Below are positions 1 to 64,000 of a stretch of DNA of 64,000 nucleotides, piece after piece. The notes below the pieces were generated by a model. It was given only the letters and a program-made list of their open reading frames with translations. It made no database searches and had not been told where the DNA came from. The translations under genes and the position numbers were made by a program. Position 1 is the first letter of the stretch, and each line of letters begins with the position of its first letter. The DNA is from Planctomycetaceae bacterium. Lineage in GTDB: Bacteria; Planctomycetota; Phycisphaerae; Phycisphaerales; UBA1924. The DNA lies in the NCBI GenBank assembly GCA_021294835.1, contig JAJTDF010000001.1:1-64000 (forward strand). Reading direction: 5' to 3'.

Positions 1-53
1 TGACGCCGACCGGCCCTTCGGCGGGCCTGGATCACGAAGATCACTTCCGCACA

Positions 54-88
54 AACGCCCCAGCGAACGCTCGGGGCGTTTTTGTTTG
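54..88 (+). terminator. Rho-independent terminator of a gene left of the window
   Basis: An 8-bp stem (AACGCCCC at 54-61 with GGGGCGTT at 73-80) has an inner AGCG/CGCT extension and is followed by TTTTTGTTT. It faces the plus strand, so it most likely ends a gene lying outside the left edge. The rest of 1-139 shows no coding feature. Confidence 0.75.
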
Positions 89-139
89 GCGTCGGTGGAT
101 CGATTGGCATGGCCGAATAGCCGATGCGAACCACGCCTG

Positions 140-982
140 TCAGCAGGCAATGACGTCGGGAAGGTCGTCCAGCTCGTGGGTGAGGATGCGGGGGCCGACT
201 TCCGTCACCAGCACGTCGTGCTCGTAGTGCACCGTGGGAGACCCGTCGGCGGAGAAGACCGGCCACGCGTTGCCGTGGGAGACGGTTCTGGACGTTCCTG
301 AGCAGAGCATGGGCTCAACGGCGACAAGGGTTCCGGGGGCACATCGTTCCGTAGCCTCCGGCCAGTCGCCGGGAGAATCGGGAACCACGTTGGACACAAA
401 CGGGGCGTCGTGCAGTTTGTTGTGTCCATAGCCGTGTCCGCCCAGACCCCTCACCAGGTGAAAGCCGCATTCGCCTTCGACATATCCCTGCACGGTGCGG
501 GCCCAGTCCAGCCAGATGTGCTGCGGCGTAAGCACGGCGCAGCCCCGGCGGAGGCTTTCCTTGCCGCAGTCCATGAGCCGACGCACCAGGGGGGTTGGCT
601 CGCCGAAGCAGTAGGTCCAGGCAGCGTCGCCGATCATGCCCTTGTAGCGAACGCCGATGTCGATCTTGAGCAGGTCGCCGGGCTGGAGCGGCCGATCAAG
701 CGAGGCGGCGGTCCCGTGCACAACGCAGGCGTTGACCGAGAGGCAGGCGTGGGAGGGGAACGGGGGGTGGCGGCCGGCTTTGTAGCCCTTGAAGGCGGAG
801 ACGCAGCCCTGTTTGGCGAGGAGGGATGCGACCTCGGCGTCCACCCGTCCGAGGGTCATCCCCGGACGGAGCCAGCCGGCCAGGTGCTGATGGGCCTTCA
901 CGACGCACTGGGCTGCGTGCAGGGCCAGTTCGGCCCGATCGGCCTCGGTCTTGGTGCGAAAAAGGTCTCTCAGGCCGCTCAT
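140..982 (-). CDS. map: Type I methionine aminopeptidase
   Basis: A 280-residue protein that removes the N-terminal methionine from nascent proteins in the cytoplasm. The M24 pita-bread fold motifs are in order: HACLSVNACVVHG, then KIDIGV and GDAAWTY with the two metal-binding aspartates, GHGYGHNKLHDAP with the metal-binding histidine, VAVEPM with a glutamate, and HYEHDVLVTE with the last glutamate. The open frame runs about 190 codons further upstream, but that part is low-complexity Pro/Arg/His-rich antisense to the next gene. The ATG at 982 (MSGLRDLF) gives the normal family length. It stands alone between divergent and convergent neighbours. Confidence 0.93.
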   Translation of the reverse strand: MSGLRDLFRTKTEADRAELALHAAQCVVKAHQHLAGWLRPGMTLGRVDAEVASLLAKQGCVSAFKGYKAGRHPPFPSHACLSVNACVVHGTAASLDRPLQPGDLLKIDIGVRYKGMIGDAAWTYCFGEPTPLVRRLMDCGKESLRRGCAVLTPQHIWLDWARTVQGYVEGECGFHLVRGLGGHGYGHNKLHDAPFVSNVVPDSPGDWPEATERCAPGTLVAVEPMLCSGTSRTVSHGNAWPVFSADGSPTVHYEHDVLVTEVGPRILTHELDDLPDVIAC

Positions 983-1057
983 GGACGGGCATGGTAGATG
1001 CATCTGGCCCGGGGGGCGGCGGTGGCCGGGACCGGGTGAGTCGCGGGCGGCTAGGCT

Positions 1058-1645
1058 TTGAAGTTGTTCGGGGTCGTTGACGACATCGGCCGATCTGTGG
1101 CGTTGCACCCTCGGGCGTGGGTGCGGGTGGTCCGTGCGCGGCCCGGGGCGGCGACCGGGGGCGTGGGGCGGCTGGCTGGGACATTCGTCCGATCCGGTAA
1201 CCTGCTGCTGGTGGTGGGGCTGGCGGCGCTGGCGGGGGTCACCGCGGCCCTGATCTGGCTGGAGGGGGCGGTGGGGGTGTATCTGCTGATCTTCTCGCCG
1301 GTGGCCATGCCGATGCTGGTTGGGGCGCTGACGCTGGTGATCGGGTTGGGGGTGCTGTGGAGGCGGCTGAAGGCGGGGGTGGTGCAGGGCATGCTGACGG
1401 CCCATCGGTGTCCGGTGTGCGATTTTGACCTGCGGGTGCAGGCGGAACTGGCCCTGGATGCGCTGCAGGGTGCGTCGGAGGCGGGTGCTGAGGAGTCGCT
1501 GGTGCGGTGTCCGGAGTGCGGGAGCGGCTGGCGGGCGGCCCGGCTTGGTCATGAGGGTCCGGAGCCGCCGGAGGTGATCGTGGTCCGGCGTTTTGACGAC
1601 GTGGCGGGCACCGGCGACCAGGGCCGGGGCGTCAGCCGCCCTTGA
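1058..1645 (+). CDS. Membrane protein with C-terminal zinc ribbon
   Basis: Unrecognised protein of up to 195 residues. Two strongly hydrophobic segments (about residues 47-68 and 72-100) are followed by a cytoplasmic-looking tail with CPVC (about 117-120) and CPEC (about 151-154), which together form a plausible four-cysteine zinc ribbon. Coding composition and conserved-looking cysteine spacing support a real gene. The start is uncertain: TTG at 1058 and the in-frame GTG at 1097 are both possible, with no clear Shine-Dalgarno site. Its 3' end overlaps the 3' end of hutI by 14 bp, tail to tail. No function can be assigned. Confidence 0.6.
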   Translation: MKLFGVVDDIGRSVALHPRAWVRVVRARPGAATGGVGRLAGTFVRSGNLLLVVGLAALAGVTAALIWLEGAVGVYLLIFSPVAMPMLVGALTLVIGLGVLWRRLKAGVVQGMLTAHRCPVCDFDLRVQAELALDALQGASEAGAEESLVRCPECGSGWRAARLGHEGPEPPEVIVVRRFDDVAGTGDQGRGVSRP

Positions 1646-2879
1646 CGATCTGGCCGGCGACGATGACCGCGGCGACCGGCGGGCGGCCGAAGGCGTAGGC
1701 GAGAACGCGTTCGTCGCGATCGGAGAGCAGGACGAGGTCGGCCCGCTTGCCGACGGCGATCTGGCCCCGGTCAGGCAGATCGAGCAGGCACGCCGGGTTG
1801 AAGGTGACGGCGGTGAGGGCTTCGGCGGGAGACAGGCCCAGATGCCGCACGGCGATGGCCATGACCTCGGGAATGGACGGACAGGGCGCTGAGCCGGGGT
1901 TGTGGTTGGTGGCCAGGACGAGGGCTCCGCCGGCTTGGAGGAAGCTTCGGCCCCGGGCGTACGCGCCCTGAAGATGGAACCCGCACGCGGGGAGCATCAC
2001 ACCGAAGGTGGAACTGGCGGCGAGTGAGGCGAGGTCGTCCTTGGTGCTGGCTTCCAGGTGGTCGACGCTGCGGGCTGAGAGGCGCAGCGCGGCGGGGATC
2101 ATGCCGAGGGAGTTGAACTGGTCGGCGTGCACGCGGACAGGGTGGCCGAGTTCGCGGGCGCGACCGAGCAGAAGGATGCACTGGTCGACTGACCAGGCGT
2201 CTTTCTCGCAATAGGCGTCGACGGCGACACCGGAGGAGCCGGGGAACTCGGCGGAGACGGCGGGGAGGGTCTGGCGGACGGTGATGCCGACGAAGCCGGG
2301 CTGGTCCGGGTCGATGGCGTGGCCGAGCAGGGCGGTTGCACGGATGGTGCCCGGCCAGTGGGCGCGGGCGTCAGCGATGGCGCGGAGCATCTTGAGTTCA
2401 TCGTCGGTGGTCAGGCCGTAGCCGCTCTTGACCTCGACGGTGGTGGTGCCGCAGCAGAGCATGGCATCGAGGCGCTCTAAGAGCAGTTCGGTGAGTTGCT
2501 GCTGGGTGGCCTCGCGGACGGCGCGGACGGTGGACATGATGCCGCCGCCCTTGCGGAGGATCTCGAGGTACGACACACCCCGGCGCTTCTGGTCCCATTC
2601 ATCAAGGCGGCTGCCGGCCCAGCAGGAGTGGGTGTGGGCGTCAATCAAGCCAGGGATCAGGGCGCGGCCCTTGGCGTCAAGCTCGCGAGCGCCCGCTGGG
2701 GCCTTGCGGGGCTTGGAGGCGGGCTTGAGGGGCTTGATGTCGGTGATCGTGCCGTTGTCGATGAAGACGTCGGCGAGGTCGATGACGTGCAGGCTGGAGG
2801 TGGTGTCGCCCCGATGGGGAACCGGGGCGGAGGAGAGGGCGGGCGACACGACACGGGTGTTGCGGATGATCAGGCTCAC
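1632..2879 (-). CDS. hutI: Imidazolonepropionase (HutI)
   Basis: Hydrolyses 4-imidazolone-5-propionate to N-formimidoyl-L-glutamate, the third step of histidine degradation. The 415 residues match the amidohydrolase family length (about 405). Visible motifs are DAHTHSCWAGSR (metal His pair), KGGGI, VEVKSGYGLT, RVHADQF, SVDHLE and ATNHNPGSAP. In characterised HutI the last motif is usually TDFNPGS and its Asp binds the metal; here the codon at 1905-1907 is Asn. The start is the GTG at 2879 (VSLIIRNTRVV); sequence further upstream is proline-rich and not family-like. It lies about 9.7 kb from hutG, hutU and hutH on the same strand. Confidence 0.93.
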   Translation of the reverse strand: MSLIIRNTRVVSPALSSAPVPHRGDTTSSLHVIDLADVFIDNGTITDIKPLKPASKPRKAPAGARELDAKGRALIPGLIDAHTHSCWAGSRLDEWDQKRRGVSYLEILRKGGGIMSTVRAVREATQQQLTELLLERLDAMLCCGTTTVEVKSGYGLTTDDELKMLRAIADARAHWPGTIRATALLGHAIDPDQPGFVGITVRQTLPAVSAEFPGSSGVAVDAYCEKDAWSVDQCILLLGRARELGHPVRVHADQFNSLGMIPAALRLSARSVDHLEASTKDDLASLAASSTFGVMLPACGFHLQGAYARGRSFLQAGGALVLATNHNPGSAPCPSIPEVMAIAVRHLGLSPAEALTAVTFNPACLLDLPDRGQIAVGKRADLVLLSDRDERVLAYAFGRPPVAAVIVAGQIVKGG

Positions 2880-3085
2880 GGCGGATCTCGCTGAAGGGCG
2901 GAGTGCGGACGGACCAGACCGGGGTTGGCGACCGGCTGGGCGGGAGCGGCCGGGTATCGTTCGCCGGTCGGCGGGGCGGGGTGTCCGGGATCGGCAGCGG
3001 CGACTGGCAAACGCGGTGGCAGCAAGAGGGTTGCGGGAGATTGGGAGTAAAGGGAGGGGCGGCGGGCTGAGCATACAGTCGTTGC

Positions 3086-3574
3086 ATGTCTGCCACTTGG
3101 GTTATCGCGGCGGAAGCGGGGGCGTGGCTGCCGGAGTTGATCCTGGCGATCGCCTTGGCGGCGGTGTGCGTGCTGTTTTTCTTGCGTGGGTTGCGGGATG
3201 GCCGGGCGGCCTCGGTGGCTGCGGTCCAGCAGTCTGGGTCGGGCGGTGATGGGCCGCCCGGGGGCGGCGGCGAGCCGGCCCAGTTGGGGGCGCTCGGGGA
3301 GGCGGCACGCCAGGAGGCGATGGCGCAGATTCAGCGAAACAACGTGATGTTCGAGCAGCACCGCCGCATGAATGAGCTGACCATCGCCAAGCTGGAGACG
3401 GAGATCGAGGCGATGCGGACGCAACTTCGCGAGCACGGCCCGGACTCGGAGCGCGAGGAGGCGGCCAAGGAGTACCACGAACTGATGGTCGAGAAGGCCC
3501 GGCTGGAGATGGACCTTCTCCGCCTGCAGATCGCGGAGATGCGGCGGCGGGCGGAGGACTGGCGTGCGGAGTGA
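3086..3574 (+). CDS. Small membrane-anchored coiled-coil protein
   Basis: 162 residues, not recognised. One N-terminal transmembrane helix (about 15-33) is followed by a Gly/Pro-rich linker (about 48-66) and a long charged helix (about 70-162) with heptad-like pattern rich in Glu, Arg, Met and Leu, so probably a coiled coil in the cytoplasm. It is followed 45 bp downstream by the hydrolase gene on the same strand and may be cotranscribed with it. It starts at ATG 3086, 207 bp from the divergent hutI start, so the intervening stretch probably holds both promoters. Confidence 0.65.
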   Translation: MSATWVIAAEAGAWLPELILAIALAAVCVLFFLRGLRDGRAASVAAVQQSGSGGDGPPGGGGEPAQLGALGEAARQEAMAQIQRNNVMFEQHRRMNELTIAKLETEIEAMRTQLREHGPDSEREEAAKEYHELMVEKARLEMDLLRLQIAEMRRRAEDWRAE

Positions 3575-3619
3575 TGCGGGGGGCTGGCTGACAAGCGCGA
3601 GCGGCGTGGCGGAGCGGCG

Positions 3620-4585
3620 ATGGACGTGATCGGACTTGTGTCGCTGCTGGGGCTTGGGCTGGTGTTCGCGTGGGCGACGGGGGTCGCATACACGCTGCTG
3701 ACGATCATGAGGCCGCCCCGCAGGGGTGAGGGCTGGGCCGTCGCTCGCGGGATGCCCCGCACACCGGCAGACCTGGGGCTGGAGTTCTCCACGTGGGAGC
3801 ACCGGGCCAGGGGCGGGCGGGTGGTCTGTCCGGTGAGCGATGTACGTGGACGACGCCCGGACGGGCCGACGGTGGTGTTGATGCCAGGATGGGGGGAGTC
3901 TCGGGTGACGATGCTGCTGCTGGCGGCCAAGTTGGCGGAGCAGGCGGCGCGTGTGGTGGTGTGGGACCCGCCGGGGCACGGGGACGCAAGCGGCGGTGTG
4001 TGCACTGTGGGGCAAAAGGAGGCGGCGGATCTGCACGGCCTGCTGGAGGTGGTGGCCAAGCCGGGGGGACGGGTGGTGCTGGCAGGGTTCTCTCTGGGGG
4101 CGGGGGTGAGCCTGGATGTGGCGGCCAAGCACCCGCAGGCGGTGGCTGGTGTGCTGGCGGTTGCGCCGTATCGGCTGCCGATAACTCCGGGGAGAGGCGT
4201 GATGAGCCAGACGGGGATGCCGTGGAGGCTGACGCTTGGACCGGCGTTGTGGCTGCTGGGGGCGGCGGCCGGGGCCGACTGGGGTGGAGCGTGGCTGCGG
4301 GCGAGCGGCGGGTTCGACCGCGCGAAGGCGGCAGGGTTGGCGGGGGAGGCGGGCGTGGAGGTGACGGTGGTGAGCGGGGAGTGGGATGTGATCAGCCCGG
4401 CTGAGGATGGTCGTGCCATCGCGGAGGCAGCTGGAGAGCGCGGGCGGCTCGTGCAGGCCCCGCAGGCGGCTCATCTGGACCTGATCGGCGAGAGTGGGAG
4501 CCTGGCGGTGGTGGGAGGGGCCATGGCCGCCCTGGTGGAGCGGATCAATGCGGGGCCAGTTGGGCCATCAGCGCGGGGAGGATGA
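3620..4585 (+). CDS. Alpha/beta hydrolase with N-terminal membrane helix
   Basis: 321 residues. An N-terminal hydrophobic helix (about 4-27) is followed by an alpha/beta-hydrolase domain: oxyanion-side strand VVLMPGWGES, DPPGHG, nucleophile elbow AGFSLGAG (GxSxG), acid residue in GEWDVISP and catalytic His in AAHLDL. It is therefore probably a membrane-anchored serine hydrolase or esterase; the substrate is unknown. The start at ATG 3620 has GGAG a few bases upstream. The last 41 bp overlap the 3' end of the convergent sirtuin gene. Confidence 0.75.
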   Translation: MDVIGLVSLLGLGLVFAWATGVAYTLLTIMRPPRRGEGWAVARGMPRTPADLGLEFSTWEHRARGGRVVCPVSDVRGRRPDGPTVVLMPGWGESRVTMLLLAAKLAEQAARVVVWDPPGHGDASGGVCTVGQKEAADLHGLLEVVAKPGGRVVLAGFSLGAGVSLDVAAKHPQAVAGVLAVAPYRLPITPGRGVMSQTGMPWRLTLGPALWLLGAAAGADWGGAWLRASGGFDRAKAAGLAGEAGVEVTVVSGEWDVISPAEDGRAIAEAAGERGRLVQAPQAAHLDLIGESGSLAVVGGAMAALVERINAGPVGPSARGG

Positions 4586-5339
4586 CCCCGGCGGGGGCGG
4601 CCAGCGCAGCGTCGACGGTCGAGGTGAGCGGCGTTGCCTGAGGGTTGATCTCGGTGGTGAAGGCTCCGGCGGCGGCGGCCACCTGAAGGAACCCCGCGGC
4701 GGGCTGCACCACGGCGGAGGTGCCGACGGACATGAACACATCGGCCTGATTGGCGGCCTGGAACGCTGCTTGGAGGGCCTCCTCTGGCAGCGGCTCGCCG
4801 AACCAGACCACGTTGGGGCGGAGCAGCCCGTGGGGGTGGAACGGGGAGGGCATCGGGAATCGCTCGAAAGCCTGATCGGGCGGCGTCAGCGTGCGGCCGG
4901 TAACGGTGCACCGCCAGTTGAGGATGTCGCCGTGGAGTTCGACGACGTTCCGGCTGCCGGCGCGGTGGTGCAGGCGGTCGACGTTCTGGGTGAGGATGGT
5001 GAGGCTGCCGCCGGCGCGTTCGAGGTGATGCTCCAGCGCGGCCAGGGCGGTGTGGCCGGGGTTGGGCTGGGCGGCGAGACAGCCGAGGCGACGCCAGTCG
5101 TACCAGCGGGTGACGGTCTCAGGGTCGCGATGGAAGGCCTCGGGTGTGGCGAGGCTGGCCGGGTCGAAGGACTTCCAAAGGCTGGCCATGTCGCGTTCGT
5201 TGCCCCGGAAGGTGGCCAGACCGGACTCGGCGCTGATGCCGGCGCCGGTGAGCACCACGACATGGCGTGCGGCGGCGACCTTGGCGGCGAGGCGACGCAG
5301 CGGGGGCAGCCAAGGGGGCGGCGGGTCAGTGGGGGGCAT
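4545..5339 (-). CDS. Sir2-family NAD-dependent protein deacylase
   Basis: 264 residues. The sirtuin Rossmann motifs are clear: VVLTGAGISAESGLATFRG, ILTQNVDRLHHRAG, catalytic His in VELHGD, RPNVVWFGE and SVGTSAVV. The Tyr-x-x-Arg pair in RWYDWRR is the class III (SIRT5/CobB) signature for acidic acyl groups such as succinyl. Only one cysteine (NWRC) remains where the structural zinc site normally has three or four, so the zinc lobe looks reduced. The first 14 nt overlap the end of the upstream LOG-family gene, so translation is probably coupled. Confidence 0.88.
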   Translation of the reverse strand: MPPTDPPPPWLPPLRRLAAKVAAARHVVVLTGAGISAESGLATFRGNERDMASLWKSFDPASLATPEAFHRDPETVTRWYDWRRLGCLAAQPNPGHTALAALEHHLERAGGSLTILTQNVDRLHHRAGSRNVVELHGDILNWRCTVTGRTLTPPDQAFERFPMPSPFHPHGLLRPNVVWFGEPLPEEALQAAFQAANQADVFMSVGTSAVVQPAAGFLQVAAAAGAFTTEINPQATPLTSTVDAALAAPAGVILPALMAQLAPH

Positions 5340-5925
5340 CGGGGGTGCGCTCGATGGGGCGGGCCCAGCCGGCCCCGGCGGGGGGGTGATAGGCGGCCAG
5401 CATGGGCAGCAGGTCGTCGACGCTGTCGGAGCTCATGAGCATGCTCCGGAAGCGGGGCTGGATGAAGCCGGCGGTGACGACGGAGTCGAGAAAGTTCAGC
5501 AGCGGCTGATAAAAGCCGCCGTCATTGAGCAGGGCGACGGGCTTGGCGTGGAAGGCCAGTTGGGCCCACGTGATGATCTCGAAGAGTTCGTCCAGCGTTC
5601 CGTAGCCGCCGGGGAGGGCGACGAAGCCGTCGGAGAGGTCGGCCATGAGGGCCTTGCGTTCGTGCATGGTGGTCACCACGTGGAGTTTGGTGACGCCGTG
5701 GTGGCCCCGCTCGGCCTCGACCATTGCCCGCGGGATGACGCCGATGACCTTGCCGCCTTCAGCGAGAGCCGCGTCGGCGACGATGCCCATGAGGCCGACG
5801 CGTCCGCCGCCATAGACCACGGTGATGCCCGCCCGGGCCAGAGCGCGGCCGACATCCGTCGCTGTCTGGGCGAAGCGGGGGTCGGCGCCGGGGGTTGAGC
5901 CGCAGAAGATGGCGATGGACTTCAT
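5326..5925 (-). CDS. LOG-family nucleotide phosphoribohydrolase
   Basis: 199 residues of the lysine-decarboxylase-like LOG family (TIGR00730 type), which cleave the N-glycosidic bond of nucleoside 5'-monophosphates, with cytokinin ribotides as the best known substrates. Motifs seen are IAIFCGST, VVYGGGRVGLMG, GVIPRAM, MHERK (about residue 87) and the diagnostic PGGYGTLDE (about 105-113). It is first in a two-gene unit with the sirtuin. Both enzymes act at the ribose of a nucleotide (AMP-type or NAD), which makes the overlap worth noting. The exact substrate in this organism is not known. Confidence 0.88.
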   Translation of the reverse strand: MKSIAIFCGSTPGADPRFAQTATDVGRALARAGITVVYGGGRVGLMGIVADAALAEGGKVIGVIPRAMVEAERGHHGVTKLHVVTTMHERKALMADLSDGFVALPGGYGTLDELFEIITWAQLAFHAKPVALLNDGGFYQPLLNFLDSVVTAGFIQPRFRSMLMSSDSVDDLLPMLAAYHPPAGAGWARPIERTPDAPH

Positions 5926-5976
5926 GGTCGGCGGCGGGGGTGCGACGCAGGCTGAGAGAAGTGGGTGCCGGTGGGC

Positions 5977-7581
5977 TTACTCAAACCGGCCGCGGTTGAT
6001 GATTGCGAAGTCGTGGAGGCTCGCGATCTCCTCGGCGGATTTGTGCTGGAGTCCATCGAACCGCTTGACCAGGGCGGTGGGCTGGTCGGTAGCCAGTGAG
6101 CCGAGCAGGTGGAACTTGTGGTTCAGCAGTGCCTTAAGGTTGGCGGTGGTGTTGCGGGCGTGGCCGGTGGGGAACATGACCAAGCCGGAGTCCTTGACGC
6201 CGCCGGTGTCGTCGGTGATGACCATGGAGGTGGGGATTCCCTCGGGGTACTTGGCGTCGTACTCCTGGCCGCCGTGCTTGAACTGGATCTTGGCCATGAG
6301 CTTGCGGGTGAGGGGATCGTGGATGGCGGCGTCGTTGTAGTCGTAGGGGCCGAGCATGAGTTCGGCCCAATCGGTGCTGCGGGCCTGGAGGGCCTTGCGG
6401 AGCAAGGTGGCGATGATGTAGACCATGGAGTGGTCGGCGGACTGCCGGGTGCGGGGGTCGCGCTTGGCGGGGTCGCCGATGATGCCGAAGGCGGGCTCAT
6501 ACGCGACGATGGTAATGTCCTTGATGCGGGCGCCGTCGGCGGCTTCAAGCAGGCCGGGGTTCTTCTTGAGCAGGTCGATCAAGGCCTGGATGGCGCCGGC
6601 GGACTGGTGCTCATAAAGGCCGAGCTTGAAGTGCATGCCCATGACGGCGAAGTCGGAGCCGGCGCGGGAGAGGATGAGGTTGAAGGGGCTGTGGCCCTTG
6701 TGGGGCGGCTTCTGGAAGAGGCAGAAGACGGCCTCGGGGTTGCGGAAGATGTCCTTGGGGCCGAGGAAGCCGTGCATGGCCCGCTGCATGCAGACCACGG
6801 CGGCCTCGGTGGAGATGGCGGCGGAGGAGCCCTTGGAGTCCGAGAGCTGCTTGCCGGCGCGGATGGCCCGGAAGGGGACATGGTGAGCGACGACCATGCC
6901 GATGGCGTGCTCGATCTGCTGCGCGGTGGCGCCGAGCATGGCGCCATAGGTGGCGGCGGATGCGATGGCGCCGTGGAGGACGTGGTCGATCTTGTAGGTC
7001 TTGAGGCTGAAGACCTCGGCGAGGCGGCCGCGGATCTCGTCGAGAAGTATCATGCCCCGCATGGCGAACTCGCCGTCCTTGCCGGCGAGTTGGGCGGCGG
7101 CAATGGCAACGGGGTAAAAGTCGTTGTGGCCGAACTCACCGGCAGTGTGGCCGAGGCTGGGGTTGTAGCCGAAGTTGGTGCCGTTGGAGTCCCACTCACG
7201 GACGGCGGCGGAGTTGGCGACGATGGCCTTCTCAGGGAAGACGGGGACGCTGGAGCCGAACACGGTGGCGCCCAGTCGCGGGGTTCCGCCGGGGCCGGCG
7301 AGGCTGCCGAAGCCGCCGGAGGGGGCGCGGTAGCGAAGGGCCTCTTCGCGGAGCAGGGTGGGGGCGTTGGTGCCCAGCGCGAGGGCGGAGACGCCGCAGA
7401 TCACCGCGTCCACATGGAACATGTTGGTCCGCTCGATGACCGAGGCGTCGGGCTGGCCGAGGCCGCCGGTCCGGCCCTCGCTGCCGTGCATGAAGGCAAC
7501 GGCGAACTCGCCGATGCCCAGGGCCTGGTTGGTGTCAGCGTTGAGGACGACGTGGTTGGACGTGTCGATCTTGGTGCTCAT
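5977..7581 (-). CDS. MmgE/PrpD-family protein (2-methylcitrate dehydratase-like)
   Basis: 534 residues of the MmgE/PrpD fold. Members dehydrate 2-methylcitrate in propionate catabolism or act on related acids. Recognisable stretches are YKIDHVLHGAIASAATYGA, RAGKQLSDSKGSSAAISTE and KDPRTRQSADHSM-type sequence near residue 390-410. It is somewhat longer than E. coli PrpD (483). ATG 7581 was preferred over the TTG seven codons upstream. A thiolase gene lies 59 bp upstream on the same strand, suggesting joint acyl-CoA or propionate metabolism, but no prpB or prpC is in the window, so the substrate is open. Confidence 0.8.
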   Translation of the reverse strand: MSTKIDTSNHVVLNADTNQALGIGEFAVAFMHGSEGRTGGLGQPDASVIERTNMFHVDAVICGVSALALGTNAPTLLREEALRYRAPSGGFGSLAGPGGTPRLGATVFGSSVPVFPEKAIVANSAAVREWDSNGTNFGYNPSLGHTAGEFGHNDFYPVAIAAAQLAGKDGEFAMRGMILLDEIRGRLAEVFSLKTYKIDHVLHGAIASAATYGAMLGATAQQIEHAIGMVVAHHVPFRAIRAGKQLSDSKGSSAAISTEAAVVCMQRAMHGFLGPKDIFRNPEAVFCLFQKPPHKGHSPFNLILSRAGSDFAVMGMHFKLGLYEHQSAGAIQALIDLLKKNPGLLEAADGARIKDITIVAYEPAFGIIGDPAKRDPRTRQSADHSMVYIIATLLRKALQARSTDWAELMLGPYDYNDAAIHDPLTRKLMAKIQFKHGGQEYDAKYPEGIPTSMVITDDTGGVKDSGLVMFPTGHARNTTANLKALLNHKFHLLGSLATDQPTALVKRFDGLQHKSAEEIASLHDFAIINRGRFE

Positions 7582-7640
7582 GTCAGGGCTCGGCGGGAAC
7601 AACGGGCGGACGGGGAAGCGGGGATGACGGACGGGGAGGA

Positions 7641-8831
7641 TCAGATCTCAACGACCATGGCAACGGCGTTGCCGCCGCCCAGGCACAGGGCCGCGATGCC
7701 CCGCTTGCCGCCGGTGCGGTGGAGTTGGTGGATCAGGGTGGTCAGGACGCGGGCGCCGGAGGCGCCGATGGGGTGGCCGAGGGCGACGCCGCCGCCGACG
7801 ATGTTCAGCCGCTTCTCGTCGATCTTCAGGGCCTTGATGTTGCAGAGGACCTGAGCGGCGAAGGCCTCGTTGATCTCGAAGAGGTCGATGTCGGTGGTCT
7901 TCAGCCCGGCCTTGTCCAGCACGCCGGCGATGCCGTTGATGGGGGCGGCGAAGATGTCCTTGGGGGCGACGCCGGAGGTGTGGCTGGCGAGGATACGGGC
8001 GATGGGCTTGATGCCCAGCGCCTCGGCCTTGGCCAGGCTGGCGACGGCCAGGGCGGCGGCGCCGTCGGAGATCTGGCTGGCGTTGCCGGCGGTGACCGAG
8101 CCGTCCTTGTCGAAGGCGGGCCGGAGCTTGGCGAGGCTGTCGGCGGTGCTGTCGGTACGGATGCCTTCGTCGGCGGCGACGCCGGGGGACTTCTTGTCCA
8201 GGCACTGTTCGCCGGTGAGGGCGACGATCTCGTTCTTGAACCAGCCCTGCTTGGTGGCCTCGGCGGCGCGCTGGTGGGACTGGGCGGAGAAGCGGTCCTG
8301 CTCGGCGCGGGAGATCTCGTGGGTGCGGGCGATGTGGTCGGCGGCGTTGCCCATGGCCCAGCCCTCGAAGGCGCAGCGGAGGCCGTCATAGGCCATGTGG
8401 TCCTCCATCTGGGCCGGGCCGTACTTCACGCCCTCGCGGACGCGGGCGAAGTGGGGGGCCATGGTCATGTTCTCGCACCCACCGGCGATGACCAGGTGGT
8501 TGTCGCCGGCGCGGATGCTTTGGGCGGCCTGCATGACCGCCTGCAGGCCCGAGCCGCAGACCTTGTTGACGGTGACGCACGAAAGGGTGTCGGGCAGGCC
8601 GGCTTTGAGGGCGGCCTGGCGGGCGGGGTTCTGGCCAACGCCGGCCTGCAGCACGCAGCCCATGATGCACTCGTCAACCGCGGCCTTGAGGGCCGGGGCG
8701 GAGTCGAGCACGGCCTTGATGGCGTAGGAGCCCAGCACCGGAGCGGGGACGCGGGCGAGGCCGCCGAAGAACTTGCCAATCGGGGTGCGCTTGGCAGCCA
8801 GAATGACGGGGGTGGTGGCGGCGCTGGACAT
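7641..8831 (-). CDS. Acetyl-CoA C-acetyltransferase (thiolase)
   Basis: 396 residues, typical thiolase length. It condenses or cleaves acyl-CoA with acetyl-CoA. The nucleophilic Cys (about residue 92) lies in VNKVCGSGLQAV. NEAFAAQ, GHPIGASGAR with the catalytic His, and CLGGGNA with the second Cys are all intact. ATG 8831 has CGGAG about 9 nt upstream; the 29 codons further upstream are not thiolase-like. It lies upstream of the PrpD-like gene and is probably cotranscribed with it. Biosynthetic and degradative types cannot be separated from sequence alone. Confidence 0.93.
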   Translation of the reverse strand: MSSAATTPVILAAKRTPIGKFFGGLARVPAPVLGSYAIKAVLDSAPALKAAVDECIMGCVLQAGVGQNPARQAALKAGLPDTLSCVTVNKVCGSGLQAVMQAAQSIRAGDNHLVIAGGCENMTMAPHFARVREGVKYGPAQMEDHMAYDGLRCAFEGWAMGNAADHIARTHEISRAEQDRFSAQSHQRAAEATKQGWFKNEIVALTGEQCLDKKSPGVAADEGIRTDSTADSLAKLRPAFDKDGSVTAGNASQISDGAAALAVASLAKAEALGIKPIARILASHTSGVAPKDIFAAPINGIAGVLDKAGLKTTDIDLFEINEAFAAQVLCNIKALKIDEKRLNIVGGGVALGHPIGASGARVLTTLIHQLHRTGGKRGIAALCLGGGNAVAMVVEI

Positions 8832-8884
8832 GGCGGCGGCTCCGATGGCTGGGGGTGGAATGGGGGCCCGTGAGGTGCCCCGCC

Positions 8885-8910
8885 GCCCGTGCCGCGGACG
8901 CGGCATGGGC
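8885..8910. repeat. 12-bp inverted repeat in the thiolase leader
   Basis: GCCCGTGCCGCG at 8885-8896 and CGCGGCATGGGC at 8899-8910 are inverted copies with one mismatch and a 2-nt centre. It lies 54 bp upstream of the thiolase ATG. No T-run follows on either strand, so it is more likely an operator, cruciform or mRNA structure than a terminator. Confidence 0.4.
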
Positions 8911-9046
8911 CAAATCACCGGCGGACGGCCGCCGGGTGGAGAGTGTAGAAGGGACAGGATGCGAAATGGCCGAATCGCGCCCCGAGGTGATGCTGGATTC
9001 AGTCGAAGGTGGAGCGGGACCGGTGGGGCTGGGGAAACCCGGGGCC

Positions 9047-9080
9047 AAAAAGCACAACGGCCCCGGGTGGGGCCGCTGCT
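9047..9080 (-). terminator. Terminator following tRNA-Val
   Basis: Read on the minus strand, a GC-rich hairpin (GCGGCCCC paired with GGGGCCGT, extended by GCA/TGC) is followed by five T residues. It starts 9 nt past the 3' end of the tRNA, as expected for a single-gene tRNA transcript. Confidence 0.7.
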
Positions 9081-9088
9081 TGCCGAAG

Positions 9089-9162
9089 TGGGCGTGACAG
9101 GACTTGAACCTGTGACCCCAGTCGTGTGAGGACTGTGCTCTAGCCAACTGAGCTACACGCCC
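9089..9162 (-). tRNA. tRNA-Val (anticodon CAC)
   Basis: A 74-nt cloverleaf reads on the minus strand: acceptor GGGCGTG/CACGCCC with discriminator A, D-arm GCTC/GAGC, anticodon stem CAGTC/GACTG around loop CTCACAC (anticodon CAC, Val), a 5-nt variable region, and T-arm ACAGG/CCTGT with loop TTCAAGT. The 3' CCA is not encoded (ACTT follows). A terminator hairpin lies just downstream. Confidence 0.95.
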
Positions 9163-9228
9163 GGCAGTAAGAACCAACTCTAGCCCGCGGCGTTGCCGGG
9201 GGCAAACCGGCCGGGGCTGGGAAGGTGG

Positions 9229-10617
9229 TCAATCGAGGTACATGGAATAGGCCCGCTCGAGCAGGCCGTTACCGGCGTGGGCGGGGTCAGGCACCAGACG
9301 ACGGACGGCCTTGTCCATGGTGGATTTGATGTCGGCCAAGACGGCCGGGCAGGTGGCTGGGTTGCCCGGACGCATGAGGTAGTGGAAGGTCCGGGCCATG
9401 CCGCAGTTGGCAACAAAGTCGGGGATGATGGCAAAGCGGGCATCGGCGCGACGACCGAGCTCGAGCATGTGGCTGGTCAGTTCGGTGAGCGGGGCGACGC
9501 GGCCGTCAGGGCTGGGCGGGGGCACGGCGAAGGGGTTGTTGCTGCCGCAGGCCAGCACTCGGACATCGGCGGCTTCGAGCAGCTCGATGGTGCGGGCGGA
9601 GATCGAGTGGCTGAGGGCGGCGGGCACGAAGATGTCGGCCTTGCAGCTGAACAGTCTGTCACCCCCGAGGCCTTCGGCGACGGCCGGGTTGTCCTGCGGG
9701 GAGGGCAGCGAGGTGCCCTGACGCTGGCGGAGCAGTTTGAGGACGTCCAGCCCGGACTGGTCCACTGCGACGCGGAGGCGCTTGTGGTCGGCTCCACCAC
9801 CGGCGGAGGAGATGGCAACGACCTTGGCGCCGGCGTGGTGCAGGTAGTACGCGGCGAAGCCGCCGACGGCACCGAAGCCCTCGACGATGGCCCGTTTGCC
9901 CTTGAGGGACTGCCCGAGGCGGCGGTAGTACGCGGCCAGAGAGCAGACCACACCCCAGCCGGTTGCCACGTCGGCGACCGACCAGGCATGGCGGGCGGGG
10001 AGGTCGGGCAGTTTGGCGGGGGCGAGGACGCCCTCGGTGAGTTGGCGGATGCTCTGCTTGAACTGCCCGCCCGAGAACTTGGGGAAGTGGCCCCGGACGA
10101 TGCCTTCCTGCGGGTGACCGAGGTCGATGGTGCGGCGGGTGATGGGGATCACATCCAGCCGCTCGTCAACGCCGACATCGCCGCCGGTGCCGTAGTAGGT
10201 CTTCAGTGCGGGGCGGACGTGGCGGAACCAGCGTTCCAGCACGCCCCTCTTGATGGCCGCGACCCGCTTGTTGAATGCGGGGGTGCCGGGCGTGAGGCCT
10301 TCGGCGGAGGCAGCGGAGGCGGGGTTGAAGTCAATGACCGACTTGCCGCCGCCGATGGCGGGGCCGCAGACATTGAACTTCACCTGCATGGTTTTGGCGA
10401 GGAAGACGGCTTCGTCACGGGTTCCGCCGCCGCGCATGCGGGTTCCGCCGCCGGCAGCTCCGCCCTTGAGCGCATTGATAGCGACCCACCCCTTGGCCGT
10501 TGTGTGGTCGTCATTCCACTCAATGACCAAGGCCGGCTGGCTGGAAAAGAACCGTTCGAAGCGCGAGAAGCCCGAGGCGGCTTCTGTCCGCACGGCGGAG
10601 GGGCTGCGCTTGTTCAC
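9229..10617 (-). CDS. Glu/Leu/Phe/Val dehydrogenase family protein
   Basis: 462 residues. An NAD(P)-dependent amino-acid dehydrogenase that interconverts an amino acid with a 2-oxo acid and ammonia. Seen are GGGTRMRGG, the lysine pair in KTMQVKF and IGGGKSVID, the catalytic Asp context TGGDVGVDE, a Rossmann motif VEGFGAVGGFAAYYL, and CGSNNPFA near the C-terminus. The start is GTG 10617, three nt after the stop of the upstream small basic protein gene, with AAGAAG overlapping that stop as the likely ribosome site, so translation is probably coupled. Substrate preference (Leu/Val versus Glu) cannot be told. It is longer than Bacillus LeuDH, with extra segments around residues 108-135 and 285-310. 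Confidence 0.85.
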   Translation of the reverse strand: MNKRSPSAVRTEAASGFSRFERFFSSQPALVIEWNDDHTTAKGWVAINALKGGAAGGGTRMRGGGTRDEAVFLAKTMQVKFNVCGPAIGGGKSVIDFNPASAASAEGLTPGTPAFNKRVAAIKRGVLERWFRHVRPALKTYYGTGGDVGVDERLDVIPITRRTIDLGHPQEGIVRGHFPKFSGGQFKQSIRQLTEGVLAPAKLPDLPARHAWSVADVATGWGVVCSLAAYYRRLGQSLKGKRAIVEGFGAVGGFAAYYLHHAGAKVVAISSAGGGADHKRLRVAVDQSGLDVLKLLRQRQGTSLPSPQDNPAVAEGLGGDRLFSCKADIFVPAALSHSISARTIELLEAADVRVLACGSNNPFAVPPPSPDGRVAPLTELTSHMLELGRRADARFAIIPDFVANCGMARTFHYLMRPGNPATCPAVLADIKSTMDKAVRRLVPDPAHAGNGLLERAYSMYLD

Positions 10618-10620
10618 GGA

Positions 10621-10782
10621 TTACTTCTTGGGCACTCGGGTCTTGGGGAGGCCCAAGGCGCCGCCCTTGGCCTTGTCGAGCTTCTTGTCCGAGGCGAGCT
10701 TGTCGATACGCTCGGCACGGTTGAGAACGCTCCGCACCTTAGAGGTGCCACCGGAGACCTTCAGAGAACGATCGAGGCTCAT
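10621..10782 (-). CDS. Small basic protein (Planctomycetes/Verrucomicrobia/Chlamydiae type)
   Basis: 53 residues, pI clearly basic. It begins MSLDRSLK, has the central helix VLNRAERIDKL and ends GLPKTRVPKK, matching the small basic protein family known from Chlamydiae, Verrucomicrobia and Planctomycetes (TIGR04137-like). The role is unknown; ribosome or rRNA association has been suggested by family naming. ATG 10782 is preceded by AAGGAAGGA, a good Shine-Dalgarno site. It is directly upstream of the amino-acid dehydrogenase gene with a 3-nt gap. This small gene is a useful taxonomic marker for the window. Confidence 0.88.
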   Translation of the reverse strand: MSLDRSLKVSGGTSKVRSVLNRAERIDKLASDKKLDKAKGGALGLPKTRVPKK

Positions 10783-10854
10783 CGCTGCGTCCTTCCTTGC
10801 TTGCCGAGGTGACGTACGGACTTTGTACGCATGTCTGCCCTCGGACAGGCCCGA

Positions 10855-10862
10855 ATGATAGC
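10855..10862 (-). promoter_or_regulatory. Putative extended -10 promoter for the small basic protein gene
   Basis: On the minus strand TGC precedes TATCAT (10855-10860), an extended -10 element, about 73 nt upstream of the start codon. The -35 region (CTTCAT) is weak, as allowed for extended -10 promoters. A very similar TGCTAGCAT lies upstream of EF-G. Confidence 0.35.
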
Positions 10863-10923
10863 AATGAGTTGCAGCGAATGAAGTCGTCCCGCGTGAAAGG
10901 GGCACCCCAGCGAAGCTGCAGGG

Positions 10924-11871
10924 TCAGCGATAACGGTCCCAGTAGGGCTGGGCGAAGTCGGTCGGGGCGCGGCGGTTTTCGGCCTTCCAGAGGCGACCGA
11001 GTTTCTGCACCTCGGCTTTGAGTCGATCGCCGTGCTGGCGATAGGCGTCGCGATCCAATCCCTTTTGGAGGATGACCAGACGGTCCTCGGCGGAAGCTGA
11101 TGAGGAGAACTCGCGAGCTGGAACCACCTTTGCCGGCAGGCCTTTGCTCTTGAGGAAGGTTTCGGCCTGCTCGGCATCGGAGGCTCGCTTGAAGATCCCG
11201 CAGAGCAGGTAATTCAGTCCTGGCTGCAGGGAGGAGTCGGGGGTCAGATCGATGCCGGCGAGGCGACCGCCGAGCGGCGGTTGCGGGCCAGCGGCGGGAG
11301 TCTGATCAGCGGCGGTTGGGGCAGGATCGGGCACCGCCGGTGCCTGCCCGGGTGCGGGCAAAGCGGGAGAGGTCGTCGGCGATTCCATGCTGAGGGGGGG
11401 CGAAACAGGTGGGTTTCCTGCGGCGTGAATGAGCTGTCGCTGCTGCTCTCGCTGGGTGCTGGAACGGCCGGCCCCGTAGGCGATGGCCCACAGGATGGCG
11501 ACGATGACCACAGCGGCGGCGACAGCAGCCCATGCGATTGGCGGAACACGCTGAAGGAAGGCAAGTGGGCCGCGGGCAGTCTCGGGCATGCGGCCCCTGA
11601 CGGCGTGGAACACTTGGGCAACGGCGTGATCGGAAGCGGGATCGGCCTTGGGTTCGATGTGCATCCCGCTTGAAGCAACGGGGGCGGCGGGCGGCGGCGG
11701 GGATGACACCGCCGGGGCCCTCGCCGGTCGTACGGACGCCGGAGTGGGAGGCTGGGCGACCCCGGGAGGGACCTGCCCGCCAAGGAGTTCAAGCAGAACT
11801 GGTGCGCCGCGCTTCTTGGCCATGACCAGAGAGTCTACCCGGGTCGGGGCATGTTGCTTGAGTTTGGCCAT
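10924..11871 (-). CDS. Single-pass membrane protein with SPOR-like domain
   Basis: 315 residues. A cytoplasmic N-terminal region with a Pro/Ala-rich linker (about 35-70) precedes one transmembrane helix (about 113-133), a proline-rich periplasmic linker, and a C-terminal SPOR-like domain (about 220-300) beginning LNYLLCGIFKRASDAEQAE. SPOR domains bind denuded peptidoglycan at division or remodelling sites, so a cell-envelope role is likely. ATG 11871 has AGGTGA 5 nt upstream; a second in-frame ATG 16 codons later is less well placed. It is divergent from nuoI. Confidence 0.75.
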   Translation of the reverse strand: MAKLKQHAPTRVDSLVMAKKRGAPVLLELLGGQVPPGVAQPPTPASVRPARAPAVSSPPPPAAPVASSGMHIEPKADPASDHAVAQVFHAVRGRMPETARGPLAFLQRVPPIAWAAVAAAVVIVAILWAIAYGAGRSSTQREQQRQLIHAAGNPPVSPPLSMESPTTSPALPAPGQAPAVPDPAPTAADQTPAAGPQPPLGGRLAGIDLTPDSSLQPGLNYLLCGIFKRASDAEQAETFLKSKGLPAKVVPAREFSSSASAEDRLVILQKGLDRDAYRQHGDRLKAEVQKLGRLWKAENRRAPTDFAQPYWDRYR

Positions 11872-12048
11872 GAATCACCTGATGGGGTGCCGTACGGGGG
11901 TGGGCCGGCGGGACGGGGCCGCACGCCGGGGGATCCGCCCCGCCGATTCCTCTGTGGTGTATCGGACAGGGGCGGTCCAGCGGCCCAGTCACCCAATCCG
12001 GGCACGAACAGATGAGCAAAGTTGGTGTTTGCTCGCATACCGTTCGGC

Positions 12049-12594
12049 ATGACGATTCGTGACGAGGACATCCTGCACGTCAAGGCCCGCCCCATCAACC
12101 GGATGGAAAGCATCTACCTGCCCGAGGCGATCAAGGGCTTCGGGACCACGATGCGGCACCTGCTCTCGACGGTGACCGGGGGCAAGAACGTCAAGACGAT
12201 GCAGTACCCCGAGGAGCGTCGGGACGATCTGCCGGTCGAGCAGGGCGGGATGGAGAAGAAGAATTTCCGCGGCGTGCACCGCCTGAACCGCGACGAGCGG
12301 GGCCGGGTGAAGTGCGTGGCGTGCATGATGTGCCCGACGATCTGCCCGGCACGGTGCATCCACATCGAGGCGGGGGAGAGCCCGTGGGATGACCGCGAGA
12401 AGTACCCGGTGAAGTTCGAGATCGACGAGCTTCGATGCATCTACTGCGGGATGTGTGAGGAGGCGTGCCCGGTGGACGCCATCGAACTGACCACCGAGTA
12501 TGACGTGGTGGGGCTGACCCGCAGCGAGATGATCTTCGACAAAGAGAAGCTGCTGAAGGTCTACGACGTGACCATCGCCAAGAAGCCGATGTGA
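12049..12594 (+). CDS. nuoI: NADH-quinone oxidoreductase subunit I (8Fe ferredoxin-type)
   Basis: 181 residues. It carries the two [4Fe-4S] motifs of complex I subunit I: CVACMMCPTICP and CIYCGMCEEACPVDAIE. Upstream is the membrane-facing N-terminal helix YLPEAIKGFGTTMRHL, and the C-terminal EYDVVGLTRSEMIFDKEKLL is typical of NuoI. It passes electrons through N6a and N6b towards quinone. No other nuo gene is in the window, so it is detached from the rest of complex I on this side. ATG 12049 has no clear Shine-Dalgarno site; TTG 12022 is a longer alternative. It ends 1 bp from the convergent hutG. Confidence 0.9.
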   Translation: MTIRDEDILHVKARPINRMESIYLPEAIKGFGTTMRHLLSTVTGGKNVKTMQYPEERRDDLPVEQGGMEKKNFRGVHRLNRDERGRVKCVACMMCPTICPARCIHIEAGESPWDDREKYPVKFEIDELRCIYCGMCEEACPVDAIELTTEYDVVGLTRSEMIFDKEKLLKVYDVTIAKKPM

Positions 12595-12595
12595 G

Positions 12596-13564
12596 TCAGG
12601 CCTTTCGGGCGGCCAGCCCGGAGAGGAACCGCAGGAAGAGGTAGACAGCGACGCGGGCGGTGCGGCCCTGCTCGTCATGGGCGGGGCAGAGTTCCATGAT
12701 GTCCATGCAGCGGACGCGCGGGTCCTGCCCGGCCGCCTGCGCGATGGCGGCGACTGTGTGCACGCTCATGCCGCAGGGGTTGATCGCGCTGACGCCGGGT
12801 GCGGCGGAGGCGTCGATAGCGTCCAGGTCGATGCTCAGGAAGGCGGGGGCGTCGGGCAGTCGGCGGAAAACGCCGGCCGGATCGTGCGACGCGAGTTCTG
12901 CGGGCAGGATGACCCCGCCGGCGGAGAGGAAGTAGGCGTAGTGCTCTGCGCAGTTGACCAGGGGCTCGGCGCCAACGTTGAGCAGGCTGGTGATGCAGCG
13001 CTCGTCGAGCAATCGGCGGAAGGGCATGCCGGAGCCGTCGGTGGGGCGGACGTCCAGGTGGGGGTCGATGTACAGCCCAGCGCGAACGCCTGCGGAGCCG
13101 GCGGCGGCGCGAACGAAGGGGTAGGTGAGGTCGTGTCCGCCGCCGATGCCGACGGGCAGGAGGCCGGCCTGCAGGATGGCCGTTGCGGCGAGGGTGACTC
13201 GGCGGTGGGTCTCGGCGAGGGTGTCTCCGGGGACGATGTCGCCGAAGTCGGCGATGCGTGGGAAGGGCGGGTGGTCGCCCCGCAGGCCGGGGCCGGCCTG
13301 ATCCATGCGCTCGGCGACGCCGTACTTGGCGAACGCGGCACGGAACGCGGCGGGCCCCTGCGCAGCGCCGGGGCGGCCGTGGTTGAGCCGCACGCCGGTG
13401 TCGTCGGCAAGGCCGAGCAGGCCGACCTTGCAGCGGGCCAGATCGGCGGCGATGGCGGCGGGGGGGCGGTCGAAGAAATCCGCATCCACTCGCATGACCG
13501 CGGCGGCCAATCGCCCGACGGAGGCGTGGCACGGCGGTGGGGGGGTCAGGTGTTCAAGGTCCAT
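12596..13564 (-). CDS. hutG: Formimidoylglutamase (HutG, arginase/ureohydrolase family)
   Basis: 322 residues of the binuclear-manganese ureohydrolase fold. The metal ligands appear in GIGGGHDLT, YIDPHLDVRP (usually DAHLDVR; here Pro replaces Ala) and LSIDLDAIDAS. In this context it would hydrolyse N-formimidoyl-L-glutamate to glutamate and formamide, the last step of the four-enzyme hut pathway. The gene lies 45 bp downstream of hutU on the same strand, which supports that substrate over arginine or agmatine. ATG 13564 opens MDLEHLTPPPPCH. Confidence 0.87.
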   Translation of the reverse strand: MDLEHLTPPPPCHASVGRLAAAVMRVDADFFDRPPAAIAADLARCKVGLLGLADDTGVRLNHGRPGAAQGPAAFRAAFAKYGVAERMDQAGPGLRGDHPPFPRIADFGDIVPGDTLAETHRRVTLAATAILQAGLLPVGIGGGHDLTYPFVRAAAGSAGVRAGLYIDPHLDVRPTDGSGMPFRRLLDERCITSLLNVGAEPLVNCAEHYAYFLSAGGVILPAELASHDPAGVFRRLPDAPAFLSIDLDAIDASAAPGVSAINPCGMSVHTVAAIAQAAGQDPRVRCMDIMELCPAHDEQGRTARVAVYLFLRFLSGLAARKA

Positions 13565-13609
13565 GGCTGCTGCCAGTTGCCCGGTGTTGGATGGGGATGG
13601 GGAGGCGGC

Positions 13610-15316
13610 CTACCAGTTCTTCATGGGCACCTTGACGTGGTGCTCGTCGACGCAACGTTGGGCGATGTCGTAGCCGGCATCGGCATGGCGGAAGACCCCC
13701 ATGCCGGGGTCGTTGGTGAGCACGTTCTCGATGCGGCGGGCGGCCTCGGGCGTACCGTCGGCGACGATGACCTGGCCGGCGTGCTGGGAGAAGCCGATGC
13801 CGACACCGCCACCGTGGTGGAAACTCACCCAACTGGCGCCGGAGGCGATGTTGACGGCGTAGTTGAGGATGGCCCAGTCGCTGATGGCGTCGGTGCCGTC
13901 GATCATGCCCTCGGTTTCGCGGTTGGGCGAGGCCACCGAGCCGCAGTCCAGATGGTCGCGACCGATGACGATGGGGGCCCGGACCTTGCCGGTGCGGACG
14001 AGGTCGTTGAACAGCAGGCCGGCCTTGTGCCGCTCGCCATAGCCGAGCCAGCAGATGCGGGCGGGCAGCCCCTGGAAGGCGATGCGTTCGCGCGCCATGG
14101 TCAGCCAGTGGTGCAGGTCGCGGTGCTCGGGGAAGAGCTTCATCAGTTCGCGGTCGGTGGTGTAGATGTCCTCGGGGTCGCCGGAGAGGGCGCACCAGCG
14201 GAACGGCCCGCGACCGACGCAGAACTGCGGGCGGATGTACTCGGGAACGAAGCCCTTGAAGGCGAAGGCGTCGGAGAAGCCGTTGTCGTACGCCCGCTGG
14301 CGGATGTTGTTGCCGTAGTCGAAGGTGACGGCGCCGCGGCGCTGCAGATCAACCATGGCTCGCACGTGGCGGGTCATGGTGGCCAGCGAGTGGGTCTCGT
14401 ATTCAGCTGGGCTGACGCGGCGCAGGGTCTCGGCCTCGCTCTGCGTCAGGCCGACGGGCACATACGACAGCACGTCGTGGGCGGAAGTCTGGTCGGTAAG
14501 AACGTCGGGGATGATGTTGCGGGCAAGGAACCGCTCGAGCAGTTCGACGGCGTTGGCCTCGACACCCACGGAGACGGCCTTGCCGGCGGCCTTGAGGTCG
14601 AGAGCGCGATCAATCGCCTTGTCGATGTCGTACATCACCTCATCGAGGTAGCGGTCCTTCTTGCGGCGCAGAAGGGCCTGGCGGTCGGTGTCGGCGATGA
14701 GGACGGTGGCGCCGGCCATGACCGCGGCCAGGGGCTGGGCGCCGCCCATGCCGCCGCAGCCGGCGGTGACGACCAGCCGGCCGTTGAGGCTGCCGCCGAA
14801 GTGGGTGCGGCCGCACTGGGCGAAGGTCTCGTAGGTTCCTTGAACGATGCCCTGGGTTCCGATGTAGATCCAAGAGCCGGCGGTCATCTGACCGTACATG
14901 ATCAGGCCCTTGGCGGCCAGTTGATCAAAGTGCTCCTGGGTGGCCCAGTGGGGCACGAGGTTGGAGTTGGCGATGAGCACGCGGGGGGCGTCGGTGTGGG
15001 TGCGGATGATGCCGACGGGCTTGCCGGACTGCACCAGCAGGGTTTCATCAGGCTCGAGCTTTTTGAGCGACTCCACGATGGCGTCGAAAGCGGGCCAGCT
15101 GCGGGCGGCCTGCCCCCGACCTCCGTAGACCACCAGCGTGCCGGGCTTCTCGGCGACTTCGGGGGCAAGGTTGTTCATCAGCATCCGCATGGCGGCCTCA
15201 GCCTGCCAAGTCTTGCAGGTCCGCTGGTTGCCCCGGGGGGCACGGATAATGCGGATCGGCTCGTGAGCGGCGGACGAGCGGCTGCTGGAAGGGCTGGTGG
15301 CGGCGGAGGGGACCAT
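13610..15316 (-). CDS. hutU: Urocanate hydratase
   Basis: 568 residues. Converts urocanate to 4-imidazolone-5-propionate with tightly bound NAD+. Family motifs include [55 protein letters not shown], the glycine-rich [13 protein letters not shown], and the active-site Cys region [18 protein letters not shown] 15316 has CCGGAG about 9 nt upstream and gives normal length; the ATG nine codons earlier has no ribosome site. It sits between hutH (265 bp upstream) and hutG (45 bp downstream) on one strand, so the three are likely an operon. Confidence 0.96.
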
Positions 15317-15581
15317 GGGTGTACTCCGGAACTGCAGGATCATCCGTTGAGTCGGCTGCTGCGGGGGTTAGACATCAGTCGCCGGCGATGTTCCTGGGCA
15401 TCGCTGCCGCGGGGAGGCAGGTGCGGGATGCTGGGCGGGCAAGGCACGCGAGGCGCTCCGGCATCGGTGAATCCTGTTGGAGGCAGGACGAACAGCCGAC
15501 GAGGCCAGCGGGGATACGCACCGCCGGCGATGCCTCACGATAGGGGGCAGTCGCGACGGTGTGGAGCACGTTCCGGGATAG

Positions 15582-17249
15582 CTAACAGACGGCTGCGAGA
15601 GTGAGTTTGCCTGCCCGAATCAGGGCATCGACGGCCTCGATATCGGGCGTGAGGGGGCGGTCAGCCAAGAGCGTGGGAACCACGCGGCGGACGGCCTTGT
15701 GGGCCTTCTCGACGGCCAGGCCGGAGCGAAGGGGTCGGTGGATGTCGAGCGCCTGGGCGGCGACGATCAGTTCGATGGCGACGACGGCGCGGGCCAGGTG
15801 CAGCCCTCGGGCGGCCTTGGCGGCGGCGCGAGGTCCGAAGGAGTTGTAATCCTCCATTCCGGCGCAGGTGGGGACGTTGGCGACGCTTGCGGGCGTTGCG
15901 AGGTTGACCAGTTCGTTGACGGCTGCGGCGGCACTGTACTGGGCGATCATCAGGCCGCTTTGCAGACCGGGCTGCGGAGCCAGGAAGGGCTTGAGGCGGC
16001 TCTCAGGTTCGAAAGCGCCAGTCATCAGGTAGACGCGGCGTTCGGCGGCGCCGGCGAGGTGGCACAAGTGGATCGCCAGGCAGTCCAGCGGGATGGCGAT
16101 GGGCATGCCGTGGAAGTTGGCACCGGAGAGGATCGCGGGGCCGGGGGGCACCTGCCCTCGATATGACAGCACGGCGTCGGGCAGCATGGCGGCCAGTTCG
16201 CCTGCCGGGATGTGCACCTTGCCGCCCTTGACGGTGCCCCGGACCGAGGCGGGGGCGGGCGTGTCGCCGTAATCGGAACGGCCGGAGAACACCAGCGGGT
16301 TGTCGGTGACGGCGCCGAGTTCGTCGGCGATGGCCGAGGTGAACTCGGCGATACCGGCGGAAACCGCACCGAGGATAGTGGGGCCGGCCCGGAGCGAGTA
16401 GGGGTCCTGAACGCGGGGGTCATTCTCAAGGTGGCTGGTGGCGATGCTGGAACCGGCCAGAAGGTGGCGGAGCGTGAACGCTTCGGCGGCGAGGGCGACG
16501 TGGCGACGTGCGGCGTAAAGCCTCGGATCAAGAAACGCGTGGGTGGCCCGGCAGGCGTCAATGCTCATCGCCAGCGCGATGCGGGCGGAGTCGAGCAGTT
16601 GGGCGGCGTCGGCGGCCAGCAAAGCGCCTTGAGCGGCCATGAGGTGCGTGCCGTTGATCAGCGCGAGGCCCTCCTTGGCGTGCAGCACCAGCGGCTTGAT
16701 GCCGGCGGCCGACATGGCCTTGTCGGCGGATATGGTGCGGGCACCGGAGCGGATGTGGCCCTCGCCGATCAGGGCGAGCGCGACGGCGGCGAGCGGTGCC
16801 AGGTCGCCGGAGGCACCGACGGAGCCGACCGACGGAACCACGGGCGTGAGGCCCTTGTTGAGCAGGTCGCACAGGGTCTGGGCGACGACCGGACGGACAC
16901 CTGAAAGGCCCCGGGCCAGGGAGGCGGCCAGCAGCGTCATCATGGCGCGGGTGACGTCGACCGGAAGGGGTTCGCTGAAACCGGCGGCGTGCGAGCGGAC
17001 GAGGTTGCGTTGCAGGGCGAGCAGATCGTCATCGCCGATGCGTTTCTGAGCGAGTGAACCGAAGCCGGTGTTGATGCCGTAGAACGGACGACCGCTGCGC
17101 AGCGACCGGTCAACAACGGCACGGGAGCGGGCCATGGCCTTGAGGGCGGCGGGCGTGAGCTTGAGCCGGGCGCGGTCGCGGGCGACAGCGAGAACGTCGG
17201 CGAGGTTGATGGTCCGGGGCGCCAGGGTGATGGTGTCGGGCATGGGCAT
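15582..17249 (-). CDS. hutH: Histidine ammonia-lyase
   Basis: 555 residues. Deaminates L-histidine to trans-urocanate. The Ala-Ser-Gly triad that cyclises into the MIO electrophile is at about residues 146-148 (SVGSVGASGDLAPLA). YGINTGFGSL, the catalytic TDNPLVF and QPGLQSGLMIAQYSAAA are also present. It is about 45 residues longer than typical HutH, mainly through an insert after TDNPLVFSG (about residues 325-355) and an extended C-terminal half. The start is ATG 17249 (MPMPDT), with an alternative ATG two codons later. It is first gene of hutH-hutU-hutG; its promoter should lie in the AT-rich stretch at 17300-17340. Confidence 0.95.
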   Translation of the reverse strand: MPMPDTITLAPRTINLADVLAVARDRARLKLTPAALKAMARSRAVVDRSLRSGRPFYGINTGFGSLAQKRIGDDDLLALQRNLVRSHAAGFSEPLPVDVTRAMMTLLAASLARGLSGVRPVVAQTLCDLLNKGLTPVVPSVGSVGASGDLAPLAAVALALIGEGHIRSGARTISADKAMSAAGIKPLVLHAKEGLALINGTHLMAAQGALLAADAAQLLDSARIALAMSIDACRATHAFLDPRLYAARRHVALAAEAFTLRHLLAGSSIATSHLENDPRVQDPYSLRAGPTILGAVSAGIAEFTSAIADELGAVTDNPLVFSGRSDYGDTPAPASVRGTVKGGKVHIPAGELAAMLPDAVLSYRGQVPPGPAILSGANFHGMPIAIPLDCLAIHLCHLAGAAERRVYLMTGAFEPESRLKPFLAPQPGLQSGLMIAQYSAAAAVNELVNLATPASVANVPTCAGMEDYNSFGPRAAAKAARGLHLARAVVAIELIVAAQALDIHRPLRSGLAVEKAHKAVRRVVPTLLADRPLTPDIEAVDALIRAGKLTLAAVC

Positions 17250-17613
17250 CGAGGTTACGGGGCGGTCGCGGCGACGGGTTCTGGCCGGGGGACTGAAATC
17301 CAGACAAAACGTCTTATAATGTATGTTATGTAAAATTGGATCTGGCAGGGTGCGATGTCGGCCCGGCAGACCAGCAATCGGACTGGCCAGCGAAATGTCG
17401 CAGTTTCGGGAACCTGCATCGCCACAGTGACGAACCAGCGAGGGCGCACACCCTTTGCCAACCGGCCGTCCCCCATCACACCGGTCAACGCAATGCTCTA
17501 CGGATCTCTCTGGGACAGCTTGCAAGGGCACGCTTTGGAGTTACTTTGGGATATCGCAGGTTCACGAGGCCATCGGAGAGAACGACGGCGCAACAGTCAT
17601 CGGAGAGACCAGA
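17250..17613. other. Divergent intergenic region between hutH and the secreted repeat protein
   Basis: 364 bp without a convincing gene. The only AT-rich island for kilobases lies at 17311-17336 and includes TATAAT. The half facing the repeat protein gene is an untranslated leader of nearly 290 nt if that promoter is used. No riboswitch or RNA gene was recognised. Confidence 0.6.
17293..17320 (+). promoter_or_regulatory. Putative sigma-70-type promoter facing the repeat protein gene
   Basis: CTGAAA (17293-17298), 16-bp spacer, then TATAAT (17315-17320), a consensus -10. The adjoining ATAAT/GTTAT half sites at 17317-17328 form a small imperfect inverted repeat that could bind a regulator. TATAAG can also be read on the minus strand towards hutH, but without a good -35. 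Confidence 0.45.
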
Positions 17614-18879
17614 ATGAACGGCGTTTTTATGAGATGCTTCATCAGTCCCGCAGCGATTGCAGCCATCGCAGGATCGCTCGGCCTTGCAAGCGTGACCCAG
17701 GCGCAGTGGACAGTGACAAACCTCAACCCGTCGGGAGCGGTCGGGTCCTATGCCAACGCGGCCGCCGGCGGGCAACAGACCGGGTACGCCTTCGTGGGCG
17801 GTGTTCTGCGCGCCAGTTTGTGGCTTGAGACGGCAGAGTCATGGGTCGACTTGCATCCTGCGGCCGCGACCGAGTCGTTCGCATACGCCTCCGACGGCGT
17901 CCAGCAGGCAGGGTACGTGGTGGTGGGTGACATATCCCGCGCGGGCCTCTGGACCGGCACGTCGGCCTCGTGGCTCGACCTGCACCCTGCCCGGGCAGCG
18001 CAGTCGGTCGCTCTGGCCGTCGGCGGCGGGCAGCAGGCAGGAATTGTGATTCGCGGGATCACGACTTCAGCGAGTCTGTGGACGGGCACGGCGGCATCCT
18101 GGGTCAATCTGCAACCGGCCGGTGCGACGTCGTCATACGCCTACGCCGTCGATGGCGTACAACAGGGAGGCTGGGCCGAAGTCGGCGGAGTGCGGCGGGC
18201 GAGCCGGTGGACCGGCACGGCCGCATCGTGGGTTGATCTGCACCCCGCCGGCGCGACCGAGTCAGAACTCCGCGATGTCGCGGGTGCGAGCAGCTCCGAC
18301 CCGGGCCAGCAGGTGGGCTATGCGACGATAGACGGCGTGTCCCGTGCGAGCCTGTGGAACGGCACGGCCGCCTCACGGGTGGATTTGCACCCCGCCAACG
18401 CAGCGTCCTCCTACGCCAACGCTGTTCTCGGCGAGATGCAGGTGGGCCATGTGTTCATCGGCGGACGCAGCCGCGCCAGCTTGTGGACGGGCACGGCGGA
18501 CTCTTGGGTGAATTTGCATGACCTGCTGCCGTCATGGTTTACATCGAGCGAGGCACGAAGCATCTCCAGCGACGGTGTAAATATCCACATAGTCGGATGG
18601 GGCTTCAACAACATCACCTTTGCCCAGCAAGCCATCTTGTGGAGCAAGCCGCTCGGCACCGCTGGATGCAACCCGGCCGACATCGTGGGCATCGGAGGCA
18701 ATCCGCCGGCTGACGGCCTGCTGACCGGCGATGACTTCAATGCGTTCATAGCTGCCTTCATCGCTGATGATCCGCTGGCCGATGTGGTGACCATTGGCGG
18801 CCTTCCGCCGGGCGACGGAATGGTCACTGGCGACGATTTCAACGCGTTCATCGCTGCGTTTGCCGTTGGCTGTCCGTAA
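17614..18879 (+). CDS. Secreted repeat protein with tandem dockerin-like C-terminus
   Basis: 421 residues. An N-terminal signal peptide (hydrophobic about 8-29, cleavage likely after TQAQ) is followed by about six copies of a 43-48 residue repeat with core SLWTGTAASWVDLHPA and ending VGGVSRA, giving a probable beta-propeller or beta-solenoid. The C-terminus has two calcium-binding-like modules of pattern DGLLTGDDFNAFIAAF (about 365-390 and 395-418), each preceded by a GIGG/TIGG turn. This module type is common at the ends of secreted Phycisphaerales proteins. ATG 17614 has GGAGAG about 7 nt upstream. Function is unknown; cell-surface display or binding is inferred. Confidence 0.82.
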   Translation: MNGVFMRCFISPAAIAAIAGSLGLASVTQAQWTVTNLNPSGAVGSYANAAAGGQQTGYAFVGGVLRASLWLETAESWVDLHPAAATESFAYASDGVQQAGYVVVGDISRAGLWTGTSASWLDLHPARAAQSVALAVGGGQQAGIVIRGITTSASLWTGTAASWVNLQPAGATSSYAYAVDGVQQGGWAEVGGVRRASRWTGTAASWVDLHPAGATESELRDVAGASSSDPGQQVGYATIDGVSRASLWNGTAASRVDLHPANAASSYANAVLGEMQVGHVFIGGRSRASLWTGTADSWVNLHDLLPSWFTSSEARSISSDGVNIHIVGWGFNNITFAQQAILWSKPLGTAGCNPADIVGIGGNPPADGLLTGDDFNAFIAAFIADDPLADVVTIGGLPPGDGMVTGDDFNAFIAAFAVGCP

Positions 18880-19140
18880 TCAGTGGTCCTCTCGATCTCC
18901 GGCAGTCATCTGCAGCCACTGTCTCAGCACACCATCTCATCAGGCCTTCATCGCGCTGCTGCGGGCTGGTGTCCGTTGGCCTCGGCAGCAAGAAGCGTGC
19001 GTCCCCCGCGATGCAGGCGGCCGGTGGGGTGCTGGGGGCAATCCGGTCGATGCGGCGCCTGACGTAACGGCGATCACTCCCTGCCGCTGCCACACTTCTT
19101 GCGCTCGCCCCCCCCCATTACCACAGTTCGGTCTGTGCGC
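18880..19140. other. Intergenic region downstream of the repeat protein
   Basis: 261 bp between convergent genes. It contains a run of nine C residues near 19108-19116 and no clear terminator, RNA gene or coding signal. Confidence 0.5.
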
Positions 19141-22172
<3,032 letters not shown>

Positions 22173-22176
<4 letters not shown>

Positions 22177-22787
22177 GCGTCAAGTTCCCATGCCTCGGTG
22201 AGCGATGCGACCAGTTCACGGAGCCGGCGAGTGCAGCGATGCCGAGCCAGATAAACATCATCGACGGAGATTCCGGTTTCGCGGGCGGCCTCCTGGGGCG
22301 AGAGCGATTGGAGGGCCACGAGTTCAAAGGCCCGCAGGCCGGCGGGCGACATCCGCGAGGAACGACGCAACTCGGCGAGCGCTGCCTGCAGGATGGCCCG
22401 GCGGCGTTCCTGTTCCCAAATCAAGGTCAGTGACGAATCGTCAGGCATGGCCGGTTCGTCGGCTGGTCCGGACTCGTTCAATCCGTGGGGAGTTCGGTGC
22501 ATCTGTCGCAGCAGCGTGCGAATGCGATTGCGAGCGATGCCGATCACGAAGGCCGAGAGCCGGCCGCGGCCGCGTTCATACTTGCCGTCACGAAAAAGCC
22601 GGAGGAACTCGGTCAGCGTCCACTGGGCGGCATCAGCGGCATCGGACTCCTGTAAACCGAGTTTGCGGCCGAAACCCACGAGTACGGGCCAGTAGCGATC
22701 GGAGAAGGCCGTCCATCCACTCTGATCGCGTTCGTTGCGGAGGGACTCGAGCAGGACGGAAGTCGTGATGGGGAGCGGGGCAGGCAT
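22173..22787 (-). CDS. ECF-type RNA polymerase sigma factor
   Basis: 204 residues. Region 2 runs over about 20-95 (DRYWPVLVGFGRKLG, DAADAAQWTLTEFLRLF, GRLSAFVIGIARNRI). Region 4 runs over about 140-195 with a helix-turn-helix (LSPQEAARETGISVDDVYLARHRC). It would direct RNA polymerase to a private promoter set under control of the kinase translated from the overlapping downstream gene. ATG 22787 gives normal ECF length; the open frame extends upstream through non-sigma-like sequence. It lies downstream of the VWA membrane protein gene with a 133-bp gap. Confidence 0.87.
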
Positions 22788-22920
22788 GGGCGAGCGAAGG
22801 GCGCAGACCAAAACCGGACGATTCCTCCACGGGCAAGTATCACCCGAAAACCCGCAAGGACCAATCTTCAGGGCTAGATGGCTCTGTGCAGAACCCAAAC
22901 ACGGGACCGGCGGCCCCGAA

Positions 22921-25900
22921 TCAGGAGCCTTTGAGTCGTTCCTGGGCTCGCCGCTTGGCGGCCAGCAGGCCGCCGGCGGAGTCGGGAGAAGGTGCGGTCT
23001 GGCTCGTTTGGGTTGGGTCAGGCGGGGTGGCGGAGGTCTGCGGCCGGGCCTGCTGGGCTGCCGGGCCGCCGGCCTGAGCGATCCGACGGCGGTCACGAGC
23101 CTGACGGGCAAGGGCATCGGCGTCATTGGACCCGAGCAGAGACTGACCGACCGTCGGTTTCTCTACGGACCGCTTCAGGCCGGCGACCGACGATGCGGCA
23201 GCCGCAGAACGGTCGGCAGTGGCGGCACGAGCAGTGTCGGCCAGCGAGGAGCCGAACTCGCGGCTGATCAGGCGATCCCAGGCGACCCGGCGGGTGGCGA
23301 CATCTAACCAGAGCAGCAGGAGCGTGAGCGGGATGAGATAGGGCCAGAGCGGCAGGCGTGTCTGACGGGGCGGCAGGCCTTGCCGGCCGAACAGATCGGC
23401 CCCGGCGGCATCGTCGAGCGAGAGGACGCGGCCGCCGGTGATGCGGGCGATTTCGCGCAGCAGCGCGTCGTTGGAGGCCAGCGAGCGGTACTCATCGCCG
23501 GCGGGGCGGACGACGGCCCCCAGCACGGGGGGCAGCGGTCGGCCCTCGGGCGTGCGAGCGGACACAACGGTCACGAAGGTGCCGGGCTCAGCGCTGTCGC
23601 CAAGGGACGCGACACCCTCGTAGCGGCCGGGAGCAACCTGCACCAGCGTGGCGTCGGTTCGCGCCCCGGACTGGCTGTAGACGGACGCGGAGACGGACAG
23701 ACGCTGCGTGGCCGGCGCGGTGGTGGTTCCCGGCAGCGTGGTTTGGGCGGCGTCGAAGCGAAGGCGAAGCTGGCCGCCCTCGATCTGGGCGGTGATCTCG
23801 CCGCTGCGGGCGCTGGCCGGTCGGGCGATGACGCGGGCGAGTTGGCCCCACATCTGTGCGTGGCCCGGCCAGGCGAGCCACGGCTCGGCCCAGCGGTGGG
23901 CGTCGGACGTGAAGGCCGCAACCTGACCGAGGCCGACTTGCCAGTGGGCGAGAACGGGCTCGCCCTGCGGGGTGAGCAGGCCGTACGAGACGCCGCCGGT
24001 GAGCGGCCGGCCGTCTACCGGCGGCTGGCCGGATGCGGGGTCCTGAACCTTGGCGACGTCCTCCCGGGGCTGCGTGAGCACCAGACCGTTCAGCGGCGGC
24101 ATGGAGGCGACATCGATGCCCCGCATGATGGCCGATTCGCCGGCGGGAACGGGCGCGAAGGGTTCTTCGCGGATCATCGGCGAGCGGACCACCCGCACGG
24201 CGCGGAGGAAGATCCGCGGGAGGGACATGGGGTTGTCCACGCGGTAGAAGGTCCCGCCGCCGAGCCGGGCGACGTTCTGGAGCATGATGTCGTCGGCCTG
24301 ATCGCCGACGGAGATGGTTGAGAGCTTGATGCCCGCGGCGGCGAAACGGCCCGCCAGAGCCTCGACGCGTGACTTGCCTTGCGACTCGCCGTCAGAGAGG
24401 ATGATGACGTGCTTGAGCTTGGCCTGAGCTTCGGTCATCTGCTCAAGGGCCATTTCCATGGCCGGAGGCAGATTGGTGCCGCCGCCGGAGGAGATGTTCT
24501 GGATGCGGCGGGCGGTCTCTTCAGGGTCGGTGTGCGGGCCGAGGGGCACGACCACGTCGGCGACAGAGTCGAACTGAATCACGCCAACCAGATCGGTGCG
24601 ATCGAGCGACCGCACGGCCAGAGCGGCGCCCTGATTGGCGATTTCCTGCTGGGTGCGGGAGGATCCGGCGACCGAGCCCCGCATGGAGCCTGAGGAGTCG
24701 AGAATGATGATCAGGGCGGTCTGGGGGACAACCAGCCACTCGGGGAGATCGAGCTTGACGGGCAGGATGTCCTCGAGCGGGGAGCCCTTCCAGCCGCCGG
24801 CGCCGAAACTGTCCGGCCCCCCCACCATCGCCAGTCCGCCGCCCATCTCGGCGACAAAGCGGACCAGGGCCTTCTGGGCGTTCTCGTCCACCGCATCCGC
24901 GGAGACGTTCTGCAGGATGATCAGGTCGTAGCGCTCGAGTTTGAGCAGGTCGGCGGGGAGGGACTCGGGCGCGATGGCCTCGACCGTCAGGCCCTGGCCT
25001 CGCAGCGTGTTCACCAGCACCGCCCCCCCACCGCCCTCGGCGCCGCGGGATACACCATCGACCACCAGCACGGCTCCGGCGCCGGGGGAGAGGGTGACGC
25101 CGGCGGCGGAGTTGTTGACAGACAGGCCGTCGTCGGCGGCGTTGCCGGGCACGAAGGTGGCGGTCAGCCGGTGGACCCGGCCGGGCCCGAGCGCGATGCT
25201 CACCGGCACGACGGTGCGGCCGGCGGCGATGGTGACGGGCAGTTCGCTGCCGGGTTGGCCGGGGGTGAGGTCGAGCGTTTCGCCTTCGGAGGTGAGCCGC
25301 AGCCGGCCGGTGGTGGCGTGCGTGCTCATCAGGGTGATGCGTGCGGTGACGGTGGCGCCGGCGGGCGAGGTGGCCGGGAGGTCGACGCTGTCGACCATGA
25401 CTTCGCGGTCAAGGCGATAGCTGATCGGCAGGACATCGATCGGCACGCGGGGCCGACCCGCGCCGGATGTCCCGGCATCGTCGGCGGCCAGCACGCGGGC
25501 GGCGGCGATGGCGTCGCCCTGGGTCTGCAGCCCGTCGGAGACGAGCACCACGCGTCCGTTGGCATCCGGCGGCAGCATGGTCATGGCCTGACGCAGCGCG
25601 GCGGCGATGTCGGTGCCGGAGAGGCTCTGGGGGGCAGCGGCCTGGGTGAAGGCCTGTAAACGGTTGCGAACCGCTGACTGCTCGCCGGGCTCGGCCGGCG
25701 CGACGTCGGCGGCCCGCGACGGGGCCAGCACCGGGGTGGCGGCGGCGTCGAAGGCGACGATGCCCAATGCGTCGTCGGGCCGGGCGGATTGGCTCGCGGC
25801 GGCGAGCCATTCGGGCAGTCGCTGCCAGACTTCCGCCGCCCGTCGGGTGGCCGAGAGTTCGGTGGCGTCGCTGACGGGCGCTTCGGAGAGCCGTCGCACC

Positions 25901-26130
25901 GAGCCGGAGCCATCAACGACGGCGATGACCGAGGAGCGATCGGAGGTTCGAATGACGGTGGCCCCGGCCAGCAGCGTGGCGACGCTGACCAGAAGGGCGG
26001 CACGCAGCAGCACCGCCGACCAGCGGCGGGAGGTGGACATGCCCTGGAACGTCCACAGCGCGACGGCCGCCAGCGGGACGGCCAAGAGGGCGAGCCAGAG
26101 CCACATCGGCTGCTCGAAGCGGAGCGTCAC
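22921..26130 (-). CDS. Large membrane VWA-domain protein
   Basis: 1069 residues. Two N-terminal transmembrane helices (about 10-28 and 40-60) precede a first VWA-like segment (AVVDGSGSVRR, partial MIDAS), a beta-rich region, and a glutamine-amidotransferase-like stretch (YDLIILQNVSADAV to GGPDSFGAGGW). A full VWA domain (about 470-650) has ILDSSGSMRGS as metal site and VIILSDGESQG. A C-terminal transmembrane helix (about 925-945) is followed by a polar, Ala/Gln-rich cytoplasmic tail. The architecture resembles BatA-like proteins of planctomycete MoxR operons. The start GTG 26130 overlaps the preceding gene's TGA (GTGA), so translation is coupled. Confidence 0.87.
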   Translation of the reverse strand: MTLRFEQPMWLWLALLAVPLAAVALWTFQGMSTSRRWSAVLLRAALLVSVATLLAGATVIRTSDRSSVIAVVDGSGSVRRLSEAPVSDATELSATRRAAEVWQRLPEWLAAASQSARPDDALGIVAFDAAATPVLAPSRAADVAPAEPGEQSAVRNRLQAFTQAAAPQSLSGTDIAAALRQAMTMLPPDANGRVVLVSDGLQTQGDAIAAARVLAADDAGTSGAGRPRVPIDVLPISYRLDREVMVDSVDLPATSPAGATVTARITLMSTHATTGRLRLTSEGETLDLTPGQPGSELPVTIAAGRTVVPVSIALGPGRVHRLTATFVPGNAADDGLSVNNSAAGVTLSPGAGAVLVVDGVSRGAEGGGGAVLVNTLRGQGLTVEAIAPESLPADLLKLERYDLIILQNVSADAVDENAQKALVRFVAEMGGGLAMVGGPDSFGAGGWKGSPLEDILPVKLDLPEWLVVPQTALIIILDSSGSMRGSVAGSSRTQQEIANQGAALAVRSLDRTDLVGVIQFDSVADVVVPLGPHTDPEETARRIQNISSGGGTNLPPAMEMALEQMTEAQAKLKHVIILSDGESQGKSRVEALAGRFAAAGIKLSTISVGDQADDIMLQNVARLGGGTFYRVDNPMSLPRIFLRAVRVVRSPMIREEPFAPVPAGESAIMRGIDVASMPPLNGLVLTQPREDVAKVQDPASGQPPVDGRPLTGGVSYGLLTPQGEPVLAHWQVGLGQVAAFTSDAHRWAEPWLAWPGHAQMWGQLARVIARPASARSGEITAQIEGGQLRLRFDAAQTTLPGTTTAPATQRLSVSASVYSQSGARTDATLVQVAPGRYEGVASLGDSAEPGTFVTVVSARTPEGRPLPPVLGAVVRPAGDEYRSLASNDALLREIARITGGRVLSLDDAAGADLFGRQGLPPRQTRLPLWPYLIPLTLLLLWLDVATRRVAWDRLISREFGSSLADTARAATADRSAAAASSVAGLKRSVEKPTVGQSLLGSNDADALARQARDRRRIAQAGGPAAQQARPQTSATPPDPTQTSQTAPSPDSAGGLLAAKRRAQERLKGS

Positions 26131-29100
26131 TTGCCGCCGCCTCCTGCGCTTGGGGCGGCCGGGGCAACCGGGGCTGGGCCGGAGGGCGGAGCGGCGGACG
26201 GCTGGGTCTGGCCGGCGGGCGTTGCCGGGGCGGCTGTGCCGCCGCCCACCGCCTGCGGGAGCGAGCGACGGAACCAGCGTTGCAGCAGGCCGTCCATGCG
26301 GCCAGGAACCACTCGGTCTTCAACCGCCTGCTTACCAGCGTTCGCCGCCCGCTCAAGCACCTGCTGGGCGTCGGCGGGCCCGCTGCTTGCGCCGGCTCCG
26401 CCCGGGCCGGCGGCGCCCTGACCGAACCACTCGGCGATGGTGCGTTCGCGCTGGGTGTCCGACGGACCGCCGCTGCCGGGGCGGGCGTCCATGGCCTGTG
26501 AGCCGGGTGCCAGCGGCGTGCCCTGCGGGGCCTGGCGGGTTGAGGCGCTGCCGGCGCCCACGCGTGAGCGGCCGTCGCCGGGCGAGGCGGCGGACTGGTT
26601 GTTGGGCTCCGCGGTGCCGGGGCGAGAGCCTTGCTGCTCGAAGCCGGAATCGCCGGGATTGCGCCGGCTGCCCGGTTGGCCGGGTTGCGACGGCGAGGCC
26701 TCCGGACGCTCGGGTTGGCTGGTGGGCTGGGGCGAACTGCCACCTCTCGGGGATTGCGGATTGGCTGGACGACCCTGCGGATTGCCCGCCTGCTGCTGTT
26801 GATCTTGACTCTGCCGACCTTCCTGCCGCTGCTGCTGCTGGAACTGTTCGGCGAGTTCCTCAAGCCGCTGACGCTGCTCGGGCGAGGCGTTGTCCCACCA
26901 GCGGCGAGCCTGCTCGCGAAGCTGCTCGGCCTGCTCGCGAGAAATGCGGCCGGACTCCTGATCTTTCTGGAAGCGTTCGATCTGCTCGCGAAGTTGCTCG
27001 AGGTTGTCCGGCAACTTGGGTTGGGCTGCGGGATCGGGTGAGGCGTTGGGGTCCTGCGGGGTGCCGTCCGAAGCGGGGCGGCTGGGCTGAGGGCTCGTCT
27101 GGCCGGGTTGCTGCCCGGCCGGCTGCGGCTGGGAGGCCGGCCGCTCGCTGCTGCCGGGTTGCTGAGCCCCGCTGGTGGGTGCTCGCCCGTCGCCCGGAGC
27201 CTTCTCTGAGCCGGGCGGAGGGCCAGATTGGGGCGAGGTGGGCGGCTGCGACGGGGGACGCCCCTCGGAGGGCAGTGGCTGATCCGACGGCCGCGCGGGT
27301 TGGCCGGGTGCCGCGGGTTGACCGGGCTGGGAGGATGGCGGCGTGGCCTGGCCGGCGGGCGGGCTGCCCGGGCCGGGCTGGGGGGAGTTGGGCTGGGAAG
27401 AGCCGGGCTGCTGCGACGGAGCAGACTGCGATGGGGACGGCGGAGATTGAGAAGGCGGAGTCTGACCGGGCTGGGGCTGGCCAGATGGCGAGCCCGTGGC
27501 ATTGGGCTGGCTGTTTGGCTGGCCCTGAGGCGGGCTCGGTGGTTGGTCGCCGGGGGTGGCCCGCGGCGGTGTGGGCTCGCCCGACGGTGCCTCCCCACCC
27601 GGCTGGTTGGGCGTGGGCTGGGGGCCAGACTGAGGGCCGGATTGAGGGCTCGACTGGGGCGATCCGCTCGGGGACGCCCCACCGGTCCGCTCGCCCGTCG
27701 CGGGTTGAGTCGCATCCGGTGGCTGCGGCTGGTTCGGACCACTGGCGGGCTGTTCGCGGCTCTGGGAGTCGGGCTGCGGGCCGGTGGTCGGCTGGGTCGA
27801 GGGCTTGCTGTCGGCTGGTCCGCTGTTGCCCTGCGGCGGCGTGCCGCTGGAGGCTGCGGGCGGCTGAGCAGGCGGCGGCGTGGGCGGAGGTGACGGTTGA
27901 GAGGGCTGCGACTGGGCGTCCTGTGCGTCCTTTGCGGCCCGCTCGAGCTGCTGGGCCAATTGCTCGGCACGCTCGCGAGCCTGCTCGGCAGCGGCCCGTT
28001 CCTGCGCGTTGTCGCGGACTTGCTCGGCGGTGCGTCGCGCCTGTTCGGGGTCGACGCCAGCATCGCGCAGTCGCTCCTCCAAGGCGCTGCCGGGGGGGCT
28101 GCCGGGGGGGCTGCCGGGGGGGCTGCCGGGAGTGCTCCCCGGTGCGTTGCCCTGCGGGCTGGCCGCGGCCTGGCTCGCGTCGGCGGGCGGCTGAGCGGCC
28201 AACTCGCCGGCCTGCTCGGGCGTCAGCCCGGCAGCGCGAAGGGCCTCTTGAGTCTCTGCAGCGAGGGGCGGGTTTTCTGCCGGGGTCTGGCGGAGATCCG
28301 AAGCCAGTTCGCGAAGTTGCTGGGCCAGAGTCTCGCGGTCTTCAGGCGAGATCGCATCCCACTGACGGGCCAGATCGGACAGCGCTTGCTGCGCAGCGGT
28401 GAGATCGCCGTTGCGGAGCGATCGGGTGAGGGCGCCGTCGGGGGTGCTGTCGAGCCGCTGCTGTCGAGCGAGCAGATCGCGGAAGGCGGCGTCGGCCGCC
28501 TGCTGCTCGCGGGCCCGTTCCTCGGCGTTGCGGGCGATCTGCTCGATGGCCTGCGTGGTGCGGGCGCGGGCCTCTGCCGGTGGGATGCGTCCGCTCTGCA
28601 GCTCCGACTCAATGGCTCGGAGGGCAGCTGCGGGGTCGTCAGTTCCGGGCTGAGGCGACGGACCGCCGGCGGCCTCGGCGACAGCTCGCACGGCCGCGAC
28701 CCGTTCGGCGAGTTGCTCGGGGTTGTCGATCGGTGCCGGTGAGGTTGAACTCGGGCGGCTGAAGACGCCGGCCAGCCACACCTGCCCTCGGCCCGGCGGC
28801 AGCCACTGCAGGGCGGCCACGCCCGCCAGCAACGCCACCCCGCCGATCGCCCACGGTCGACCGAAGGTGATCGGGATGGCCTTGGCAAGCGAGGCAGTGC
28901 CGGCGGCGCGTTCGCCGTCGGCCATGGCGACGGTGGCCAGACCGGAGCGGTCGCCGGAGGCTGCGATCTCGACGGCGGTCGAGATGGCGTCCTTGAGTCC
29001 CAAGCGGCGGTCAAGTTCGGCGGCGGCGGCCGCCTTGGATGGCCGACCCACCAGGCCCGAGGCCGCTCCGATCAGCAGGCCGCCACCCGCGCCCGCGGCC

Positions 29101-29276
29101 AAGGCCAGGAGCGGCATGCCGGCCGGGGAGGCCATCAGCAGCGTGGAGACAACGGCATATGCCGCTCCAACGCCGGCGCCAACCGCAAAGCCGGTTCCTG
29201 CCGAGCGAACCACCGCTGAGGCGGTGAGCCGGTTGCGAGCTCGCGAGGCCACCCTGAGAGAGTTCATCTCCGGCAT
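26127..29276 (-). CDS. Giant Pro/Gln/Ser-rich coiled-coil membrane protein
   Basis: About 1049 residues. Two or three N-terminal transmembrane segments (about 25-75 and 130-155) come before a helical, Ala/Glu/Arg-rich region (about 180-430). A very long low-complexity tract of Pro, Gln, Ser and Gly follows (about 430-800), then a second helical Gln/Arg/Glu-rich section (about 780-850) and more low-complexity sequence. I recognise no enzyme domain. In planctomycete operons proteins of this look (DUF4175-like) sit directly upstream of a VWA protein, as here with a 4-nt overlap. ATG 29276 and ATG 29267 are both candidate starts, neither with a good ribosome site. Confidence 0.72.
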   Translation of the reverse strand: MPEMNSLRVASRARNRLTASAVVRSAGTGFAVGAGVGAAYAVVSTLLMASPAGMPLLALAAGAGGGLLIGAASGLVGRPSKAAAAAELDRRLGLKDAISTAVEIAASGDRSGLATVAMADGERAAGTASLAKAIPITFGRPWAIGGVALLAGVAALQWLPPGRGQVWLAGVFSRPSSTSPAPIDNPEQLAERVAAVRAVAEAAGGPSPQPGTDDPAAALRAIESELQSGRIPPAEARARTTQAIEQIARNAEERAREQQAADAAFRDLLARQQRLDSTPDGALTRSLRNGDLTAAQQALSDLARQWDAISPEDRETLAQQLRELASDLRQTPAENPPLAAETQEALRAAGLTPEQAGELAAQPPADASQAAASPQGNAPGSTPGSPPGSPPGSPPGSALEERLRDAGVDPEQARRTAEQVRDNAQERAAAEQARERAEQLAQQLERAAKDAQDAQSQPSQPSPPPTPPPAQPPAASSGTPPQGNSGPADSKPSTQPTTGPQPDSQSREQPASGPNQPQPPDATQPATGERTGGASPSGSPQSSPQSGPQSGPQPTPNQPGGEAPSGEPTPPRATPGDQPPSPPQGQPNSQPNATGSPSGQPQPGQTPPSQSPPSPSQSAPSQQPGSSQPNSPQPGPGSPPAGQATPPSSQPGQPAAPGQPARPSDQPLPSEGRPPSQPPTSPQSGPPPGSEKAPGDGRAPTSGAQQPGSSERPASQPQPAGQQPGQTSPQPSRPASDGTPQDPNASPDPAAQPKLPDNLEQLREQIERFQKDQESGRISREQAEQLREQARRWWDNASPEQRQRLEELAEQFQQQQRQEGRQSQDQQQQAGNPQGRPANPQSPRGGSSPQPTSQPERPEASPSQPGQPGSRRNPGDSGFEQQGSRPGTAEPNNQSAASPGDGRSRVGAGSASTRQAPQGTPLAPGSQAMDARPGSGGPSDTQRERTIAEWFGQGAAGPGGAGASSGPADAQQVLERAANAGKQAVEDRVVPGRMDGLLQRWFRRSLPQAVGGGTAAPATPAGQTQPSAAPPSGPAPVAPAAPSAGGGGK
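28086..28133 (-). repeat. 12-bp tandem repeat encoding SPPG units
   Basis: Three perfect copies of GCTGCCGGGGGG (plus-strand reading) and one degenerate copy lie in tandem. In the minus-strand gene they give repeating Gly-Ser-Pro-Pro. Such in-frame repeats can change copy number without breaking the gene. Confidence 0.85.
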
Positions 29277-29351
29277 ACGAATGAGGGTAAGCGCCGGGTC
29301 GGCGGTGCAGGGCACAATCCAGTCTGGACAGGCCCCTTTGGGCTGCGGCCC

Positions 29352-31934
29352 TCAGCCCTTGGCGGCAGGCGGCAGTTCGGGTCGGCCCGGCAGTGCTGCG
29401 GGCTGGGAAGGCATCGGCTGGGAAGGCGGATCGGCCGGATCCTCAGATTCCACCGGCTCGGGGGTGCTCGGCACCAGCAGCGTACCCAGAGCGTGCATCG
29501 CGGCTCGCACGGTCTGCCCTTCCACGGTTGGGGCCGGAACCGCCCAGGCGAGTGTGCGGGCAGCATCGTCGGGATGGCGGTCGAACCAGAGAATGAGCTG
29601 GGGGGTGGGCGAGGACGGATCGTCGGCGGCGGGCACGCCGGACAGCCAGTGCTGGAGCGCGATGACCGCGTCTGTGGAGCGGGGTTCGTAGGTGCCCCGG
29701 GCCCGCAGCGCCGAGGCCTTGAGGTCCAGGACGCGGTCGCGGAGGGCGGCGTCTTGCTCGTCTCCGGTGAGCAATCGGAAGCCCGCCCGACGAAGCCGCT
29801 CGCACAGTTCCTTGATCCGCGACGCATGCTCGGGGGCGGCTGAGGCGAGTTCCTCGAAAACCAGTACCGGCACGTTCTCGACAGTGGGCTGCATCTGCGC
29901 GGAGCGGTTGCGGCTGTGCCGGCGAGCATTGCCCGCCTGTCCGGCATCAGGTCGCCGCACTGTACCGGTGAACACTTGGGCGAGGCCGGTTGCGGTTTCC
30001 TGCCAACTGCGGCGGATCATCCGGCTGTCGGCGGTCGCAAACGCGACATCCAGCACGGGCGGCTCGGGGGGGCTTGGCTGCGCTGTGTTGGCCTGCGTCG
30101 CGGTGCGGGATCGCGCCCCGGTGCCGCCGGAGGCGAGGCCCACCAGAATGACCACAAAGCCCAGGGCAATGGCGGCGGCCATGAGCACACCCGCGTTGAC
30201 CCCCGCCGGCATGCGGTCGCTGATGGGTTTGCCGGGTCCGCCGGCATCGGGGAAGGGGCGGCGCATGCGCTGATAGGCCGCGGCGCGGCGTTCGGCGACG
30301 CGTCGCCGTGCGCTGGCAAGTTGTTCCGCTGCGGTGCGAGGACCACCCACGGGGGTGGTGGCGGCTGCTGCGACGCGGGGCAGGGGCGAGGCGGCGCGGG
30401 TGACGATCGCCGGCGCGGGCTGGCCGTCGGGGCTGTAGCGGCCGGCGACCGGGCCGGGTGGCGCCGCGGCCGAGGTGTCGGCCTGGGAGAGGATCGGTCC
30501 GGCGGCATCGCCCGAGGGCAACTGGGTGGGCGAATCGGTGAGCGAGACCGACGGGAGATCGGCCACGCGCAGGGCCGACAGGGCCGCCGAGCCGGCCTTG
30601 GCGGCGGTGAGCACCGTCAGCAGATCTGACAGCATGGCGTTGGCCGAGGGGTATCGCTTGTCGTAATCGGTCATGGCGCGACGGACCACCCAGCGGAGGG
30701 GTTCGGGCACCGCCTTGGAGATGTGCGACAGGGCGCCGTGGGCGGGGAAGGAGTTCTCAAGCACGGCGTACAGCACCGCACCGGCGCCGTAGACGTCAAA
30801 GCGGGCACCATCAACCTCGTGGACCTTCACGCCTCGGAGCGCCAGTCGCACCATCTCCGGGTCGCGGAAGTACTCGGTGCCGTGGGTGGTCAGCGTCATG
30901 CCCGAGCGGAGGGGCGTCACCAGACCGAAATCCACCAAGTGGGCCCGGCCGTCGCCGGCGTGCACGATGATGTTGTCGGGCTTGATGTCCTTGTGCCAGA
31001 GCCCGGCCCGGTGGTACTGATCCAGCGTGGCGACCAGATCAACCACGAAGGACACCGCCTGGGTCAGTTGCTCGTGCGAGAGGCCATCTGGTCCGGATGC
31101 CGCGTGCAGTCGATGAGTGACCAGTGAGAGTGAGTCGCCCGGCACGTATCGCATCACGTAGTGGAAGCGGTCGCCGGCCATGTCGTGCTCGAGGACCAGG
31201 CCGAGCTTGCGGGCGGCTTCCAGAGCGCGGGACTCGCGCACGATCTGGGGGAGCGACGAGCCGTCGGAAACCGAGAAGGACTTGATGACCACATCGCCGA
31301 CCGGGGCGAAGCCGTCGCGCTCGAGCTGGGCGGTCTTGATCTCGTCCGGGCGCGCGATGTAAAGCCGGCCGCCGGAGCCGCCCCCCGCCAGCGTGCCGAG
31401 GATGGTGTAGCCGTCAAACTGGGCGGCACGCCGCGAACTGGGGCCCAGCGGCCGGGCAACTGGCTCAGCGGCGGCGGTGGCTGTCTCGAGCGGGGACTTA
31501 CCCAACTGGGCGGTCGCGGCAGGAGCGGCGCCGGTCGGACCGGGAGCGGCGGCGACTGCCGCGGGTACGCGATGCTCCAGGCCTTCCACCATGCCATGCA
31601 GGTAGAACAGGCGGAGCGGGTGCCCGAGGATGAGCCGGTAGGTGCAAGCGACCAGGGCGGCGGACTCACCCTGGATGGAGCGGCCGAAGTGCTCAGCGGC
31701 GGACCAGCGGCCGATGACCACGTTGCCCAGGGCCAGGAAGCAGAAGGCGAACCAGGTGAGGATGCAGCCGACGAAACGAACCAGGTCGGTCAGCGTGTAG
31801 TAGAGGTAGCGGCTGATGTGGGCCAGCAGCCAGCCCACGCCCTTGAAGAACGGCACGATGAGATAGATGACCGCCAGTACGGCCAGGGGCACGCCGACAA
31901 AGACGGTCAGCAGGATGGGGATGGCTGTTTCCAT
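29352..31934 (-). CDS. Membrane Ser/Thr protein kinase
   Basis: About 860 residues. Two N-terminal hydrophobic segments (about 8-30 and 50-72) precede a linker and a kinase domain (about 175-440) with GGGSGGRLYIA as glycine loop, VIKSF with the ATP lysine, HKDIKPDN (HRD varied to HKD), VDFGLV and DVYGAGAVLYA. After a polar linker a further transmembrane helix (about 574-597) leads to a C-terminal domain of about 260 residues that is probably outside the membrane. There is no zinc finger, unlike the kinase at 19-22 kb. It lies 34 bp downstream of a sigma factor gene and is probably cotranscribed with it. ATG 31934 is chosen; GTG 31949 is possible. Confidence 0.85.
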   Translation of the reverse strand: METAIPILLTVFVGVPLAVLAVIYLIVPFFKGVGWLLAHISRYLYYTLTDLVRFVGCILTWFAFCFLALGNVVIGRWSAAEHFGRSIQGESAALVACTYRLILGHPLRLFYLHGMVEGLEHRVPAAVAAAPGPTGAAPAATAQLGKSPLETATAAAEPVARPLGPSSRRAAQFDGYTILGTLAGGGSGGRLYIARPDEIKTAQLERDGFAPVGDVVIKSFSVSDGSSLPQIVRESRALEAARKLGLVLEHDMAGDRFHYVMRYVPGDSLSLVTHRLHAASGPDGLSHEQLTQAVSFVVDLVATLDQYHRAGLWHKDIKPDNIIVHAGDGRAHLVDFGLVTPLRSGMTLTTHGTEYFRDPEMVRLALRGVKVHEVDGARFDVYGAGAVLYAVLENSFPAHGALSHISKAVPEPLRWVVRRAMTDYDKRYPSANAMLSDLLTVLTAAKAGSAALSALRVADLPSVSLTDSPTQLPSGDAAGPILSQADTSAAAPPGPVAGRYSPDGQPAPAIVTRAASPLPRVAAAATTPVGGPRTAAEQLASARRRVAERRAAAYQRMRRPFPDAGGPGKPISDRMPAGVNAGVLMAAAIALGFVVILVGLASGGTGARSRTATQANTAQPSPPEPPVLDVAFATADSRMIRRSWQETATGLAQVFTGTVRRPDAGQAGNARRHSRNRSAQMQPTVENVPVLVFEELASAAPEHASRIKELCERLRRAGFRLLTGDEQDAALRDRVLDLKASALRARGTYEPRSTDAVIALQHWLSGVPAADDPSSPTPQLILWFDRHPDDAARTLAWAVPAPTVEGQTVRAAMHALGTLLVPSTPEPVESEDPADPPSQPMPSQPAALPGRPELPPAAKG

Positions 31935-31968
31935 GCCAAAGGGCGGCACCGTCAGCGCTCAGAACCGA

Positions 31969-32730
31969 TCAGCCGTCACGACGGTCGTCGGTGGAACGCC
32001 GATAGATCTCACCCACCGCCTCGTCGAATGTCACGTCATCCGCTTGTTTGGGATCGAGCGGCAATCCGTTTCGTCCGGGTTCCTGAAGCTCGTCTTCGGT
32101 GAACGAATAGGTGGCAACGACCTCGTTGAGCCGCCGGCGGAGCACTTCGCGGACCGTCGCCAGTCGCCGCGAGACGGTGGGTTCTGATGTGCCCATGGCC
32201 TGGGCCACGTCCTTCCCGGAGCGGCCGTCGAGCACCCGCATGCGGTAGATCTCAAAGTCGCGGAAGTCGCACTGCTTCTCGGCCAGCCGCAGGGCGGCGT
32301 GTACCTTGGCCCGGAACATGGCCGCTTCGTACGCCTGATCAGGGGCAGGCCCGCTGGAGGCCGCCATCCAGGAGTCGTCCAGCGTGGCCGTGCGGCCGAT
32401 GCGAGGGGCTGACCCGCTGGAGGAGGGGCCGACGCCCGACCCGCCCCGCTTTTGGGCCGATCGCCGGTCGATCTCGTCACCCAGCACGTGCTTGGCGATG
32501 GCCAGCAGCCAGGTGGAGAAGCGGGCGCCCTTGGAGGGGTCGTACCGGTCGATGGAGTCGGAAAGGGCCGCGAGGGTTTCCTGAGACAGATCGCGGACGG
32601 TTTCCGGGCCGATCCGGCCCTTGCCCCACTTGGTGAGCTGAGCGCGCAGCACCGGGCCAAAGGTCTCCCAGAGTTCGAACCAGGCGGCCTGGTCCTGAGC
32701 CCGAAGCCGGGCGATGAAGCTGGTGGTCAT
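31969..32730 (-). CDS. Sigma-70 family (ECF-like) RNA polymerase sigma factor
   Basis: About 253 residues. Region 2 (FELWETFGPVLRAQL, VRDLSQETLAALSDSI, GARFSTWLLAIAKHVLGDEID) and region 4 (DFEIYRMRVLDGRSGKDVAQAMGTSEPTVSRRLA, read as two adjacent parts) are separated by a 50-residue Ser/Gly linker, longer than in most ECF factors. A 45-residue acidic tail follows region 4. It precedes the membrane kinase gene, so this is a second sigma/kinase pair in the same run of genes. ATG 32730 (MTTSFIARL) fits family starts; an in-frame ATG at 32820 would add 30 residues of unlikely sequence. Confidence 0.85.
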   Translation of the reverse strand: MTTSFIARLRAQDQAAWFELWETFGPVLRAQLTKWGKGRIGPETVRDLSQETLAALSDSIDRYDPSKGARFSTWLLAIAKHVLGDEIDRRSAQKRGGSGVGPSSSGSAPRIGRTATLDDSWMAASSGPAPDQAYEAAMFRAKVHAALRLAEKQCDFRDFEIYRMRVLDGRSGKDVAQAMGTSEPTVSRRLATVREVLRRRLNEVVATYSFTEDELQEPGRNGLPLDPKQADDVTFDEAVGEIYRRSTDDRRDG

Positions 32731-33167
32731 GGCGTTGAGCACGCGGGAGGTTAGCCGGGGATTCGCTACGCCCTTGGTTTGGGCCTGCGGGGGCTGGTTC
32801 TCCGGCCGGATTGCGGCCATTGGCGGGGCAGGTGCAAGCCCGCTTCGCCCCGGTGTTTATCGCCGCCCGGCCCACCGGCGTGCCGGGATCTCCTGCTGGC
32901 CGTGGGCGGAGCCCTGACGGCCCGCGTGACACTGACGGGCGCGGAGATGTTCCGGTTGTGCTGACTGTGCGGACACTCGCCCGTGCGTGAGGATGATCGC
33001 AGATCGCCGGGCGCGAAAGCCGCGGCTCGGGTTTCCCAACCACCTCATCACCGGCGGTGTTCGCCCGGCCCGGATTCTCCGGTGTTCGGGCGGATGTGTG
33101 GGGCGCCAGCGAGCGCACGCCGGTCAAACCCAAGCCAGCCGTCAGGTGATACGGCAAGGAGCAAGCC
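32731..33167. other. Divergent intergenic region between sigma factor and coiled-coil gene
   Basis: 437 bp. Short open frames here have arginine/proline-rich translations and no ribosome sites, so none is called. Several short GC hairpins are visible. The only clear signal is AAGGAG just before the ATG at 33168. No promoter could be placed with confidence. Confidence 0.5.
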
Positions 33168-34214
33168 ATGGTGAACTTCTCACGGACAATGGTCAAGGCG
33201 GGCGTGATCGGGGCCCTGGGCCTGGGCGGGCTGCTGGTCGTCGCCGGACCCGACCGCATCAGCGCCCTGTTCCGCCAGGCGCAGGACAGCATCAACGACA
33301 AGATCGATGAGCACATCACCGATCCGGTCGCTTTGCGGGCGCAGTTGAAGAACCTTGAAGCCCAGTACCCCAAGCGGATCGAGCAGGTGCGGGGGGATCT
33401 AGCGCAGGTGCGTGCCCATGTGGCGCAGCTGCGTCGCGAACGGGAAGTGAGCGAGCGGGTGGTCGCCCTGACCGAGAGCGACCTGGGCCTGCTCCGCTCG
33501 GCGATGACGCAGGTGCAGGAGGCGACGGTGGTGAACGCGTCGCTGACCGAACCGACGGCCATTCGCGTGCAGTTCAACGACCAGTTGCTGACGGTGGACG
33601 AGACGATGAGCCGTGCCGCCGAGGTCAACAGCACCCGCGAGCACCACCTCGGCCGCATCGCCGATCTGCATCGTGATCTTGGGCACCTTGAGAAGCAGGA
33701 GCAGCGGCTGGCGGCGATGCTGACCAAACTGCAGGCGGAAGCCTCGGAGTTCCGCGTGCAACTGGGCCAACTTGACCGTCAGGTGGACTCCATCGCCCGC
33801 AACGAGCGGATGATCTCGGTGCTCAAGTCCCGCGAGGAGGCGATCAACGAGCAGTCCCGTTACCGTGCCGCCAGTCTGGACGGCCTGACCGGTCGACTGG
33901 CGGAGATCCGGGCTCGTCAGGAGGGGGAACTGGCCTCCCTTGGACAGCACGCTGACCGCACCGATTACGAGACGCGGGCCAAGGTGGCCATCGACCGGGA
34001 TGCCGGCAAGGGCATTCTGACCACCCCGCCGACCGGGGGGACCGACGCCGCGAAGCCGGCTGCGCCCCGCCAAGAGCCCGCTGCCGGGAAAACACTGGTG
34101 ATCAAGCCCCGCGCAACGCCCCCCTCCCCGGCAGCCGCTACAGCGGAGGCCGACCCCGGCCCGCAGCCCGGGCAGGTGTCCCCCGGAGCCACCCCGGTGG
34201 CCGGTCGGAACTGA
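33168..34214 (+). CDS. Membrane-anchored coiled-coil protein
   Basis: 348 residues, function not recognised. A short N-terminal hydrophobic helix (about 9-27) is followed by about 250 residues of near-continuous charged helix with coiled-coil character (EQVRGDLAQVRAHVAQL, EKQEQRLAAMLTKLQ), and a disordered Pro/Ala/Thr-rich C-terminal tail (about 285-348). ATG 33168 has AAGGAG about 7 nt upstream. It precedes the mre genes on the same strand with a 270-bp gap that includes a hairpin. A structural role at the envelope is possible but inferred only from context. Confidence 0.75.
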   Translation: MVNFSRTMVKAGVIGALGLGGLLVVAGPDRISALFRQAQDSINDKIDEHITDPVALRAQLKNLEAQYPKRIEQVRGDLAQVRAHVAQLRREREVSERVVALTESDLGLLRSAMTQVQEATVVNASLTEPTAIRVQFNDQLLTVDETMSRAAEVNSTREHHLGRIADLHRDLGHLEKQEQRLAAMLTKLQAEASEFRVQLGQLDRQVDSIARNERMISVLKSREEAINEQSRYRAASLDGLTGRLAEIRARQEGELASLGQHADRTDYETRAKVAIDRDAGKGILTTPPTGGTDAAKPAAPRQEPAAGKTLVIKPRATPPSPAAATAEADPGPQPGQVSPGATPVAGRN

Positions 34215-34253
34215 CCGTCGCCCCCCTGCCCCGAAAAACGCAGGTTCAACCCC

Positions 34254-34310
34254 GAACGCCCGCGATCGCTCCGATTACTGCCGGAGTTGATGCGGGCGTT
34301 TGGCTGTTTG
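34254..34310 (+). terminator. Terminator-like hairpin between the coiled-coil gene and mreB
   Basis: AACGCCCGC (34255-34263) pairs with GCGGGCGTT (34292-34300), enclosing a smaller CTCCG/CGGAG hairpin. The following sequence TGGCTGTTTG has few T residues, so termination efficiency is doubtful. Confidence 0.4.
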
Positions 34311-34484
34311 AAGGGGCGGGAACCCGACAAGGCCCGATCAGTTCGGAATCTGGGGGCGGCCGGCCACGAATGGTGGCTTCGCCCCCCTCGCGCCGATAAC
34401 CTCCCAGTATCCAATGTGTGCCCGGCCGACCGTCGGCGGGCGATGGCGTTGGTGTGAGGCAAGGAGGCACCCCTGGCATATTCG

Positions 34485-35534
34485 ATGGATCGCGTGCTGG
34501 GACTGGTCAGCGTCGACATGGGGATCGACCTGGGAACCTGCAACACCCTCGTCGCTGTACGCGGGCAGGGCATCGTGCTGAACGAGCCCAGCGTGGTGGC
34601 CGTTCGCAAGGGCACCAGTCAGGTGCTGCAGACCCCACAGGGTGAGGCGGTGGGCTGGGTGGCCAAGGACATGCTCGGCAAGACCCCCGGGGCCATCACC
34701 GCCATCCGTCCGCTCAAAGAGGGCGTGATCAGCGACTTTGAGATCACCGAGGCGATGCTGAGCTACTTCATCCGCAAGGTCAACGGTCGGCGGCGGCTGT
34801 TCGGGCCTCGGGTGGTCATCAGTGTGCCCAGCGGCATCACCGCGGTGGAAAAGCGGGCGGTGTTCGATTCGGCTGATCGGGCTGGCGCTCGCCGGGCGTA
34901 TCTGTGCGAGCAGCCGCTGGCGGCGGCCATCGGTGCCGGGCTGCCGTGGACCGAGCCTCAGGCCTCGATGATCGTGGACATCGGCGGCGGCACCGCCGAC
35001 GTGGCCATCCTCTCGCTCGGCGACATCGCCGTTTGCGAGAGCCTGCGTGTGGCCGGCGATGATTTCGACGCGGCGATCATCGACCACATGAAGAAGACCT
35101 ACAACCTGATGATCGGCGAGCAGACCGCCGAACGCATCAAGATCGAGATCGGCTCGGCCGCCCCCACCGGCGATGAGCGCTCGATGGAGGTCCGGGGCCG
35201 GGACATGATCTCCGGTCTGCCCCGCAAGACGGTGGTGACCGCCGAAGAGATCCGCGAAGCGCTCCAAGAGCCGGTGAACAGCATCGTCGAGGCCGTGACG
35301 CGGACGCTGGAACGTGCCGAGCCGGAACTGGCCGCCGACCTGGTCGAAAGCGGCATCACCCTTGCTGGAGGCGGCGCACTGCTGCGGGGCATCGGCACCG
35401 TGCTGCAGAACGCCACCGGCCTGGCCGTGCGTATCGCCGACGACCCGCTGACCTGCGTCGCCCGGGGCACCGCGCTGTTCCTGGAGAACATCGAGCTGCT
35501 CAAGACCACGCTGGAGAACGATCTGGACGGTTGA
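34485..35534 (+). CDS. mreB: Rod shape-determining protein MreB
   Basis: 349 residues of bacterial actin, which forms membrane-bound filaments that guide peptidoglycan synthesis. Phosphate-1 loop GIDLGTCNTLV, phosphate-2 VDIGGGTADVAILS, adenosine motif AGGGALLRGI and VAGDDFDAAI are intact. It heads mreB-mreC-mreD, with only 4 bp between its stop and mreC. The ATG at 34485 is 17 nt after the strong AAGGAGG (34461-34467), too far for good initiation. An in-frame CTG at 34473 sits 5 nt from it and would add LAYS to the N-terminus. Confidence 0.95.
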   Translation: MDRVLGLVSVDMGIDLGTCNTLVAVRGQGIVLNEPSVVAVRKGTSQVLQTPQGEAVGWVAKDMLGKTPGAITAIRPLKEGVISDFEITEAMLSYFIRKVNGRRRLFGPRVVISVPSGITAVEKRAVFDSADRAGARRAYLCEQPLAAAIGAGLPWTEPQASMIVDIGGGTADVAILSLGDIAVCESLRVAGDDFDAAIIDHMKKTYNLMIGEQTAERIKIEIGSAAPTGDERSMEVRGRDMISGLPRKTVVTAEEIREALQEPVNSIVEAVTRTLERAEPELAADLVESGITLAGGGALLRGIGTVLQNATGLAVRIADDPLTCVARGTALFLENIELLKTTLENDLDG

Positions 35535-35538
35535 GGCG

Positions 35539-36516
35539 ATGGCACGCTGGTCGCACCTGAACCCGAGGACCGGCCTGGCTGCGGCCGCAACGGTGCTGGC
35601 GCTCCTGGCTGTAGTTCCGGGTCGATTTACCCCCTTTGCGGGCTGGTTCGCGGGCGTTGCCGACTTTGTAGTCTCGCCCGTCTCCGCCCCAGCCTCTACG
35701 CTGGTACGGTGGCTGGTTCGGCCCACGCCCACGCGGCCGTCCGACCCGCTCATGGCCATGCTCAAGACTGAGCGGGACCAGTTCAAAGACGCGTTCTTCC
35801 GCGAGCGAGCCGCCCGCGAGCAGTTGCAGCGGCAACTGGACAATTTGTCCCGCGCGATGAACCTCAGCCCCACCCCGGTCAGCGACGGGCAGTTGCGGCT
35901 GCTCTCTGCCGATGTGCTCGGTTCGCAGGGCGGCGGGGCAACGCAGTTTCTGCGGGTACGGGCCGGATCCGACAACGGACTGACTGAGGGCTCGGTGGCC
36001 GTGTATGACGCGGTGCACCTGGTCGGCCGGGTGCCGGTCGGAGGCGTATCGGATCGGACAGCTCGGGTGCTGCCGATCACCGACCGGGGCATGGGTGCAG
36101 TCACGGTAGCGGTTTTCCCGTTGGAAAACCCCGCCAATCCCGCCGCCAACGGGGCGGCGACTGAGGCCGCCACATCATCTCGCCAGACGCCGGCGCCTGA
36201 TCCGGCGTCGATCAGGCTCGCAGCGTTGCTCACACCCGACGGGGCGGGCGGGCTCAGCGGGTTGGCGGAAGCTCCGCGGCAGATCGCGGGCGCCATTCCC
36301 CCGACGGTGACCGTCGGCATGGTCGCGAGACTGGACGATCCGCGCTGGCCTCCGGAAGCCCAGATGCTGATCGTCGGCGTGGTGCAGTCGGTGGCCAGCC
36401 AGCCCAACGGCCGTCAGGTGCTCACTGTTCGACCCGTGTGGCGGCAGCCGCTGGCCGAGGTCACACTGCGGGTCACCTCTCCGCCGTCAACCGGCCAAGG
36501 GGGGCCCACGCGATGA
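35539..36516 (+). CDS. mreC: Rod shape-determining protein MreC
   Basis: 325 residues. An N-terminal transmembrane helix (about 12-30) is followed by a coiled coil (about 75-110, KTERDQFKDAFFRERAAREQ) and the paired beta-barrel region with RVRAGSDNGLTEGSVAV and DRTARVLPITDRG. An Ala/Pro-rich insertion (about 195-225) splits the second barrel and makes it longer than many MreC. Periplasmic MreC links MreB to the elongation synthases. ATG 35539 has GAGG 3 nt upstream. The stop overlaps the mreD start (ATGA). Confidence 0.88.
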   Translation: MARWSHLNPRTGLAAAATVLALLAVVPGRFTPFAGWFAGVADFVVSPVSAPASTLVRWLVRPTPTRPSDPLMAMLKTERDQFKDAFFRERAAREQLQRQLDNLSRAMNLSPTPVSDGQLRLLSADVLGSQGGGATQFLRVRAGSDNGLTEGSVAVYDAVHLVGRVPVGGVSDRTARVLPITDRGMGAVTVAVFPLENPANPAANGAATEAATSSRQTPAPDPASIRLAALLTPDGAGGLSGLAEAPRQIAGAIPPTVTVGMVARLDDPRWPPEAQMLIVGVVQSVASQPNGRQVLTVRPVWRQPLAEVTLRVTSPPSTGQGGPTR

Positions 36517-37109
36517 ATCCGCTGGCGGTTGCCGTGTTTGGCTATTTGCTGCTCGGGCTTGAAGAGGCGCTTCGACCGGCGTTGTCGCTTGGCGAAACCC
36601 GCATCGCACCCTATCTGGTGGTGGTGCTGGTCTGTTTCGTGGCTCTGCATGCACCGACACTCGCCGCGTTGTGGACAGGCTTGGCGCTCGGGCTGTGCAG
36701 CGACCTGCTGGCGGCCCGATCAGCCGAAGGGGGCGCCGCCGTCACGGTCATCATCGGCCCGAACGCGGTTGGCTTCCTAGCGGCCGCCGGCTTCGTGGTG
36801 GTGATCCGGGGGTTGATGATGCGGCGCAATCCATGGGTGATGGTCTTTCTGGCCGTGGTGGGCAGTGCGGTGGCCAAAGTCGCCGCTGCATTTCTGCTGG
36901 CCGTCCGGTCGGTGCTTGATCCGGCCATCTCCATCTCCCCCGCCGTCGAACTGACCACCGGACTGGGCTCATCCCTGTACACTGCGGTGACCGCTGCGGC
37001 GTTGGTCTGGCCGCTCAACCGCATGATCGGGCTGTTCGGGTTTGTCGATTGGCGTCCGGGCCGCGGGCGCGTGGGTGGCGCGGCTCGTCCGGGCCGATCC
37101 AGGCCATGA
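36513..37109 (+). CDS. mreD: MreD-like membrane protein
   Basis: 198 residues with about five hydrophobic helices (PLAVAVFGYLLLGL, APYLVVVLVCFVALHA, TLAALWTGLALGLCSDLL, VGFLAAAGFVVVIRGLM, WVMVFLAVVGSAVAKVAAAF). Size, topology and position after mreC support MreD, though primary-sequence similarity in this family is low. ATG 36513 overlaps the mreC TGA, so translation is coupled. A basic Arg/Gly tail closes the protein. The next gene (lipid-linked sugar transferase) starts 45 bp downstream. Confidence 0.75.
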   Translation: MNPLAVAVFGYLLLGLEEALRPALSLGETRIAPYLVVVLVCFVALHAPTLAALWTGLALGLCSDLLAARSAEGGAAVTVIIGPNAVGFLAAAGFVVVIRGLMMRRNPWVMVFLAVVGSAVAKVAAAFLLAVRSVLDPAISISPAVELTTGLGSSLYTAVTAAALVWPLNRMIGLFGFVDWRPGRGRVGGAARPGRSRP

Positions 37110-37154
37110 CCCCGTCGGGTCGATCCGCCCGCATCCGTCAGGAGTCCCCCGCTC

Positions 37155-38282
37155 GTGCGTGATCTGGTGCTGCTGCTCATCCCGCTGGCGTTCGCGGTTG
37201 CCGTGCCGACAACCTGGACGGTCCGCTGGCTTTCCCGACGACTCAACGCCGTGGACACCGCTCCGCTCCCCGGGCAGGTCAAGGCGCCGCCCCGCCCGGT
37301 CCCCAACACCGGCGGAGCGGCGATCTTCCTGGCGATCGCCGGACCGATTGCCGCCATGCTCCTGCTGGTGCGTCTGGCCCCTGGCACGCTCACGAGCATC
37401 TTCCCGCCCCTGACCCCCCACTTGCCGGGTCTGGTGTCTGAGTCCGGGCCGGCGCTGGCGTTTCTGGCCGGGTTGACGTTGCTGCACGTCATCGGTCTGA
37501 TCGACGACCGCACGCCGCTGGGGCCGAAGTTCAAGCTCGCGGTGATGCTGGGTGTGTCGGCGGTGGTGGTGCTGGGCACCGGCACGCGGCTGCTGACGAT
37601 GCTGGACGCATCGGTCGGCGGGCCTTGGCTGAGCGTGCTGGTGACGGTGTTATGGATCGTCGCGGTCACCAACGCGATGAACTTCATGGACAACATGGAC
37701 GGATTGACCGGCGGGGTTGCCGCCATCGCCGGGGGGTGCTTCCTGGCGGCGGCCCTGATGCACGACCAGTGGTTCGTCGCCGCCTGCCTGTCGCTGCTGA
37801 TCGGCGGGTGCCTGGGCTTCCTGATCTTCAACTTCCCCGCCCCCAAGGCCAGCATCTTCATGGGCGACGGCGGCTCGCTGGTGGTGGGCTTTACGCTGGC
37901 GTTTCTGACCGTCCGCACAACGTACTACGTGCCCGACCCGGCGGCGGCCGCCTCCGCCGGTTGGTACGCGGTGTTCATGCCCCTGGTGGTGCTGGCGGTG
38001 CCGCTGTACGACCTGGCCTCGGTGGTCATCATCCGCCTGCGGGCCGGCAAGAGCCCGATGGTCGGCGACTTGAACCACCTCTCGCACCGCCTGGTTCGGC
38101 GGGGCCTGAGCAAGCGCGACGCGGTGCTGGTGATCTACGGCCTGACGGCCATCACCGCCATCGGCGGCGTGTCGCTGGGCAGCCTGGCCGACTGGCAGGC
38201 GATTCTCGTGTTCGTGCAGGTGATGCTGGTACTGCTGGTGCTGGCGCTGTACGAGGGCCGCTCCACACCGGCGACCATGTGA
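37155..38282 (+). CDS. MraY/WecA-family undecaprenyl-phosphate sugar-1-phosphate transferase
   Basis: 375 residues with about ten transmembrane helices. It transfers a sugar-1-phosphate from a UDP-sugar to undecaprenyl phosphate on the cytoplasmic face. The key motifs are present: GLIDDRTPLGPKFKL, VTNAMNFMDNMDGLTGG with the DD/NxxxxDG catalytic set, SIFMGDGGS and the His-containing loop DLNHLSHRL. It resembles WecA/TagO more than MraY because of the HLSHRL loop. GTG 37155 has AGGAG 10 nt upstream. It is last in the mre block, consistent with an envelope polysaccharide or teichoic/O-antigen-type role. Confidence 0.9.
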   Translation: MRDLVLLLIPLAFAVAVPTTWTVRWLSRRLNAVDTAPLPGQVKAPPRPVPNTGGAAIFLAIAGPIAAMLLLVRLAPGTLTSIFPPLTPHLPGLVSESGPALAFLAGLTLLHVIGLIDDRTPLGPKFKLAVMLGVSAVVVLGTGTRLLTMLDASVGGPWLSVLVTVLWIVAVTNAMNFMDNMDGLTGGVAAIAGGCFLAAALMHDQWFVAACLSLLIGGCLGFLIFNFPAPKASIFMGDGGSLVVGFTLAFLTVRTTYYVPDPAAAASAGWYAVFMPLVVLAVPLYDLASVVIIRLRAGKSPMVGDLNHLSHRLVRRGLSKRDAVLVIYGLTAITAIGGVSLGSLADWQAILVFVQVMLVLLVLALYEGRSTPATM

Positions 38283-38384
38283 GAGTCCGGGGCCGCACCT
38301 GTGCCTGGGCGGTTGCCAGCAGCCACCGGAGGGCTGGTGACAACCCTTTGGCGTCGGCGGCGGACAGCTTCGGTCCCGGGCGGA

Positions 38385-40565
<2,181 letters not shown>

Positions 40566-40862
40566 GCGGTGTACCTGTACCTCGGAGAAGTCGATGCTTC
40601 GGAATGGATGTGGTAAGTGGGAGGCGGCAGGCCGTTGGCCGCGAGATGCGGCGTTGCACTGCCCAAAGTCCGTCACCCGCCCGCTTGGTTTGCCAAGGGT
40701 CCACCTTGGTTGCTGATCCACCCCGCCACGCTTGTGGTCCGACGTGCCCCCGCCTGACCCGACCCCCGACGGCTTGGCCCACCCATGATGCCCGAGCATA
40801 GCCGCGATGAAGCGGCCCGAAGCGTTCGCAGCATGTGCCGGTTCCCACCCCGCTGCCCAAGT

Positions 40863-41519
40863 CTAGGCATCCTCCTTGTTCCGGCGGCTTCCAAGCCGCT
40901 GCGAGTCGGCGGACTGTGCGTCGCGGGTGATCCGCTCCAGCAGTTCAGCCGCCGCCGCCGCCATCTCGGCGCGATCGCCCGAGTTGTGCAGAACGTAGTC
41001 GCTGCGACGACGCTTTTCTTCCACCGGAAGTTGGGCCCGCTCGCGGCGGTCAAACTCCTCTTCGGTCCAGCCGCGGCTGGCCAGCACCCGGGCCAACCGC
41101 TGCTCGCGGGGCACATCCACGAACACCACCGCATCGCAGTCCGCATCAACCCCGGCCTCAAAGAGCAGCGGAGCGTCCACGATGACCGCTGCGACTCCCT
41201 GGGCTGACGCGCGGCGGACCATCTCGGCGCGGGCCTGGTGGACCATGGGGTGCAGGAGGCCTTCGAGCCGTCGGCGTTGCTCGGGGTCGCCGAAGACCAC
41301 GCCGGCGATCTTCTGACGGTCGGGGAGGCCGTCGGTCCCGAGTACGCCCGGCCCCCACCACGACACCACCGTGTCGCGAACCGCCGGACTGGCCAGCGCG
41401 GCACGGGCTTCGGCGTCGGAGTTGCTCACCCACGCTCCGGCGCGGGCGAACGCCTCGGCAACGGCGCTCTTGCCGGCGCCGATCCCCCCGGCCAGCCCGA
41501 TCAGCAGGGGTCGGCTCAT
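40863..41519 (-). CDS. coaE: Dephospho-CoA kinase
   Basis: 218 residues. Phosphorylates the 3'-hydroxyl of dephospho-CoA, the last step of CoA synthesis. The P-loop is GLAGGIGAGKSAVAEAF at the N-terminus, followed by VSNSDAEARAAL (normally D-x-D; here S-D-A), HPMVHQARAEM, VIVDAPLLFEAG and RGWTEEEFDRRERAQ. ATG 41519 overlaps the stop of the PH-domain gene (ATGA). It is last gene of the overlapping trio hpt, PH-domain protein, coaE. The C-terminus is Arg/Lys-rich. Confidence 0.92.
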   Translation of the reverse strand: MSRPLLIGLAGGIGAGKSAVAEAFARAGAWVSNSDAEARAALASPAVRDTVVSWWGPGVLGTDGLPDRQKIAGVVFGDPEQRRRLEGLLHPMVHQARAEMVRRASAQGVAAVIVDAPLLFEAGVDADCDAVVFVDVPREQRLARVLASRGWTEEEFDRRERAQLPVEEKRRRSDYVLHNSGDRAEMAAAAAELLERITRDAQSADSQRLGSRRNKEDA

Positions 41520-42094
41520 CCTGCTTTCCCCGATGCTGCGGCGGCGGTTCGTGCGGTTTCCACCTGGCTTCGGAGCACCGCCAGCACTTCGCCGGGGTTG
41601 GGCAGGGTCTGCCAAACCACCTCGCCCACCCGTCCGCCCGCGGCCGCCGTGCCCACCACCAGCGAGCCGAGGCCCAGCAGCCGCTCACGGGTGAGCCTGG
41701 CGACCCCCACACTGCGGACGTCCTCAATGCGGGCCTCGATGACCGACTGCCGCAGCACGCCCCGAACCGCCAGCACCCGACGGGGCGTGAGCAGATAGAA
41801 CGTGGTGAGCCAGACCGCCATCCGCCAGGTGAGGCTGAGCGAGGCGATGGCGACCGAGGTCGCGGCTGCCGCCGCGGGCTCAAGGCCGATGATGCCCATG
41901 CGGGCCATCAGGGTGGCGGCGATGCCGCACACCAGCAGCGTGAGGAGAAACTCGAGCTTGGGCAGGACCACGAACCACAGGCTGGGCCGCATGGCCAGCA
42001 CCGGCGTCTCACCCGCCGGCAGCAGTCGGGCGATTCCCGGTCCGGGCGACACCGGCTGAGCGACCGACAACGGGCTTTGGACCGCTTCGCTCAT
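41516..42094 (-). CDS. PH-domain membrane protein (YdbS/bPH2-like)
   Basis: 192 residues. Two transmembrane helices (about 40-63 and 75-98) are followed by a bacterial PH-like domain: FYLLTPRRVLAVRGVLRQS, IEARIEDVRSVGVARL and LLGLGSLVVGTAAAGG are typical of the bPH2 family. The role is unknown; membrane stress or protein quality functions have been suggested for relatives. Both ends overlap neighbours by 4 nt (with hpt upstream and coaE downstream), so the three are one translationally coupled unit, although functions appear unrelated. Confidence 0.85.
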   Translation of the reverse strand: MSEAVQSPLSVAQPVSPGPGIARLLPAGETPVLAMRPSLWFVVLPKLEFLLTLLVCGIAATLMARMGIIGLEPAAAAATSVAIASLSLTWRMAVWLTTFYLLTPRRVLAVRGVLRQSVIEARIEDVRSVGVARLTRERLLGLGSLVVGTAAAGGRVGEVVWQTLPNPGEVLAVLRSQVETARTAAAASGKAG

Positions 42095-42717
42095 GCCGAG
42101 GGGGGTCCCTGGAGCACCATCACGTCGGGGAGGTTGCGGTACCGGCCGTCGTAATCCAGCCCGTAGCCGATGACAAACTCATCGGCGATGTCAAAGCCGG
42201 CGTACTCGACGGCGACCTCTTCGACCCGTCCGGCGTTCTTGTGCTTGTTCAGCAGCACGGCGATCCGCACGCTCTGGGGGTGCTGGGCCTGAACCATCCG
42301 CCGCAGCAGGCCGAGGGTCTGACCGGAGTCCAGGATGTCGTCGATGATCAGGACTCGAGCACCCTTCACATCGGTGGGAACCCCGCTCTGCACGGTCACG
42401 CCGACGGAGGCCTTGGCGGTGCCGGGGTAGCTCGAGAGCGTGACCGGCTTGATGCTCATGGTGACGGGCATGTGCCGGATGAGGTCGGCGACGAAGACCA
42501 GGGCGCCGGTCAGCACGGGCACCAGCACCAGGGGCCCCGGGGCCTCGCCCCGGCTGCGAAGCGCCGCTGCCTCGGCCTCCAGATCCGCGGTGATGGCGGC
42601 ACCGAGTTCGGCGATGCGGGCGGCGATGCGATCGCGCCCGATGAGGACCCGCCCCGGAGCTTCGGCCCCGACCTGACCAGTGCTGTGATTCACGCGGCAA
42701 CGGTAGGACCGGGCCAC
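42091..42717 (-). CDS. hpt: Hypoxanthine phosphoribosyltransferase
   Basis: 208 residues. Salvages hypoxanthine (and probably guanine) with PRPP to IMP/GMP. The PRPP-binding motif is VLIIDDILDSGQTL. LVPVLTGALVFVADL, the flexible loop SSYPGTAKASVGVTV and C-terminal base-contact DEFVIGYGLDYDGRYRNLP are typical. GTG 42717 is preferred because GGGAGG lies about 6 nt upstream; GTG 42693 would give a shorter protein with no ribosome site. It is first gene of the hpt/PH-domain/coaE overlap group. Confidence 0.92.
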   Translation of the reverse strand: MARSYRCRVNHSTGQVGAEAPGRVLIGRDRIAARIAELGAAITADLEAEAAALRSRGEAPGPLVLVPVLTGALVFVADLIRHMPVTMSIKPVTLSSYPGTAKASVGVTVQSGVPTDVKGARVLIIDDILDSGQTLGLLRRMVQAQHPQSVRIAVLLNKHKNAGRVEEVAVEYAGFDIADEFVIGYGLDYDGRYRNLPDVMVLQGPPSA

Positions 42718-42844
42718 CCGCCGCCTCCCGAACGCTACAGTCGCCCCCGATCAATCCGACCCCGGCGGCGATGGCCGCCGGAGGGGCCGAAAACCGCCCG
42801 GTGGTCGCGATCCCGCCGTGTTCTCTTTGTCAGGAATCCACGCC

Positions 42845-44416
42845 ATGCCCGCAGCCCGTTCCGCAAAGTCCCCCGCTTCCAAGACCCCGTCCCCGGGCTC
42901 CGGTGCCGCGTCCCACTCGGCCGTCGGCACCCGCACGGAGAAGGACACGATGGGCGAGATGATCGTCCCGGCGGATGTGCTCTACGGCGCGTCCACCCAG
43001 CGGGCGGTGCTGAACTTCCCGGTGTCCGGTCGCCCTGTGCCATTCGCCATCATCTCGGCGTATGCCGACCTGAAGGCGGCCTGTGCCGCGGTGAACCTCA
43101 AACTCGGCCGGCTGAACGCGCCGCGTGCCAAGGCGATTGCCTCGGCCTGCACAGCCATCAAGGCCGGGCTGCCCGAACACGGCGGCTGGGCCAAGCACTT
43201 CCCGGTGGACGTGTTCCAGACCGGTTCGGGCACCAGCACCAACATGAACGTCAACGAGGTGATCGCCAACCTCGTCTGCCTGGCGCACGGCGCCCCGATT
43301 GGTTCGTCCAAGAACGCCGACTACCTGGGCGGCAAGACCGGCAAGGGCGTGCACCCCAATGACCATGTGAACATGGGGCAGTCGTCCAACGACACCTTCC
43401 CCACCGCGATCCACATCGCGGCGGTGCTGGCTCTGGCCAACGACCTGCTGCCGGCGCTGGCGGTCATGAAGGCGACGCTGAACAAGCAGGCCAAGGCGTG
43501 GGACAAGATCGTCAAGATCGGCCGCACGCACCTGCAGGACGCGACGCCAATCCGGCTCGGGCAGGAATTCAGCGGCTTTGCCAGCCAGATCGCCCATGCC
43601 GAGCAGCGGGTGCGGCTGGCGATGAAGACCCTGGGTGAACTGGCCATCGGCGGCACCGCGGTGGGCACGGGCATCGCCACCCATGAGAAGTTCGACGCCG
43701 AGGTGTGCATGCACCTCTCCAAGACCCTCAAGCAGGAGTTCCGCGTCTGCGAGAACCACTTTGAGGCTCAGCACGCCAAGGACGCGTGCGTTGAGGCGTC
43801 GGGCCACCTCAAGACCATCGCCACCTCGCTCACCAAGATTGCCGGCGATATTCGCTTGATGGGCATGGGCCCGCGGTGCGGCATCGGCGAACTGGTCATC
43901 CCCGCCGTGCAGCCCGGCTCGTCGATCATGCCCGGGAAGGTCAACCCGGTGATCGCTGAGTCGCTGATCATGGTGTGCGGCCAGGTCATCGGCAACGACG
44001 CCGCCATCACCTATGGCAACCTGGGCGCCCTGAACAGCACGCTGGACCTGAACGTCGCCATGCCGCTGATCGCCGACAACCTGCTGGAGTCGATCAGCCT
44101 GCTGGCAACGGCGGTGCGGATGTTCAACGACAACCTGCTGGTGAACCTCAAGCCCGACGAGGCCCGCTGCAAGGGGCTCATCGAGGGCAGCCTGGCCATG
44201 TGCACCTCGCTCATGCCGATCATCGGTTATGACAACGCGGCGGCGCTGGCCAAGCAGGCCTTCAAGGAGGGCAAGACCGTCCGCGAACTGGCCTACCAGA
44301 CCGTCGTGGGCACCAAGGACGCGTCCGGCCGCAACGTGACCCGCGAGATGATCGATGCGGCGCTGGACCCGTGGTCCATGACGCTGCCGGGCGGAGAGGG
44401 CGCCGCCGGCGGCTGA
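42845..44416 (+). CDS. fumC: Fumarate hydratase class II
   Basis: 523 residues. Reversibly hydrates fumarate to malate in the TCA cycle. The signature GSSIMPGKVNPV is intact, as are FQTGSGTSTNMNVNEV, HVNMGQSSNDTFPTA and GRTHLQDATPIRLGQEF with the catalytic His/Thr. A Ser/Pro/Ala-rich N-terminal extension of about 40 residues precedes the usual start (EKDTMGEMIVPADVLYGAST, read as two pieces). ATG 42845 has AGGAAT 8 nt upstream. It stands alone as a plus-strand gene and converges with the ThiF-like gene. Confidence 0.95.
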   Translation: MPAARSAKSPASKTPSPGSGAASHSAVGTRTEKDTMGEMIVPADVLYGASTQRAVLNFPVSGRPVPFAIISAYADLKAACAAVNLKLGRLNAPRAKAIASACTAIKAGLPEHGGWAKHFPVDVFQTGSGTSTNMNVNEVIANLVCLAHGAPIGSSKNADYLGGKTGKGVHPNDHVNMGQSSNDTFPTAIHIAAVLALANDLLPALAVMKATLNKQAKAWDKIVKIGRTHLQDATPIRLGQEFSGFASQIAHAEQRVRLAMKTLGELAIGGTAVGTGIATHEKFDAEVCMHLSKTLKQEFRVCENHFEAQHAKDACVEASGHLKTIATSLTKIAGDIRLMGMGPRCGIGELVIPAVQPGSSIMPGKVNPVIAESLIMVCGQVIGNDAAITYGNLGALNSTLDLNVAMPLIADNLLESISLLATAVRMFNDNLLVNLKPDEARCKGLIEGSLAMCTSLMPIIGYDNAAALAKQAFKEGKTVRELAYQTVVGTKDASGRNVTREMIDAALDPWSMTLPGGEGAAGG

Positions 44417-44452
44417 CTCGCCGGACGCGCCGGAAGGCACATTTGGGACGGA

Positions 44453-45535
44453 TCAGCCAAGCACCCGTGCCGCCAGCGCCCGAGCCCGTTCGGGGTCGCT
44501 GGTGCCGGTGACCAGCACCCGTCCGTCCGCAAAGAGCGTGATCTCGTGTGGCTGGCCGTCGTGCTCATCGCCGAGGCTGACGGTGACGGCCTGGCCTGCC
44601 CGCCGGACGCTCCCAGTCGCGAAGCGGTCCGCCAGCCTGTCGGCCAGCCCTTCCCAGTCATCGCCGCCGAGGTCGGTCGGCGGCAACTGCACGGCGTTGC
44701 GGCCGCACAGCACCACCGGGCGGCCACGCCCGCGACCTCCGCGAGGGGCGGAGGCATCTCGCGTCGGTTCAAGGAACTCAAACTGTCTCCGGCCGCAGCA
44801 CACGCAGTCCGGGTCGCGAAGCCCGGCGATGCTCACGCCCTGCCAGGCGTTGGTCCACAGGTCCACCCGCCGGAGGCTGGTCGAAGCCCGGTCTGTAAAT
44901 CCGGCGACCAGTTTGATGACCTCCACCGCCTGCAGCGCAGCGACCAGCGCCACCGCAGGCCCGAGCACACCGGCCGAATCGCACGTGGCCGTCGTGCCGG
45001 GTGCCGGGACCTCCGGATACAGGCACCGCAGGCAGGGCGAGTCCGGGCCGGTGTTCAGCACCGCCGATGCGCCCTCGGCCGCCACCGCCCCGCCGTACAC
45101 ATACGGAATGCCGTGCTTGACCGAAAGGTCGTTGAGCAGGTACCGCGTCTGGAAGTTGTCCGTCCCGTCCACCAGCACCGCCGGCCGCTGGGCCAGGATG
45201 CCCAACACCCGCTCGGCATTGTCGGCGTCGCAGTCGGCAACCTCGGCATACACCCGGACGGAGGAGTTCACCGCGGCCAGCCGGGTCGCCGCCGCGGAGG
45301 CCTTGGGGCTTCCCACGTCGGCCTCAGCGAACAGACACTGCCGCTGCAGGTTGGTGGGCTCGACGACATCACGATCGACCAGCGTGAGCGTGCCCACCCC
45401 GGCCCGGGCCAGGTGGTCGGCGATGGCACAGCCCAGCGCCCCCACGCCGACGATGGCCACGTGGGCGGCGGCGAGCCGTGCCTGCCCCTGGTCGCCGATG
45501 ATCCTGATCTGTCTGGCGTACCGCTGAACCGACAT
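44453..45535 (-). CDS. ThiF/MoeB-family E1-like adenylyltransferase
   Basis: 360 residues. Residues 1-250 are the E1 core that adenylates the C-terminal glycine of a ubiquitin-like sulfur carrier (ThiS or MoaD): RYARQIRI, nucleotide loop VGVGALGCAIADHL, DRDVVEPTNLQRQCLF, DGTDNFQTRYLLND, and the Cys in TCDSAGVLGP. Two zinc pairs are CLRC and CVCC. The C-terminal 110 residues do not look like rhodanese and are not recognised. There is no thiS or moaD nearby, so thiamine or molybdopterin specificity is open. Its ATG lies only 21 bp from the divergent fumarylacetoacetase start. Confidence 0.9.
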   Translation of the reverse strand: MSVQRYARQIRIIGDQGQARLAAAHVAIVGVGALGCAIADHLARAGVGTLTLVDRDVVEPTNLQRQCLFAEADVGSPKASAAATRLAAVNSSVRVYAEVADCDADNAERVLGILAQRPAVLVDGTDNFQTRYLLNDLSVKHGIPYVYGGAVAAEGASAVLNTGPDSPCLRCLYPEVPAPGTTATCDSAGVLGPAVALVAALQAVEVIKLVAGFTDRASTSLRRVDLWTNAWQGVSIAGLRDPDCVCCGRRQFEFLEPTRDASAPRGGRGRGRPVVLCGRNAVQLPPTDLGGDDWEGLADRLADRFATGSVRRAGQAVTVSLGDEHDGQPHEITLFADGRVLVTGTSDPERARALAARVLG

Positions 45536-45556
45536 GCCCGACCGTATCCTCGGTGC

Positions 45557-46993
45557 ATGTCAAGCACGAGTCCGCACCGCCACCTGCTTCCGCCGTCCGC
45601 CGCTGTCTGCCGTTCGCCCGAGGCTGAACCGACCGCATCGTGGGTGGCCTCGGCCAACGCCGCCAATGCGGACTTCCCCATCGCCAACCTGCCGCTGGCG
45701 GCCATGGCCGTGCGTGACGGCGGCGGCGAGGACAGCGACGAGGCCGAGGCTCGCCTGGCGACGGTCATCGGTGACCGCGTGGTGGACATCACGATGCTCT
45801 ATGAAGCCGGATGGTTCGCCCAGTGCGCTCGCAACGGGCTGTCGCCCGAGGCCGCCGAGTCTCTGGACGACGGCCTGAGCCATGCGGCGGCGGCGGGCAT
45901 GTGGAACGCCGGCGGTCTGACCAAGTCCCACCTGCGGGACCTTCGCACCGCCCTGCAGTCCTTTCTGGCCGACCGTCCCGCTGAGGATGACGACGAACGC
46001 GACCTCCGGACCGAGGCCCTCTCGCCCCTGGCGCTCGCGCAGTTCGTGCGACCGGTAACCACGCTGAACTACACCGACTTTTACGCATCCAAGCACCACG
46101 CCCGAAACGTGGGTTCCATGTTCCGGCCCGACAACCCCCTGCTGCCCAACTACACCCACATCCCCATCGGCTACCACGGTCGGGCCTCGTCGGTCGTGCT
46201 CTCCGGCACGCCGGTGCGTCGCCCCCACGGCCAGACCCGCCCGGATGAGAAGTTGCCGCCGGTCTTCGGACCGTGCAAGCGGCTGGACTACGAGTTGGAA
46301 ATGGGCTGCGTGATCATCGGCGGCAACCAGCTCGGCGCACCCGTCCAGATCGCCGACGCGCCGGAGTTGATCATGGGCTTCTGCCTGGTCAACGACTGGT
46401 CGGCCCGTGACATGCAGGCCTGGGAGTACCAGCCGCTGGGGCCGTTCCTGGCCAAGAACTTTGCCACTTCAGTCAGCCCGCTGATCGTCACCGCCGAGGC
46501 GCTGGCCCCCTATCGCGTGCCCGGTCCACCCCGCGACAGCGGCGACCCCGCTCCGCTGCCTTACCTGGACGGGCTGAAGGACTGGGGGTTGGACGTGGTC
46601 ATGGAGGTGCACCTGCGTTCGGCAGCCATGCGCGAGAAGGGGCTGAGCCCCCTGCGGATCAGCAGCGGCAATCTTCGCGAGATGTTCTGGACCTTCCCGC
46701 AGATAATCGCCCACCACACCTGCAACGGCTGCAACCTCCTCGACGGCGACCTGCTGGCCTCGGGAACGGTCTCCGGCCCCACGCCCGACTCGCGGGGCTG
46801 CATGCTGGAACTGACCTGGCAGGGCAACGGGCCGGACGGCAAGCCGCTGCCCCGCAAGCCGCTGACGCTGCCCACCGGAGAGAGCCGCACCTTCCTGGAG
46901 GACGGCGACGAGGTCATCATGACTGCCTTCGCCCAGGCCCCGGGCAAGCCGCGGATCGGCTTCGGCTCCTGCACGGGCGTCATCACGCCCTGA
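45557..46993 (+). CDS. fahA: Fumarylacetoacetase
   Basis: 478 residues. Hydrolyses 4-fumarylacetoacetate to fumarate and acetoacetate, the last step of tyrosine/homogentisate breakdown. Recognisable are TDFYASKHHARNVG with the catalytic Asp/His, the calcium/substrate sites in LDYELEMGCVI and NDWSARDMQAWEYQPLGPFL, and KNFATSVSPLIV. The C-terminal FGSCTGVITP is short of some bacterial relatives. ATG 45557 has no good ribosome site. It is divergent from the ThiF-like gene by 21 bp and 3' convergent to the GT9 gene. No other tyrosine-degradation gene is in the window. Confidence 0.94.
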   Translation: MSSTSPHRHLLPPSAAVCRSPEAEPTASWVASANAANADFPIANLPLAAMAVRDGGGEDSDEAEARLATVIGDRVVDITMLYEAGWFAQCARNGLSPEAAESLDDGLSHAAAAGMWNAGGLTKSHLRDLRTALQSFLADRPAEDDDERDLRTEALSPLALAQFVRPVTTLNYTDFYASKHHARNVGSMFRPDNPLLPNYTHIPIGYHGRASSVVLSGTPVRRPHGQTRPDEKLPPVFGPCKRLDYELEMGCVIIGGNQLGAPVQIADAPELIMGFCLVNDWSARDMQAWEYQPLGPFLAKNFATSVSPLIVTAEALAPYRVPGPPRDSGDPAPLPYLDGLKDWGLDVVMEVHLRSAAMREKGLSPLRISSGNLREMFWTFPQIIAHHTCNGCNLLDGDLLASGTVSGPTPDSRGCMLELTWQGNGPDGKPLPRKPLTLPTGESRTFLEDGDEVIMTAFAQAPGKPRIGFGSCTGVITP

Positions 46994-47025
46994 GCGACGA
47001 TTGGTGTGTCCGCCCCACGCCGGGC

Positions 47026-48225
47026 TCAGACTGAACGGCCGGGCCCCGGAGCCGTCGTCGACCGACCGGCGAGCATGGCGTCGACCGCCACCAGCACCGC
47101 CTCGGTGGGGATGCGATCGATGCGGCACCGCTCCGGGTGGTCGTCGGCGACCTCGTCGGGGGGCAGGGTCGGATCGGCCACCAGCATCACCTCGCGGGCC
47201 AGCGGCGATCCCGGCTCGGGGTTGAACACGCACGAGTCCGGCAGCGTCGTCCAGCGTAGATCGGTCGGGCCGAACAGCGTCACACAAGGCACGCTGAACG
47301 CAGCCGCCATGTGCCGCGGCCCGGTGTCATTGGTCACCATAAGCGAGGCCCTTCGGACGATGCCCTTGAGGCTGCCGATGTTGATGCCGAGTTCTGTGAG
47401 ACAGGTAACCCGCCGCTCGTCTTCAGGGTGGTTGAGCACAAGTGCGTCGCGGATCAGGGCGACGATGGGCGCCTCGCCCGGTGAGCCGTTGATGACCACG
47501 TGGCAGTCATGGCGGCTGATCAGGTGGTGAGCTGCGGCGGCGAAACGCTCCACGGGCCAGCGTTTGGCTGGGTGGTTTCCACCCGGATTCATCAGCACAA
47601 AACGCCGCGCGCCTGGCGAGGTGGCCACGCCGGCGGCCGCCAGAATGTCCGTCGCCGCGCGGTCCTGCCCGTCCGACGTCGACAATTCCATCACGGGATG
47701 AAACGCCGCTACCGAATCCGGCAGTCGACCGCCCGCAAGAACCGTCAGCATGAATCGGGTCAGCGCGAGGTAGTAATCCACTGCGCTGACCGGCGCAAAT
47801 CCCTTGTGTGGGGCGGCTCGCCGGAGCGGCTCAAGTTTGTGGGTCAGCAACATGCCCCGGCTGTCGCGGTCGTACCCGCAGCGGAGGGGGATGCCGGCCA
47901 GTGAGACGGCCATCGCCGAAGAGAACGAGTTGGGCAGGATCAGGGCAGCGTCGAACTTGTGCCGCTTGATACGGCTGGCGACCAACGCCGGGCCAAGAAG
48001 CGCCCGCTTGTCTGCCATCAGAAGGTCGTCCAGCAAGTCCGATCCCGCCAGCAGGTCGTCCATGCCGGGTCGGCCCAGGCCCACGATCACCGAGCGGGGA
48101 TACGCCTCGCGCAGCAGCCGGAGCGATGGCGTTGCCATGGCGGTATCGCCAAGCCACGACGGAAGGATCACCAGTATCCGGGGACTGGCGGCAGGGCGCG
48201 GGGCTGGAGGGGCGGAATCGGGCAA
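47026..48225 (-). CDS. Glycosyltransferase family 9 (heptosyltransferase-like)
   Basis: 399 residues. GT9 enzymes add heptose or a related sugar to lipopolysaccharide core. The N-terminal motif LVILPSWLGDTAMATPSLRLL, LNPGGNHPAKRWPVERFA-like segment (written MNPGGNHPAKRWP here) and NDTGPRHMAAAF with CVTLFGPTD are diagnostic. The start is TTG 48225, with GGTGATG upstream; no in-frame ATG fits. The gene lies 21 bp downstream of the GmhB-like phosphatase on the same strand, so the pair could make and transfer a heptose-type sugar. Confidence 0.87.
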   Translation of the reverse strand: MPDSAPPAPRPAASPRILVILPSWLGDTAMATPSLRLLREAYPRSVIVGLGRPGMDDLLAGSDLLDDLLMADKRALLGPALVASRIKRHKFDAALILPNSFSSAMAVSLAGIPLRCGYDRDSRGMLLTHKLEPLRRAAPHKGFAPVSAVDYYLALTRFMLTVLAGGRLPDSVAAFHPVMELSTSDGQDRAATDILAAAGVATSPGARRFVLMNPGGNHPAKRWPVERFAAAAHHLISRHDCHVVINGSPGEAPIVALIRDALVLNHPEDERRVTCLTELGINIGSLKGIVRRASLMVTNDTGPRHMAAAFSVPCVTLFGPTDLRWTTLPDSCVFNPEPGSPLAREVMLVADPTLPPDEVADDHPERCRIDRIPTEAVLVAVDAMLAGRSTTAPGPGRSV

Positions 48226-48246
48226 GGCGGCATCACCAGTGGGTGT

Positions 48247-48846
48247 TCAGGACATCAGCAGCAGGTCCGCAAAGGCGGACAGGTCGGACACGCGGCAAAC
48301 GCCCAAAGGATGGCGGGTTGCCGGAGCACCAGTGTTGGCGGGCTGCGCCTTCGGCGATTCCACCAAACAAACTCGATCAGGGGGGATTCCGGCTGCCAAG
48401 GCGGCCTCGGCATCTCGGGCCATGTCCCCCACCGCAGCCGACACCCGAAGGTCGATGCCCAGTTCATCCGCCGCCGTCAGGATCATCCCCGGCCCCGGCT
48501 TCCGCCAGGGGTGCTCGGCGGTGAAGGCAGGGACGACGCCACGGGGGTGGAACGGGCAGGCGTAGACGCCGGCGAGCCGTACGCCCGCTTCGGCCAGCAG
48601 CCCCCGCAGACGGTCATTGACGCGTTCAACGTCCGCCAGCGTGCCGACCCCGCGGGCGACCCCGCCCTGGCTGGTGGTGACCACCAGGCGGTAGCCGGCC
48701 TGCTGCAGCCGCCCCAGCCCCTGAGCGACCCCGGGCAGCAGTCGCACCGCCGACGGATCAACAAGATCCCCCGGGTGCGGGGTATGGGCGGTTGCCCCTC
48801 GGGTGTCAATCAGCGTGTCGTCGCGATCAAGAAACACCGCCCGCAT
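48247..48846 (-). CDS. GmhB-like HAD phosphatase (D-glycero-D-manno-heptose 1,7-bisphosphatase type)
   Basis: 199 residues of the HAD/HisB-N subfamily. Seen are the nucleophile motif [11 protein letters not shown], motif [24 protein letters not shown], and [14 protein letters not shown] as the acidic motif. GmhB normally has a zinc loop with Cys/His spaced before RKPxPGM; here only CPFHP remains and the later cysteines are missing. Next to the GT9 gene it is likely to dephosphorylate a heptose bisphosphate for surface saccharide. ATG 48846 is 154 bp from the divergent AAA+ gene. Confidence 0.83.
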
Positions 48847-49000
48847 CGTCGCCTCGCCTTCATACTGGGCCCCAAACGGCCCGGAGCATACCCGATCCGA
48901 ACCGCCGCAGCCCGGCCGTCGTCGATACCATGGTCCGCCACCTCCCTGTCCGACCCCTTTCCGCCCGGTCGCCCGCAGCCGGGCCAGCCCCGCCCGAACC

Positions 49001-50443
49001 ATGGCCAACAACCCGCATTCGTCCCCCCACCGCCCCCGCACGGTTGAGGAGTTGCTTGCTTCCGGCTGGAGGTCCCGTCCGGTCAAGGCGGAACTGCGTT
49101 CCAATCTGGTGGCGGCCCTCCGCCGGGGCGAGGATCTGTTTCCGGGCATGGTCGGCTATGAGGCGACCGTCATCCCTGAGCTGATCAACGCAGTTCTTGC
49201 GGGGCACGACATCCTGTTCCTCGGCGAGAAGGGCCAGGGCAAAAGTCGGCTCATGCGGCTTCTCGCCAGGCATCTGGACGCCGAACTGCCGTATCTGGAC
49301 ATTCCCGCAGGCTACGAAGGCGGTTGCCCGATTCACGAGGACCCGACCCGCCCGATCACCCGTGCGGGCAAGGCCTTCCTCGCCGAGCACGGCGACCGGG
49401 CGCCGATCGCCTGGTGGCCCCGGGCCGCCCGCTATGCCGAGCGGCTGGCCCCCGGCACCAAGTTCGCAGACCTGATCGGTGAGATCGACCCGGCCAAGCT
49501 CGCCTCGGGCGTGAGTATGGGGGCCGAGGATGCCCTCCACTTCGGCCTGATCCCGCGGATGCACCGGGGCATCTTCGCGATGAACGAACTGCCGGATCTG
49601 GATGATCTGGTCCAGGTCGGCCTGTTCAACATCCTTGAAGAGCGCGACGTGCAGATCCGGGGCTTCCCGGTGAGCTTCGACATCGACGTGCTGGTGCTCT
49701 TTTCAGCCAACCCGAGCACCTACAACCGTTCCGGCAAGGTCATCCCGCAGCTCAAGGACCGCATCGGTTCGACCATCCAGACCCACTATCCGCTGCAGCG
49801 AGATCTGGCCATCGAGATCACCGCGTCAGAATCAGAGGTGGAGTTGGAGGGCGAGGACCCGGTGCAGGTTCCCCGCTTCATGCGGGAACTGGTGGAACAG
49901 ATGGCCATGTGCGCCCGCACCAGCCCCTACGTGGACCACCAATCGGGCGTGTCCGCCCGCTTCTCACTGGCCGCCTTCAACACCATGGTGGCCTCAGCCC
50001 GCCAGCGGGGTATCCGACTGGGTGAGAAGCCCGCCGTGTGCCGCATGAGCGACCTGGCCCACTTCCCCGCTGCGGCCCTGGGCAAGTTGGAGCTGGACCT
50101 GATGGGCTCGCACCAACTCTCCGAGCGGCAGGTGCTCGAAGCCATCGCGGCCGAGGCCGTCAAGGTGGTCTTCTCGGAGTACGTGACCAAGCACGGACTG
50201 GAGGAGATCGCCCAGGGCTTCGCCAAGGGCGTGAAGCTCGAGGTGGGCGACATGCTGCCGTCGTCCAACTACCAGGCGCTGCTGGCCCGCGTGCCCGCAG
50301 TGTGGGACAAGGCCTTCGAGGTCAACGCATCGGGCAACCCGGCGGTGCGGGCAAGTTGCGTGGAGTTCGTGCTGGCCGGCCTGCACGCCACCGATCGCCT
50401 GTCTCGGGCCGTGCGGCACGGTCGCATCCACTACCAGTTCTGA
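49001..50443 (+). CDS. AAA+ ATPase (magnesium-chelatase/MoxR-like)
   Basis: 480 residues. The AAA+ core has Walker [14 protein letters not shown] (about residues 73-82), a Walker B-like [16 protein letters not shown] in which the usual Asp is Asn at about 195 while Glu is kept, and [12 protein letters not shown] as sensor-like segment. It resembles ChlI/MoxR ATPases that load substrates or metal into a partner. It is followed 52 bp downstream by the VWA protein gene, recalling BchI/BchD or MoxR/CoxE pairs. The target is unknown. ATG 49001 gives a normal N-terminus. Confidence 0.87.
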
Positions 50444-50495
50444 CACGTCCATCCCTGCAACGACGATTCGCAATCACGCCGCCGGAGCACTGCCC

Positions 50496-52268
50496 ATGGC
50501 GACCGACCCTCAGGATCCGCACGCTGCAGAAGGCCAGCCGATGCTCCCGCCGGCCTCTGCGGTCACGCCGCCGGGGTTGGTGCACGCCTATCTCGCGTAC
50601 GACCCCAAGAACTTCCCCTCCCCCACCACGCCCCCGCCGGACCTTGCCTCCGCCGCTCTGGAGCACCTGCTCGCCTACGGCTCACTCCGCGAACTGACCC
50701 CTGAGGAACTCGCCCGGGCCATCCGCATCGACCCGGCGATGTTCCCCCAACTCGGCCCATCGCTGGAGTCGCTCCGTGCCCTGCTTGAGCAGGCCAAGGC
50801 GAAGATTCTGTCCACCTATGACGTGGCCCCGGCCAAGACCGAAGCGCAGGACGCAGTGGACTCTGCTGCCGGGGAGGTGCGTCCGCCCCCGGCCTATCGC
50901 GACCGGTTCATCAAGGCAATCAACGAGAGCGCCCTGGGCGATCTCGAAGACCTCTGGTCGGCCCAGCGCGACGAACACTCGCCCTTCGCGCGGGCGATGA
51001 TGAAGACCATCGCGGCGATGGGCGACAGCTTCCAAGTGCAGGAACTGGCCGCCCGCTACACCTTCACCGGCCGCACGCCGCTGAGTGTGCCCGACGCGTT
51101 GGCCGTCAAGCAGGAACTTGAGGAGATCGACAAGCTGCTGCAGCAGCTCGCCGAGGCCAAGGACACCGGGCAGCTCGGGATCATCGACCTCAGCCAACTG
51201 GCTGAGTATGCCGACCAGGGCCAGCTCGAGCAGCTCAACGAACTCCAGCGTTCAATCGAAGACTACCTGCGTCAGGAGGCCGAACGGCAGGGCATCGAGC
51301 GGGCCTCGGGCGGGCTTCGGCTCACGCCCAAGGCGCTTCGGTTGTTTCAGGGCAAGCTGCTCGCGGCCATCTTTGCCGACATGCAGGCGGCACGCTCCGG
51401 TCGGCACGCCGGCCCGCCGACCGCCGACGGCGCCGTTGAGATCCCCTCCACCGCAGCCTATCAGTTCGGCGACCCGGTCGCTCACCTGGACCTCCCCGGC
51501 ACACTCATCAACGCTGCCATCCGCAAAGCGTCGGCCGACCCCGCGGCCAAGGCCCGGGGCCCCGCCTTCACCGTTGACGACATGCAGGTCCACCGCACCC
51601 GCACCACCCCCAAGGCCGCCAGCGTGGTGCTGATGGACATGTCCGGCTCCATGCGGCACGGAGGGCAGTACATCCAGGTCAAGCGCATGGCCTTGGCCCT
51701 GGACGCCCTCATTCGCACCGAGTACCCGGGCGATGTGCTGCGGTTCGTCGAGATGTCCACCTTCACTCGCCTCACGCCGCCGGCCCACATCCCGGCGCTG
51801 CTGCCCAAGCCGGTCAGCATTCACCGCCCGGTGGTGCGGCTGAAGGTGGACATGTCCGATCCCAACATCACCGAGGCGGCCGTTCCGCAGCACTTCACCA
51901 ACATCCAGCGTGCCCTGCAGCAGGCCCGCACGCTGCTGGCCGGCCAGCCCACACCCAACCGCCAGATCATGCTGATCACCGACGGCCTGCCCACCGCCCA
52001 CACCGAGGGAAGCATGCTCTACCTGCTCTACCCGCCCGACCCGCGAACCGAAGCCGCCACACTCCGCGAGGCGGCCCTGTGCGCCCGAGAGGGCGTCACC
52101 ATCAACGTCTTCCTCCTGCCGTCCTGGTCGCAGAGCAGCGAGGACATCGCCTTTGCCCACAGGCTGGCGCAGTCCACCCGCGGGCGGGTGCTGTTCACCG
52201 GTGGCCGCGATCTGGACCGGTTCGTGCTGTGGGATTACGTCGCCATGCGGCGGCGGATTCTGGCGTAA
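50496..52268 (+). CDS. VWA-domain protein partnered with the AAA+ ATPase
   Basis: 590 residues, no membrane helix seen, so cytoplasmic. The N-terminal half is helical and acidic (LEHLLAYGSLRELTPEELAR, QELEEIDKLLQQLAEAKD). The VWA domain (about 375-590) has the MIDAS in VVLMDMSGSMRHGG, the Thr of MSTFTRL and a third-site MLITDGLPTAH. It resembles CoxE/BchD-like partners of MoxR ATPases. ATG 50496 has CCGGAG about 9 nt upstream. It shares strand and likely transcript with the AAA+ gene; nothing else in the pair's neighbourhood suggests the substrate. Confidence 0.87.
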   Translation: MATDPQDPHAAEGQPMLPPASAVTPPGLVHAYLAYDPKNFPSPTTPPPDLASAALEHLLAYGSLRELTPEELARAIRIDPAMFPQLGPSLESLRALLEQAKAKILSTYDVAPAKTEAQDAVDSAAGEVRPPPAYRDRFIKAINESALGDLEDLWSAQRDEHSPFARAMMKTIAAMGDSFQVQELAARYTFTGRTPLSVPDALAVKQELEEIDKLLQQLAEAKDTGQLGIIDLSQLAEYADQGQLEQLNELQRSIEDYLRQEAERQGIERASGGLRLTPKALRLFQGKLLAAIFADMQAARSGRHAGPPTADGAVEIPSTAAYQFGDPVAHLDLPGTLINAAIRKASADPAAKARGPAFTVDDMQVHRTRTTPKAASVVLMDMSGSMRHGGQYIQVKRMALALDALIRTEYPGDVLRFVEMSTFTRLTPPAHIPALLPKPVSIHRPVVRLKVDMSDPNITEAAVPQHFTNIQRALQQARTLLAGQPTPNRQIMLITDGLPTAHTEGSMLYLLYPPDPRTEAATLREAALCAREGVTINVFLLPSWSQSSEDIAFAHRLAQSTRGRVLFTGGRDLDRFVLWDYVAMRRRILA

Positions 52269-52305
52269 GTCGCCCGGGTCGGGCGGCGGTGACTCCGCTT
52301 GCCGA

Positions 52306-54837
52306 TCAATCCCGCCGGAGCGACTGCTCGACGATCCGTCGCTGCTCCTGGGTGAGTCCGCGGACCGCCGCGTCCAGCCGCTGCAGGTCATCCAGCCGCA
52401 GCACGGCCCGCGCCGCCTGGTCAAGCAGCGGATCGCCGGAGGACACCGTGTCCCGCACCACCTGCCAGTAGCGCAGCGCCAGAGGCAGGTTGTACGGGTC
52501 CAGTTCCATCGCCCGCACCAGGGCTCGACGCAGGTCCGCCACAGCCTGATCGCCGGTGGCCAGCCCGGCCTGCCGAGCGCCCAGCCGCAGCGAGGTGTCC
52601 CACGCCGCCAGGCCGGACCGGGCTGGGAAGGGGTACCGCTCGGCCGGCGTGTCGAGACTCCAGACCGCTCCGCTGAGCAGTTCACGGGCCCGCTCGCCCT
52701 GCCCCGTGCCCACCAGCGAGAAGGCCTGGCGGGCCCGCAGCCGACGGATCTCGCGCTCGGTCGCGAAGTCGAACGCGATGTGACTTGCCGCCTGCTCCAA
52801 TTCCGTCTGGGCCACGGGAACCAGCACGAGCTCCGCGGCGTTGAGCGCGCGTCGAAGGTCTCGGACTGATGTTCCGACCGGCACCCCGTCGAGCGCGTTG
52901 CTGAGCGTCGCCCGAACTTTCTCCACCATTTCCGCGTCGGCCAGCGTTTCGCCGTTGGCCCGCCCTTGAGCCTCCAGCCGTTGGACCAGGCTTCCAGCTT
53001 CCGCCAGCGGCCTCACAACGGCGGCCGCCCTCGCCAGTCCGGCCTCCCAGCGCCAAACGCCCACTGCATGCAGCCCACCCACCGTTGCAACCACCGCCAG
53101 AACGGCCAGCGTCACCGCCCGACCGGTACGCGTTCCGCCCCTTCGGTCGGCCATCATCACACCCGCCGCTGCCGACTGCGTTCCTCCGCCGCCCGCAACC
53201 CCCACGGCCCCGGCCGCCAGGCCGACCCACGCCCACATCAGCCCGCCCGCCTGCCCATGCGTTGCGGTCACCTCGATCATGCTGTGCGCCAGCAGCACGG
53301 TGGCTCCGGCCGCCACCGCCTGCCAGAGCCCAGCACCCTCCCGCCCCAAAGCCCAGCGGGCCACCAGCATGCCGATCGTCGCCCACGCCGCCAACCCGGC
53401 GACCCGCACCGCCGCCCCCTCTGGCGTGATGCCGCTTCGCTCCAGCGCCAGGCACGCAAGCGTGATGACCGCCGCCGTCAGGCCCACAAGCCGCAGGACC
53501 GGGCGGGCGGCTTCGATGGAAGCCGACTCCTCGGCGCCGTCCTCGTCCGCTGCGACACTGCCCGCCCGCCCCACCTTCCAGGCCAGCACCGCAGCGACGG
53601 CCACCAGGGCGATGCCGCCCACGCCCAGGCACGCGAGCCATTCAGCGGGGAGGCAGTGCGGGCTTTGCACTTCCTCGGGACTCAGCGGGTTCTTGGCCGT
53701 GAGGTACGCCTCCTTGAAGCCGTCCGGGCCGACGCCCAGCAGCAGCCGGCTCCCGAAGATGCGGACTGCCGCCTCCAAATAAAACCACCGGAACAGCAGC
53801 GAGAGTTCCGCCAGCCGCTCACCCGCCAGCCCACGCGCAAACACGCCCGCCAGCATCGCACCGCAGGCCAGCAGCGGCAACGCCGCAGTCACACGGCCCA
53901 TCGTCCCCGTCCCGGCACGGCTCCGCACCAGCCACCACACCGCAGCCACGCCAAGGCCCGGAAGCGTGACGCCCCACCCGCCTTTGCTCCCCGCCAGCAC
54001 AAGCGACCCAATGCAGGCCAAGGCCATCGCCCCGATGACCAGTCCCCACAACCGGCCGACAGAATCGCTGGGAGCGGCGGGCTGCCGACCCAGCCAAGGT
54101 CGCGCACGGGCCACCAGCCAGCAGGTGAACATCACCGCACCGGCGGCTGCAAAGCTCGCAAACACGTTGCTGAGCCCGAACCAGCCCGTCGGTTGGTTCT
54201 GCATCAATCGTCGTTCGTAACCCAGCGCCTGGGGGGATTCCGGCGTCCATCCATTGGCCGCGAAGATCGTCAGGCGGTCACGCCGGAAACTCTCAACGGT
54301 CTGCGGATGCTCCACCAGCACCTGCACAACCCCCTTGAGGACCAGCACTGCCAGCACGCCGGCAATCAGCCCGATGGCCACCGCACGTGCCTCCCGCCCG
54401 TGCCACCGGTCGCGGCAGGCGACGGCAACGCCGGCGGCTGTGCCCAGCGCCGCCAGCCACGAGATCCCGATCCGCCCGCTGCCCAAAGTGGCCAGCGGCG
54501 GAGCCGCCGCATGGACAGCGACCGCTGCGGTTCCCGCCGCAAGGCCCCCGGCCAGCCACCATGCCAGCCGATCACCCCTGGCAGCAGCGGCGGTCACCAA
54601 CCCAAGGCCCACCGCCAGCGCAACCCAGTCCAGCGTCACCATCACCGCCGGGCCGAGGCCCAGCAGCGAGGCCGGGACCACCGTCGGGTCGAAGTCCCAG
54701 TACGGAAAGGGTGAGAAGGGCGACAGGCACCGCAGGGCCGCAACACCGACCAGCACGGCCACGCCCAGCACCGGCCAAGCGGGCGCAGGTTGCCCTGCTG
54801 CCGGATCGATCGTGCTGGAGTCGGTCGCTCGGCTCAT
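52306..54837 (-). CDS. O-antigen ligase/polymerase-like membrane protein with TPR-like C-terminus
   Basis: 843 residues. About 12-14 transmembrane helices span residues 20-590. The periplasmic loop with LLGVGPDGFKEAYLTAKNPL and QSPHCLPAEWLACLG has the spacing of Wzy/WaaL family members, which join sugar units or O-antigen to a lipid carrier. The C-terminal 230 residues (about 600-843) are helical and soluble, TPR-like. ATG 54837 overlaps the stop of the helicase gene by 4 nt, though functions are unrelated. It fits with the nearby GT9 and GmhB-like genes as surface-glycan assembly. Confidence 0.75.
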   Translation of the reverse strand: MSRATDSSTIDPAAGQPAPAWPVLGVAVLVGVAALRCLSPFSPFPYWDFDPTVVPASLLGLGPAVMVTLDWVALAVGLGLVTAAAARGDRLAWWLAGGLAAGTAAVAVHAAAPPLATLGSGRIGISWLAALGTAAGVAVACRDRWHGREARAVAIGLIAGVLAVLVLKGVVQVLVEHPQTVESFRRDRLTIFAANGWTPESPQALGYERRLMQNQPTGWFGLSNVFASFAAAGAVMFTCWLVARARPWLGRQPAAPSDSVGRLWGLVIGAMALACIGSLVLAGSKGGWGVTLPGLGVAAVWWLVRSRAGTGTMGRVTAALPLLACGAMLAGVFARGLAGERLAELSLLFRWFYLEAAVRIFGSRLLLGVGPDGFKEAYLTAKNPLSPEEVQSPHCLPAEWLACLGVGGIALVAVAAVLAWKVGRAGSVAADEDGAEESASIEAARPVLRLVGLTAAVITLACLALERSGITPEGAAVRVAGLAAWATIGMLVARWALGREGAGLWQAVAAGATVLLAHSMIEVTATHGQAGGLMWAWVGLAAGAVGVAGGGGTQSAAAGVMMADRRGGTRTGRAVTLAVLAVVATVGGLHAVGVWRWEAGLARAAAVVRPLAEAGSLVQRLEAQGRANGETLADAEMVEKVRATLSNALDGVPVGTSVRDLRRALNAAELVLVPVAQTELEQAASHIAFDFATEREIRRLRARQAFSLVGTGQGERARELLSGAVWSLDTPAERYPFPARSGLAAWDTSLRLGARQAGLATGDQAVADLRRALVRAMELDPYNLPLALRYWQVVRDTVSSGDPLLDQAARAVLRLDDLQRLDAAVRGLTQEQRRIVEQSLRRD

Positions 54838-57617
54838 GGTGCTCGCACCTTGGTCAGGCGGGCGTACTCAAGCACCAGCGTCTTCTCGCCAACGGCCTTG
54901 AACTTGACCTTGACGCGTGCCGCGGCTCCAGGGAAGTAGGCCAGCACCGTTCCCTCGCCGAACTGGGGATGCCGCACCACCGCACCCGGTTCAAACTCGC
55001 CGCCTCCGCCCCTGCCTCCGCCTCCCCCGCCTCGCCCGCCCCCACCGCTGGCAGCGGCCCCGCCGCCGGTTCCACTTGCACCCGGGCGGCCCGGGGCTGC
55101 CGTGGGGCGTCGCATGCCGCCTGAACCGACCGTCGTCGCTCCGCTTTCCGGCGAAGAGCGCATGGGCGAGCCAAAGCCGCCCCGCGTCGTGCTGCGTCCG
55201 GGCCGCTCCGGATCCTGGTTGTAATCCTCGTCGCCGGCGAGGAAGGCGGCCATGTCCGGATCATCCTCCCCGCCGCCGAACGGATCGCTCTGATCGCTGG
55301 TGACCACGTGCTGCCCGGCGATCTCATCGAGGAACCGGCTGGGGATGGTCCGCTCCGCCAGCCCTCGCTGCGTCCGGAACTTTGCAGCGGTCATCAGCAG
55401 GTGCTCCATCGCCCGCGTGATGCCCACGAAGCAGAGCCGTCGCTCCTCTTCCATCTCCCGCTCGCTTTGCAGGGCCCGCATGTGCGGCAGGGCCCCGTCC
55501 TCAAGGCCGATCATCGCCACAACCGGGAACTCCAGCCCCTTGGCGGCGTGCAGCGTCATCAGCGTCACGGCTCCGCGTGCCGGGTCGATGGCGTCGCTGT
55601 CGGCCACCAGCGCGATCCGCTCCAGATACATCGCCAGCAGGTCCAGCAGCGTGTGCCCGTTCGGCGGCGCGGGCGGTGCTTCGGCATACAGCGAGCCGCC
55701 GTCAGCGAAGGGGTCGTCCGGGTCACCCGGCGGTGCATACTGCTGGGCGACGGCCGCGAGCGCTGCGTTGGGTTCTCCCAGGCTCAGGAAGTCCGGGGCC
55801 AATTCCGGCGGTCCGTCCGCCGGTGAGGTCGCCGCCTCACCATCACTTGAAGCAGTCGCCCCGGCCACCAGCCCCTGCTGGAACTCACCCGCCGCGTTCA
55901 CCAGTTCCGCCAGGTTCTCCTTGCGTTCATCCTCCTTGGCGTAGAACTCCTCCAGGCCGCTCTCGCGGACCACCCTGCCCACCAGATCGCTCAGGCTCAG
56001 CAGTGTTGGTGTCTCGCCGCCCGAAGCCGACGCCGCCGGATCGGTTGGGAGGCCGGCCGCGGCCTCGCCTGGCATGCCCGGCACCCCCGGCGCATCGGCG
56101 GCCGCCGCCCGCCATCCGTCCAGCATGGTCACGAACTTGGCCACAGCGCCGGCGGCCCGTCCGGTCAGGCCGACATCCAGTTGCCCCGCCGCCACCTCAC
56201 GCATCGCGTCGTACAGCGAGACACCCCGAGCCGTCGCTACCGATGCGACCTTCTCCACCGTTGCGTCGGAGATGCCTCGGCTGGGCGTGTTGATCACCCT
56301 TTCCAGCGAAACCGAGTCCGCCGGGTTGACCAAGAGCCGCAGGTAGCCCCCTGCGTTTTTGACCTCTTCACGCTGGTAGAACGAGGTGCCCCGGACGATG
56401 TTGTACGGGACCGCCGCCCGACGCATCGCGTCCTCAAGCACGCGAGACATGGCGTTGGTGCGGTAGAACACCGCGCAGTGCTTCCACGCCAGTTCCCGCC
56501 CATCCTGCGCCGCCTCGTCCTGCTGCCGTTTGAGCCAGTCCACCACCAGCCGGGCCTCGTGGTGCTCGTCACGGCAGAGCACCACCTCCACCGGCCGTCC
56601 CTTGCCCCGGGTGGCCACCAGCGGCTTGGGGCGTCGCTCGGTGTTCCGCTTGATCAGCCGATCCGCAACCGCCAGGATTGACTCCCGCGAGCGGAAATTC
56701 TCCCCCAGCGCGATCACTTTGGCGCCGGGATAGATCTTCTCAAACTGCAGGATGTTGGCAATGTCCGCCCCGCGCCAGCCGTAGATCGACTGGTCCGGAT
56801 CGCCGACCACGCAGAAGTTCGGCGGTTCCTGGGCGGCCGCCCCCGGCTTGCGGAGCAGTTGATCCCCGGCCAGCAGCGAGGCGATCACGAACTGCGCCTT
56901 GTTGGTGTCCTGATACTCGTCGATCATCAGGTAGCGGTAGCGGCTCTGCAACTGATGCCGCACGCTGTCGCTGGTCTGCAGCATGCGGGCGGTCAGCAGC
57001 AGCAGGTCGTCAAAGTCCACCGCGTTGGCCGTGCGGAGCTGCTGCTGGTACGCCGTGTAAACCCGTGCCACCGTCCGGGTCTGGAAGTCCTGAGCCTCCT
57101 GCTGATACGTGGCAGCATCCTTCAGATCGTTCTTGGCGGTGGAGATGGCCGCCAGTACGGCACGTGGCGGCCAGTTGGTGGTGTTCAGGTCGAGCGCTGT
57201 GATCGCGGCCTTGATCAGCTTGGCCTGATCGTCCGCATCCATGATGGTGAAGTTGGGCTTCAGCCAGCCGGCCGCCGCCAGCCCGCTCTCCTCGCACCAC
57301 CGCCTCAGCAGCCGCACGCACAGGCTGTGGAAGGTCGTGACCGTCAGGCCCCGGGCCCCGGCCGCCTCACCGACCAGGTGCACCACACGCTCGCGCATCT
57401 CACCGGCGGCCTTGTTGGTGAAGGTCACCGCGAGGATGTTCCACGGCGGCACGCCCTGGGCGAGCATGTACGCGACCCGCCGGGTGATGACCCGGGTCTT
57501 GCCCGATCCCGGGCCGGCGAGCACCAGCAGCGGGCCGTCACCATGCATCACCGCCGCCCGCTGGGATGCGGTCAGACCCTCCAAAAACGCCTGGCCGTTT
57601 GCGCTGCTGCTCGCCAC
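54834..57617 (-). CDS. UvrD/PcrA-type superfamily 1 DNA helicase
   Basis: About 927 residues. A 3'-5' helicase for repair and replication restart. Motifs in order: Q-motif LTASQRAAV, Walker A AGPGSGKTRVI, TFTNKAAGEMRERV, FDDLLLLT, Walker B MIDEYQDTNKAQ, GDPDQSIYGWRGA, ENFRS, LMTLHAAKGLEFP and VGITRA. Two proline/alanine-rich inserts (about 520-555 and 600-675) and a glycine-rich tract near 870-890 are unusual. The C-terminal PcrA RNA-polymerase-binding fold (FEPGAVVRHPQFGEGTV) follows. The start is uncertain: GTG 57617 (VASSSANGQAF) chosen, with TTG 57677 also in frame. Confidence 0.92.
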   Translation of the reverse strand: MASSSANGQAFLEGLTASQRAAVMHGDGPLLVLAGPGSGKTRVITRRVAYMLAQGVPPWNILAVTFTNKAAGEMRERVVHLVGEAAGARGLTVTTFHSLCVRLLRRWCEESGLAAAGWLKPNFTIMDADDQAKLIKAAITALDLNTTNWPPRAVLAAISTAKNDLKDAATYQQEAQDFQTRTVARVYTAYQQQLRTANAVDFDDLLLLTARMLQTSDSVRHQLQSRYRYLMIDEYQDTNKAQFVIASLLAGDQLLRKPGAAAQEPPNFCVVGDPDQSIYGWRGADIANILQFEKIYPGAKVIALGENFRSRESILAVADRLIKRNTERRPKPLVATRGKGRPVEVVLCRDEHHEARLVVDWLKRQQDEAAQDGRELAWKHCAVFYRTNAMSRVLEDAMRRAAVPYNIVRGTSFYQREEVKNAGGYLRLLVNPADSVSLERVINTPSRGISDATVEKVASVATARGVSLYDAMREVAAGQLDVGLTGRAAGAVAKFVTMLDGWRAAAADAPGVPGMPGEAAAGLPTDPAASASGGETPTLLSLSDLVGRVVRESGLEEFYAKEDERKENLAELVNAAGEFQQGLVAGATASSDGEAATSPADGPPELAPDFLSLGEPNAALAAVAQQYAPPGDPDDPFADGGSLYAEAPPAPPNGHTLLDLLAMYLERIALVADSDAIDPARGAVTLMTLHAAKGLEFPVVAMIGLEDGALPHMRALQSEREMEEERRLCFVGITRAMEHLLMTAAKFRTQRGLAERTIPSRFLDEIAGQHVVTSDQSDPFGGGEDDPDMAAFLAGDEDYNQDPERPGRSTTRGGFGSPMRSSPESGATTVGSGGMRRPTAAPGRPGASGTGGGAAASGGGGRGGGGGGRGGGGEFEPGAVVRHPQFGEGTVLAYFPGAAARVKVKFKAVGEKTLVLEYARLTKVRAP

Positions 57618-57859
57618 GCTCCCAGCGTAGCAACCGGCGCCGCCAGCTCCGGTTGCCCCTCCGTTTGCGGTGGTCAAATCACGTGGTCTTCCACACCAAC
57701 CGACATCGCCGGGCCCGTCCCCTTACTGGGGGAATCTCACCGTCCGGACAATCCAGATCAGGGCCGTTCGGGTGATCGGGTTTATGCTCACACTTCCCGA
57801 TCGACGGCCGGCCCTGCGATGGCCCTCCGGCGATCCCGCACTCTGCGGACCCCACAGCG

Positions 57860-60019
57860 ATGAGCAACCCTGCCCCTTCCTCCTCCGGCTCCTCCGCCCC
57901 CGGCCCAAGCGTTGCGCCTGATTCAGGCCGCACCGTCCTCGGTCATCCGCCGGGCCTGTTCCTGTTGTTCCTCGTAGAGATGTGGGAGCGATTCAGCTAT
58001 TACGGCATGCGTGCCCTGCTGGTGTTGTATCTCATCAGCGTCATCGCAGTTCACCAACTGCCCAGCGGCACGTATTCCAACACGCTCCAGTTCACCCAAC
58101 TCGCCGAGCAGCCCAAGCCCGGTTCGCCCGATTCGGGCACCGACCTGCCGGACGTTGGTCGAGTTTCGCGCCTGTTGACGGTTCAGGTCGGTGAGCAGAC
58201 CCCGGCGGTCGCCTCAACCACTGCGGTGACGGGCAGCCCGCAATTCACACTCACCCGGCTTGAACGGACCAAGCCTTCCGCAGACTCAGGGCCAGAGAGT
58301 CCCGACTGGGCACCGATCCCCGGTAACGACGATCCCCCAGTGGTGCTGCGCGGAGCTCCCGGTGCCAAGGGCGAGTTCACCGACTCCGAGGTGGCCTGGG
58401 CCATCGCCAACCCGACCGACAAGCCGATCCGCGTTTGGGTTGAACTCAAGCCGCATGCACAGGCCAAATCTCCGGCCAACGGTCGGACCTTCTTCACCGT
58501 CAACGACTCGCCCGGAGCCCAGGTGCTTGAACTCAAGCCCGGTGCCGAGCCCACCAAGGTGATCGTTCAAGCCAACCAGCACGACAGCGGCCGCAACTGG
58601 TCAAAGACTGATGCCAGTGTGCTTTACGGGTGGTACACCGGTCTGGCCTACTTGTTTCCCATCCTCGGCGGTCTGATCGCCGACAAACTCATCGGCACCC
58701 ATCGCTCCATGCTCGTCGGCGGCCTGCTGATCACCCTCGGGCACGTCATTCTGGGCGTTTCGGGCATGGGCCAGCTGGCCCAGAGCTCCGCCGGCATGTC
58801 GCTGTTCATCATGGGCCTGGCGGTCATCGTGCTGGGCACCGGCCACTTCAAGCCCACGGTGTCGGTCATGGTCGGCCAGCTCTACCCGGAGGGCGACCCC
58901 CGGCGCGACGGCGCCTTCACCATTTTCTACATGGGCATCAACCTCGGGGCGTTCATCTGCGCCTTTGTCTGCGGCACGCTTGGCGAGAAGGTCGGCTGGC
59001 ACTACGGATTCGGCTCCGCCGCCGTCGGCATGATCCTCGGTCTGCTGCTGTATGTGGCAGGCAAGCCAGCCTTTCTGCGTGGCATCGGTGAGCCACCGGC
59101 CGACAAGCGCTCCGCCGCCAACGGCCTGGCTACGGGGTTCCTGGTCGTGGGGGTGCTGCTGGCCGGCGGATTCGCCGCGGCCCACAACCTGGGCCTGCTG
59201 GCCCATCTGCAGGCGGGCATCGACTGGCTGCAGGCCCGGCCCACCATCAGCATTTCGCTGATCGTTGCGCTGCTGATCATCCTCGCGGGCTGGATCGTCT
59301 GGTTCCTCAACCAGAACCGGCCGGAGGACCGCGGGCCGATCATCACCATCTTCGTCTACATGTTCTTCAACGCCATGTTCTGGATTGCCTTCGAGCAGGC
59401 GGGCACCAGCATCAATGTGTTTACCGAGCAGAAGACCGACCGCGTGCTGTTCGGGTGGGAGGTGCCCGCGACGTGGTTCCAATCCATCAATGCGGGGTTG
59501 ATCTTCATGCTCGCCCCGCTGTTCGCCGCCCTGTGGACGCGACTGGGCCGACGCAACCTCAACCCCGGCCAGCCCATCAAGATCGCCCTCGGTCTGCTCT
59601 TCGTCGGGCTGGGCTACGTGTTCATGGTGGTTGCCGCCAACCACGTCCAATCGGCCGCCAAGGCGTCGATGATGCTGATCGTGCTGACCTATTTCTGGCA
59701 CACCGTCGGCGAACTCTGCCTCTCCCCCACCGGTCTGTCGTATGTGACCAAGGCGGCCCCGGTCCGCTTTGTCAGCCTGCTGATGGGGATCTGGTTCATC
59801 TCCAGCTTCATCGCCAACCTCGGCGGCGGTCTGGTGGCCGCCCAGGTTGAGGCGATCGAGAAGGGCGAATCGCAGACCTTCCTCCAGCACATGGGCATCA
59901 GGCTTGGCGGCCAGGCCGATTTCTTCCTGCTCTTTGTCGCCACCTCCGCCGCCGCCGGGCTGATCATCCTCGCCTTGGCCCCCCTGCTGCTGCGATTGCA
60001 ACGGAGCCGGCACGACTGA
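57860..60019 (+). CDS. POT/PTR-family peptide transporter with large extracytoplasmic insertion
   Basis: 719 residues. Proton-coupled di/tripeptide importer in the inner membrane. The POT signature EMWERFSYYGMRALLVLYL in helix 1 and GHFKPTVSVMVGQLY, FYMGINLGAFI are clear, and about 13 helices are visible. Between helix 1 (ends about residue 64) and helix 2 (starts about 252) lies about 185 residues of polar, beta-rich sequence where relatives have 20-30. That segment is predicted to be periplasmic. The rest matches family order. ATG 57860 starts 182-242 bp from the divergent helicase start. Confidence 0.9.
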   Translation: MSNPAPSSSGSSAPGPSVAPDSGRTVLGHPPGLFLLFLVEMWERFSYYGMRALLVLYLISVIAVHQLPSGTYSNTLQFTQLAEQPKPGSPDSGTDLPDVGRVSRLLTVQVGEQTPAVASTTAVTGSPQFTLTRLERTKPSADSGPESPDWAPIPGNDDPPVVLRGAPGAKGEFTDSEVAWAIANPTDKPIRVWVELKPHAQAKSPANGRTFFTVNDSPGAQVLELKPGAEPTKVIVQANQHDSGRNWSKTDASVLYGWYTGLAYLFPILGGLIADKLIGTHRSMLVGGLLITLGHVILGVSGMGQLAQSSAGMSLFIMGLAVIVLGTGHFKPTVSVMVGQLYPEGDPRRDGAFTIFYMGINLGAFICAFVCGTLGEKVGWHYGFGSAAVGMILGLLLYVAGKPAFLRGIGEPPADKRSAANGLATGFLVVGVLLAGGFAAAHNLGLLAHLQAGIDWLQARPTISISLIVALLIILAGWIVWFLNQNRPEDRGPIITIFVYMFFNAMFWIAFEQAGTSINVFTEQKTDRVLFGWEVPATWFQSINAGLIFMLAPLFAALWTRLGRRNLNPGQPIKIALGLLFVGLGYVFMVVAANHVQSAAKASMMLIVLTYFWHTVGELCLSPTGLSYVTKAAPVRFVSLLMGIWFISSFIANLGGGLVAAQVEAIEKGESQTFLQHMGIRLGGQADFFLLFVATSAAAGLIILALAPLLLRLQRSRHD

Positions 60020-60505
60020 CCCCCTGCGATGACGGCGGCCCGGCCGGCTGATCGGGTCGGGCCGCGGTCGCGAGCCAATCTGTTTGGGTAATAGAAGGAC
60101 TGCTTCACGGGACGCTTTTCCGCCATCGGGCGGGTCGGGGGTCCCCTTCCACCCCCCAAACTACGGCTTGACCCTCCGCCCCTGTTTGCTAGCATTGAGT
60201 TCGCCGGAATGCCGCCGGGGGCGGGGTCCGGAGCTCAAGTCAGGCAGCCACCTATGGACAGCGACGAGGACGACGAAGTACCGGTTTCTTGAGCGACCAG
60301 GCCGCGGCCAAGCGGCTCAGCCGGTCCCCCCGCTGCCCCACCACCCGCGTGCAACCCCGCCGCCCGACGTGCCGAGGCTTCCGTGCCTCAGCCCGCCGCA
60401 GGTGGCGAGTCCCCCAAGGTTTATCCAACCGCCCCATTATCACCTCCCGGCCGTTTGCCGGGCCCCGGCAAAGCAGCCGGGGGTGCATCAGACAGAGAAA
60501 CAGCC
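60020..60505. other. Intergenic region and long leader of EF-G
   Basis: 486 bp. After the transporter stop there is a GCGGCCCG/CGGGCCGC hairpin (about 60031-60065) with no T-run. A promoter is placed at 60168-60195, leaving a leader of about 300 nt. The translated frames here are Pro/Arg-rich and lack ribosome sites, so no gene is called. I recognised no known riboswitch or leader RNA. Confidence 0.6.
60168..60195 (+). promoter_or_regulatory. Putative promoter of the EF-G gene
   Basis: TTGACC (60168-60173), 16-bp spacer, TAGCAT (60190-60195) with TG one base before it (extended -10). This is the best consensus promoter seen near a housekeeping gene in the window. Transcription would begin near 60203. 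Confidence 0.6.
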
Positions 60506-62620
60506 ATGTCAACCGACCTCAGCCGTGTTCGCAACTTCGGGATCTGTGCCCACATCGACGCCGGCAAGACGACCGTCTCCGAGCGCATCCTCTACTACAC
60601 CGGCAAGAACTACAAGATCGGTGAGGTGCACGAGGGCACCGCGACCATGGACTTCCTGCAGGAAGAGCAGGAGCGCGGCATCACCATCCAGTCCGCCGCC
60701 ACCACCTGCCCGTGGGAATTCAACGGCCAGGAGTACAAGCTCAACCTGATCGATACCCCCGGCCACGTGGACTTCACGATCGAAGTCGAGCGTTCGCTCC
60801 GCGTCCTCGACGGCGCCGTCGCCGTCTTCGACGGCAAGGAAGGCGTTGAGGCCCAGTCCGAGACCGTCTGGCGCCAGGCCGACCGCTACCGGGTCCCCCG
60901 CCTGTGCTTCGTCAACAAGATGGACAAGATCGGCGCCTCGTTCGACTTCTCCTACGACACCATCCTCAAGCGCCTCGGCGTCAACGCCATCGCCATCCAG
61001 TACCCCATCGGCACCGGGCACGAGCACAAGGGCATCATCGACCTGCTCACCCAGCGTGCCTTCTACTTCGAGGGCGAGAAGGGCGAGACCGTCCGCGAGG
61101 CCGATGTGCCCGCCGACCTGGTCGACACCGTCAAGAAGTGGCGCACGATGGCCATCGAGAAGATCTCCGAACTGGACGACAAACTCACCGAGCAGTACCT
61201 CAGCGGCGAAGAGCCCTCCGTGGCGGACCTCAAGAAGGCTCTTCGCAAGGGCGTGGTCGCCCGCACCTGCTTCCCGGTGCTCTGTGGGGCCGCTCTGCGG
61301 AACGTCGGCGTCCAGCACCTGCTGGACTGCGTCGTGGAGTACTTGCCCTCTCCGAGCGAGAAGCCCGAGGTCGAGGGCACCGACCCGCGCGACAAGGAAA
61401 AGAGGATGTCCCGTCCGCACGACCCCAACGCCCCCTTCTCAGCGCTGGTGTTCAAGGTCGTCGCCGACCAGCACGGCGACCTGACCTACATGCGGGTCTA
61501 CTCCGGCCGTCTGGCCAAGGGCATGCGCATCATCAACCCCGGCAACGGGGAGAAGGAACTGGCCTCCCGCATCTTCGAGATGCACGCCAAGGACCGCAAC
61601 CCGCTTGAAGAGACCTCCGCCGGCAACATCGTCGCCGTCGTCGGCATCAAGAAGTCCTACACCGGTGACACGCTCTGCGATCCCGATCAGCCCATCCTGC
61701 TCGAGCGGATGCACTTCCCTGAGCCGGTCATCAGCATGTCCATCGAGCCCAAGACCCAGGCTGACCGCCAGAAGCTCGGCGACGCTCTCGGCGTCATTCG
61801 CCGCGAGGACCCCTCCTTCCGCTCGTTCTACAACGAGGAAACCGGCCAGACCATCATCTCCGGCATGGGTGAGCTCCACCTTGAAATCATCAAGAACAAG
61901 CTCGTCCGTGACATGAAGATCGGCGTCGAGGTCGGCAAGCCGCAGGTCGCCTACCGCGAGGCCATCGGCCGCAAGGTCGAGGACGTCCGCGGTCTGTTCA
62001 AGAAGCAGACCGGCGGTCGCGGTCAGTTCGGTGACTGCACCATCAGCATCGAGCCCTTCACCGCCGAGCAGGCCGCCGCCGAAGAGATCGACTTCACCGA
62101 CAACGTCGCGTTCGAGAACGGCATCGTCGGCGGTTCCATCCCCAAGGAGTTCATCCCCTCCGTCGAGTACGGCGTCCGCCAGACCGCCCTCGCCGGCGTC
62201 ACCGCGGGCTTCCCGCTCATCAACGTGAAGATCACCCTCACCGATGGCAAGTACCACCCGGTCGACTCGTCGCAGGTCGCCTTCGAGCAGGCCGGCCGCA
62301 TCGCCCTTCAGGAGGCGGTTGCCAAGGCCCAGCCCATTCTCCTCGAGCCGATCATGAAGGTCGTGGTCACCGTCCCCGAGGAGTACTTCGGCTCGGTGAC
62401 CGGCGATATCTCCTCCCGCCGCGGCATGATCACTGAGCAGGAGGACCGCGGCGTCGCCAAGATCGTCACCTGTGAAGTGCCGCTCTCGGAGATGTTCGGC
62501 TACACCACATCGCTTCGCTCGCTCACCCAGGGCCGCGGCAGCAACACCATGGAGTTCCTCGCCTACCGCCCGATGCCCCGCAACCTGCAGGAAGAGGTCA
62601 TCAAGTCCATGAAGGCTTGA
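60506..62620 (+). CDS. fusA: Elongation factor G
   Basis: 704 residues, standard length. GTPase that drives ribosome translocation. GTP-binding motifs are AHIDAGKTTVSERI, the switch I region ERGITIQSAATT, DTPGHVDFT and NKMDK. Domain IV/V motifs GGRGQFGDC and RRGMITEQED are intact. ATG 60506 opens MSTDLSRVRNFG with weak AGAGAAA upstream. Codon use is strongly biased to C/G-ending codons, as for a highly expressed gene. It ends in a strong terminator; no str-operon partner (rpsL, rpsG, tuf) is adjacent, so this may be a stand-alone or second EF-G. Confidence 0.97.
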   Translation: MSTDLSRVRNFGICAHIDAGKTTVSERILYYTGKNYKIGEVHEGTATMDFLQEEQERGITIQSAATTCPWEFNGQEYKLNLIDTPGHVDFTIEVERSLRVLDGAVAVFDGKEGVEAQSETVWRQADRYRVPRLCFVNKMDKIGASFDFSYDTILKRLGVNAIAIQYPIGTGHEHKGIIDLLTQRAFYFEGEKGETVREADVPADLVDTVKKWRTMAIEKISELDDKLTEQYLSGEEPSVADLKKALRKGVVARTCFPVLCGAALRNVGVQHLLDCVVEYLPSPSEKPEVEGTDPRDKEKRMSRPHDPNAPFSALVFKVVADQHGDLTYMRVYSGRLAKGMRIINPGNGEKELASRIFEMHAKDRNPLEETSAGNIVAVVGIKKSYTGDTLCDPDQPILLERMHFPEPVISMSIEPKTQADRQKLGDALGVIRREDPSFRSFYNEETGQTIISGMGELHLEIIKNKLVRDMKIGVEVGKPQVAYREAIGRKVEDVRGLFKKQTGGRGQFGDCTISIEPFTAEQAAAEEIDFTDNVAFENGIVGGSIPKEFIPSVEYGVRQTALAGVTAGFPLINVKITLTDGKYHPVDSSQVAFEQAGRIALQEAVAKAQPILLEPIMKVVVTVPEEYFGSVTGDISSRRGMITEQEDRGVAKIVTCEVPLSEMFGYTTSLRSLTQGRGSNTMEFLAYRPMPRNLQEEVIKSMKA

Positions 62621-62921
62621 TGGGCTGACCGAAATTCAGCACGCACCAAGAAAGGGGACCCGCCGCCGGGTCCCCTTTTTCGTTCCCCGTTCGGCCCCCC
62701 CCCCCCGAACTTTGGCCTTCCCGGCACGGTCATTCCCGGTCCGCAGGCGGGCGATAAACCGGTTTTCCCGCTCCGAGCCCCTTGCGAGCGTCGAGACCTT
62801 GAGTTACCCTCACAGAACGCGGCGGGCAGCCGTTTGAATCACTGCTGAACCGGCCCTGTCCGCGCCGATCACAGCCCTGCAGCCGGGGATGTTCTCCCCG
62901 GCCTTCTTTGGAGCCTCGGCC
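62621..62921. other. Intergenic region between EF-G and the adenylate kinase-like gene
   Basis: 301 bp. It holds the EF-G terminator at 62651-62682 and a run of 12 C residues (about 62695-62706). The rest shows no convincing promoter, gene or RNA. Confidence 0.55.
62651..62682 (+). terminator. Rho-independent terminator of fusA
   Basis: AAAGGGGACCC pairs with GGGTCCCCTTT across a 6-nt loop and runs into five T residues. A near-perfect 11-bp stem 30 nt after the fusA stop. Confidence 0.92.
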
Positions 62922-63641
62922 ATGCACGCACGGTACAAGACGATTCTCCTCTTCGGCGCCCCGGGCGCAGGCAAGGGAACGCAGGGCAAGGTTCTCGGCA
63001 ACGTTCCCGGCTTCTACCACCTCTCCTGCGGCGACGTTTTCCGCAATCTGGACATGTCCTCTCCCCTCGGGAGGATCTTCGTCGAGTACTCCAGCAAGGG
63101 CCTGCTGGTGCCCGACGAGCCGACCATCCAGATGTGGAGCCAGAACATGCACGCCCGCACCGTTCTGGGCATCTACAAGCCTCATGTGGACCTGCTGGTG
63201 CTCGACGGGATCCCTCGCAACGTCGCTCAGGCCAAGCTCCTCGAGAAGCACATCCAAGTGCTCAAGATCGTCCACCTGGTCTGTCGCGACAAAGAGAAGA
63301 TGATGGAGCGGCTCCGCCGTCGAGCCATCAAGGAGAATCGGATTGACGACGCCAAGGAGGAAGTGATCCGCAAGCGCTGGGCGGTCTATGAGAGTGAGAC
63401 CTTCCCCGTGCTGGAGTACTACCCGTCCAGCCTGGTGGCAGAAGTCGAGGCGATGGGTAGCCCCGCCGAAGTTCTCGAACACGTGCTCGAGGTGCTCGTG
63501 CCGGTGCAGAATGCGCACTTCCGCAGCCCCGCGGGTGGCGACGAGGCCCCGCCGGCCAAGCCCGCCAAGGCCGGGAAGGATGCCAAAGCCCTCAACGGTC
63601 AAACCGGCAAGCCCGCCCGCAAGGCCGGCGCCAAACGCTGA
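62922..63641 (+). CDS. Adenylate kinase-like nucleoside monophosphate kinase
   Basis: 239 residues. P-loop FGAPGAGKGTQGK, NMP-binding LSCGDVFR, and DGIPRN (usually DGFPR) show the adenylate kinase fold; VHLVCRDKEKMMERL and RRRAIKENRIDD are the arginine-rich segment. The LID is short and lacks the four-Cys zinc site, so this is a short-LID form. A basic Ala/Lys/Pro-rich tail (about 205-239) is added after the fold. ATG 62922 has GGAG 8 nt upstream. The substrate could be AMP or another NMP; a regulatory role is not excluded. Confidence 0.83.
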   Translation: MHARYKTILLFGAPGAGKGTQGKVLGNVPGFYHLSCGDVFRNLDMSSPLGRIFVEYSSKGLLVPDEPTIQMWSQNMHARTVLGIYKPHVDLLVLDGIPRNVAQAKLLEKHIQVLKIVHLVCRDKEKMMERLRRRAIKENRIDDAKEEVIRKRWAVYESETFPVLEYYPSSLVAEVEAMGSPAEVLEHVLEVLVPVQNAHFRSPAGGDEAPPAKPAKAGKDAKALNGQTGKPARKAGAKR

Positions 63642-63701
63642 GTGTTCCCCCCTGTCCGGACGACGTTGGGCCCGGCCGCCGCTTGGGCAATTGCAAGAGA
63701 T

Positions 63702-64000
63702 CTACTTCTTGCCCGGTTCGTCCGGCCCGGGCTGTGGCTTGGCCTCAGGCTTGCTGTCGGGCTTGGTAGCCGGCGCGGTGGTCCGCTCCCGCTCGGCCGC
63801 CTGACGGATCTCCTCGGGCACGGCAAACAGGCCTTCATCCACCGCGACATTGTGCGAGACCTTCTCCAACGTCATGATCTGCTCGTGGCCGAGCACCCGG
63901 CGGCTGGTGCGATGAGCCAGCCGAATCTTCACCTCGCCCTGAACAGGCACCTCCCGCCAGTCGGACAGTTCAACCTCCGCCTCCGCGCGGCCGATCGGCG
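63702..64000 (-). CDS. Protein of unknown function, 3' end only (runs off right edge)
   Basis: The last 98 residues or so of a minus-strand gene continue past position 64000. The visible part has alternating beta-like sequence (EVELSDWREVPVQGEVKIRL, TLEKVSHNVAVDEGLFAVPE) and a Pro/Lys/Glu-rich C-terminal tail ending PGPDEPGKK. The beta pattern is like the C-terminal part of outer-membrane lipoprotein-sorting-type folds, but that is weak inference. A GTG at 63950 is not the true start because the frame stays open upstream. Confidence 0.6.
   Translation of the reverse strand, partial: PIGRAEAEVELSDWREVPVQGEVKIRLAHRTSRRVLGHEQIMTLEKVSHNVAVDEGLFAVPEEIRQAAERERTTAPATKPDSKPEAKPQPGPDEPGKK

Follow-up and report, generated by a model that had tools for sequence, protein, structure and literature searches.

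A putative imidazolonepropionase with asparagine in place of the beta-8 metal aspartate, and its counterparts in Phycisphaerales and other lineages

In the present study, we analyzed the putative imidazolonepropionase (HutI) encoded in the window, meaning the whole 64,000-nucleotide stretch of DNA, and found asparagine (Asn325) at the position where Bacillus subtilis HutI carries its beta-8 metal aspartate (Asp324). Judging from sequence comparisons, we consider it probable, at about 0.65, that this protein is a working imidazolonepropionase of its host's histidine degradation and that the Asn variant has been kept by selection. With a natural, recurrent and long-kept Asn in a pathway enzyme of known substrate, the need for Asp becomes testable in sister enzymes, beyond laboratory mutants, and the textbook role of the metal Asp in HutI deserves such a test.

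The hutI gene and its beta-8 site

The gene (Table 1) could alternatively start at an ATG, in a longer frame reaching 3074 on the minus strand. Its product scored 347.3 bits against the TIGR01224 profile, above the curated cut-off of 298.15, and its nearest solved relatives by sequence were HutI structures (PDB HutI E 2e-61). Sequence identity to the HutI of B. subtilis (2bb0, 2g3f), of Agrobacterium (2gok, 2puz) and of environmental origin (2oof, 2q09) was 32-34%. The AlphaFold model (pLDDT 96.5, pTM 0.94) had the HutI fold: it superposed on 2g3f with a Z of 56.0 and an rmsd of 2.1 over 406 residues, and Z was 53-56 for five solved entries.

Table 1. Features of the window discussed in the text. 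Residue numbers are those of the window protein unless B. subtilis is named.
Feature	Position	Strand	Basis
hutI, imidazolonepropionase-family, 415 aa, GTG start at 2879	1632..2879	minus	TIGR01224, PDB HutI, model
T-N-H-N-P-G of the beta-8 motif	1893..1910	minus	frame reading
Asn325, codon AAC, replacing the beta-8 metal Asp (B. subtilis D324)	1905..1907	minus	frame and alignment
His274 (B. subtilis H272), proposed base	2058..2060	minus	alignment; coordinates by hand
Gln254, at the position of B. subtilis Glu252	2118..2120	minus	alignment; coordinates by hand from the frame
His251, beta-5 metal ligand (B. subtilis H249)	2127..2129	minus	alignment; coordinates by hand from the frame
Asp190, acid where Asp-type HutI have Pro	2310..2312	minus	alignment; codon checked against the sequence
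HTH, His82 and His84, beta-1 metal ligands (B. subtilis H80, H82)	2628..2636	minus	alignment; coordinates by hand from the frame
hutG-like, arginase family	12596..13564	minus	PF00491; TIGR01227 the best NCBIfam match
hutU, urocanate hydratase	13610..15343	minus	TIGR01228, 891 bits, over the curated cut-off
hutH, histidine ammonia-lyase, A-S-G triad present	15582..17531	minus	NF006871, TIGR01225

In phmmer alignments, Asn325 was paired with D324 of 2bb0 and with the Asp of 2oof, 2gok and 2puz, with no gaps near the site. In the model, Asn325 comes after the strand 320-322, which is the position expected of the beta-8 ligand. These results bore out a sequence-only reading, which had proposed Asn at the metal-Asp position. 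That reading had also considered that an alignment might place the metal Asp elsewhere; this was not the case, and no Asp or Glu that could act as a substitute ligand was found within about 10 residues of Asn325 in the window protein.

The remaining HutI motifs had been described as intact, which proved correct for the ligand and pocket residues examined. According to the alignment, the three metal His, the beta-6 His and the substrate Arg, Tyr, Tyr and His were all present. In B. subtilis numbering, the window protein and the solved HutI share the three metal His, His272, Arg89, Tyr102, Tyr152, His185 and the NPG loop; we take these residues to play the roles usual in HutI, as the alignments indicate. 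The window protein differs from B. subtilis HutI in having Asn for Asp324 and Gln for Glu252, of which the Gln also occurs in 2gok and 2oof. Among the PDB matches there were four distinct HutI sequences, all with Asp. The beta-8 Asp of HutI is replaced in the window protein, so that it has every element of the amidohydrolase subtype III site (HxH, beta-5 His, beta-6 His, beta-8 Asp) except the Asp, and its fold agrees with this subtype. On its sequence, we file it as a putative imidazolonepropionase, an Asn variant inside the HutI family. The window's genome, 89% complete, had one HutI over the cut-off, and a second, Asp-type HutI was not found in it.

Distribution and history of the asparagine

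To sample the site residue without selecting for it, we relied on a single set, a family search of 298 genomes of the class Phycisphaerae. This search gave 108 HutI over the cut-off, including the window's own; with three lower-scoring ones, 111 were fetched, and 110 of them span the site (L111 ends before it). The residue was Asn in 50/110 and Asp in 60/110, with no other residue. The 50 Asn proteins comprise all the HutI detected in families f1 (28 genomes), f4 (20) and f5 (2) of the window's order, and the remaining over-cut-off HutI of the order (f3, G131) had Asp. Each of the 50 genomes of this home clade had one over-cut-off HutI listed, with at most about six candidates scored per genome. 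A sequencing or assembly error in one genome was rejected as the source of Asn325, because all 50 HutI found in the three families carry it. The idea of a lineage feature, or group-specific variant, was thus supported insofar as Asn is fixed in the home families; its restriction to one group was not, since Asn also occurs across phyla.

A DNA pattern run over genome contigs (A-T-N-x-N-P-G, then two small residues and Pro), which selects Asn by construction, gave at least 120 stretches, of which at least 89 were near full-length HutI. Titles among the matches listed named Planctomycetota, Opitutales, Nitrospirota, Bacteroidales, Acetobacterales and other Proteobacteria, and Asn HutI were found outside the home order in Opitutales, Nitrospirota, Bacteroidales and some Alphaproteobacteria. 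In the phylum, a strict Asn pattern matched 12/392 genomes, all of the same order, which is an undercount, as serine codons of the AGY type and other spellings escape the pattern. Among the matches listed, 25 were titled Planctomycetota, with the NCBI order Phycisphaerales in 9, no order in 10, Planctomycetales in 5 and Brocadiales in 1; several of the order-less rows carry Phycisphaerae in the title, in keeping with the Phycisphaerae placement assumed in the sequence-only reading. Two metagenome-assembled genomes labelled Candidatus Kuenenia and Limnohabitans (L138, L213) have planctomycete-type Asn HutI, and L213 clusters with planctomycete rows in the HutI tree; in both cases the label or the bin appears to be mistaken.

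Bacteroidota, Alphaproteobacteria, Verrucomicrobiota and Nitrospirota were sampled with a pattern that accepts either Asp or Asn at the site and requires Pro at B. subtilis position 331. Met occupies this position in 43/60 planctomycete Asp-type HutI, and the Asn shares of the four samples may be too high and are not prevalences, because the pattern skips Asp types without this Pro. Together they gave 57 Asp and 10 Asn rows. Asn was found in 1/29 fetched HutI of Bacteroidota (the chosen centre genome), in 2/28 of Alphaproteobacteria (both genomes already in the Asn set beforehand), in 4/7 of Verrucomicrobiota and in 3/3 of Nitrospirota (one of each in the Asn set beforehand). Two unfetched Bacteroidota matches (G699, G725) spell Asn and are candidate HutI only, and the match L283 gave no HutI match on analysis. 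In the order of the Bacteroidota centre genome, 182/295 genomes matched the pattern; those read among the matches listed, where the Asn match of the centre genome itself does not appear, had Asp.

In total, 293 HutI rows were aligned, many of them picked by pattern, with Asn in 172, Asp in 121 and a third residue in none. As some genomes were fetched twice, these correspond to 263 distinct rows (142 Asn, 121 Asp). Ten loci in all were excluded, comprising L111 (truncated before the site) and others below 330 bits or about 300 residues. Motif rules requiring Asp would overlook or wrongly doubt many HutI. A search of the open literature, with most subscription papers outside its scope, found no paper on Asn-type HutI, which is no proof that the type is unpublished.

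We then examined a 161-row tree, unrooted and built with the site removed. It required seven Asn/Asp changes, at least three of which were forced by well-supported (starred) branches; L039 is a single long row and the deep branches are weakly supported, which leaves the number of origins unsure. A single Asn clade was rejected on a 72-row set without L039, for which five changes were needed, at a cost of 347 log-likelihood units (p-AU 5e-63). The Bacteroidales Asn rows adjoin Bacteroidota Asp rows, Nitrospirota form a separate group, and several small Asn groups lie within Alphaproteobacteria. The Opitutales Asn rows are nested in the Phycisphaerales clade, which suggests transfer. Gain and loss of Asn are not separable on the unrooted tree; from the Asp of AtzC and of the solved HutI, we infer that Asp is ancestral and that the direction was Asp to Asn.

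Across the 59 tree rows of the home clade, which together span about 34 substitutions per site, Asn never changes, yet a single step would turn AAC into GAC. Over the Asn rows, the codon was AAC in 129 and AAT in 42; since both synonymous codons are used, it is the residue and not the codon that is kept. Selection would be the cause of this constancy. The same constancy, together with the otherwise intact active site in the 50 home-clade genomes, argues against a weakened or decaying enzyme, which the sequence-only reading had raised as an option and which we regard as unlikely in the home clade. On that reading, the unstable imidazolone would hydrolyse spontaneously. Decay may occur in one Asn lineage. 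Three Opitutaceae-type rows (L148, L253, L327; the last two both from Ereboglobus G651) combine Asn with a change of the metal ligand His249 to Ser, and hutU was not found in G651; decay of the hut pathway is likely there. As a general explanation, decay seems very unlikely. By comparison, none of the 50 home-clade genomes showed loss of His249 or a change of Tyr102.

Active-site residues and precedents among amidohydrolases

To evaluate the rest of the active site, we compared 50 Asn and 63 Asp proteins and found the metal His, the beta-6 His, Arg89, Tyr102, Tyr152, His185, Asn326 and Gly328 (B. subtilis numbers) to be identical. Over the 172 Asn rows, H80 and H82 were each kept in 170 (2 gaps), H249 in 169, Y102 in 155, and H272, H185 and Y152 in all 172; the H272 column was His in 293/293 rows. 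The column of B. subtilis Glu252 held Gln in 172/172 Asn rows, and Glu was found there only alongside Asp324 (15 rows). The Asn types thus lack the two carboxylates usual at 324 and 252.

Outside HutI, the structure most similar to the model was AtzC, the N-isopropylammelide isopropylaminohydrolase (4cqb, 2qt3; subtype III), with Z of about 37 over about 361 residues. AtzC differs from the window HutI in substrate and reaction, shares 18-19% identity with it, and keeps the Asp in the wild type. An hhalign comparison (98.2% probability) placed His60/His62, His217, His249 and Asp303 of AtzC in the HutI blocks of His80/His82, His249, His272 and Asp324, in the same order. According to the AtzC study (PMC4577212), these AtzC residues other than His249 hold a mononuclear zinc, and the metal-bound water lies near His249 and Asp303. 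The D303N laboratory mutant, which makes the swap found naturally in HutI, was still active: kcat was 26 per s for the wild type, 90 for D303N and 36 for D303A, and kcat/KM was 8.5e3, 1.5e4 and 2.1e4, respectively. For H249A, activity was not detectable. The authors suspect product release to limit the rates, so a slower chemical step may be masked. These results indicate that the closest relative tested tolerates an Asp-to-Asn swap without loss of activity and that the beta-6 His is the needed base.

Reports on other amidohydrolases give the residue more weight. For subtype V, the corresponding Asp has been termed critical, with no activity in OngB D368A (PMC12017989); in guanine and cytosine deaminases, Asp is described as deprotonating the water (PMC12828455). 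Strong conservation of the beta-8 Asp throughout the superfamily and, in related deaminases, a role in deprotonating water have likewise been described (PMC4407906, PMC12828455).

For the window HutI, we propose that a mononuclear metal would be bound by His82, His84, His251 and the side-chain oxygen of Asn325, or by water in place of the latter. His274 would deprotonate the metal-bound water, and Arg91, Tyr104, Tyr154 and His187 would hold the substrate as in other HutI. In that case, this enzyme could do without the Asp, which would act as a second base or an orienting ligand and not as the essential catalyst. A bolder proposal is that HutI has repeatedly and adaptively lost its usual first-shell carboxylates (Asn at 324, Gln at 252), leaving histidine as the sole base and possibly bringing in another metal, e.g., Fe(II) for Zn. 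We offer this only tentatively, at less than even odds; if true, the beta-8 Asp would be evolvable and not essential in mononuclear amidohydrolases.

If carboxylate loss altered the chemistry itself, the Asn and the Gln at Glu252 might shift the metal preference or the pH optimum, with the acid at position 190 of the home clade taking over proton transfer. The residue pattern at 190 fits this proposal: in the home-clade set (Phycisphaerales and Opitutales, 105 rows), 84 have Asp and 18 Glu, versus Pro in 118/121 Asp-type rows. Cys86 directly after HTH (46/50) and Trp229 (49/50) also mark the clade. However, the Asn rows of Bacteroidales (29/29) and Nitrospirota (8/8) have Pro at 190, so an acid there is not a general compensation. 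Variant chemistry is possible, and this particular version of it appears unlikely on the sequences compared. One universal compensating change was sought across the Asn lineages and none was found. Several Asn lineages lean toward Phe at B. subtilis position 76, Ser at 297 and Leu at 341, where the window has Leu, Cys and Ile; a co-change test had just three independent pairs on starred branches, which puts significance out of reach.

Another reading is post-translational deamidation of the Asn to Asp, by which the usual ligand would be restored. Deamidation is favoured by Gly following Asn. In the 172 Asn rows, the following residue was never Gly; Cys (63) was commonest, ahead of Tyr (40), Phe (21) and Leu (14), and Ser occurred in 4. 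We regard deamidation as hardly credible.

Divergent Asn homologues and histidine pathway genes

Several Asn homologues outside the 50 home-clade genomes have lost Tyr102. Tyr102 was Arg in 14 proteobacterial Asn rows, which represent 10 loci (L126, L128, L144, L146, L158, L160, L167, L200, L229, L239), because two genomes had been fetched repeatedly. It was Gly in two rows from one genome (L215) and His in a Verrucomicrobia row (L177). In G654 (L215) and G660 (L158), hutU was not found; in G650, hutU lies on a different contig from the Asn-type HutI; and G655 has an Asp-type copy (L244) on its hutU-bearing contig in addition to an Asn copy. The alphaproteobacterium G659 has an Asn copy (L230) that keeps Tyr102 and lies on a contig with hutU. 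Judging by these residues and the hutU findings, the proteobacterial Asn homologues with altered Tyr102 may act on other substrates and are possibly a separate enzyme.

In the window, hutG, hutU and hutH are clustered with open frames at 12.6-17.5 kb, which places histidine degradation genes on the same stretch, and hutI lies about 10 kb away on the same strand. The sequence-only reading had called these three genes intact. Their frames are open and their motifs recognizable, as it stated, but hutG, and hutH for one of two models, fall below curated cut-offs. For hutG, the score was 153 bits against 229 for TIGR01227; it lies beside hutU and is perhaps a divergent formimidoylglutamase. For hutH, NF006871 gave 538 bits (cut-off 524) and TIGR01225 gave 513 (cut-off 539). 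Among the home-clade genomes, a hutU match was found in 50/50 (49 over the cut-off) and a hutH match in 49/50 (36 over the cut-off); G267 had no hutH match, and that of G102 was a contig-end fragment.

These data bear on whether the home-clade protein has another substrate and stands outside the pathway. The Acetobacterales-type Asn set, with its Tyr102-to-Arg change, would fit such a role, as would the two copies in G655 and the distance between hutI and the other hut genes in the window. The home clade, on the other hand, keeps the substrate residues examined and has no second over-cut-off HutI listed in any genome. Another hut gene was present on 33/50 of its fetched loci, with flanks of up to about 6 kb and less near contig ends; many Asp loci had shorter flanks, which makes Asn and Asp context counts non-comparable. 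Elsewhere, hutH accompanied 27/29 Bacteroidota Asn rows (one genome counted twice), and L230 in G659 shares its contig with hutU. For the home clade, a different substrate therefore strikes us as decidedly improbable. The reading as a working pathway enzyme has its own counter-evidence: among 17 further genomes picked for Asn-type matches, hutU was found in 13, the four distinct HutI sequences among the PDB matches all have Asp, OngB D368A was inactive, and some Asn lineages are possibly not HutI.

Several further features were observed around hutH. Its product spans 546 residues over 497 TIGR01225 positions, seemingly with an insertion of about 50 residues. The same genome contains a second, weaker histidine-ammonia-lyase-like gene (G000:C165:1509-2951) that scored 361 bits, below the cut-off. 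In the window, a plus-strand frame at 17455-18876 carries a C-terminal GC-type dockerin domain, and its start overlaps the start of the hutH frame.
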